Positions 1-30,218 of a stretch of 30,218 bases of DNA are shown in pieces. Each line of letters opens with the position of its first letter. Position 1 is the stretch's first letter. Source of the stretch: a virus. Both the position numbers and the translations under genes were made by a program. The DNA lies in the IMG/VR virus record IMGVR_UViG_3300037141_000189, positions 1-30,218 of that record. One strand, 5' to 3'. The notes under the pieces are model-generated. The model had not been told where the DNA came from. It ran no database searches and saw only the letters and a program-made list of their open reading frames with translations.

Positions 1-178
1 TTTCCATATATGTTTGAGTGTCATTAGTCCATGTGGGGATAACGCACTTAATTTTATTAGTCGTGGGATCTACGCCAGAAATATGTCCGATAACAGTAAA
101 GACTTTGCTGTTACTTTGCTCCTGGTTGATGTGGAGTCCTAAGTGAAATGTTTCAACCGCTGAGTCGTCAGGAATCAT
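1..178 (-). CDS. Partial virion-type protein, possible spike or baseplate OB domain
   Basis: An open frame starts at an ATG at 176-178 and runs off the left edge, giving the first 59 residues only. It overlaps the end of the upstream gene (stop at 168-170). The segment FTVIGHISGVDPTTNKIKC followed by VIPTW and TYME has the rhythm of the OB-fold N-terminus of phage tail-spike and baseplate proteins (T4 gp5 / Mu gp45 style), in which a vDp..g.vkV.fP.w pattern leads to a tryptophan or proline. This is a pattern match by eye, not a confirmed family. If right, virion genes continue leftward beyond the window. Confidence 0.5.
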   Translation of the reverse strand, partial: MIPDDSAVETFHLGLHINQEQSNSKVFTVIGHISGVDPTTNKIKCVIPTWTNDTQTYME

Positions 179-416
179 CTTCTTCAATCTCCGGCTTACC
201 CACAACATTCTGCATACTCTGTGCTACTTGAATAGGTTGAATCGTGCTTTCTAATAATGCGCGTTCAACTTGTAGTTTCTCCCAGCGGCGTTGCAGCATA
301 TCTTGTTCTAGTTTTAATGTGCGGATTTGTTCTGAGATCTGCTGCATCTCACGCTTCATGGTTTTCGCCATCGGCTGTAGATAGTTGAGTATTTGGGTGC
401 CATCTATGATGCTCAT
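168..416 (-). CDS. Small coiled-coil protein
   Basis: 82 residues. Residues about 15-60 are a charged heptad-like stretch (MKREMQQISEQIRTLKLEQ, then DMLQRRWEKLQVERALLEST), so a long coiled coil is expected. The tail is acidic (EIEEDDS). The gene overlaps both its upstream neighbour (4 bp) and the partial virion-type gene downstream, so all three are probably cotranslated. Family not recognised. A tail or baseplate accessory or chaperone role is possible from position only. Confidence 0.75.
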   Translation of the reverse strand: MSIIDGTQILNYLQPMAKTMKREMQQISEQIRTLKLEQDMLQRRWEKLQVERALLESTIQPIQVAQSMQNVVGKPEIEEDDS

Positions 417-874
417 ATAATCTGCTCACTATAACTTGTTTTAAAAGGAAACGCCACAAAGTGCGATCCGTCTTTATTTCTTCTGAACATAGGCTTAATT
501 TCTCCTGTAACAAGACTAGCATGCCAGGCAGTTAAGTCAATTAAATATCCACCCATGAGTGAATTCTTATCTAAGCTAAACGCATAAAATAAGAAGTCTG
601 GACGAATACGAACATCTAATAACTTCGCATACTCAGAACGCCCGCCACCGCCTGAACTACGGAGCGTAAAGTCTTTATAGCCAGAATATTGCGTCTGTCT
701 AATCCGCACAGCAAAATGTAACGTAGGCATCACTAAATCAATACCACGTTCGGTGTCGGCTTTGAAGTTAGCTTCAACAACAAACTTTTTGCCTAGAACT
801 TTTTTGACTTGATCTAGGTGCTGGTCAGACCATGTGCGGCGCTGGGAGTAACCGGCTTGCGATAAATCAGGCAT
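413..874 (-). CDS. Phage protein with PD-(D/E)XK-like layout
   Basis: 153 residues. The pattern TERGIDLVMPTLHFAVRIRQ, followed by DFTLRSS, GGGGRSEYAKLLD and FLFYAF, resembles a small protein recurrent in proteobacterial phages in which D.....RxR, FTIR and TElaKi motifs appear in that order. The acid plus basic beta-strand layout is reminiscent of PD-(D/E)XK nuclease folds. The usual catalytic lysine position is an arginine here (VRIR), so activity is doubtful. It sits in the leftward run of small genes with a 1-bp gap or small overlaps to its neighbours. Function is not established. Confidence 0.7.
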   Translation of the reverse strand: MPDLSQAGYSQRRTWSDQHLDQVKKVLGKKFVVEANFKADTERGIDLVMPTLHFAVRIRQTQYSGYKDFTLRSSGGGGRSEYAKLLDVRIRPDFLFYAFSLDKNSLMGGYLIDLTAWHASLVTGEIKPMFRRNKDGSHFVAFPFKTSYSEQII

Positions 875-875
875 T

Positions 876-1208
876 CTACAGCTCCATCCACGTAATATTG
901 ACTTTCGGTGCTATAGTCCCTACAGCACCTACCCTCACATATAGACCGCCTTCAGCGTAACCTTCTAAACAAAAACTTCCAGTGAACAGCGACGGCCACT
1001 TGCTAATCACCCGGCCAGTACCATCCATAATGGATAAATGTCCGTTATTCTTCCAGAATGTAGCGCAATAAAACTTAACATGATCCGCTCCCGATAACTT
1101 AAACGTACCGGGACAGGTCGCGTTCCATTCAAAGCGCTTCTTATCGGCTTGAAGGATAATCGTACCGATGGCTGGGGATATGTCTACGTATTCGCAGGGT
1201 TGAATCAT
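876..1208 (-). CDS. Beta-rich protein related to the portal-adjacent protein
   Basis: 110 residues, predicted mostly beta. The second half (HLSIMDGTGRVI, PSLFTGSFCLEG, GGLYVRVGAVG, ending VNITWMEL) can be lined up with the C-terminal half of the gene at 10583-10990 (SITVYDG, PPILGMWMFDG, GMYHGLTLGIEG, LTITWMEA). The lay-out of a DG turn, a GLYV strand and a final tVtW strand is like small phage decoration or fibre-type beta-sandwich proteins, so a virion-associated role is the best guess. The similarity was seen by eye. The gene overlaps its upstream neighbour by 4 bp. Confidence 0.7.
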   Translation of the reverse strand: MIQPCEYVDISPAIGTIILQADKKRFEWNATCPGTFKLSGADHVKFYCATFWKNNGHLSIMDGTGRVISKWPSLFTGSFCLEGYAEGGLYVRVGAVGTIAPKVNITWMEL

Positions 1209-1405
1209 TTAATTCCCGCCTGTTGCTTCCAGTAATCGACAAGGCTTACATCAATCTCATCGCCTTTTTGTACACGACAAGCTAACTCCAGCGCCCTCTC
1301 CATCTTTTCGATGTAGTTGAGTAGAAATAAAACATCGTGTTCGCTAACATCAAGCGCCCCGTATTTTTCATATTGCGCTTTAATCTCTTGTATGTGTGTG
1401 TTCAT
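1205..1405 (-). CDS. Small acidic helical protein
   Basis: 66 residues, predicted almost all helical (KAQYEKYGALDVSEHDVLFL, then LNYIEKMERALELACRVQKG). Overlaps both neighbours by 4 bp, so translation is coupled. Family not recognised, and no catalytic or binding motif is visible. Confidence 0.65.
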   Translation of the reverse strand: MNTHIQEIKAQYEKYGALDVSEHDVLFLLNYIEKMERALELACRVQKGDEIDVSLVDYWKQQAGIK

Positions 1406-1674
1406 TTATTATCCTTATTAATAAATACATGCCACACCAAGAGCCCGTCTCTCATTTGAAAAGTACCTACATAAAACTGATTAACTGACGGGTCGATAGA
1501 GTGTCCGGTGCCGTAAATAGTCAATCTACGCCTCTGTAACGGAGCGTTTTCATCTACCAATGCCCACAAACAAGGGATATCAAATTGCAATGCTACGGCT
1601 AATGGTCTCACTCCTTTAGGAAGATCTAGAATCTGTTGGTCGGTAACGACAAAGGGATATTTGTAGATCTTCAT
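1402..1674 (-). CDS. Hypothetical beta-rich phage protein
   Basis: 90 residues. Starts at an ATG six bases after a strong GGAGG site that lies inside the end of the upstream gene. Visible strands include LAVALQFDIPCLWALVDENA, RRRLTIYGTGHSID and QFYVGTFQMRDGLLVWHVFI. This short beta sheet, together with the small size, is typical of phage accessory proteins that report a measured value against a threshold, but no function is known to me. Confidence 0.7.
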   Translation of the reverse strand: MKIYKYPFVVTDQQILDLPKGVRPLAVALQFDIPCLWALVDENAPLQRRRLTIYGTGHSIDPSVNQFYVGTFQMRDGLLVWHVFINKDNK

Positions 1675-2012
1675 GCCTCACCTCCGAATAATTGCTTGCG
1701 TAATTCTTGTATGCGCTGATTACCTCTATCATCGAACTTCCGTGTGTTGATACATTCAAAAGTATAACGACGCCATGTTTCATCAAGCTCCACCATAAGC
1801 TTATGTTGCTCATACAGCTTGTTTTCGATGATGTCTTTAGTCTCTAAACGCGTGTCTACAGATTCAGCAAGCGTGATAAATGCGTCATGGGATTCGATAG
1901 CGTCTAGCGCTAATCTTTCATCTATTTTTATACTGCAATTACCGTGCAAAGCTAAAGAAGCTTTTAAAGCTTTATTTTCCGCTTCAATTAATTCCTGGCT
2001 AATCTTTTTCAT
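1671..2012 (-). CDS. Hypothetical helical protein
   Basis: 113 residues, strongly helical and charged (ISQELIEAENKALKASLALH at the start and RIQELRKQLFGG at the end). A possible coiled coil at 5-20. One-base overlap with the upstream gene and a 4-bp overlap downstream. Ribosome site AAAGG upstream of the ATG. No family recognised. Confidence 0.65.
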   Translation of the reverse strand: MKKISQELIEAENKALKASLALHGNCSIKIDERLALDAIESHDAFITLAESVDTRLETKDIIENKLYEQHKLMVELDETWRRYTFECINTRKFDDRGNQRIQELRKQLFGGEA

Positions 2013-2209
2013 TACTTACCTTTAAACAACAAATCCGCAACAGTCTTATACAGATGACTAGTATTTACTAGTGTTAATCGCAAAGCGTCCATCATAGCTA
2101 TTCTATTAGCCGATGTTTCTTGTAAGTCAATAATATCACTGAAGAAATCGATGATTGCTTCGTTAAACCGGGAGAAGATTTTTTCTAACTGCTGGTGTTT
2201 GTTATTCAT
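2012..2209 (-). CDS. Small hypothetical helical protein
   Basis: 65 residues, predicted all-helical (LEKIFSRFNEAIIDFFSDII). The start overlaps the end of the upstream gene by 8 bp. No motif recognised. Kept because it fits the unbroken chain of overlapping leftward genes. Confidence 0.6.
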   Translation of the reverse strand: MNNKHQQLEKIFSRFNEAIIDFFSDIIDLQETSANRIAMMDALRLTLVNTSHLYKTVADLLFKGK

Positions 2210-2519
2210 GATCCACTTGTTTCGTAAATCTTACTTGCACGAACGAATCACCAATCTTAATGTCCATCAGACCTTGAGCGATTAATGTATTCTGAAATTC
2301 TTTCTTATGTGCTTCACCGGCTTTGGTCCAACAAACAGATGATTTACCGGGATAACAAGTGACATTGTATTCTGGCGTTTCTATCTTGTCACCGGCATTC
2401 ATATCTATTAGTAATTCTTTAGCAACTTGTTTAGCTTCGACTTCTAGTTGGCTGATTTGATGCTTGAGTAGCGCGTATTTCGCAGCTAGAGCATCTAGAC
2501 TTGTGGATTTAGTGATCAT
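2202..2519 (-). CDS. Phage small protein of the nuclease-associated type
   Basis: 105 residues. An N-terminal helix pair (LDALAAKYALLKHQISQLEV, EAKQVAKELL) precedes a short beta part (GDKIETPEYNVTCYPGKSS, then a KEFQNTLIAQGL helix and SFVQVRF strand). The order of elements resembles small phage proteins often found next to YqaJ or RecT genes, but neither lies beside it here. Family assignment is tentative and the function is unknown. Confidence 0.65.
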   Translation of the reverse strand: MITKSTSLDALAAKYALLKHQISQLEVEAKQVAKELLIDMNAGDKIETPEYNVTCYPGKSSVCWTKAGEAHKKEFQNTLIAQGLMDIKIGDSFVQVRFTKQVDHE

Positions 2520-2524
2520 AATAA

Positions 2525-2755
2525 TTAACCTCCCCCGTATGGGTGTGATGAACCAAAATAGTAACTTAATTCGGGATCTCCTAATCTAGCTTTTAATTTA
2601 TTGAATGCTACCTTAGCTGCCCATAATTCACTGACATAATTATTTGGTTCTGGTATCTCTATAAATTCCGATTCACCCTCTTGTAGATTTTCGCCTAGTA
2701 AGGCAAATCCGCAATTACCATCAATTCCTAACTGCGCCCTTGGTTTAAAACTCAT
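2525..2755 (-). CDS. Small hypothetical protein
   Basis: 76 residues. Begins MSFKPRAQLGIDGNCGFALL and ends in a glycine-rich SSHPYGGG tail. The ATG follows a GAGGT site. It is the first gene after the 73-bp gap behind the S53 peptidase gene on the same strand, and it could be expressed from a promoter in that gap. No recognised family. Confidence 0.6.
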   Translation of the reverse strand: MSFKPRAQLGIDGNCGFALLGENLQEGESEFIEIPEPNNYVSELWAAKVAFNKLKARLGDPELSYYFGSSHPYGGG

Positions 2756-2828
2756 ATTGCGTACCTCATTTAGATACTACTAATATCCCATGAACTGAAT
2801 ATAATATGCTATCTATTTAATCTGAGCG

Positions 2829-4247
2829 TTACAAAAATTTACCTACGGGCTGCTTTAAGAAATTCCATACTTTCTGTAATGGTGTAGCAGTGCGATTCTG
2901 TAATACTTTCAGTAATTTAGTACCATCAGGCACACCTAGTCCGGTGCAGCAGTCATAGCCTTTCATAGCATCGAAGCCATTATTATTACCGCTGGTAACA
3001 TCAAAGAAAATTTCAGGGTGTTGATATAGCACTGGTAGAAGCGGAGGCACAGGTAAATAGCTAGACAGTACGGCGGTGAGTGCAGCCATGAGTGGTGCTA
3101 CGGCAGATGTACCACCAATAGCCATATCAGTTCCATCAATATTAACGATATAACCAGAATTGGGATCGGCGTTACCAGCAATGTCCGGCACTTTGCGCCC
3201 AGTATCAGAAATACCACCACCAGTTGCTCCATCACTATTCCACACAACTTCAGAGCGTCTAGTTCCATCAGGGTTTAAGATAAGCCTAGTACCACCACAG
3301 GCAATCGCGAAGCGACTAGATGCCGGATAGTCCACGTGATGTCCATCTAAGCCATCGCCTGCACCGTTATCACCAGCAGCTGCAAAGAAATTAATACCCT
3401 TGCTGACACATAGTTGAATTGCTGTATCCATAGCAGCTCTAGCATTTGGGTCCCAGTCACATTCCGGCATACCCCAGCTAATTGAAATTGCATCCGGCTT
3501 GAAGAAATACGTGCTCATACTACCAATAGCATCAATAAAACCATTAGTAGTATTGGGTGCAAATATAACAAGAATCTTGCAGCCAGGAGCAACAGCAGCT
3601 ACTACATCTATATCTAAACTAACTTCACCATCAGCACCATCCACACCATCAGGAATGTTAGAACCATCAGCTATGTTATGGAAGTATAGTCTAGGGGAGA
3701 CAATGCCTAAATCTTTACAGTATTTCATAATATGCTGAGAACTAAAGCCACCACCTAATTCTATAATGGCAATTACTTTATCCTTAATATCAGCTGTAGG
3801 TTTCGGGAAGTTGTAGGCTTTGGCAACTTGCATAGGAGTCAGGGGCTTCGGTCCAGAATTAGTAGCCGCAATAAACTCTCTAGCGGAAACTTGCTTACCA
3901 TCAATGGCATACAATGTTATTCCCCCATCGTCAGGGATTGTTAGACCGGATTCTATCAAAGCGGTAACGGGAGTTTGTTGGTGGCTTGGCCTTTTATACT
4001 GTCCAGCGCCATGAGCGTCAGATAGAATGCAGGCGATATCATCACCGAATTGTCTTTTAAGATGCGTAATGATGCCTGGGTTAGTTGCTTCAAATTTGAT
4101 TACATGCTTTTCGGGGAAAAATGCAGTTACTAGCTGGTTCTGGCGCAAGTATTTCACTACTTTAAGATGTTGTAAGATGACGTTCGCAGAAAAGGGTGCA
4201 TAGCCCGATGGGACCGAATGAGGCTTTAAATATATAGAATAACGCAT
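2829..4247 (-). CDS. S53 family (sedolisin/kumamolisin-like) serine-carboxyl peptidase
   Basis: 472 residues. Residues 1-135 look like an S53 pro-domain, including the typical PMQVAKAYNFP at the pro/catalytic junction (138-148). Catalytic Glu208 and Asp212 lie in GEVSLDID, the oxyanion Asp293 in AAGDNGAGD, and nucleophile Ser381 in GGTSAVAPL. Asp416-Val417 and GYDCCTGLG (430-438) match the C-terminal calcium site. All key residues are present, so an active acidic endopeptidase is expected. No signal peptide is visible, and the pro-domain is shorter than the roughly 180-190 residues usual in the family. A good AGGAG site lies seven bases before the ATG. It is divergently paired with the deacetylase gene. 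S53 peptidases are rarely seen in phage. The assignment rests on motifs read directly from the sequence. Confidence 0.93.
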   Translation of the reverse strand: MRYSIYLKPHSVPSGYAPFSANVILQHLKVVKYLRQNQLVTAFFPEKHVIKFEATNPGIITHLKRQFGDDIACILSDAHGAGQYKRPSHQQTPVTALIESGLTIPDDGGITLYAIDGKQVSAREFIAATNSGPKPLTPMQVAKAYNFPKPTADIKDKVIAIIELGGGFSSQHIMKYCKDLGIVSPRLYFHNIADGSNIPDGVDGADGEVSLDIDVVAAVAPGCKILVIFAPNTTNGFIDAIGSMSTYFFKPDAISISWGMPECDWDPNARAAMDTAIQLCVSKGINFFAAAGDNGAGDGLDGHHVDYPASSRFAIACGGTRLILNPDGTRRSEVVWNSDGATGGGISDTGRKVPDIAGNADPNSGYIVNIDGTDMAIGGTSAVAPLMAALTAVLSSYLPVPPLLPVLYQHPEIFFDVTSGNNNGFDAMKGYDCCTGLGVPDGTKLLKVLQNRTATPLQKVWNFLKQPVGKFL

Positions 4248-4318
4248 GTATCACTCCTAAACCAACAGATTTAATGTTAGCAGAAATAATCCGGGTGAAG
4301 GGTGAGGATATTCTAATA

Positions 4319-4332
4319 TTCTCACATGAGAA
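4319..4332. promoter_or_regulatory. Dyad TTCTCA-CA-TGAGAA, candidate operator
   Basis: Perfect 6-bp arms with a 2-bp centre, 72 bp before the peptidase start codon and about 150 bp before the deacetylase start. The size and symmetry suit a dimeric repressor site. No matching repressor gene is evident in the window. Confidence 0.4.
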
Positions 4333-4350
4333 TAAGTGCTAATGTAGGAA

Positions 4351-4400
4351 TATGTTAGGTTGTAATAATAGAAGGTGCATATGAAATTATGTTAGGTTGT
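4351..4400 (+). repeat. 13-bp direct repeat TATGTTAGGTTGT, two copies
   Basis: The identical 13-mer occurs at 4351-4363 and 4388-4400, with a 37-bp period (about 3.5 helical turns). It lies between the divergent peptidase and deacetylase genes, upstream of the deacetylase start. It could be an activator or repressor site, or part of a duplicated promoter. Confidence 0.5.
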
Positions 4401-4480
4401 TTACTAGCCATAATATACATCACCGGATTCGCGTATTTTTTAATGCGGCTTATCTTACTATTTTTAGAGGGGTTACCGGA

Positions 4481-5302
4481 ATGAAGTTGAAGATCTTTGG
4501 CGACACCACCCCGATAGATTGGACTGCTATGGGTATAAAAATGCCGTTTGCACCTATGCATGATTTAGCGCAGTTGTATGAGTTAACACCACAGTATGAA
4601 AAAAACTTGGGTATGTTGATGACACTACAGCCGCAAGACATAGATAGGACATTTGAGACGCGCACTATAACCGCTCAGCAAGGCTGGGATTTAGCGCAAC
4701 GGATATCATATCGCGCTAAAAACACAATAGCCGCCCTGGACCAATGCACCCCCGACACAATCTGCATTAACCTAGGCGGCGGCTATCACCACGCTGGAAA
4801 GTATCCCGACACAGGGTATGCATATAGTCTGATTAACGATATTATTTGGGCGGTGGATTATCAGTTAGCACAGGATAAAAACATAGGGGTTTTAGATTTA
4901 GATTTTCACTTTGGTGGAGGAACGTTTGATTACTACCGAAATCACCCACAAGTATATGTGGTTGATCAGCATAATATCAAGCAAGGTATCTTGCATCAAC
5001 ATGAGATTGCGGAAAATAGTATACGTATTACAAATACTATTGAACAAACTGTCGTATCATCTGTCTACATACGCCGTAAAGATAAGCAGATTATTAATAT
5101 CGGAACAGATATTTGGAAAGGTGATGCTTTATTTGGTAAATATACTCATCGCGACGCAGAGAACGTATTAGAGTTTTGGATATCTGCAATTATGCAAGGT
5201 ATAGAGCAAGGGATACCAACAGCAATAACAATGGGCGGTGGCTATGGCCCTTATGGGCTAAAACTCTATGAGAGCCTTATTTCTTGGCTCTGCTGGTTAT
5301 AA
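4481..5302 (+). CDS. Histone-deacetylase-like Zn amidohydrolase (arginase/deacetylase fold)
   Basis: 273 residues from the ATG at 4481, chosen because it follows a GAGGGG ribosome site. An in-frame ATG at 4397 would add 28 poor residues. Class I/IV HDAC landmarks are all present: the His pair H103-H104 in GGGYHHAG, the charge-relay Asp139, zinc ligands D141 and H143 in VLDLDFHFGGG, zinc ligand D210 in GTDIWKGD, and catalytic Tyr255 in MGGGYG. GTDIWKGDALFG and the final GGGY are closest to class IV (HDAC11) style. It should hydrolyse an acetyl-amide on a protein, polyamine or small molecule; the substrate cannot be read. It is compact compared with 340-380 residues for most relatives. It lies between two hydrolases, S53 (divergent) and the proteasome-like gene (convergent). 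Confidence 0.9.
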   Translation: MKLKIFGDTTPIDWTAMGIKMPFAPMHDLAQLYELTPQYEKNLGMLMTLQPQDIDRTFETRTITAQQGWDLAQRISYRAKNTIAALDQCTPDTICINLGGGYHHAGKYPDTGYAYSLINDIIWAVDYQLAQDKNIGVLDLDFHFGGGTFDYYRNHPQVYVVDQHNIKQGILHQHEIAENSIRITNTIEQTVVSSVYIRRKDKQIINIGTDIWKGDALFGKYTHRDAENVLEFWISAIMQGIEQGIPTAITMGGGYGPYGLKLYESLISWLCWL

Positions 5303-5323
5303 TCCTATCAAAAACCAGTTCAA

Positions 5324-5343
5324 TAATCGGAATATTCCGATTA
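5324..5343. terminator. 20-bp perfect palindrome between convergent genes
   Basis: TAATCGGAAT followed by ATTCCGATTA lies between the convergent deacetylase and Ntn-hydrolase genes and includes the stop codon of the latter (5341-5343). It could form a hairpin and act as a bidirectional terminator, although there is no clean T-tract. A protein-binding site is the alternative. Confidence 0.4.
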
Positions 5344-5919
5344 CTTCTTCGGCGTTATTGTCCCAGGCATAACCAATTCTGGCATCCTTACATCTATATC
5401 AATAAGTTTATGTGTAGCATCAGGTGCTACGATAGATTTTATTGCGCCGCCAGTGAAAATATCATGATCGCGGGAATATTCAAGAGCTTGAACGGCTGTT
5501 TTACCAGCTAAAACCGCGCCTAATGCAATGTCACCACCAGTACCCATTGCGAAAGGTGGTTCGATTGAAGATATAGTTTGAAGATCTCCGCCGTAAAATA
5601 AGGCGATTCCACTGTCATAAACGACTAAAATGTACACAAGATCATCTTCATCTTTAGGTTGTCCCAGCTCTAGACTGGATAATGGATCGGCGTTTTCTAG
5701 AAAATATTGAATTACTAAATGAGCTTTTAAAGCATTACCTGCTACAGCAACCGATGCATGTCTAACATCTGATCGGGCGATTTTTCGGGCTGAAAGTGTT
5801 TTATGGTGTCCCATGCTGCTTTGGCTGTCTGCTGCAAGTATGTGTCCATCCCAACAAACCGTAGTGGCCAGACATGGACTAGCTATAAGTAACGCCGCTA
5901 ACAAAGACAATAGACGCAT
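5341..5919 (-). CDS. Exported proteasome-beta/HslV-like Ntn hydrolase
   Basis: 192 residues. Residues 1-18 form a Sec signal peptide (MRLLSLLAALLIASPCLA) with a cleavage site after CLA. The mature chain would begin TTVCWDGHILAAD, matching the TT(I/V) start of proteasome beta and HslV, where Thr1 is the nucleophile. Asp13 and Lys28 (mature numbering) fit the catalytic Asp17/Lys33 pair, and AMGTGGDIALGAVLAG matches the conserved GSGG/ALGA helix (Thr replaces Ser). The mature length of 174 equals that of HslV (about 175). Phage relatives I know start MTT and rely on Met removal; here there is no internal Met before Thr19. A lipobox is excluded because proline precedes the cysteine. GAGGG ribosome site six bases before the ATG. 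No partner ATPase or HslU gene is in the window. The peptidase role is inferred. Confidence 0.82.
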   Translation of the reverse strand: MRLLSLLAALLIASPCLATTVCWDGHILAADSQSSMGHHKTLSARKIARSDVRHASVAVAGNALKAHLVIQYFLENADPLSSLELGQPKDEDDLVYILVVYDSGIALFYGGDLQTISSIEPPFAMGTGGDIALGAVLAGKTAVQALEYSRDHDIFTGGAIKSIVAPDATHKLIDIDVRMPELVMPGTITPKK

Positions 5920-5942
5920 AGAGATCCCTCTGAAGAATTAAC

Positions 5943-6833
5943 TTATTGTAACACACCTTGTTTCAGCTTCTTTAAAGAATTGAGAATCTGAATGAACGTA
6001 TGTTCACCTGAATTACGATGGCAAAACATGACATTGGCTGCGGGGTTGAGAGATAAATTACTACATTGCGTATCGAAGCCTAGTTCATGGCACACAGGGC
6101 ACAACCCCTCTAATTCGCCATTCTGAGTGTCTTTAAACGGCCAATCGTCAGGAAAATTGGATAGTAATTCGCCTTCAGGGCGCGCGGTAGCTACACGGCG
6201 CTTAGGTTTAGCCGGTAAGTGAGGTAATGTTGCACATACTGACAAGACATGCTCAGCCGAATTAAGCGGCTGGCTTAAGAACCAGAATAACTGGGTAGTT
6301 ATGTCTTTACTGGGGCAGGCATCAAATAGACCCCAGTTCTTAGCACTAGGCTTCTGGTTTACACCAAGTGGTAATCTTACCAAGTTTCCAGGCTTCAGGG
6401 GATTTACAAGTTCGGATTGGACTGGATAAACTTCGCAGTGTGCCTCTGAGCAAAATCTAGCATAGCAGGCAAGGTTGTAAGCGTCTGCGCTTCTGATGGG
6501 TGATTCAATAAATACCCATATATGTCCGGAGCGACCTTGCCGCATAGACTCACGGAGGCTACTAATTCCACGGCTATCCAGCCACAAGCGCAGCCTATCC
6601 ACAGCATCTTCTTGTTCTTCGTCAAAATCCCAACAAATCCATTTGCAAGTATTTTCAGCGCTGGTTGTATAAACTCCTAATGTAGTAATCCCTAGGAAAT
6701 GATTCTCTAATAGCGCATCGGTAATCGGCTCATAAACAGCCATGTAACCATGTCTAGTGGGCGTTGCCCATTGTTCAGCATGTACATCAGGGCGATTGCA
6801 GAGGCGATTTAGGTAGCGGTGGGCTGGATTCAT
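5943..6833 (-). CDS. Archaeo-eukaryotic primase (AEP), TOTE type, with C-terminal zinc motif
   Basis: 296 residues. The primase core has the metal-binding Asp69 and Asp71 in ICWDFDEE, GRSGHIWVFIE (100-110) and CEVYPVQSEL (133-142), then GNLVRLPLGVNQK (149-161). This series is characteristic of AEP primases of the TOTE conflict-system clade. C245, C248, C271 and H272 (or H278) form a CHC2-like zinc knuckle. It should make primers for phage DNA replication. Unlike TOTE proteins it is not fused to a helicase; the SF2 and D5 helicases of this phage are separate genes. AAGGA ribosome site five bases before the ATG. Its start lies inside the 3' end of the next gene upstream (47-bp overlap). Confidence 0.85.
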   Translation of the reverse strand: MNPAHRYLNRLCNRPDVHAEQWATPTRHGYMAVYEPITDALLENHFLGITTLGVYTTSAENTCKWICWDFDEEQEDAVDRLRLWLDSRGISSLRESMRQGRSGHIWVFIESPIRSADAYNLACYARFCSEAHCEVYPVQSELVNPLKPGNLVRLPLGVNQKPSAKNWGLFDACPSKDITTQLFWFLSQPLNSAEHVLSVCATLPHLPAKPKRRVATARPEGELLSNFPDDWPFKDTQNGELEGLCPVCHELGFDTQCSNLSLNPAANVMFCHRNSGEHTFIQILNSLKKLKQGVLQ

Positions 6834-7215
6834 GCTGTCCTTCTAAGTTTCCGTACATAATAATTGGTGAAATAATGCGAAAGAATTGCAGTGTGCGTAT
6901 GTACCAACCGGGTCTACGGAAGATTGTTTCTAGCATCGACAGCGGTACTGGATAATTATCATACGTTATGATGAGCGGAAGGCGCAAGGCTAGAGCCTTT
7001 AATGTGTAGATTAAAGTATATAAAGATTGATTGTTTAGCTCTAAAATATGCTGTTGGCTGTTTAGGTCGTTAAAATAGATGCCACCTATTCCTTCCGGCA
7101 CAGCTAGCGCTTCTTGACAGAAGTTGACTAGAACCGTTGCATTCTCAGCTGTTGGATGGAACTTCTCTAGAACAGCCGTATTAGTGCCGTTGATTTTGTC
7201 AATTAGTAATCTCAT
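6787..7215 (-). CDS. Hypothetical protein overlapping the primase start
   Basis: 142 residues. Overlaps the primase gene by 47 bp in a different frame, so its last 15 residues (PPLPKSPLQSP) come from that overlap. The body alternates helix and strand (LYTLIYTLKALALRLPLIIT). No family recognised. The tight coupling suggests a partner of the primase or a simple cotranslated gene. Start chosen at the ATG after GAGG. Confidence 0.65.
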   Translation of the reverse strand: MRLLIDKINGTNTAVLEKFHPTAENATVLVNFCQEALAVPEGIGGIYFNDLNSQQHILELNNQSLYTLIYTLKALALRLPLIITYDNYPVPLSMLETIFRRPGWYIRTLQFFRIISPIIMYGNLEGQHESSPPLPKSPLQSP

Positions 7216-7646
7216 GCTGTCATCCTCAGTGCTAATTCCTTCAACACGCGTTTTTCTATCGTTCTTAATTTAAAACCTTCTTTAATCACGGTATCAATAT
7301 CTTCGTTGCAAAAAATAGAATGCTTCATCAGTGCTAATAGCATATAGTCAGGGAGCTTAGGAGGCGGGCTATTAGAGAGGTCTATATTTTTCCATTGCAG
7401 CTCATTAAACTGAAGCATAAATACCACAAGCCATGTATGCCATGTGTGTAAGTCTTTATTAAACTGCTCAGCAGATAACGTGATGCGGATATCTTCAACA
7501 GCAACAAGACCGCGCTTCGTTTTCAGATGTTTACGATCAGCTAGGCAATACTTATACAGATTTGCAAGCCAAGTACGGACATCGCGGAAATTTTTATATT
7601 TATCATCGGGTACAAACCCGACTGGTACTGTTTCTACTTCTGGCAT
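7212..7646 (-). CDS. Hypothetical helical protein
   Basis: 144 residues, largely helical and rich in Trp (TWLANLYKYCL, LHTWHTWLVVFMLQFNELQW). It begins inside the end of the upstream gene (13-bp overlap) without a good ribosome site, so coupled translation is likely, and ends in a 4-bp overlap with the next gene. No recognised family. Confidence 0.65.
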   Translation of the reverse strand: MPEVETVPVGFVPDDKYKNFRDVRTWLANLYKYCLADRKHLKTKRGLVAVEDIRITLSAEQFNKDLHTWHTWLVVFMLQFNELQWKNIDLSNSPPPKLPDYMLLALMKHSIFCNEDIDTVIKEGFKLRTIEKRVLKELALRMTA

Positions 7647-7936
7647 AAAGTTTGCAGATCATCGGATAGACCAGCTTCTAAGATATCAGCAATTTCATTG
7701 AATGTTTTACCGGTGTCATTCAGGAGCGCAATTTTAAGAAAAACAGCCCTGCCGAACTTGTCTGTAACAGACATATCATCAATATCAGGATCGCCATTTT
7801 CTGCGTGGAATACGCCCATAGCGCAGCGCTGCCCTTGAGCATTTTTGAGAACATATTTACATTGCTCATATTTACCTGAGCGTAGTGCTTTAATGAATGA
7901 CTGCTTAGCAGTAGTGCGGGTGATAGTTGTAGGCAT
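7634..7936 (-). CDS. Phage protein with the ALRSGKY..C..G motif
   Basis: 100 residues from the ATG at 7936, which has an AAAGGAG site five bases upstream; an upstream in-frame ATG at 8047 is less likely. KALRSGKYEQCKYVL, RCAMGVF, then LLNDTGKTFNEIADILEAGL follow the order of a small phage family that usually reads alRSGkY.q....L......CClGvl.d and ends LND.g.sF.eIA..Ie. The second CC pair is reduced to one Cys here. Biochemical role unknown. Confidence 0.75.
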   Translation of the reverse strand: MPTTITRTTAKQSFIKALRSGKYEQCKYVLKNAQGQRCAMGVFHAENGDPDIDDMSVTDKFGRAVFLKIALLNDTGKTFNEIADILEAGLSDDLQTLCQK

Positions 7937-7958
7937 AAAAACTCCTTTAAATGTATTG

Positions 7959-8099
7959 TTATTTTTTAAGACACTTCTCCAGGTGCCGCCGTTTAGATTT
8001 TTGCTTGCGTAATAATGAGACAGCCGGTTCGGTAAGAAGAATAACAATTGAAAACAATATTACCCCCGCTGCTGTTATATTAAATATTCGTTCTATCAT
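7959..8099 (-). CDS. Small single-pass membrane protein, holin or lysis accessory candidate
   Basis: 46 residues with a hydrophobic stretch at about 9-23 (TAAGVILFSIVILL) followed by a basic tail (RKQKSKRRH and a final CLKK). The ATG overlaps the endolysin stop codon as ATGA (8096-8099). The N-out/C-in topology predicted from the positive tail, the size and the lysis-module position fit a small holin-like or lysis-control protein. A spanin is less likely because the coiled part is too short. Function is inferred from context. Confidence 0.6.
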   Translation of the reverse strand: MIERIFNITAAGVILFSIVILLTEPAVSLLRKQKSKRRHLEKCLKK

Positions 8100-8782
8100 T
8101 TGCGCCTCTTGGGTATTATGGAGCGCCCGCGCTTACGCTTGGGTTTAAGGGCTACTACTGGTAATGTTATTGGCTTAGCATCTGCTTGAATTTGCGATAG
8201 GTTTAATGACATTAAATGGTCTAATCCGGCACTATTTTGCTTGGCGATAGCATCTAATACAGTTGCATTTAGTAGTTTCAGCTGTAACTTCACTATATCC
8301 TTAAATGCCAGCCATGGAAAAAATGGACCAGGATCTTGATGATTATTGCCATACTGTTTAAGTATATAGTTGTTATGACCTATAACGCTCTCTATTGGAA
8401 TATTAAATTTAATCATCAATTGCGCCACTATAGAGGCTGTGGTTTCTAATTCTCTGCCAGTGAACCATGCGGGATCTTGTAAACAACCACGCGTGAGCTG
8501 ACCCCCGACTGTATAAATATCCTGCATTTCAATACCGATACTCATGTAATTTGGTATATGCATAGCATGCCAGGCGACATCGGTTAGATGCACCATCTGC
8601 ACTGCCGAACCATCTCTACCGACTATATAATGAGCCGATACTTTAGTCTGATTATTTTTAAATGTATTAATAGCCGATCCCATCGTCCCAACGGGGCAAT
8701 GGAGAATAATCATTTTAGGCGCAGTTAACGCTCTTGGGGTGAAGTTAGGCGATGCGTCAAATGGAATATCTTCTAATTTCAA
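8096..8782 (-). CDS. N-acetylmuramoyl-L-alanine amidase endolysin (Amidase_2/PGRP fold)
   Basis: 228 residues. Starts at TTG (8780-8782) after an AGAGG site, an unusual start codon that may lower expression. Zinc ligands are H28 (IILHCP), H148 and D150 (HQDPGPFFPW). SAHYIVGRDG (49-58), VAWHA (69-73) and SIGIEM complete the PGRP fold. It cleaves the amide between MurNAc and L-alanine in peptidoglycan. The C-terminus is very basic (KPKRKRGRSIIPKRRK), a charge tail that could bind the outer membrane or DNA. No signal peptide, so a holin is needed for release; the 46-residue membrane protein overlaps its stop. Confidence 0.93.
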   Translation of the reverse strand: MKLEDIPFDASPNFTPRALTAPKMIILHCPVGTMGSAINTFKNNQTKVSAHYIVGRDGSAVQMVHLTDVAWHAMHIPNYMSIGIEMQDIYTVGGQLTRGCLQDPAWFTGRELETTASIVAQLMIKFNIPIESVIGHNNYILKQYGNNHQDPGPFFPWLAFKDIVKLQLKLLNATVLDAIAKQNSAGLDHLMSLNLSQIQADAKPITLPVVALKPKRKRGRSIIPKRRK

Positions 8783-8867
8783 AGTCTCTACCTCTTAGTT
8801 ACAATATATTAACCTATCGTGTACAATCTGGTGCGTAGATGATTAATAAATAAGGTTATAATTACTT
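8783..8867. promoter_or_regulatory. Divergent gap between endolysin and portal genes
   Basis: 85 bp separate two divergent late-type operons. TATAAT at 8857-8862 resembles a -10 box but sits so close to the portal ATG (8868) that the transcript would be nearly leaderless. The portal's AAGG site is 12 bases away and weak. On the other strand TTGTAC lies upstream of the endolysin. Promoter assignments here are tentative. Confidence 0.3.
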
Positions 8868-10586
8868 ATGTTTAAATACATTACCGAAACATACTATAAA
8901 TCGGAAATACCTAGCTGGATGGTTGGTACACGCTTTGAGCGTTTGATGTTGCTAGACCGCTGGTTAGCAGGTACATTCTATGATGTCATGAAATTGTCCT
9001 TTAATGAGGAAAAAACTGGCAATCAATACAATCCGTTACATACCAGACGCCCGGCAGTACAACATAACTTTCCTGCATTCATAGCAGGATTAACTGCACG
9101 GAAGCTATTTGGCGGGCGGCATATGCCCCGATTAAAGCATGATAATCAGGACTTTTTATTAAGAGTGCAAGCTCTCATGCAGGAATTAAAAGTACCGCTG
9201 AAAATGCTAGAAGCCGTCAAGCGCGGTTCGGTTGGTTCGGTTCTGATGTCATTCAAATTTTTAACTGTTACTAGTATAAATGGTAATAGCGTCCGTGGCG
9301 TTGTTGAAGTCAAGCAAGCACAGTATTGTACGCCTATATTTAATGAATTTGAAGAATTAACTGCTGTCATGGAGCATTATCTAGTCTCAGGCAGCGCTAT
9401 GATTCAACGCGGCATGACTACAGATAGAGATGGTGATAAAGTAAAACCTAGTCTGAAGTATTGGTACGTTAAGATGTTAGACACTCAAATGGAGTGTATT
9501 TACTTCCCACTCAAAGAACACAGCTGGAATCCAGTCGATGCAGGAAAATATGATCCTGCTAGCAGTGCGTTAGTAGCATATCCTTTTGTGGATAAAGAGA
9601 ATCCATATGTGCATGGACTAGGTTTCTTACAAGGGATCTGGATTCAAAACCTCACTGGCGGTAAAGGCACTGATGGGATGAGTACATGGGAATTAGCGCT
9701 GAATAATTTCGTTGAAATTGATTATGCGAAATCACAAAATAGCCGTGGTTTAAAATATGCCTCCGCACCGCAATTAGTGGTTAAAGGCGACTTTAGATCT
9801 GAAGCCGAAACCGGTGATTCTGAAAAAGCTCCACGCGATCCAGCGTATCTGTTGCGTTTAGCAGCAGACGAAAAGGGTATGGATGGCATGTCATCCACTA
9901 CAGGACATGATGCGTTCTTGTTAGAAACGAATGGAGCAGCTTCGGCAGCCAGCGATCTATTTGTAAGCAATTTGAAGCACACTAGTTTTGAGCAAATATG
10001 TACTGCTAGAAAAGATCTTGAATCTATTAAAGGTACGATGTCAGGTAAAGTTATTGAACTTATTGATGAAGATTTCTTAGATTTAATGCAAGAACTACGC
10101 TTGCAATATGGTGATTATGGTTTCTTAATGTTAATGAAGAAAATCTGTAAAGCAGCCCGTGAAGCTGGGCATAGTCTAATGTCGGCTAGCGATGTGGATA
10201 CTCTTATTGATGGATTAATGTTAGATTTCCCACCTCAATACCTACCTACCGCTCAAGAAATTCAATTCCTTATATCTGGTTTTGTTGAAGCGACGCAAAC
10301 GCAACAACCTGGCGGTAAGGGTGCTGATGGTTCGCAAACTATGATTACTGTTGTACCGCTGATAGACCCTAAGTTAGCTGCGGCATACCTAGCGAAACAA
10401 TTAGATTTAGTCGAAGATAGCGACGATAAGCCTGCTATTACTGATACCGATACTAGCACGGGCACACTACCTGCACCAGCAGCACTACCAAGCGAAGGTG
10501 GAGTGAATGATGGTAGTACGATAGGCGAAATATTTGATGATGCTAACGCGATAGGCCATACACCGCTAGCTCAGAGGAATAGATGA
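8868..10586 (+). CDS. Phage portal protein
   Basis: 572 residues, the right length for a portal. Identified from content and context: a long mixed protein with the N-terminal wing (MFKYITETYYKSEIPSWMVG), a central NNFVEIDYAKSQNSRG block and a TLIDGLMLDFPPQYLP region, directly followed by a small and a large terminase gene on the same strand. The last 60 residues are a low-complexity acidic and Ala/Thr/Pro-rich tail. The portal ring is the channel at the unique capsid vertex through which terminase pumps DNA. I cannot assign it to a specific portal family by eye. Confidence 0.85.
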   Translation: MFKYITETYYKSEIPSWMVGTRFERLMLLDRWLAGTFYDVMKLSFNEEKTGNQYNPLHTRRPAVQHNFPAFIAGLTARKLFGGRHMPRLKHDNQDFLLRVQALMQELKVPLKMLEAVKRGSVGSVLMSFKFLTVTSINGNSVRGVVEVKQAQYCTPIFNEFEELTAVMEHYLVSGSAMIQRGMTTDRDGDKVKPSLKYWYVKMLDTQMECIYFPLKEHSWNPVDAGKYDPASSALVAYPFVDKENPYVHGLGFLQGIWIQNLTGGKGTDGMSTWELALNNFVEIDYAKSQNSRGLKYASAPQLVVKGDFRSEAETGDSEKAPRDPAYLLRLAADEKGMDGMSSTTGHDAFLLETNGAASAASDLFVSNLKHTSFEQICTARKDLESIKGTMSGKVIELIDEDFLDLMQELRLQYGDYGFLMLMKKICKAAREAGHSLMSASDVDTLIDGLMLDFPPQYLPTAQEIQFLISGFVEATQTQQPGGKGADGSQTMITVVPLIDPKLAAAYLAKQLDLVEDSDDKPAITDTDTSTGTLPAPAALPSEGGVNDGSTIGEIFDDANAIGHTPLAQRNR

Positions 10587-10990
10587 CGTACGTTAAAATC
10601 CCCGTATATCAAGTAAATCTACCTAAGCCACCCATCGGTAATAAGATTTTTTGCGCTCAAGGCGCTGGGTTCTATGTTTTAGAACGCAAGCCAGCAACAT
10701 GGCGCTCTTGTGCTAACACGCATCAAGGAACCGGTTCTATCACCGTCTATGATGGTATTCCTGATGAAGATGGACATTTCCATAATGAACCAGGCGTACC
10801 TGAATATATGAAAAACGGACGGCTTGTATTTAATGCCAACCCTCCGATATTAGGTATGTGGATGTTTGATGGTGGCATGTATCACGGCTTAACACTTGGT
10901 ATCGAAGGCGTGATGAATAACATATCTCCTTGTTTAACAATTACTTGGATGGAAGCTACTGAGCAGAAGCGTAAAATAGAGCAGGTCTAA
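10583..10990 (+). CDS. Beta-rich virion-type protein
   Basis: 135 residues, starting ATGA over the portal stop codon with AGAGG five bases upstream. ITVYDGIPDEDG, RLVFNANPPILG, MYHGLTLGIEG and ITWMEA line up with the C-terminal half of the gene at 876-1208. The fold of short strands and DG turns resembles small phage decoration or fibre-base proteins. Position between portal and terminase is unusual for a decoration protein. Function inferred. Confidence 0.75.
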   Translation: MTYVKIPVYQVNLPKPPIGNKIFCAQGAGFYVLERKPATWRSCANTHQGTGSITVYDGIPDEDGHFHNEPGVPEYMKNGRLVFNANPPILGMWMFDGGMYHGLTLGIEGVMNNISPCLTITWMEATEQKRKIEQV

Positions 10991-10991
10991 C

Positions 10992-11411
10992 ATGGCCGAC
11001 TTATTAGAACCACTTAATCGCTCAGAGCTACTAGCTAAAATTAAAGAAGCTGGTGAGAATAACCTGAATGAATTTCAGACAGCAATCTGGCTTGGATTAA
11101 CTGACAGAGCATGTCGGAATTTAATGCATAGTGATACTGAAGCTGTTCAAGTATTTGTGCATGCTAAGATGCGTCAGGCGATTGCATATTTAAACATTAT
11201 TAAAGACGTTGCTAATGATTGCACTCCAGAAAATAAACAACGCTTCGGTGCTGGTAAATATCTGTATGAGTTATATAGTGGTAATCGACAGCAAAATAAT
11301 ACGTTTATTGCTGTACAGCAGATAGCGCCGGATAATGTAAAGGTGCAGAGTAATATTAAATTGATTGAGGCGCTAGATGCTCAGATTATCGATGCGATAG
11401 AACATGACTGA
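10992..11411 (+). CDS. Small terminase subunit
   Basis: 139 residues. The N-terminal half has helix-turn-helix character (SELLAKIKEAGE, FQTAIWLGLTDRACRNLMH), followed by helical oligomerisation segments and a C-terminal VKVQSNIKLIEAL segment. It lies immediately before the large terminase gene with an 8-bp overlap, the usual TerS place. TerS recognises the packaging site and delivers DNA to TerL. Sequence identity in this family is low, so the call depends mostly on gene order. Confidence 0.8.
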   Translation: MADLLEPLNRSELLAKIKEAGENNLNEFQTAIWLGLTDRACRNLMHSDTEAVQVFVHAKMRQAIAYLNIIKDVANDCTPENKQRFGAGKYLYELYSGNRQQNNTFIAVQQIAPDNVKVQSNIKLIEALDAQIIDAIEHD

Positions 11412-12828
11412 TTTTGATTATATTGAAAAGTGCAGTAGTAAACTCATCAGTTTCGGTAGAGCTGTTCAGCCTAAATATACATTCCCGTGGCATCTACAAA
11501 AATTGATGTCAATTTTAGAGGCTGTAGAACGCGGCGATCTAACTAGGGTTATGATTACATTCCCTCCCCGGCACGGTAAGTCGGAAACATCATCTGTTAT
11601 TTTCCCTGCATATTTTGCTGGACGTAATCCCGGCTCTGAAGTTATGGTCGTATCAGGCACACAAAAACTAGCCAGTCGATTTGGTTCTAAGTGCCGCAAT
11701 ATCATTAAGAGTGATGCATATAAACTAATCTTTCCTGAGATGGAGTTGGATCAATCATCACATGCTAAAGCCGATTTCTCATTCAAACAAGGTGGTTCAC
11801 TATTATTCTCTGGTATCGGTGGGCAAATCACTGGGCGTGGTGCTAATTTATTTATTATTGACGATTTAATTCCAGGGCGTGAAGAAGCAGATTCAGAGGC
11901 ATTCCGTGAGAAAGCCCGCGCTTGGTATGATGAAGAATGTTATAACCGATTAATGTCTGATGCTAAATGTCCTCATGGACGCCTAGTAATCATAGGCACC
12001 AGATGGCGTGATGATGATATACATGGCTGGCTATTAGATCCAGAAGAACAGCATAAAGTTGAAGATTGGACAATCTTTAACTTCCCGGCAATAGCTGAAG
12101 AAGATGAAGAATTTCGCAAAGCGGGCGAAGCGTTATGGCCTGAAGTATTAAGCAAAGATGTTTTAGAAGGTATTAAAGAAAGCAAGCCACGGATGTTTGC
12201 AGGTACGTATCAACAAAAGCCATATATACAAACCGGTAATATTGTGCAGCGGTCTTGGTTAAACATCGAAAAAATTGATGATAGTTTGTTAATCCCACCA
12301 CGCATCTTATCTTTAGATACTGCGTTTAAAACTGGTACAGATAACGATTTTACAGCAGCAACAGTTTTGCAGCGAACGCGCAATAAAATAATTATCCTGT
12401 ATGCTGAAAAAAGAAAACTTACATTCCCCGCGCTAATTGAATGGATTGAAGCATTCGCTAGAATATATGGTATTCAAGGCATTATTGTTGAAGATAAAGC
12501 ATCAGGACAGAGTGCGATTCAAACTTTACGAACTAAAACAATGCTACCTGTTATTGCTATTAAAGTTAAGAAGGGTGAAGATAAAGAGCAACGCCTACAT
12601 AGTATTACCCCGTTTCTTGAATCAGGTGGTGTGATATTTCATAAGTGGTTGCCGACAGTCACGCAAGACCAGCTCATCGAAGAACTGCTGAAGTTTCCAG
12701 CCGGGGCGCACGATGATATGGTCGATAGTTTTGTGCATGGTGTTAGATATTTACTGACTGCTGGTAGTGCGTTGAAGCGATTTGGACAGAGAAAAACTAC
12801 TGATATTCCGTCAATCTATGGGCGCTAG
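11404..12828 (+). CDS. terL: Large terminase subunit (ATPase and nuclease)
   Basis: 474 residues. The ATPase has Walker A PPRHGKSE (54-61), Walker B FIIDDL (150-155) and coupling motif IIGTRW (196-201). The C-terminal RNase-H-like nuclease has Asp305 (LSLDTAF), Glu363/Asp364 (VEDKASG) and HDDMVDS (436-442). It cuts concatemeric DNA and drives its translocation through the portal. All catalytic residues are present. The 3' end overlaps the convergent zinc-ribbon gene by 32 bp. Confidence 0.96.
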   Translation: MTDFDYIEKCSSKLISFGRAVQPKYTFPWHLQKLMSILEAVERGDLTRVMITFPPRHGKSETSSVIFPAYFAGRNPGSEVMVVSGTQKLASRFGSKCRNIIKSDAYKLIFPEMELDQSSHAKADFSFKQGGSLLFSGIGGQITGRGANLFIIDDLIPGREEADSEAFREKARAWYDEECYNRLMSDAKCPHGRLVIIGTRWRDDDIHGWLLDPEEQHKVEDWTIFNFPAIAEEDEEFRKAGEALWPEVLSKDVLEGIKESKPRMFAGTYQQKPYIQTGNIVQRSWLNIEKIDDSLLIPPRILSLDTAFKTGTDNDFTAATVLQRTRNKIIILYAEKRKLTFPALIEWIEAFARIYGIQGIIVEDKASGQSAIQTLRTKTMLPVIAIKVKKGEDKEQRLHSITPFLESGGVIFHKWLPTVTQDQLIEELLKFPAGAHDDMVDSFVHGVRYLLTAGSALKRFGQRKTTDIPSIYGR

Positions 12829-13126
12829 CTAATTCCAGCAGCACCGCATCCTGTGTCTTTGTATGATATTCATTATATAAACGGTCTTTCGTGCGGGCAT
12901 CTTCAGTGACATCAGACGCGAAATATCGCAACCGTTCCACATCAGACTTCGCCCAGAAGGTGTCTACTTCTTTAGCGCAGGCAACACTCTTATTGAAACA
13001 ACGATCACCATAAGCGCATACTATAAACCTCCAGCCATTATCAGCAGTGATAATATGGCATAAAAAATGTGAATAGCCGCATTCGCCACATATATGTTCC
13101 GCCTGGATTTGTTGGGTAATTTGCAT
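12797..13126 (-). CDS. Small cysteine-rich protein
   Basis: 109 residues. CGECGYSHFLCH near the N-terminus and a second pair CAYGDRC look like zinc-binding knuckles, followed by a charged helical tail (RLRYFASDVTEDART). It converges on and overlaps the TerL gene by 32 bp, and its start abuts the Dam methylase gene. A nucleic-acid or protein-binding role is likely. Not assigned to a family. Confidence 0.7.
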   Translation of the reverse strand: MQITQQIQAEHICGECGYSHFLCHIITADNGWRFIVCAYGDRCFNKSVACAKEVDTFWAKSDVERLRYFASDVTEDARTKDRLYNEYHTKTQDAVLLELASAHRLTEYQ

Positions 13127-13569
13127 TAGCGAAACACGACCACCATCGATGGAAACGGAGCGCTATTCTTACTATCGCTAAATTTTAAGCGGCCTTTAAT
13201 AAAACGGATTTCTGCGTTTACGTTATGATAAATATACTGGTGAAAATATTTTGTATCCGTTCTTGCTGGTATCAACAGCACAATCTTAGCGCCTCTGAGG
13301 TTTTCTTCGTAGCACTTCTTCACCCAGTCTTTAATATTCGAATATGGTGGGTTGAGCCACATGAAGTGATTTTTTACATCAACAAATAAAGCACACCAAT
13401 TCATAGATAAAGCATCCATATCTGCCGTTAAATACGCATTACATTTACGGTTTTTATTACTAGATGCTAAATCAACGCTGAAATTAAATTCTTCATTCAG
13501 TTCATCAAACAACTTCTGAGGGGTGACCCACTCATCAGAGTTACTGCTGAATAGGGCTTTATTTAGCAT
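13126..13569 (-). CDS. dam: Phage DNA N6-adenine methyltransferase (Dam family)
   Basis: 147 residues. DEWVTP (12-17), VDLAS (32-36), WLNPPYS (71-77, the NPPY catalytic motif), PARTDTKYF (101-109), KGRLKF (125-130) and APFPSMVVVF (137-146) are the hallmarks of the short phage Dam (DNMT) family. It methylates adenine, probably to protect phage DNA from restriction. GGAGG site upstream of the ATG. A complete short-form protein. Confidence 0.95.
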   Translation of the reverse strand: MLNKALFSSNSDEWVTPQKLFDELNEEFNFSVDLASSNKNRKCNAYLTADMDALSMNWCALFVDVKNHFMWLNPPYSNIKDWVKKCYEENLRGAKIVLLIPARTDTKYFHQYIYHNVNAEIRFIKGRLKFSDSKNSAPFPSMVVVFR

Positions 13570-13810
13570 CGGCTACGCCCTCCGCCTGCTTATCATCTTC
13601 CGCACCCACATCATAAGTTGTGCCAGTTTTCAGCTTCTGCATCATCAACCGCGCCAATAGTATAGTAAATTCAGAGCCTTTAAAACTAGGCGCTAAACCA
13701 ATAGTCTGTGCTTTGCCTAGATGTATGAATCCATCGGCGTATTTTTTAGTCTCTGCGACCATGCGCTTTAGGTCGGCTTGAAACTTTCCCGGGGTGGTGT
13801 ATATGTTCAT
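13559..13810 (-). CDS. Small hypothetical protein between RecT-like and Dam genes
   Basis: 83 residues. KFQADLKRMVAETKKYADGF then a GLAPSFKGSEFTILLARLMM helix and an acidic tail (EDDKQAEG). Overlaps Dam (11 bp) and the RecT-like gene (4 bp), so it belongs to the same leftward unit. It may be a partner of the annealing protein, but no family is recognised. Confidence 0.65.
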   Translation of the reverse strand: MNIYTTPGKFQADLKRMVAETKKYADGFIHLGKAQTIGLAPSFKGSEFTILLARLMMQKLKTGTTYDVGAEDDKQAEGVADAK

Positions 13811-14361
13811 AACGTCACCGCACTTTTACCAAACACCTCACTCACTATATCTTTAATACTATCTGGTGTGGCAAGAGGTACTGGGGTAACTAGTTTTACT
13901 GCGGGCTTCAGTGCGGGGGGTTTATCAAAATTCAAATCCGACTGCGCTTCTTCATAACTAATAACACCAGCCAATATTTCTGGAACAGTATGACGCAAGC
14001 AACATCCACGCGCTACTTTGGCTAAATACATATTTGGCTTTTCGAAGTGCCAAGGCTTTTTAGCATACTCTTTGAAATAGATTGGATCGGATGAAAACTC
14101 ACATATCTGATCCATACAAAACCGCTTATAAGTAGCCGTTGCTGACACTGGAGCGAAGATATCCTGTCCGGTATAAGGATTAATAACATATTGTTCGCCT
14201 GTGAATACCACAGCACCTTTACCTGCTATTAAACCAGAACGCATCGCTTTGATTTCCATACCAGCTACTGTCATGTAGATTTTGTCATCTAATAAACAGA
14301 AGGCATTAGTGAGAGGGTCGATGCCTTCAGCTGCGTATTTTTCAGCTAAACTATCTGACAT
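13807..14361 (-). CDS. RecT/Bet-like single-strand annealing protein
   Basis: 184 residues from the ATG at 14361 (AAGGAG six bases upstream), a better start than the in-frame ATG at 14403. The core EYAKKPWHFEKPNMYL (98-113) plus AKVARGCCLRHTVPEIL (114-130) and AGVISYEEA matches the RecT/Bet signature in which W..kP..m..K.A...alR...Pe.l.G.y..EE appears. The N-terminus (GIDPLTNAFCLLDDKIYM) resembles the NPL.kEaY.i..k pattern. It anneals complementary single strands for recombination of phage ends. Shorter than the 260-270 residues of lambda Bet, so divergent. Confidence 0.75.
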   Translation of the reverse strand: MSDSLAEKYAAEGIDPLTNAFCLLDDKIYMTVAGMEIKAMRSGLIAGKGAVVFTGEQYVINPYTGQDIFAPVSATATYKRFCMDQICEFSSDPIYFKEYAKKPWHFEKPNMYLAKVARGCCLRHTVPEILAGVISYEEAQSDLNFDKPPALKPAVKLVTPVPLATPDSIKDIVSEVFGKSAVTL

Positions 14362-14762
14362 AGCTGCTCCTTGATAGGTTGATTGTCCAGCTTCGTACCC
14401 CACACCGCTTCGATTAATTCGAATAAGTAATCTAGAGCTAGGGATTCGTTGCCACCATCGTAATTCAGAATAATAGCATCAACAAATTCGGTACTGGTTA
14501 TACGAACAATAGTTGTAAGTGTATATATCCGCCCCGGAAACGCCCTCTTAGCCAGCATTGTAGTAGCGAATAAGCACTCACCAATCATTTGATGCTTCAG
14601 TATGCCGCCATCGGTAGGTATTACATACCCCAGCGCCGTCCAGAATGCTGTTAATAAACAACCACTGCCATCTGGTTGATTAAACGCGCCCTTACACTTT
14701 GGCATCGTTACGAATTTTTCGTAATCGAATGTTCGATTTTTCATTTCTGCTGCTGTAATCAT
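14346..14762 (-). CDS. Hypothetical protein
   Basis: 138 residues. Contains CKGAFNQPDGSGCLLTAFWT, a long hydrophobic alpha/beta body (FATTMLAKRAFPGRIYTLTT) and a C-terminal helix. Overlaps the RecT-like gene start by 16 bp. No signal peptide. No family recognised. Confidence 0.6.
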   Translation of the reverse strand: MITAAEMKNRTFDYEKFVTMPKCKGAFNQPDGSGCLLTAFWTALGYVIPTDGGILKHQMIGECLFATTMLAKRAFPGRIYTLTTIVRITSTEFVDAIILNYDGGNESLALDYLFELIEAVWGTKLDNQPIKEQLCQIV

Positions 14763-14766
14763 TATT

Positions 14767-14973
14767 TTAGTGTTCCTTCGGTAAGTTATTAACGTGTTCT
14801 ATACCACGGGCTATATGATGCTTTAAAAACTTCAACATATCAGCTTCATTAGTATGTTGCTGAGCTGCTGATTTGAGAGCGGCGAATAATATTGGGGCAT
14901 CATTACCCCATTGAAGGCCATTCTCTGCGCGGGTCATAAGGAGGTCGGTTTGTGTGGTTGATTTGATATTCAT
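14767..14973 (-). CDS. Small helical protein
   Basis: 68 residues, mostly helical (LMTRAENGLQWGNDAPILFA). First gene of the Dam/RecT group, after the gap at 14974-15025. AGGAT precedes the ATG. Function unknown. Confidence 0.6.
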   Translation of the reverse strand: MNIKSTTQTDLLMTRAENGLQWGNDAPILFAALKSAAQQHTNEADMLKFLKHHIARGIEHVNNLPKEH

Positions 14974-15025
14974 AATCCTATCCTATCTGGTTCACTGTAT
15001 AAGCACAAGGAATTATGAAGTAATG

Positions 15026-15139
15026 TTACCGACCACCGGCTAAAAACCGCACTACTCCGTTAACTAACAGCTGCGCTACCGCAAATCCAACACCGAAGAA
15101 AAATCCTGTTACTATCATGGCTGGTATGTCTACGTTCAT
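15026..15139 (-). CDS. 37-residue membrane micro-protein
   Basis: Too short for standard gene finding. MNVDIPAMIVTGFFFGVGFA followed by VAQLLVNGVVRFLAGGR has one transmembrane segment (9-28) with a small-residue GFFFGVG face and a basic end. GGGAG lies 10 bases before the ATG. It shares its first four codons and start context with the micro-ORF at 15143-15211 (14-bp repeat). Function unknown; a membrane or lysis-control role is conceivable. Confidence 0.5.
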   Translation of the reverse strand: MNVDIPAMIVTGFFFGVGFAVAQLLVNGVVRFLAGGR

Positions 15140-15142
15140 TGT

Positions 15143-15211
15143 TTAATCACTCCCGAATACGGAAAATATCACCGTTACTGTATCCCAATTTATATCTGTG
15201 TCTACGTTCAT
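15143..15211 (-). CDS. 22-residue micro-ORF
   Basis: MNVDTDINWDTVTVIFSVFG then SD. A GAGG site lies 11 bases upstream. The N-terminal MNVD and start DNA are identical to the next micro-ORF downstream, suggesting a partial duplication. It may be a leader peptide or a decayed copy. Low confidence as a protein. Confidence 0.3.
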   Translation of the reverse strand: MNVDTDINWDTVTVIFSVFGSD

Positions 15212-15252
15212 TTTATTATGTCCTCTGAGTAAGTAATATCCCCGTCAGTCAT

Positions 15253-17229
15253 CTATTTCCTCTGACTCAATACAGCATCAGCAAACGCAGCTCTGCGTTC
15301 TTCGGGGATGTGCATCTGTTTAGCTATGTCGATTACCTGATCGCGCGAACCAGTCTCCAGCGCAACCTTATTATCTTTCTTCACGACAGCCTTAGCAAAC
15401 TTGTCAGCTTCTTCATCAGTTAAGACTCTGGGGGCTTTTTCATCCCTAGGAGTGATTTTTCCACTCTTAGCAAATTCGTACATCTTACTATATCTGTCCT
15501 GGCTCCCGCCAGAGCTACCAAGTAGCGCAGTGGCAGCAGCCTTCTGTTCGACTGTGCCGGATGCAAACACTGGTGCTAAACGCTTACGCATTACGCCAGC
15601 AGCATACGCTTCAGGGTTGTTAATTTCTGGTTTCTCACGCTTCACATATGCGACAACTTCTTCTAAGGTGCCGTTTTCAAATACTTGATTAACGACATGA
15701 TTCTTACCACCAACTGCACGTTCTGCGCGGGTAGCTAATACTTCTTGCGCCTTCTTGCGTGGATCTGGATGCTTGCGCTTAGTGTATAAGAGCGCTAGCG
15801 CTAGTTCGTCGCCGTTGAAGAACACATCATCATCAGCCTTCTTCTCTGCTAACTTCTTATCAGCCCAAACTTCAGGGTTATTCCAGCCTTTTTCTTTTGC
15901 GAACGCTACGAAATCTTCTCTTGTTTTTAACATCTTCCACTGTTCCTTATTTAATATTGTTTGTACGGTTTTTTCAATTAATTGTTGCGATGATTCAATT
16001 GTAATTTTTTGCAGATCTTCATATATAGTTTTGAATACTTTACTCTTTGACTTAAATACCTTACCGCAATGGGGACAGACAAGCAAATTAGATTTTATAT
16101 AGTTACCACATTTGGTGCATAGGCGCAGATTAACACCGCTTAATGAATCGGTTTTTGTTCTATTAGAATAACCATCCAGCGTCCAGTAGCGCTGAATCCA
16201 GGGAGGACCAAATTGTTCGCAATTGTTAACGTGATCGATGATTAAAGCGGGAGAGCCATCGGGCGTGGGGCGTAATAGCCTGCCGATCTGTTGAAGGTAT
16301 ACAATTAAGGATTTTGTAGGTCTTAGGAATATACCCACTTTAGCTGCGGGGCAATTAAACCCTTCACTTACTAGATCGCACGACATGAGACATTTGATTG
16401 TATTATTCGCGAATTTTGTAAGTACATCTAAACGCGCGATATCATCCATAGACCCATCAATGCCCGCAGATGGGATACCTTCGGTATTAAATAGGTCTAC
16501 AGTTTCGTATACGGATTTGACGCTAGGGCAGAAAACCAGCGTGGGCTGGCTGTTTGCAAGCTGGCGATAATGCTGTATGACATCTCCATATATGAGCTTT
16601 GAGTTATCATCAAACCATTGATTTATAGCCTTTGGGTTATAATCTCCGGCTGTTACCTTCCATTCATCCCTGTTATCAGCTACTAATTGCGCCGTCTTTG
16701 AGGGTACATAGATTTCTGGTACTGCTAAATAGCCATCATTAATAAGCTGTTTAATCAGGGGTCCTTGTACTAACGTCTTATAGTGGGTATTAAGTGGTTT
16801 CCTAGCCTTAGGAGTGGCAGTTAAGCCTAGATACTTACATTGATTGTAACGATTATGCAATATTTCGTACATCTTAGAGGTAGCATGGTGCGCTTCATCT
16901 TCAATAATCAGCACTGGTGAGATATCTAAGCGTTTTTTATGCAACGTTTGTATAGTGCATATGAGGACACGCTGGGATAGATCGCAAGGATATTCGCCTG
17001 AGATAAAACTGTGGGTAATACCCACTTCTGTAAATCGCTTCGACGCTTGGGCTACAAGTTCCTTGCGATGGGTGACAAATAATATCGTACCTGGCACATC
17101 TATAATAAGCTGCATGGCTAGCTCTGTTTTACCAGCACCGGTCGGGAGCTGAAGTAGCACTCTGTCGTGTGTACGCCACTCAGCTAGGATTTGGTGAAGT
17201 AAAGAGGTTTGGTAGGGTCTAAGATTCAT
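15253..17229 (-). CDS. SF2 DEAD/DEAH-box helicase with zinc finger and extended C-terminus
   Basis: 658 residues. Walker A PTGAGKT (29-35), DEAH box (111-114), LTATP (136-140), motif VI QIGRLLRP (314-321), then a CxxC...CxxC zinc finger at 371-388 (CTKCGNYIKSNLLVCPHC). The remaining 250 residues are charged and helical, with a DEADKFAKAVVKK segment. A UvsW/SSL2-like translocase for DNA branch processing is likely. The start has little ribosome site and overlaps the stop region of the upstream gene, so translation is probably coupled. Together with the AEP primase it is reminiscent of the TOTE set, but here it is a separate gene. Confidence 0.9.
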   Translation of the reverse strand: MNLRPYQTSLLHQILAEWRTHDRVLLQLPTGAGKTELAMQLIIDVPGTILFVTHRKELVAQASKRFTEVGITHSFISGEYPCDLSQRVLICTIQTLHKKRLDISPVLIIEDEAHHATSKMYEILHNRYNQCKYLGLTATPKARKPLNTHYKTLVQGPLIKQLINDGYLAVPEIYVPSKTAQLVADNRDEWKVTAGDYNPKAINQWFDDNSKLIYGDVIQHYRQLANSQPTLVFCPSVKSVYETVDLFNTEGIPSAGIDGSMDDIARLDVLTKFANNTIKCLMSCDLVSEGFNCPAAKVGIFLRPTKSLIVYLQQIGRLLRPTPDGSPALIIDHVNNCEQFGPPWIQRYWTLDGYSNRTKTDSLSGVNLRLCTKCGNYIKSNLLVCPHCGKVFKSKSKVFKTIYEDLQKITIESSQQLIEKTVQTILNKEQWKMLKTREDFVAFAKEKGWNNPEVWADKKLAEKKADDDVFFNGDELALALLYTKRKHPDPRKKAQEVLATRAERAVGGKNHVVNQVFENGTLEEVVAYVKREKPEINNPEAYAAGVMRKRLAPVFASGTVEQKAAATALLGSSGGSQDRYSKMYEFAKSGKITPRDEKAPRVLTDEEADKFAKAVVKKDNKVALETGSRDQVIDIAKQMHIPEERRAAFADAVLSQRK

Positions 17230-17450
17230 TGCTTAACCGCTTGAATCAGTGCAGCTTTGGTGTCCATTGGGACCGCTGTAACTAAACAGTCGTAAAAATC
17301 GCAACCTTCTTGATCAATTAAATGAATTACCTGCTGTAATAAGTCTGCATCATCCTCTAGCGCTTGGATTTCATGAATAAGATCCGGCCCTACGACTAAT
17401 CCATGGTCTATATTATCTTCTATTCGCTGTAATCGCTCACTTGGTTTCAT
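17226..17450 (-). CDS. Small helical protein ahead of the helicase
   Basis: 74 residues from the ATG at 17450 (GAGG 11 bases upstream); an in-frame start at 17486 would add 12 residues. The body is helical and acidic (SERLQRIEDNIDHGLVVGPD). A possible partner or a simple cotranslated gene; it overlaps the helicase start by 4 bp. No recognised family. Confidence 0.6.
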   Translation of the reverse strand: MKPSERLQRIEDNIDHGLVVGPDLIHEIQALEDDADLLQQVIHLIDQEGCDFYDCLVTAVPMDTKAALIQAVKQ

Positions 17451-17526
17451 GGGATTGTTCTGCCTCTTTGATAAATTTATTTTCAAATTCTTGTTGAAAT
17501 GTCGTTAGTTCTTTGTTATTTTTCAT
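17437..17526 (-). CDS. 29-residue micro-ORF in the translationally coupled chain
   Basis: MKNNKELTTFQQEFENKFIK then EAEQSHETK. Its ATG overlaps the stop of the zinc-finger gene (ATGA at 17523-17526) and its end overlaps the next start by 14 bp. Its preservation in this chain suggests it is translated, but a coding role for so short a peptide is uncertain. Confidence 0.4.
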   Translation of the reverse strand: MKNNKELTTFQQEFENKFIKEAEQSHETK

Positions 17527-17696
17527 AACGTTACACCCTCTAGTTCGCATTCTTCACACACGCCTTGAACGTTTACTATATCTACCGCCGCGTGGCAAGC
17601 GCGACATTGATACGGCATACCTAGCATCGCCTCCCCGGACCATCTAATCTCCGGGTTAGCATCAATATCAAAACAATCTATAAACTTTTCTAACAT
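17523..17696 (-). CDS. 57-residue zinc-finger protein
   Basis: Not in standard gene lists because of its size. Contains CRACHAAVDIVNVQGVCEEC, a CxxC...CxxC zinc ribbon (31-50), after an acidic N-terminus. GAGGTG six bases before the ATG gives a good ribosome site. It is the first gene of the leftward helicase group and faces the divergent rightward group across only 33 bp. Small zinc ribbons of this type often act as transcription or replication accessory factors in phages. Confidence 0.65.
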   Translation of the reverse strand: MLEKFIDCFDIDANPEIRWSGEAMLGMPYQCRACHAAVDIVNVQGVCEECELEGVTL

Positions 17697-17729
17697 ATCT
17701 GCACCTCATCTAGTGTTATCATACCAGAC

Positions 17730-18128
17730 ATGAACTATGACACCGAAATATCCGCCGATTACTGCTTAACATTGCTTAACGCAAAGCGCGCTTATGTGCA
17801 AGATATTAAACCACTACCTATAGTATCACAACCTGAACTGCCAGCAGATTTACATCTGCTAGCAACCCAGTTAGGACTGTCGCTTGTCCAGTTATCTATT
17901 ATAGCGACAAATATAGACACCAGCAAAATGCAGGAGTTAATATATACGAATCGTTACATTCAAGGTGTATTGGCTCAACGCGCTATACATGATTATGATT
18001 CCGTGTTAGCATGTTTGCCTGTGGCAAAGATTAATGGAATACGAAGTTTGCTGTATAGACTGAATTATATAGATATTTTGAAGGAGTATTATAGGTATGA
18101 GTGCTGTTCTAAGTGTACACGCCAGTAA
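17730..18128 (+). CDS. Hypothetical helical protein opening the rightward operon
   Basis: 132 residues, mostly helical (LLATQLGLSLVQLSIIATNI). Ends ECCSKCTRQ, a small Cys cluster coming from the 32-bp overlap with the next gene. No ribosome site is visible before the ATG at 17730, so a later start or a leaderless mRNA is possible. No family recognised. Confidence 0.55.
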   Translation: MNYDTEISADYCLTLLNAKRAYVQDIKPLPIVSQPELPADLHLLATQLGLSLVQLSIIATNIDTSKMQELIYTNRYIQGVLAQRAIHDYDSVLACLPVAKINGIRSLLYRLNYIDILKEYYRYECCSKCTRQ

Positions 18129-18927
18129 TTTAGATCGTTTCTTAGACTGCCCACGTGCAGCCGTTGCCGACCGCTATGGTGGCTTATTAACAGCTGCTGG
18201 CTATGAAGTTAAGGCAACGGTGAAATACGTTACGCCAACTGTGGGTAACGGCGTACACGCCGCAGCCGACTTTCTCAATAATGACTATATCCGCACTGGT
18301 TTACTACCAACTGTTGATATGATACGCGCATCAGCTGAAGCTGGCTTTGATAAATTTATGCAGTTATACGCTAAAGACCTGGAACAATCCGAAGTCAAGC
18401 ATACTGTTAAATTCGCAGATAACGAAGTTATTCGCCGCCATATTGCGGAGTATGCGCAGCTTTATGCGGAGATTATATTACCGACTAGAAAACTAGAACT
18501 AAGTGAACAGTTCTTTAAGATACCACTTAAGGATGGATTTCAGGTAGAGTCCACGCTAGACGGTTACGGCGAAAAAACCCTATTCGATTTAAAGACTGGT
18601 GATAAGCTAACACCAGCTTACGCGCAAGTTGGTATGTATGTGTATCTATTAAGGAATGCTGGATACGAAGTTATCGCAGCGCAATTAGATTATATTCACA
18701 AACCAAAGATAGGCGATCCGCCAAAGCATACTGTCATTAGATACAATCCTGATGATTGCGAAAAGATTGCACAATATGCCACCGCAAGATTAATGATAGA
18801 TTTAGAAGAATTCATTAGGACGCAGGATATAAATGTGCTATTAATTAATCCTAGAAGTGAAGCGTGTAACAGTTTAATGTGCAGACTATACGGTACTAGT
18901 AGCTGTGGAGGATGGAAAAAGGGATGA
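18097..18927 (+). CDS. RecB/Cas4-like PD-(D/E)XK nuclease with predicted Fe-S cluster
   Basis: 276 residues. Catalytic residues: His54 (GNGVHAA), Asp155 in STLDGYG, Asp164 and Lys166 in LFDLKTG, and the QxxxY motif at 177-181 (QVGMY). Four cysteines in the right places, C18 in FLDCPRA and C257/C262/C270 near the end, resemble the 4Fe-4S cluster of Cas4/AddB. This predicts a 5'-3' exonuclease or DNA-end processing enzyme. It lies in a rightward group with VRR-NUC and D5 helicase and may pair functionally with the RecT-like protein. No CRISPR array is present. Confidence 0.88.
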   Translation: MSAVLSVHASNLDRFLDCPRAAVADRYGGLLTAAGYEVKATVKYVTPTVGNGVHAAADFLNNDYIRTGLLPTVDMIRASAEAGFDKFMQLYAKDLEQSEVKHTVKFADNEVIRRHIAEYAQLYAEIILPTRKLELSEQFFKIPLKDGFQVESTLDGYGEKTLFDLKTGDKLTPAYAQVGMYVYLLRNAGYEVIAAQLDYIHKPKIGDPPKHTVIRYNPDDCEKIAQYATARLMIDLEEFIRTQDINVLLINPRSEACNSLMCRLYGTSSCGGWKKG

Positions 18928-19298
18928 TAAAGTTTATAAATAAGTACTTATGCCGATTCGGCTTCAGAATCGAACTGTTAAACGGTCCATATTTAGACGA
19001 TGTGGTAGTGAGTGGTGGTTTAGAGTGCGATCTCACTTTCGCGTTGGAGCAGTATTTTGGAGCAAGCCAAAGTACGTATATGTCTGATATCACGCGCTCT
19101 AAGATTCGTTTAGAACTAGCTAAAGTGGTTGAAAAATATATTATTAGTGGGCGGCAGAATGATAGTATGTATAAAATTAAGTGTAATTCTATAAATAATC
19201 AACCCTCTAGTATAGCCGACAATCAATTGATCGTTGAAGTAGATACCGGTGACAAGCATTTCGTATTCACCCTAGGTCCTACGTATGTCAGATCATAA
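18924..19298 (+). CDS. Hypothetical protein
   Basis: 124 residues from the ATG at 18924, which overlaps the nuclease stop as ATGA. The in-frame ATG at 18912 sits directly against the GGAGG site, too close for initiation. Alpha/beta; contains FINKYLCRFGFRIELLNGPY and a final strand HFVFTLGPTYV. Coupled to the nuclease. No family recognised. Confidence 0.6.
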   Translation: MIKFINKYLCRFGFRIELLNGPYLDDVVVSGGLECDLTFALEQYFGASQSTYMSDITRSKIRLELAKVVEKYIISGRQNDSMYKIKCNSINNQPSSIADNQLIVEVDTGDKHFVFTLGPTYVRS

Positions 19299-19491
19299 AG
19301 GCGACCTCTCTCACGATGAAGAAAAAGTCCACATCGTCCAGGACAACAGCCCCGCTGGACACTTACGCCACTTATTAAATATCGGCTGGGCACCGGATGC
19401 ACCGTTGATTAAAAAGTATGTTAGAGATTATAGTTTATATGAGGAATTAGAAGCATGGATACAGACAACCGCACTCCTGAGCAGGTCGTAA
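19285..19491 (+). CDS. Small hypothetical protein
   Basis: 68 residues. HLRHLLNIGWAPDAPLIKKY and a helical C-terminus. Overlaps neighbours by 14 and 37 bp in the tight chain of small rightward genes. No recognised domain. Confidence 0.6.
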   Translation: MSDHKGDLSHDEEKVHIVQDNSPAGHLRHLLNIGWAPDAPLIKKYVRDYSLYEELEAWIQTTALLSRS

Positions 19492-19616
19492 ACCAGGCTG
19501 ATGTCCTGGCAGCGCTGATTAAAACTAAATTAGAAATTAAGAAATTGAAGAAACAAAAGAATAATGAATTAATACAGAGATTAATGGCTGTAAGCATGGA
19601 GAAGAAGAATGGTTGA
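19455..19616 (+). CDS. 53-residue coiled-coil protein
   Basis: Begins MDTDNRTPEQVV; residues 15-45 are a charged helix (LAALIKTKLEIKKLKKQKNN). GAGG lies 11 bases before the ATG. Overlaps the next gene by 8 bp. Small phage coiled coils of this kind are often scaffold or regulator partners, but nothing specific is visible. Confidence 0.55.
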   Translation: MDTDNRTPEQVVNQADVLAALIKTKLEIKKLKKQKNNELIQRLMAVSMEKKNG

Positions 19617-19866
19617 TATATATTCACAGTTACAAGATCTGAATCGTAGAATGGAGCAATTGGAATCTAATTTGCGCCCGCCTATATTGCGCACTTATAA
19701 GTATATCTATACTGCGGAGATTGCAGAAGATCCTAATTTCTCACTAGATAACCGCTTAGCGCACCACTTCAGCATTGCCGCTGGTGACTTACCCAAAGCT
19801 CTTGCAGGGTTACGGCGAATATATGCTGACGATAGAATTCTAAGTATCAAGCGGAGGGATGCATGA
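19609..19866 (+). CDS. Small protein with N-terminal coiled coil
   Basis: 85 residues. YSQLQDLNRRMEQLESNL (5-22) is a heptad-like coiled coil, followed by a compact alpha/beta body. Overlaps its neighbours by 8 and 4 bp. Function unknown. Confidence 0.6.
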   Translation: MVDIYSQLQDLNRRMEQLESNLRPPILRTYKYIYTAEIAEDPNFSLDNRLAHHFSIAAGDLPKALAGLRRIYADDRILSIKRRDA

Positions 19867-20033
19867 TGTCGGACAGTGAACGAATAAGCGATGCGCTAGA
19901 AGCTGTAATATATCCGCCTATCCCGCAAGAAAAAATAGACGAATATAGCGACACGCTGAAAGCATTAGCTAGGCTGGAACACGTACTGAAACAGTCCACT
20001 GAGGACGAAGCAGGAGGTATCGGTGATGCGTGA
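19863..20033 (+). CDS. 56-residue helical protein
   Basis: MMSDSERISDALEAVIYPPI then helical DTLKALARLEHVLKQS and acidic tail. The ATG overlaps the previous stop as ATGA. The AGGAGG inside its 3' end is the ribosome site of the next gene. No family recognised. Confidence 0.5.
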   Translation: MMSDSERISDALEAVIYPPIPQEKIDEYSDTLKALARLEHVLKQSTEDEAGGIGDA

Positions 20034-20196
20034 CCCTCAACGAATATCTGCTGTGATGAAATTAGTCACAGCCCTATGGACAGCTAATCCTGATTTACGG
20101 TTGATGCAGTTGTTATTAAACGTATCGGCTGGTTATGTTACAGAAGATGATGAACTAGTAGACTTTTTGCAAGAATATTATGGTGACGTGAAGTGA
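20026..20196 (+). CDS. Small protein of the RDPxRI...PDLRLxQLL type
   Basis: 56 residues. Reads MRDPQRISAVMKLVTALWTA, then NPDLRLMQLLLN and TEDDELVDFLQEYYG. This pattern is that of a widespread small bacterial and phage family with no known function. AGGAGG eight bases before the ATG is the best ribosome site in this stretch. Overlaps the upstream gene by 8 bp. Confidence 0.75.
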   Translation: MRDPQRISAVMKLVTALWTANPDLRLMQLLLNVSAGYVTEDDELVDFLQEYYGDVK

Positions 20197-20486
20197 GATA
20201 TCTCTTAATTCTATTATTATTAGCCTCCCCCGCTTATGCTGAAGATTCTTACCAAGCTGCATGTGTACTATTTGGGCAAGCAATGGAATGTCGCGCCACT
20301 GCTCCTGATAAAGCTATCAAACTAGCCAGCGCAGCACTGGAGGATTTAGATTTAGATAAAACAGACCAGCACCAGTGTATGCGTATTAACATCAACCTAT
20401 ATTTAGCGCTGTTGTATTTACAACAGGGCGAAACTGATACCGCTAAGGCACATATTATATTAGCTGCGATGGCAAACCATGAGTAA
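20193..20486 (+). CDS. Exported small protein with helical repeat-like body
   Basis: 97 residues from a GTG start overlapping the previous stop (GTGA). Residues 1-16 (MRYLLILLLLASPAYA) are a Sec signal peptide with an AYA cleavage site. The mature part (AIKLASAALEDLDL, then INLYLALLYLQQGETDTAKA) has TPR-like helix-pair character, and there are three Cys. It is one of three clearly exported proteins of the window. Host target or function unknown. Confidence 0.7.
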   Translation: MRYLLILLLLASPAYAEDSYQAACVLFGQAMECRATAPDKAIKLASAALEDLDLDKTDQHQCMRININLYLALLYLQQGETDTAKAHIILAAMANHE

Positions 20487-20670
20487 GCTAATTCCCATAG
20501 AGCAAGTTAACAAACTCCACTATATGTGGATGGAGTCATGGTGCTATGCTATTCAAGGGCTAAATGATGAAGATTTTGCAGTGGAGTTAATTCGGGAAAT
20601 ACATGCACTAGGTGCAGAATTAGGGTTAGATCACTATAATCACTCAGACAACGATTCATTAGGAGGGTAG
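20479..20670 (+). CDS. Small hypothetical protein
   Basis: 63 residues; helical with an acidic, His- and Asp-rich tail (YNHSDNDSLGG). Starts inside the end of the exported protein gene with an 8-bp overlap. No signal peptide. No recognised domain. Confidence 0.55.
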   Translation: MSKLIPIEQVNKLHYMWMESWCYAIQGLNDEDFAVELIREIHALGAELGLDHYNHSDNDSLGG

Positions 20671-20671
20671 T

Positions 20672-20830
20672 ATGAAACTATCAGATCAAATTTACAGAGA
20701 TTTCTTGGCGGCAGATCCGAATCCATACGGTATCCATGCAGTTAGTACTAGTTATCTTGTCGATTTACTTGAGAAAATCGAAGCCTTAGAAAAACGAATC
20801 GTTAAGCTGGAAGGGTGGTGCGATACATGA
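20672..20830 (+). CDS. 52-residue protein with C-terminal coiled coil
   Basis: Missed by size. MKLSDQIYRDFLAADPNPYG then YLVDLLEKIEALEKRIVKLE, a leucine-rich heptad helix. AGGAGGG five bases before the ATG is a strong ribosome site. It resembles in organisation the small gene at 25831-25998, which also has an NPY segment before a C-terminal coiled coil. Ends in an ATGA overlap with the ABA-sandwich gene. Confidence 0.6.
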   Translation: MKLSDQIYRDFLAADPNPYGIHAVSTSYLVDLLEKIEALEKRIVKLEGWCDT

Positions 20831-21105
20831 AACCAGGACGTGAACTGGATTTGCTTGTTGCTGAGAAGGTGATGGGGTACAAGCGTAATCATGGCGTACA
20901 TGGCAACGTACCGTTTTACAGCACCGACCTTGCTGCCGCATGGGAAGTTGTGGAGAAGATGAAAAAGAATTACGGATTTGAGCTTAGCTGGTTTATGGCT
21001 ATCAAAAAATGGAAAGTTTGTATAGGTTTAGCGTCTATAGCAACTGATACCATTCCCCACTCAATATGCCTGGCTGCGCTGGCTGCGCTGGGGGTGAGGA
21101 AATGA
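20827..21105 (+). CDS. Phage ABA-sandwich domain protein
   Basis: 92 residues from the ATG at 20827 (ATGA over the previous stop). MKPGRELDLLVAEKVMGYK, then PFYSTDLAAAWEVVEKM, and near the end PHSICLAALAALGV. This is the signature of the phage ABA-sandwich family, in which a pGreLDalvAekvmg start and AyStdiaaAweVvek are followed by AIClAALkA. Found in many siphophage genomes; function unknown. A GTG at 20815 in frame is less likely. Confidence 0.85.
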   Translation: MKPGRELDLLVAEKVMGYKRNHGVHGNVPFYSTDLAAAWEVVEKMKKNYGFELSWFMAIKKWKVCIGLASIATDTIPHSICLAALAALGVRK

Positions 21106-21332
21106 TACAAACCCTATTCTCTATACTACAACATGATTACCCAGGCGTAGAACTGGTAAGTCCTCCAGATCGCTTTCTTACCTCTATATGCGTGCGATAC
21201 AAGGGAGAGGTTTGCTTGTTTGATTCATTTCGGCAAGAACCTGAAGAAATACTAGTGGCAGCTCTGGAATTTTGTAAACTTGTCGAATATAATAAAAACC
21301 CTTATGCTCAGTTGTGGAGTAGAAATCAGTGA
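21102..21332 (+). CDS. Small hypothetical protein
   Basis: 76 residues from the ATG at 21102 (ATGA over the previous stop; GTGAGGA upstream). MIQTLFSILQHDYPGVELVS, a short strand region, then EILVAALEFCKLVEY. No recognised family. An in-frame start at 21066 would extend it through low-complexity CAGCAGG codons and is rejected. Confidence 0.6.
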   Translation: MIQTLFSILQHDYPGVELVSPPDRFLTSICVRYKGEVCLFDSFRQEPEEILVAALEFCKLVEYNKNPYAQLWSRNQ

Positions 21333-21415
21333 CCGACGTGCTTTATTTCTATCTAGGTATCTTCTGCGGTATATTATTAAGCGCACCGTTTATTATATGG
21401 AGGAATCATGAATAA
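21329..21415 (+). CDS. 28-residue membrane micro-protein
   Basis: GTG start overlapping the previous stop (GTGA). One hydrophobic segment (VLYFYLGIFCGILLSAPFII), then WRNHE. The ribosome site GGAGG of the next gene is inside its last codons. Translation coupling suggests it is real; function unknown. Confidence 0.45.
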   Translation: MTDVLYFYLGIFCGILLSAPFIIWRNHE

Positions 21416-21653
21416 ACAACATGCATTATTCGATCAAGATATGACACTACTGAATGCAATGAGTGAAATCATTGCACTTAAGAAAGACTTGATGGATAGT
21501 AATCTAAGACAAATGGTGTTAGAAGAAGCGCTCTGGGTGGCTGTGAATACAAAAGTTAGCCCAGAAACGTATCTGACGCCCGGTTTTAATCCATTAGATT
21601 TGTTTAAGCAGTATATGCATATTGCTAAGGCTAAATTTGAGGTTAAAAGTTAA
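21408..21653 (+). CDS. Small helical protein
   Basis: 81 residues, mostly helical (LLNAMSEIIALKKDLMDSNL). TGGAGGAATC upstream of the ATG. Ends one base before the VRR-NUC start. No family recognised. Confidence 0.6.
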   Translation: MNKQHALFDQDMTLLNAMSEIIALKKDLMDSNLRQMVLEEALWVAVNTKVSPETYLTPGFNPLDLFKQYMHIAKAKFEVKS

Positions 21654-21654
21654 C

Positions 21655-22056
21655 ATGACCGCTAACACACCAGAGAACGCCGTCAAACTCTCTATCAAAA
21701 AATACCTAGCCACGCGCACTGATATATCGCTCTCTGCCAACCCTTCAGGTAACGCTTACGTCGGTAAGTTACTTAAACACAACGGAGCCTCCGTAGTGCT
21801 TGGTTTCGCCCGCAAAATGTCTTTCGGTGTCTTTAGCCCCGGTGGGCCGGATATGCTGGGTGTTCAGACGATTACTGTAACCCCAGATATGGTGGGTAAG
21901 CGTATAGGTGTCTTTCTAGCCGCTGAAATCAAAGACCCTATTAAGGGAAGATTAACTGTTGAACAAATTGAAGTTTTAGATATGCTTCGTCAACGCGGAG
22001 CTATCGCTGGCGTGGTAACATCAGTAGAGGATTTTATTAAACTTGTAGGAGAGTAA
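21655..22056 (+). CDS. VRR-NUC domain nuclease
   Basis: 133 residues from the ATG at 21655; an upstream in-frame ATG at 21622 lies within the previous gene. Asp66 in SPGGPDMLG and Glu91/Lys93 in LAAEIKD are the PD...ExK catalytic set, and Gln104 in RLTVEQ follows as in the family. GAIAGVVTSVEDF near the end matches the usual C-terminal GgiagvarS.ed. Phage VRR-NUC proteins are structure-specific endonucleases (Holliday junctions). It precedes the D5 helicase by 8 bp. Confidence 0.9.
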   Translation: MTANTPENAVKLSIKKYLATRTDISLSANPSGNAYVGKLLKHNGASVVLGFARKMSFGVFSPGGPDMLGVQTITVTPDMVGKRIGVFLAAEIKDPIKGRLTVEQIEVLDMLRQRGAIAGVVTSVEDFIKLVGE

Positions 22057-22064
22057 GGCGACCG

Positions 22065-23513
22065 ATGTTACCAGCTGGCCACACATGGTATGAAAATTAC
22101 ATCAATATCCCTGGACGGGAGACGCATTGCAATGAAAACGGCATGCATGTCTTTTCGGCTAATTTAGTAGCTGATATACTCATTCCATTACTACGTTCCA
22201 AGTACCGCTATGAGCCGTATGCCAAGATTTGGTATAGCTTCCAAGCGACGCATTGGCAAGAATGCAACGGCTTGTACTCTGTCTTACGCAATGTAATTGC
22301 TGAAATGAAAGTAGCTTGCCAGGGCGCTAAAGGCGCTCCACAGTATGTTTTAGGGTTAGCTAAGGCACATGGTAATAACTTCACTGAGGCTGTGATATCA
22401 ACACTGGAAAAAGACGACCAGATGCAGATTCACCCCACGGCTTTTGATGCTCATCCTGGATTATTGAACACTCCTGATGGTATCTATGATTTGCTCACTG
22501 GTGAACCTGAACCGAATGCTCCTAATGATTTCTGTCGCCAAATTACTACCGTAGCACCGTTAGATGATGAAGATGGCGCTATGTGCCCACGATATTTAGC
22601 GCATATCAAATTTATGGCTGATGGTGATGAGCAGATGGCTCAATATCTTGAAGAACTATCTGGCTATGTATTAACTGGTGAAACGTTCCAGCAAGAGTTT
22701 TATTGGTTCCATGGACTACCAAGTACTGGTAAGTCCTCATTAGCCGCTGTGTGGTTGCATATCCTGAATCCTGATGGATACGGATGTATGGCTACACAAG
22801 CGCAATTCGCTGAAACTTATAGCACACCACATCCCGAACAAGATATGCGCCTCATAGGTAAGCGCCTGGTGTTTGTTGATGAACTTAAAGGTAAGTTTGA
22901 TGAAGCTAAGCTGAAATCATTTACCAGCGGCAATCCAGTGGTCGCCCGTGAGATGCATGGTAAATCAATCAGCTATATGCCTGTGTGTAAATTGCTATTT
23001 ACTAGTAATAATAAGCCGCCCATAGATGGTGGCGATGGTGGTATCGGTAGACGCATTAAGATATTCCCGTTTAGTAGGCAGATAGATAAAGACATGCGTA
23101 TTAAAGACTTCGACAAAGTAGTCTTACGCGCTGAAGCACCGTACATATTATTCCGCATGATGGCTAATGCTCAACGCGTATTAGAACGCCGTGGATTAGT
23201 TGAAGTGGAGAAGGTAGAATTAGCCAGCAGCGCATATATGCATGCAAACGATCTTTTGGCCCAATTTATTATGGACTGTTGCACTACGGATAAATACGAT
23301 ACAGAAAACACTAAAAATATTTTCTCAGCATTCTCCATATGGTGCGGTGAAAGTGGTTATGATTGTCCATCACAAAACAAATTTGGCCGCATGCTTAATG
23401 ATGCAGCATATGATTTAGTAAGAATTAGCGGAAGATATCTTAGATCTGGTATAAAAGTCCGACCAGAGTGGAATAAAAAGGTTGAACTTAGAGCGCAGAG
23501 TGCGTATAATTAA
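22065..23513 (+). CDS. D5-type primase-helicase (SF3 helicase)
   Basis: 482 residues. N-terminal D5_N-like domain with TPDGIYDLLTGEPEPN (136-151), Walker A GLPSTGKS (217-224), Walker B RLVFVDEL (267-274), sensor LLFTSNNKPP (310-319), arginine finger in GGIGRRI (325-331), and a C-terminal winged-helix PSQNKFGRMLNDAAYD (435-450) plus LVRISGRYLRSG (451-462). It is a replicative helicase that assembles on the phage origin. It has no primase active site of its own; priming is likely by the separate AEP gene. The C-terminal wing is 16/32 identical to the gene at 28566-28901. Terminated by a hairpin 24 bp after the stop. Confidence 0.93.
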   Translation: MLPAGHTWYENYINIPGRETHCNENGMHVFSANLVADILIPLLRSKYRYEPYAKIWYSFQATHWQECNGLYSVLRNVIAEMKVACQGAKGAPQYVLGLAKAHGNNFTEAVISTLEKDDQMQIHPTAFDAHPGLLNTPDGIYDLLTGEPEPNAPNDFCRQITTVAPLDDEDGAMCPRYLAHIKFMADGDEQMAQYLEELSGYVLTGETFQQEFYWFHGLPSTGKSSLAAVWLHILNPDGYGCMATQAQFAETYSTPHPEQDMRLIGKRLVFVDELKGKFDEAKLKSFTSGNPVVAREMHGKSISYMPVCKLLFTSNNKPPIDGGDGGIGRRIKIFPFSRQIDKDMRIKDFDKVVLRAEAPYILFRMMANAQRVLERRGLVEVEKVELASSAYMHANDLLAQFIMDCCTTDKYDTENTKNIFSAFSIWCGESGYDCPSQNKFGRMLNDAAYDLVRISGRYLRSGIKVRPEWNKKVELRAQSAYN

Positions 23514-23536
23514 TCTAATTCCGATCGGTAAAAATA

Positions 23537-23564
23537 GAGGGTGTCCTGTTACCGGGGCACCCTC
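23537..23564 (-). terminator. Hairpin terminator between D5 helicase and phosphoesterase
   Basis: A 10-bp stem (GAGGGTGTCC with GGGCACCCTC, one G-U pair) and an 8-nt loop. On the - strand the stem is followed by TATTTTT, a proper T-tract, so it ends leftward transcripts of the phosphoesterase group. On the + strand the T-tract is poor, though it may still slow rightward transcription from the D5 gene. Confidence 0.7.
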
Positions 23565-23610
23565 CTTAGTTTAGAAAAAAAAATTTTTACCCCGAAAAAA
23601 TCATTAAAAA

Positions 23611-24405
23611 TTAATCAGGTTCTCCCTCTCTCTCCCCCGATTGTAACGGATTATGACGAAATGTAACATTTTCTAACGAATTATTGCAATTTAATGTTAC
23701 ATTTTGTAATGATATAGTACTAGTATCATCGAATTGAGAATGGAAATCATTTTCATTATCATGTTTCGGCGGGTATTCACCCGCTAGCATAGCTTCATTC
23801 AGTTCGCACCAACCGGGGTAAGCCAAAATAACACCTTGACTATTAATAATTTCTTCAATACAGCGCGCGGACACGGGCTTGTAGTTCCACATTTCAACAG
23901 AAACGTTGATCATCCGGTCTTTAATAAGCCCCTTATTATGAATATGTCCATGTATCAGCCACCTACCGGCATTAACTAACCGCATTACTCTATAGCGGTC
24001 ATCATATGTCGGCTCTGGATCATCATTACGGTACGGAAAGTGAGACAACATAACCTGATGATTAGCTATCGTTAGCATGGCATGAGTTAATACGGCACCG
24101 AAACCAGCACGTAGATAAAAATCTACGTACTTGTCTGGACTATGCGCCCATAATTCCTTGGCGCACTTGTCGTGGTTACCAGCTATAAGTATCTTATTGC
24201 CTGGCAGGCGGCTGAGTATGCCTGGCAAGTCTTGATATTGCCACGCTATATCGCCTACAAAATAGACAGTATCGCTATCGTTAACCACGGCGCGATAATT
24301 ACTAATGATAGTTTCGTTGGAATGAATGATGTCTTTAAATGGGCGCGACGCTAAATGTATTATGTTAGCGTGTCCTATATGAAGATCGGAGGTGAAGTAG
24401 ATCAT
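23611..24405 (-). CDS. Calcineurin-like metallophosphoesterase
   Basis: 264 residues. The five metal motifs are all present: Asp7 and His9 in SDLHIGH, Asp52 in GDIAW, Asn77-His78 in GNHD (76-79), His122 in SHFPY, and H152/H154 in IHGHIHN. NVSVEMWNYKPV (167-178) is the usual end of this phage and bacterial subfamily. It should hydrolyse phosphodiester or phosphomonoester bonds; phage relatives can act on nucleic acid ends. The last 60 residues are a polar extension (NVTLNCNNSLENVTF) encoded by DNA with a 12-bp inverted repeat. It ends the - strand early operon, and its start overlaps the previous micro-gene as ATGA. Confidence 0.9.
   Translation of the reverse strand: MIYFTSDLHIGHANIIHLASRPFKDIIHSNETIISNYRAVVNDSDTVYFVGDIAWQYQDLPGILSRLPGNKILIAGNHDKCAKELWAHSPDKYVDFYLRAGFGAVLTHAMLTIANHQVMLSHFPYRNDDPEPTYDDRYRVMRLVNAGRWLIHGHIHNKGLIKDRMINVSVEMWNYKPVSARCIEEIINSQGVILAYPGWCELNEAMLAGEYPPKHDNENDFHSQFDDTSTISLQNVTLNCNNSLENVTFRHNPLQSGEREGEPD
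23659..23704. repeat. 12-bp inverted repeat inside the phosphoesterase 3' end
   Basis: AAATGTAACATT (23659-23670) and AATGTTACATTT (23693-23704) are perfect reverse complements around a 22-bp loop. It falls in the extension that lies outside the phosphoesterase core, so it may be a regulatory or processing structure fused into the reading frame. Confidence 0.5.
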
Positions 24406-24488
24406 GCTTTAACCTCATAAGCCGCTTGTAACCTGCCTATGAGTACGCGATGATAATTCGTATATTCGATCTTATGCTTGCTTGTCAT
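24402..24488 (-). CDS. 28-residue micro-protein
   Basis: MTSKHKIEYTNYHRVLIGRL then QAAYEVKA. GAGAGG nine bases before the ATG is a strong ribosome site, and its stop overlaps the phosphoesterase start (ATGA 24402-24405). Probably translated; function unknown. Confidence 0.5.
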   Translation of the reverse strand: MTSKHKIEYTNYHRVLIGRLQAAYEVKA

Positions 24489-24645
24489 GTTCTAACCTCT
24501 CATTCATTCGCTCCAAAACACGATCTAATTCTGCTATTTCATCAACAAAATGATGATGAGTATCTATTACATAAAAATTACTCACGGCATCAATTATTTT
24601 TGCCAGGCGCTTTTGAAGCTTTGATAAGGGTTTATGTTTTTTCAC
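24472..24645 (-). CDS. 57-residue coiled-coil protein, GTG start
   Basis: Starts at GTG (24643-24645) with AGAGG six bases upstream. Helical and charged (LSKLQKRLAKIIDAVSNF and FVDEIAELDRVLERMNERLE). It overlaps both neighbours, completing the otherwise unexplained gap between 24406 and 24631. No family recognised. Confidence 0.55.
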   Translation of the reverse strand: MKKHKPLSKLQKRLAKIIDAVSNFYVIDTHHHFVDEIAELDRVLERMNERLEHDKQA

Positions 24646-24823
24646 AATCGGCCTCTTGCGCTAATCGTACTAATTTTTCAAATGCGGACTTTGCATGCAA
24701 GTCAGCCTCATATGTCCATACTTCCATGGCTTGATATCTAGCGCATGCTCTTTGATAATCTATAGCGGCGGCAATTATGCGATCGGAGAGGTTCATATTA
24801 TTTAATCCTCTAAATAATTTCAT
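24632..24823 (-). CDS. Small helical protein
   Basis: 63 residues; LSDRIIAAAIDYQRACARYQ then acidic helix. GAGGTG lies before the ATG at 24823; an alternative ATG at 24796 also has AGAGG, so the start is not certain. No family recognised. Confidence 0.6.
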   Translation of the reverse strand: MKLFRGLNNMNLSDRIIAAAIDYQRACARYQAMEVWTYEADLHAKSAFEKLVRLAQEADCEKT

Positions 24824-24824
24824 A

Positions 24825-25169
24825 TTATTTCACCTCATGCAATTCCAGTAACGGCGCGCCGGAATCTGGATCATCGACATAGATGATATCGCCGTCACGG
24901 GTTATTTCGATACCGTGCGACGCGATATAATGATCTAAGAATTTATACGTTAATAACCGTTTGATAATATCTTTATCAGTGTCATCGTCGTAAACTAATA
25001 CTTCCCGGCGGCTGTCAGTTAATTTATCCGTCACTGGATCGCCGTCAGTATTGATAATAACTGTTGGTAACATGACTTGATAAATAGTGAATTCATTATC
25101 GTCATCAATGCTCATATCGCCGCTTATTTTTTTGTATTCAAATTCATCGATAGCTTGTTCAGTACTCAT
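24825..25169 (-). CDS. Hypothetical acidic protein
   Basis: 114 residues from the ATG at 25169 (AGAGGTCAAA upstream), overlapping the end of the next gene by 11 bp. Starts MSTEQAIDEFEYKKISGDMS and is rich in Asp. The region VLVYDDDTDKDIIKRLLTYK is followed by a C-terminal ITRDGDIIYVDDPDSG strand. No recognised family. Confidence 0.6.
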   Translation of the reverse strand: MSTEQAIDEFEYKKISGDMSIDDDNEFTIYQVMLPTVIINTDGDPVTDKLTDSRREVLVYDDDTDKDIIKRLLTYKFLDHYIASHGIEITRDGDIIYVDDPDSGAPLLELHEVK

Positions 25170-25386
25170 TTTGACCTCTTGCATACTCTTGCGCTGTGGA
25201 CATAAAGTCTTGCACATATTCCCCGGCAGTCTGTTCTATGTGTTCGGTTAATAATCCGCATGCTTGATGAAAATGTCCTGGCATGGTTGATATTTCCGCT
25301 AGTTCATTAACGATAGCTTGCTTACAGCATATGCATATCGGATCGGCTTCACCGGGATCTAGTTCGAATTTTGATAATTTTAACAT
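25159..25386 (-). CDS. Small protein with Cys/His cluster
   Basis: 75 residues from the ATG at 25386. ADPICICCKQAIVNE has a CxCC, and HFHQACG follows, giving a possible zinc site. Helical C-terminus. GGAG eight bases upstream; overlaps the next gene by 7 bp. Metal-binding role is inferred. Confidence 0.6.
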   Translation of the reverse strand: MLKLSKFELDPGEADPICICCKQAIVNELAEISTMPGHFHQACGLLTEHIEQTAGEYVQDFMSTAQEYARGQNEY

Positions 25387-25598
25387 TCTATTTTCTCCAT
25401 ACAGTCTATACATACACTAAAATTATGAATTGTCCTATGATATTTCGCTTGATAATCATATCGATCGCCGCCTAACTTGCTATCGCATAGATCGCATGCA
25501 TACCAGCTAAAATACGGCTCATATGATATCATGGACCAAAATTCTAACGATGATATTTTGTCTAGCACTTCCCGCTTATTACTACTAAGTTTATTCAT
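25380..25598 (-). CDS. Zinc-ribbon phage protein (CDLC...CIDC)
   Basis: 72 residues. YACDLCDSKLGGDRYDYQ and SVCIDCMEKIEC form a CxxC...CxxC zinc ribbon. The LGGDRY after the first knuckle and the closing SVC.dC are typical of a small phage family that I recognise by pattern only. Function unknown. Confidence 0.7.
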   Translation of the reverse strand: MNKLSSNKREVLDKISSLEFWSMISYEPYFSWYACDLCDSKLGGDRYDYQAKYHRTIHNFSVCIDCMEKIEC

Positions 25599-25601
25599 GT
25601 G

Positions 25602-25826
25602 CTAATACCCCCTGCTAGCGGACATAGCACTATTATCTATAACTCTAGATAAGCGATCGTTAGCTAACCGATTATTAATTAACTTGATAAGTCTAGTATG
25701 TTTATGAGAGTCAATATCTTCATTCCAGTCTAATACTATAAACCCTGGCATTGCAATGATCGCTTGTCTTAAATGCCGTACTGTTGTTTCTAGTTGATCT
25801 ATTCTATGCTTACTAAGTTTAATCAT
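25602..25826 (-). CDS. Small helical basic protein
   Basis: 74 residues; MIKLSKHRIDQLETTVRHLR then helical IKLINNRLANDRLSRVIDNS. AAGGAG lies before the ATG. Basic and helical, so a nucleic-acid-binding role is possible; not assigned. Confidence 0.6.
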   Translation of the reverse strand: MIKLSKHRIDQLETTVRHLRQAIIAMPGFIVLDWNEDIDSHKHTRLIKLINNRLANDRLSRVIDNSAMSASRGY

Positions 25827-25830
25827 GTGC

Positions 25831-25998
25831 TTACTCCTTATTTTCGCGCGGCATGTTTAGTTCTCTTTCTAAGTCATCAATTCTACGTTTCTGAAAATCT
25901 ACTTCGTTAAGTAGATAGTGACAGTCTAAAAATAGCATATACGGATTAGCTGACTTGTATTCAAAAGCCTTTAATCTTTCGCGGATATTATCTAGCAT
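25831..25998 (-). CDS. 55-residue protein with C-terminal coiled coil
   Basis: Missed by size. MLDNIRERLKAFEYKSANPY, then a hydrophobic patch and QKRRIDDLERELNMPREN, a heptad helix. Its layout is similar to the gene at 20672-20830 (NPY followed by a coiled coil). It overlaps the upstream gene by 11 bp. Function unknown. Confidence 0.55.
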   Translation of the reverse strand: MLDNIRERLKAFEYKSANPYMLFLDCHYLLNEVDFQKRRIDDLERELNMPRENKE

Positions 25999-26272
25999 GT
26001 TCATCACTTAGATCCCCCGCAGCTATCCATAATAAACGACATTTATTCATATACCTGTCCTTAAGCTCCACTTCATCCCATGCGCCGTATTCTTTCAATT
26101 CCGCTTTAATAATATCTGGATTAATTAAGTCGAATTGCTTACTAATTTCCGGCATTTTAATTAGCGCCGCAAGATCATCAAAACAATCACCACGATGCGA
26201 TCCTTGATCAATATTATCTGATGTTAGTTCTAGTTCTATTCTGCCAGATCCGCTAGTCCATATATTGTTCAT
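25988..26272 (-). CDS. Phage protein of the KAELKEYGAWD...WIAAGD type
   Basis: 94 residues. IELELTSDNIDQGSHRGDCF, then ELKEYGAWDEVELKD and LLWIAAGDLSDE. The sequence order matches a small family common in phage genomes and plasmids with no known function. Complete for the family's usual size. Overlaps neighbours on both sides. Confidence 0.75.
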   Translation of the reverse strand: MNNIWTSGSGRIELELTSDNIDQGSHRGDCFDDLAALIKMPEISKQFDLINPDIIKAELKEYGAWDEVELKDRYMNKCRLLWIAAGDLSDEHAR

Positions 26273-26448
26273 ACTGCCACCAACTGCCTTTCATCTAATA
26301 TCAACTTCTTACCGTGATCTGTTTTCACTATATAAGTGTTAGGCTTAATAACCTCTATAATTTCCGCTATGTGTTCAGGCGCATGCCAATTAATATAATC
26401 ATTAAGACTAGCGCATATGCCTATTTTAATTTTATCTCCGATTTTCAT
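26269..26448 (-). CDS. 59-residue KOW/SH3-like protein
   Basis: Missed by size. MKIGDKIKIGICASLNDYIN followed by beta strands EIIEVIKPNTYIVKTDHGKK. A gene with such a short beta barrel could bind nucleic acid or protein. ATGA overlap with the next gene downstream, and its start overlaps the upstream gene. Family not assigned. Confidence 0.55.
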   Translation of the reverse strand: MKIGDKIKIGICASLNDYINWHAPEHIAEIIEVIKPNTYIVKTDHGKKLILDERQLVAV

Positions 26449-26675
26449 ATTGTGACCTCTAATGTCTTATATGGTTCGCCGTAAAAATTATTGTCTGTAT
26501 AGAATTCAAGAGCAAATTTAGTGCAATTCATTCTATAAAAAACAATTTCATGAGCGACTCTTTCCCTGGCATTCTTAATAATATGTGACATGCTCTTTAA
26601 GTGAGAGATAAGACTTTGTCCTTGTAATGTATAACGTTGATCATCATTATCGAATAATTTAATTAGCACTTTCAT
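26445..26675 (-). CDS. Small hypothetical protein
   Basis: 76 residues; KVLIKLFDNDDQRYTLQGQS then helical HIIKNARERVAHEIVFYRM. Overlaps its upstream neighbour by 17 bp. No family recognised. Confidence 0.55.
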   Translation of the reverse strand: MKVLIKLFDNDDQRYTLQGQSLISHLKSMSHIIKNARERVAHEIVFYRMNCTKFALEFYTDNNFYGEPYKTLEVTI

Positions 26676-26928
26676 GATTTATATCCCCCGTATCGGCAAT
26701 TTCAGTATCTAGATAATTTAGTATCACTTGATGAACATCTGACCGGCGGCATAGCATATGCAACATATCCATAGCTGTATTAAAGTCATTGCCTGCTTCC
26801 TGTAAATGTCTAGTCATGTGTCCGTTTATGCGCGTATAGTATTCGATATAATAATCGTTTAGTATGTCTGTTAGCATGATATTTAACCTCTCAACTAAGT
26901 CAGTGTATATTTCTAATTTTCTGCTCAT
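26659..26928 (-). CDS. Small helical protein
   Basis: 89 residues, all-helical in appearance (LEIYTDLVERLNIMLTDILN, TAMDMLHMLCRR). The first gene of its transcript block, with the TATAACAGTAAT element about 17-28 bp upstream. AGGAG-like site before the ATG. Confidence 0.6.
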   Translation of the reverse strand: MSRKLEIYTDLVERLNIMLTDILNDYYIEYYTRINGHMTRHLQEAGNDFNTAMDMLHMLCRRSDVHQVILNYLDTEIADTGDINHESAN

Positions 26929-26944
26929 TTGCTTAACTCCTAGT

Positions 26945-26956
26945 ATTACTGTTATA
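26945..26956 (-). promoter_or_regulatory. TATAACAGTAAT element, copy 1
   Basis: On the - strand this 12-mer reads TATAACAGTAAT and lies 17-28 bp before the start codon at 26928. An identical copy is at 27627-27638. TATAAC may be a -10 box of a phage promoter without a consensus -35, as found at neither copy. Confidence 0.4.
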
Positions 26957-26986
26957 TCAAATTCACTTACGGTGCGGGTATATTAA

Positions 26987-27385
26987 TTAAGTTATGTTGC
27001 TAATCCGTAATTCACCTACCACCTGCCCGCGATATTCAATGCTTATAAAGTCATCGGCTTCCCATATGTAATGTAGATCCTTGGCTACTATATAATGCGC
27101 CTTGCGGTTAAGTGATAAACAAAAACCCATGCCAACAAAATATGGATTAACAATACGTTTAATCATATTATCCCCGTAGTTAGCAGGTAATGTTTCAGTA
27201 CCGACATGAAAACTATCATTATTTTCAAAGCCGTCTTTTTCATTACCCCATAAGTCATATCGGATGATCTGCAGAGTAATATTTTTAGGTTTATTCCCGT
27301 TTTTTATCCATTTAATTCTGCCCTTATCATCAACTGTTAACTTATCATTGTGCGGTAACAGTGTTATAGGAAAATCGTTATTCAT
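26987..27385 (-). CDS. Hypothetical beta-rich protein
   Basis: 132 residues; strands ITLQIIRYDLWG, MIKRIVNPYFVGMGFCLSL and DDFISIEYRGQVVGELRI. Ends 59 bp before the next gene. A single-domain protein of unknown fold. No recognised family. Confidence 0.6.
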   Translation of the reverse strand: MNNDFPITLLPHNDKLTVDDKGRIKWIKNGNKPKNITLQIIRYDLWGNEKDGFENNDSFHVGTETLPANYGDNMIKRIVNPYFVGMGFCLSLNRKAHYIVAKDLHYIWEADDFISIEYRGQVVGELRISNIT

Positions 27386-27386
27386 A

Positions 27387-27431
27387 TTATTGTATCTCCT
27401 GTAGTTCTTCGATATCTTTTACTGTATGCAT
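27387..27431 (-). CDS. 14-residue micro-ORF with strong ribosome site
   Basis: ATG at 27431 with GGAGG five bases upstream, coding for MHTVKDIEELQEIQ, then stop just upstream of the 26987-27385 gene. Could be a leader peptide or chance; the strong ribosome site is the only evidence. Confidence 0.25.
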   Translation of the reverse strand: MHTVKDIEELQEIQ

Positions 27432-27432
27432 A

Positions 27433-27603
27433 TTAACCTCCTATCATCGACTTGTTATCGATATCATTCCACTGTAAAAATAGTAATTCCGCGCACTTAT
27501 CGGTGCTTGGGTAAACCATAGCGGCTGTATAAAAATCAGGCATTCTAGTATCTATTAACTGTTCATTGTCACAAAATTCTGCTAAAAAATATTCGTTAGT
27601 CAT
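27433..27603 (-). CDS. 56-residue hypothetical protein
   Basis: From the ATG at 27603, with GAGG nine bases upstream; an in-frame start at 27618 lacks a site. NEYFLAEFCDNEQLIDTRMP then a short beta strand LLFLQWND. First gene after the intrinsic terminator and the TATAACAGTAAT element. Function unknown. Confidence 0.55.
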   Translation of the reverse strand: MTNEYFLAEFCDNEQLIDTRMPDFYTAAMVYPSTDKCAELLFLQWNDIDNKSMIGG

Positions 27604-27626
27604 GTTCGTTAACCTCATGTGCTTAC

Positions 27627-27638
27627 ATTACTGTTATA
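27627..27638 (-). promoter_or_regulatory. TATAACAGTAAT element, copy 2
   Basis: Identical to the 12-mer at 26945-26956 (- strand). It lies 24-35 bp before the start codon at 27603 and just downstream of the terminator at 27697-27720, as expected for a promoter restarting transcription. Confidence 0.4.
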
Positions 27639-27696
27639 CCGCTTGCAATTGATGTTAAGTATGTTTTTAAATATAGTTGTTACAAATAGTAATAAA

Positions 27697-27720
27697 AAGG
27701 AAAGGCGTAAACCTTTCCTT
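27697..27720 (-). terminator. Intrinsic terminator with T-tract on the - strand
   Basis: Stem AAGGAAAGG / CCTTTCCTT (9 bp) with a 6-nt loop. On the - strand it is followed by TTTTTATT, a good T-tract. It ends the leftward transcript of genes 28566-28901, 28177-28569 and 27725-28177. Confidence 0.85.
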
Positions 27721-27724
27721 ATAA

Positions 27725-28177
27725 TTACGGTTTACATACTTTCGCACTACTAGGTAACCAATCATTAACTGTTGGTCTTTCAAGTATGCAAGCGCTCTTA
27801 ATGATGTTGTCTAATATTTTGTCATCGGCTTGCCGTATTTCGGCTATTGCCATACAGGCGGATGATATGAGATAAGAGCCGATACTAGTATTGCTATCTA
27901 TATTATGTTGATCGCGATACTCAATGCCAGTAATAATAGATTGAGCGCCGATAGTCATGTATCTGCCAGGAGCTAAGGTATAAGTTAACGTGTTAGTTTT
28001 AATATGTACCATGCCCGCATGAGGTTGGAACAGGTTATAAACACTGGTTGACTTATCTGTTGTATGTATAAATACGATCGCGCCTTGATCTATTGTTACG
28101 ATAGCTTGCGGCGTATGTATCATACTATTTATAGATATCAAGACCATAACTGCTGTATTAATAATTAGCTCATGCAT
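27725..28177 (-). CDS. Exported or membrane-anchored beta-rich protein
   Basis: 150 residues with an N-terminal hydrophobic segment (IINTAVMVLISINSMI) followed by beta strands (AIVTIDQGAIVFIH, VHIKTNTLTYTLAPGRYMTI). The APGRYMTIG strand is reminiscent of FecR-like domains. Cysteines near the C-terminus. It follows the PDZ-like exported gene directly (one-base overlap), so the two probably work in the same compartment. Function inferred from location only. Confidence 0.6.
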   Translation of the reverse strand: MHELIINTAVMVLISINSMIHTPQAIVTIDQGAIVFIHTTDKSTSVYNLFQPHAGMVHIKTNTLTYTLAPGRYMTIGAQSIITGIEYRDQHNIDSNTSIGSYLISSACMAIAEIRQADDKILDNIIKSACILERPTVNDWLPSSAKVCKP

Positions 28178-28569
28178 TACTTTAACCTCACTGGCAATAC
28201 TCTGACCTTATCATATTTATCCCTGACCGTGATATTCATAATAAAACCAACAGGATATAGTGACACGCTAGGTAGTAAACAGGGTCTGTATTGTTCGCGC
28301 TCTATCTTAATAATATAATCGCCTATTTGTACTTTGCCGTATAGATCACTTGTTGGAGAGATATAAAGTATCTGCCCGGTATGTTGATTAACTGTTACGC
28401 CTATAAGACCACGCAAGACTACGGCGCTAATCCGACTAGTTAGCTTACCTCTTTTATCTAATACAGGTGTTCTAGGGCATAGCAAGACCGGCTCATTATG
28501 AATTACATTACCTTGGAGCGGCTTGGCGTATACGGGAGTTAATAATAATAATAAGAATAATAGTATCAT
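28177..28569 (-). CDS. Exported PDZ-like domain protein
   Basis: 130 residues. Residues 1-15 (MILLFLLLLLTPVYA) are a Sec signal peptide with a VYA cleavage site. The mature part has a PDZ-like layout: VLRGLIGVTVNQ (51-62) with the GLIGV carboxylate-binding loop, IYISPTSDLYGKVQIGD then YIIKIERE (85-92), and a closing strand VRVLPVRLK. PDZ domains recognise C-termini and often serve periplasmic proteases. No protease domain is fused here. Paired with the exported beta-rich gene downstream. Confidence 0.7.
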   Translation of the reverse strand: MILLFLLLLLTPVYAKPLQGNVIHNEPVLLCPRTPVLDKRGKLTSRISAVVLRGLIGVTVNQHTGQILYISPTSDLYGKVQIGDYIIKIEREQYRPCLLPSVSLYPVGFIMNITVRDKYDKVRVLPVRLK

Positions 28570-28901
28570 CGTAGGGATAAACCAGATCGCACGTACTTAC
28601 CGCTCCGACGGACAATAGGATAACCCATGCCTGTTAAGATGCGCCCAAATTGATTTTTGCTCAATATAGTGCGATCGTGAGTGAATGAATGATCAATATG
28701 CGCTAAGTGCAAGTCATTAACCTCAGAGATATTTAGAACATCAACATCGCAACAAGAGTCTAAGAAGTCTTGGACTAATGCATAATATGCTTTATGCATA
28801 GGGTGATGAATAGGTCTAGGCGTCGCATTATCCAATACATTAGTCAGTAAATTGATCGCGTCACGTATGCGATTAGCATTATTAATAGTTAGGTCAGGCA
28901 T
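28566..28901 (-). CDS. Stand-alone D5 helicase C-terminal DNA-binding domain
   Basis: 111 residues from the ATG at 28901 (AGAGG eight bases upstream); 28931 is an unlikely longer start. Residues 80-111 (SKNQFGRIL, YPIVRRSGKYVRSGL) match residues 435-466 of the D5 helicase at 16 of 32 positions (NxFGRxL, Y..VR.SG.Y.RSG), and DFLDSCCDVD (45-54) resembles FIMDCCTTD (401-409) of the same protein. It lacks the helicase core. It sits next to the repeat-rich right end, so it may bind the origin or act as a regulator of the helicase. Similarity read by eye. Confidence 0.75.
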   Translation of the reverse strand: MPDLTINNANRIRDAINLLTNVLDNATPRPIHHPMHKAYYALVQDFLDSCCDVDVLNISEVNDLHLAHIDHSFTHDRTILSKNQFGRILTGMGYPIVRRSGKYVRSGLSLR

Positions 28902-28924
28902 ATTAGTTCCTCTTTGATTAGTAG

Positions 28925-28960
28925 TTGACAAAGATTAGCATGTCTCACTAGTATTGTCAC
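28925..28960. promoter_or_regulatory. Overlapping candidate promoters in both directions
   Basis: On the + strand TTGACA (28925-28930) and TAGTAT (28949-28954) are spaced 18 bp, facing the non-coding region. On the - strand GTGACA (28955-28960) and TAATCT (28932-28937), with an extended TG, are 17 bp apart and face the D5-domain gene. The two overlap, as in many phage control switches. Confidence 0.45.
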
Positions 28961-29283
28961 ATTAAAGCTATATCATGCCCGTGTGAGAGATGAATGTCAC
29001 AAGAATGTGAGTAATTGCACATACATTATAAACACTGTTAAGAGTATATATATGGTTAATACAGCGGAAAATAGCACATAATCTACTTTATTTTTCACTA
29101 TTAATATTTTACTAAAAAGTAAATATATAAGAATATATAGGAGAAATAACTAATATATGTGAAAAATGCAGTATGTGGTAGAGCATTGCAACACCCTCTC
29201 ATTTCCTCCAAAGTTTATTTGTCCACCTGTTACCCTTTCGCGCCTTCCCCGTGCTGTATTCTACCGTAATTGTGTGATGATTT

Positions 29284-29306
29284 TTTAGTTGTCAATAGCA
29301 ACTAAA
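29284..29306. repeat. Inverted repeat 1 of the right non-coding region
   Basis: TTTAGTTG and CAACTAAA (8-bp arms, 7-bp loop). Confidence 0.6.
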
Positions 29307-29321
29307 TGCAGTTGAACCACA

Positions 29322-29351
29322 GCATATTGTCTTGTTTGAGTGACAATATGC
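29322..29351. repeat. Inverted repeat 2 of the right non-coding region
   Basis: GCATATTGTC and GACAATATGC (10-bp arms, 10-bp loop). Confidence 0.65.
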
Positions 29352-29355
29352 CTGA

Positions 29356-29370
29356 TATCAACTGTTGATA
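29356..29370. repeat. 15-bp odd palindrome, operator-like
   Basis: TATCAAC-T-GTTGATA, perfect 7-bp arms around one base, directly after the previous repeat. Resembles phage repressor operators in size and symmetry. Confidence 0.55.
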
Positions 29371-29500
29371 CTCACTAAAGCCACTGCTCATTCTGTAGTA
29401 TCATGCAACTAATTTGCATATTATCAGACACTTATAGGCTATGGATTCACTTATGCCTGCTTTGCATAATTGCGCTTAACTTATGCATATTACGCATAAT

Positions 29501-29545
29501 CATGCGCCACTAAACAGAGCTATGCGCCAAACATGCGCCACTAAA
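29501..29545 (+). repeat. Direct repeats CATGCGCCACTAAA with a partial middle copy
   Basis: The 14-mer is at 29501-29514 and 29532-29545 (31-bp period); ATGCGCCA also occurs at 29522. Preceded by several GCATAAT/TTATGC motifs. Iteron-like. Confidence 0.55.
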
Positions 29546-29546
29546 T

Positions 29547-29576
29547 AATAAGAGCAGGTTTTCACCTGCTCTTATT
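29547..29576. terminator. Strong hairpin terminator
   Basis: 13-bp perfect stem AATAAGAGCAGGT / ACCTGCTCTTATT with a TTTC loop; T-rich on both sides. Ends the leftward 47-residue gene (29649-29792) and could also end a rightward transcript from the promoter at 28925-28954. Confidence 0.8.
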
Positions 29577-29648
29577 TATATGTTCGCGCTTAGCAGTGTT
29601 GCTCTGCCCCCTGGCATCCCTGCCAGTATGCTCACTGGAGAGTGCGCG

Positions 29649-29792
29649 CTATGCTCCGAAGTGCTTAGTCCAATCAGCTACCGCTATATCTTGCGGCTTG
29701 CTTGGCTTCCATGCTGTACTACATATGCCCTTGCTGCAAGCGGGTCTAGTGCCTAACAGTGTATGTATTAAATTAGTAATTAATTGTATCAT
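29649..29792 (-). CDS. 47-residue protein upstream of the terminator
   Basis: Chosen from the ATG at 29792 with AGAGG eight bases upstream; the longer frame to 30002 lacks a start site and has odd composition. Starts MIQLITNLIHTLLGTRPACS and ends DIAVADWTKHFGA. A short amphipathic or membrane helix at 1-13. Its own terminator follows. Function unknown. Confidence 0.5.
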   Translation of the reverse strand: MIQLITNLIHTLLGTRPACSKGICSTAWKPSKPQDIAVADWTKHFGA

Positions 29793-30218
29793 TGCTTCAC
29801 CTCTTGCTTGGTCATATGCACCTATCATAGCAAGCACCACTGAGCATATGCACATAGTGAAGATATGTATGTTACATATCTTCATGTGACAGTGTATTAC
29901 GTAATATGAAGATATGTGTGCACAATAAGATATGTAACAGTATTCTGTATGGTACGATGCGAATTGCTGTATGCCCGCGCCCGCCCGGCGGACGGGGTAC
30001 ACCTAGGGGGGGGGTGGCTTGTTGTATGGCATATGGATGGAGGGTAGAGGGGTCCCTACCCCCACGCTCTTGGGTATATTTTTCAAAAAAACTTTTTTAC
30101 AGAAAATCGAAATCCGTTTCGGGTGGTCATATTTTTTTTAAAAAAACTTTAAAAGGCAGATTCAGATTCTGTTTCGGGACTCCGGTATCTTAGAATATAT
30201 TTTTGATTAAACTCTTCA
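29793..30218. other. Right-end gene-free region with GC-rich block and tandem repeats
   Basis: 426 bp without a supportable gene. A GC-rich block (about 29970-30065) interrupts AT-rich DNA. It holds a run of nine G at 30006-30014, a GGGTAG/CTACCC hairpin (30042-30061), and then two imperfect copies of an element with AAAAAAACTTT and GTTTCGGG (30075-30123 and 30128-30178). It may be a genome end, packaging or attachment region. Confidence 0.4.
29859..29883. repeat. Inverted repeat with GAAGATATGTA arms and nearby direct copies
   Basis: GAAGATATGTA and TACATATCTTC (11-bp arms, 3-bp loop). Copies of AGATATGT also occur near 29911 and 29937 in direct orientation, so a repeated protein-binding site or RNA structure is likely. 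Confidence 0.55.

Follow-up and report, generated by a model that had tools for sequence, protein, structure and literature searches.

A phage proteasome-like protein with a predicted signal peptide directly before its presumed catalytic threonine

Proteasome-like enzymes are known as proteins of the cytosol, whose Thr1 arises by removal of the initiator methionine or by autolysis of a propeptide. The locus described here raises the question of how Thr1 might be exposed in a phage-encoded member of this group in which a signal-like leader stands immediately before the threonine. The window, that is, the whole stretch of DNA analysed, comprises the 30,218 bases of IMG/VR virus record IMGVR_UViG_3300037141_000189 and may, going by the record's class, be a fragment. 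It encodes a terminase and an endolysin-type amidase, which bears out the phage carriage of the gene that had been proposed from the sequence alone; no tRNAs were found in it. Its top terminase relatives are only 32-35% identical, and their phages infect very different hosts.

Gene start, family and predicted fold

Features of the locus are summarized in Table 1. The sequence-only reading had placed a proteasome-like hydrolase at 5341-5919. The open reading frame (ORF) there is real and lies on the minus strand, running from 5919 to 5341; the plus-strand frame at the same place is riddled with stops. The encoded protein begins with the leader MRLLSLLAALLIASPCLA, followed at once by the mature chain, TTVCWDGHILAADSQ. 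Its ATG stands 23 nt past the AEP-type primase gene, and the long start is supported by the GAGG that precedes it. The codon before Thr19 is GCC (Ala), which is not a start codon, and the sole in-frame alternative start near TTV is a CTG at codon 17 that has no Shine-Dalgarno sequence before it.

Table 1. Coordinates of the proteasome-like gene, its parts and its neighbours in the window (G002 and L113 are related phages described in the text)
Feature	Position	Strand	Remarks
S53 kumamolisin/sedolisin-like peptidase	2829..4247	minus	near the gene also in G002 and L113
Histone-deacetylase/acetylpolyamine-amidohydrolase-like protein	4481..5302	plus	convergent; adjoins the gene in G002 too
PPH/HslV-family gene with signal peptide	5341..5919	minus	192 aa, stop included in coordinates; phrog_1040 E 1.9e-25
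Mature domain, 174 aa	5344..5865	minus	predicted proteasome-beta/HslV fold; residues ~151-174 a low-confidence tail
Asp153 (mature Asp135), DxxTGG motif	5461..5463	minus	equivalent of proteasome beta Asp166
Gly61 (mature Gly43)	5737..5739	minus	aligns with oxyanion-hole Gly47
Lys46 (mature Lys28)	5782..5784	minus	aligns with proteasome/HslV Lys33
Asp31 (mature Asp13)	5827..5829	minus	aligns with proteasome/HslV Asp17
Codon for Thr19 (mature Thr1), presumed nucleophile	5863..5865	minus	invariant in 36 aligned sequences
Predicted Sec signal peptide MRLLSLLAALLIASPCLA, residues 1-18	5866..5919	minus	top cleavage site between CLA and TT; crude von Heijne-type score; architecture found in three other phages
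Shine-Dalgarno-like GAGG	5927..5930	minus	7 nt 5' of ATG
AEP/TOTE-type primase	5943..6833	minus	directly upstream; same place in two relatives

In a profile search, the family phrog_1040 ("peptidase HslV family") covered residues 19-167 of the protein. The homology to HslV and the proteasome begins exactly at Thr19, and a tblastn search against GenBank phages returned 181 records, with residue 19 as the start of every match listed. The proteasome/HslV-like N-terminal block recognized from the letters alone is thus genuine, and the family to which it belongs is the phage class PPH (phrog_1040) rather than HslV. A true HslV identity was rejected because phrog_1040 is the best family and the cut-offs of the NCBIfam HslV/proteasome models were not reached; no HslV equivalog matched, and the protein also stayed under the cut-off of the Pfam Proteasome model. 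(The top profile match, to dTor, was discarded as a repeat artefact.) Our assignment of the protein to PPH rests on the described features of the class, on fold and on carriage by phages, not on PPH alignments. The protein shares with that class the sequence family, carriage by phages, the Thr1/Asp/Lys/Gly site, a proteasome-beta fold without helix H2 and the lack of a known unfoldase partner; it differs in that a signal peptide replaces Met1. The class is described as having no N-terminal propeptide and a Met before Thr1, and here an 18-aa signal-like leader stands instead. As a Met directly before Thr1 describes the class rather than defines it, we call the protein a PPH variant.

The fold was modelled with AF2 on the mature chain using 36 sequences (mean pLDDT 87.5, pTM 0.81, and 97 over the first ten residues), and the model predicts with high confidence that the chain adopts the proteasome-beta/HslV fold, as the sequence-only reading had expected of an Ntn hydrolase. 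A Foldseek search of the PDB gave HslV, proteasome beta and BPH, with no competing non-proteasome family among the top matches. VIA-align gave a Z of 17.8 to Staphylococcus aureus HslV (6kr1; rmsd 2.6 over 145) and of 17.1-17.7 to BPH and Escherichia coli HslV, and residue 1 of the model superposes on residue 1 of the latter. The model contains H1 at 45-57, a strand at 77-83 that is not preceded by a long helix, and H3/H4 at 111-134; H2 is absent from it, in agreement with the PPH description. The last ~24 residues form a low-confidence tail, so that the mature length of 174 aa was correctly read but its equality with that of HslV is coincidental: the ordered core comprises ~150 aa, PPH ~140 residues and the closest relatives 141-154 aa.

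By profile alignment to proteasome beta5, the catalytic Thr1, Asp17 and Lys33 and the oxyanion Gly47 correspond to T1, D13, K28 and G43, all of which belong to the residues invariant in the 36 sequences (T1, T2, D13, K28, G43, G108, G110, G121, A127 and D135). HslV (ClpQ) has the same fold (Z ~17-18), Thr1 and the equivalents of Asp17 and Lys33, but is only about 20-24% identical over the structural alignment, whereas the window protein lacks H2 and is predicted to be exported. BPH (Z 17.1) is likewise a group I proteasome-like protein without a propeptide or known unfoldase (PMC5777263); it differs in having H2 and a longer pore loop, and has not been described as exported (PMC5777263).

Signal-like leaders in four phages

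Relatives of the protein ordinarily start one codon before the threonine. A scan of IMG/VR with the single protein as query gave no matches, and alignment-based scans were needed. In all 34 non-redundant IMG/VR relatives a start codon stands directly before Thr1 (ATG in 21, GTG in 7, TTG in 1 and ATA, ATC or ATT in 5), and in the GenBank relatives inspected, 16 from phages and 2 from plasmids, the annotated start always lies one codon before the Thr; compared with these 34 and 18 sequences, the window protein alone has a leader. Homologs with extra residues before TTV, which would have spoken against the sequence-only reading, were not seen among the 34, each having one start codon before TT. 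Among 398 Pseudomonadota genomes, 11 contained matches. Nine rows had a readable start: two were PPH (Met-TT), and seven were HslV-like, of which some carry a short non-signal leader. None of the nine was signal-bearing. A scan of the genome collection with three signal-bearing sequences as queries gave one relative, which has no signal peptide.

The five ATT, ATC or ATA codons at the place of Met1 (L023:3998-4000, L025:3998-4000, L033:3611-3613, L069:3998-4000 and L074:3998-4000) form an observation in their own right. A good Shine-Dalgarno sequence lies 7-8 nt before the codon in the five scored cases (5/34 non-redundant sequences), and second paralogs in two of the phages described below have such a codon at the same place (L113 ~1221-1223; L107 ~1510-1512, for G002). 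Start codons of the AUH type thus seem to recur among phage HslV-family genes.

Leaders were assessed with a home-made, approximate n-, h- and c-region rule, with (-3,-1) preferences taken from general knowledge, plus hydropathy. By this score the window leader has n-, h- and c-regions, its residues at -3 and -1 being small, and its best predicted cleavage site falls immediately before Thr19, as the sequence-only reading had it. Nine of the 87 window ORFs scored pass at all, the window protein ranking second, and shuffled N-termini equal its score in 0.5% of cases. By this figure, and by the recurrence of the architecture in three other phages, the arrangement goes beyond chance. A lipoprotein (SPase II) leader was considered and rejected: ...IASPC has Pro before the Cys, and the other three leaders described below contain no lipobox. 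Further small proteins with signal-like N-termini occur in the window (20193-20486, plus strand; 28177-28569, minus strand) and elsewhere (L108:18444-19118; L117:6569-7213, minus strand). One such N-terminus reads MRYLLILLLLASPAYA followed by EDS, and one signal-like protein of L117, judged by eye, resembles a phospholipase-D/nuclease. Phages of the window type seem, from their predicted N-termini, to export several proteins.

The search for homologs of the same arrangement that the sequence-only reading had proposed was successful: at least three other phages have a leader before TT, each with a different leader sequence, in proteins 29-41% identical to that of the window. G002 (IMGVR_UViG_3300037116_000074, 72 kb), a close relative found by a terminase scan, is syntenic with the window (572-aa portal-like protein 77%, primase 54%, deacetylase 56% and S53 peptidase 61% identical); its homolog is 37% identical and has the leader MKGFLLLFSFISIGNFLLPAYC followed by TTIAWSG. 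L113 (IMGVR_UViG_3300047585_000046), found by alignment scans, has MKLLTLLFCLLLMAPVQA followed by TTIAYDG, and L117 (IMGVR_UViG_3300047994_000087, 147 kb), found by a pattern scan, has MHKFLAPLAALILSTAPALA followed by TTIAFDG. The DNA-pattern scans for Ala-Thr-Thr-...-Asp-Gly gave L117 and L119 as true homologs; the other matches were unrelated structural or LamG-like proteins. Against phrog_1040 the relatives score E 1.8e-27 to 4e-32, and L117 reaches 15.4-15.8 bits with NCBIfam HslV models whose cut-offs are 137-158. The TGG motif reads TSD in L117, making catalytic activity less certain there. The final viral scan gave no further leader-bearing case; the patterns used in the searches demanded particular residues and may have missed rarer signal-bearing members (e.g., with Gly or Ser at -1).

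In all four phages the top-scoring site lies directly before TT (CLA in the window, AYC in G002, VQA in L113 and ALA in L117), though in L117 another, two residues earlier, scores as high, and in G002 the score is moderate to weak (3.5), with Cys at -1. The start codon of the G002 gene is uncertain (TTG or GTG), and the L113 gene has no clear Shine-Dalgarno sequence. In a maximum likelihood tree of 49 sequences, the four leader-bearing proteins form one group (support 90/93), consistent with a single gain of the predicted signal peptide. The leaders vary while TT stays in register, the pattern expected from selection for cleavage at Thr1.

Neighbouring genes and second paralogs

The gene shares its minus-strand block with an N-acetylmuramoyl-L-alanine amidase and the kumamolisin-like S53 peptidase, neighbours that give at most a hint of envelope or protein breakdown. 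In L113 the gene sits between homologs of the AEP-type primase and the S53-type peptidase. The phage S53 peptidase (kumamolisin E 7e-74; also at L108:7835-9334 and L113:6785-8155) has a shortened N-terminal part in which no signal peptide is evident. The deacetylase-like protein of the window (4481-5302, plus strand) is 56% identical to that at L108:7042-7902 (minus strand), which is likewise convergent to the proteasome-like gene.

L113 and L117 each encode a further phrog_1040 protein that lacks a signal peptide, about 4 kb off in the contig of L113 and directly upstream in L117, where the two genes form an adjacent pair on one strand (3768-4289 and 3182-3718, both minus), one product starting Met-Thr and the other having the signal peptide. 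The second match in G002 is weaker (E 2e-9), and ATT is the sole candidate start before the domain in its open frame. A signal-less second copy is therefore present in L113 and L117 and probably also in G002. The second paralogs form a separate clade in the tree. The window, a fragment, has one phrog_1040 match only. No HslU or unfoldase gene was named in family scans of part of its ORFs, which agrees with the earlier statement that the window holds none, although in a 30 kb fragment this is weak evidence. A periplasmic location would fit the absence of an unfoldase.

Exposure of Thr1 and its meaning for the family

We consider it likely, on the predicted leader, cleavage site and active site, that the protein is exported through Sec and works as a threonine hydrolase independent of ATP, with signal peptidase I exposing its nucleophile. 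An Ntn hydrolase of the PPH class would have been converted to a Sec-exported enzyme. Host signal peptidase I would cut the translocated precursor between Ala18 and Thr19, freeing the protein into the periplasm, or to the outside if the host is Gram-positive, and the same cut would create the free alpha-amino group and the hydroxyl of Thr1. Needing neither ATP nor an unfoldase, the folded mature domain would then attack an envelope substrate as a threonine amide hydrolase or peptidase, and the cytosolic job would in the other phages be left to the second paralog without a signal peptide. The wider proposition, that a branch of proteasome-like proteins matures through signal peptidase I, with one cut both exporting and activating an ATP-independent envelope threonine hydrolase while a cytosolic paralog is kept, we hold to be probable, with somewhat less assurance.

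The codons at -1 (GCC in the window, TGC in G002, GCA in L113 and GCC in L117) include no start codon, so methionine removal cannot expose Thr1 in the four leader-bearing phages. It does not follow that signal peptidase I is the only route, as had been claimed from the sequence; this was too strong, since non-signal leaders of HslV proteins also end in Ala before TT. The core of the sequence-only reading stands, with strand, family and the word "only" put right. The main alternative, which we regard as unlikely, is that the leader serves export and autoproteolysis frees Thr1, in the manner of proteasome beta propeptides and the exported penicillin G and AHL acylases. The catalytic residues of the window protein are complete, exported Ntn acylases that combine a signal peptide with autolysis exist (PMC5474475), and the HslVs of the genome scan have Ala, Ser or Gly as the last leader residue, directly before TT, among them three with a non-signal leader ending in FHA before TTI or TTC, whose Ala at -1 fits maturation by other means than signal peptidase. 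Against autolysis, the leader is compact, with n-, h- and c-regions, its best signal peptidase I-type site falls exactly at Thr1 and no propeptide lies between; moreover, Fuchs et al. place propeptides in proteasome beta and HslV only (PMC8665760), none being found in homologs beyond these.

Phages use signal-arrest-release domains in some endolysins, and the N-terminal segment could by analogy be an uncleaved membrane anchor or SAR-type domain, its cleavage being a prediction; Thr1 would then never be free, and the protein would be non-catalytic or a membrane-tethered binder. This we judge very improbable, as all four leaders have a hydrophobic core and, behind it, small residues at -3 and -1, their lengths of about 18-26 aa suit cleavable signals, and the catalytic residues are kept although activity requires a free Thr1. 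That the start has been mis-called, the leader being untranslated and the product an ordinary cytosolic phage HslV-family protein beginning at or just before TTV like all other family members checked, is scarcely credible given the -1 codons, the spacing of the Shine-Dalgarno sequence from the ATG and signal-like leaders in four divergent genes.

Maturation by signal peptidase I would set the protein apart from the systems it most resembles. Some Gram-negative Cys-Ntn enzymes resembling penicillin V acylase and bile salt hydrolase may free their nucleophile by removal of a signal peptide. The exported penicillin G and AHL acylases share the Ntn nucleophile and signal-peptide export (PMC5474475) but belong to another Ntn family, in which autolysis at an internal site, not removal of the signal peptide, exposes the nucleophile. 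Export or a periplasmic location does not appear in the main text of Fuchs et al. (PMC8665760), and our search of the open-access literature gave no report of exported proteasome-like or phage HslV proteins or of a signal peptide in the family. The variant of this known phage protein class with a predicted signal peptide is real and conserved, and apparently unreported.

If the proposed maturation is true, a signal peptidase cut that makes the nucleophile would be a third route to Thr1, and would place the family in the bacterial envelope, without ATP and with an activity strictly dependent on export. The uncharacterised PPH class thereby gains a testable handle on its site of work, its need for a ring or unfoldase and its use to the phage. 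Connectase, a relative, is a ligase (PMC8665760), and the phage protein, if active, may provide a compact secreted threonine hydrolase or ligase.
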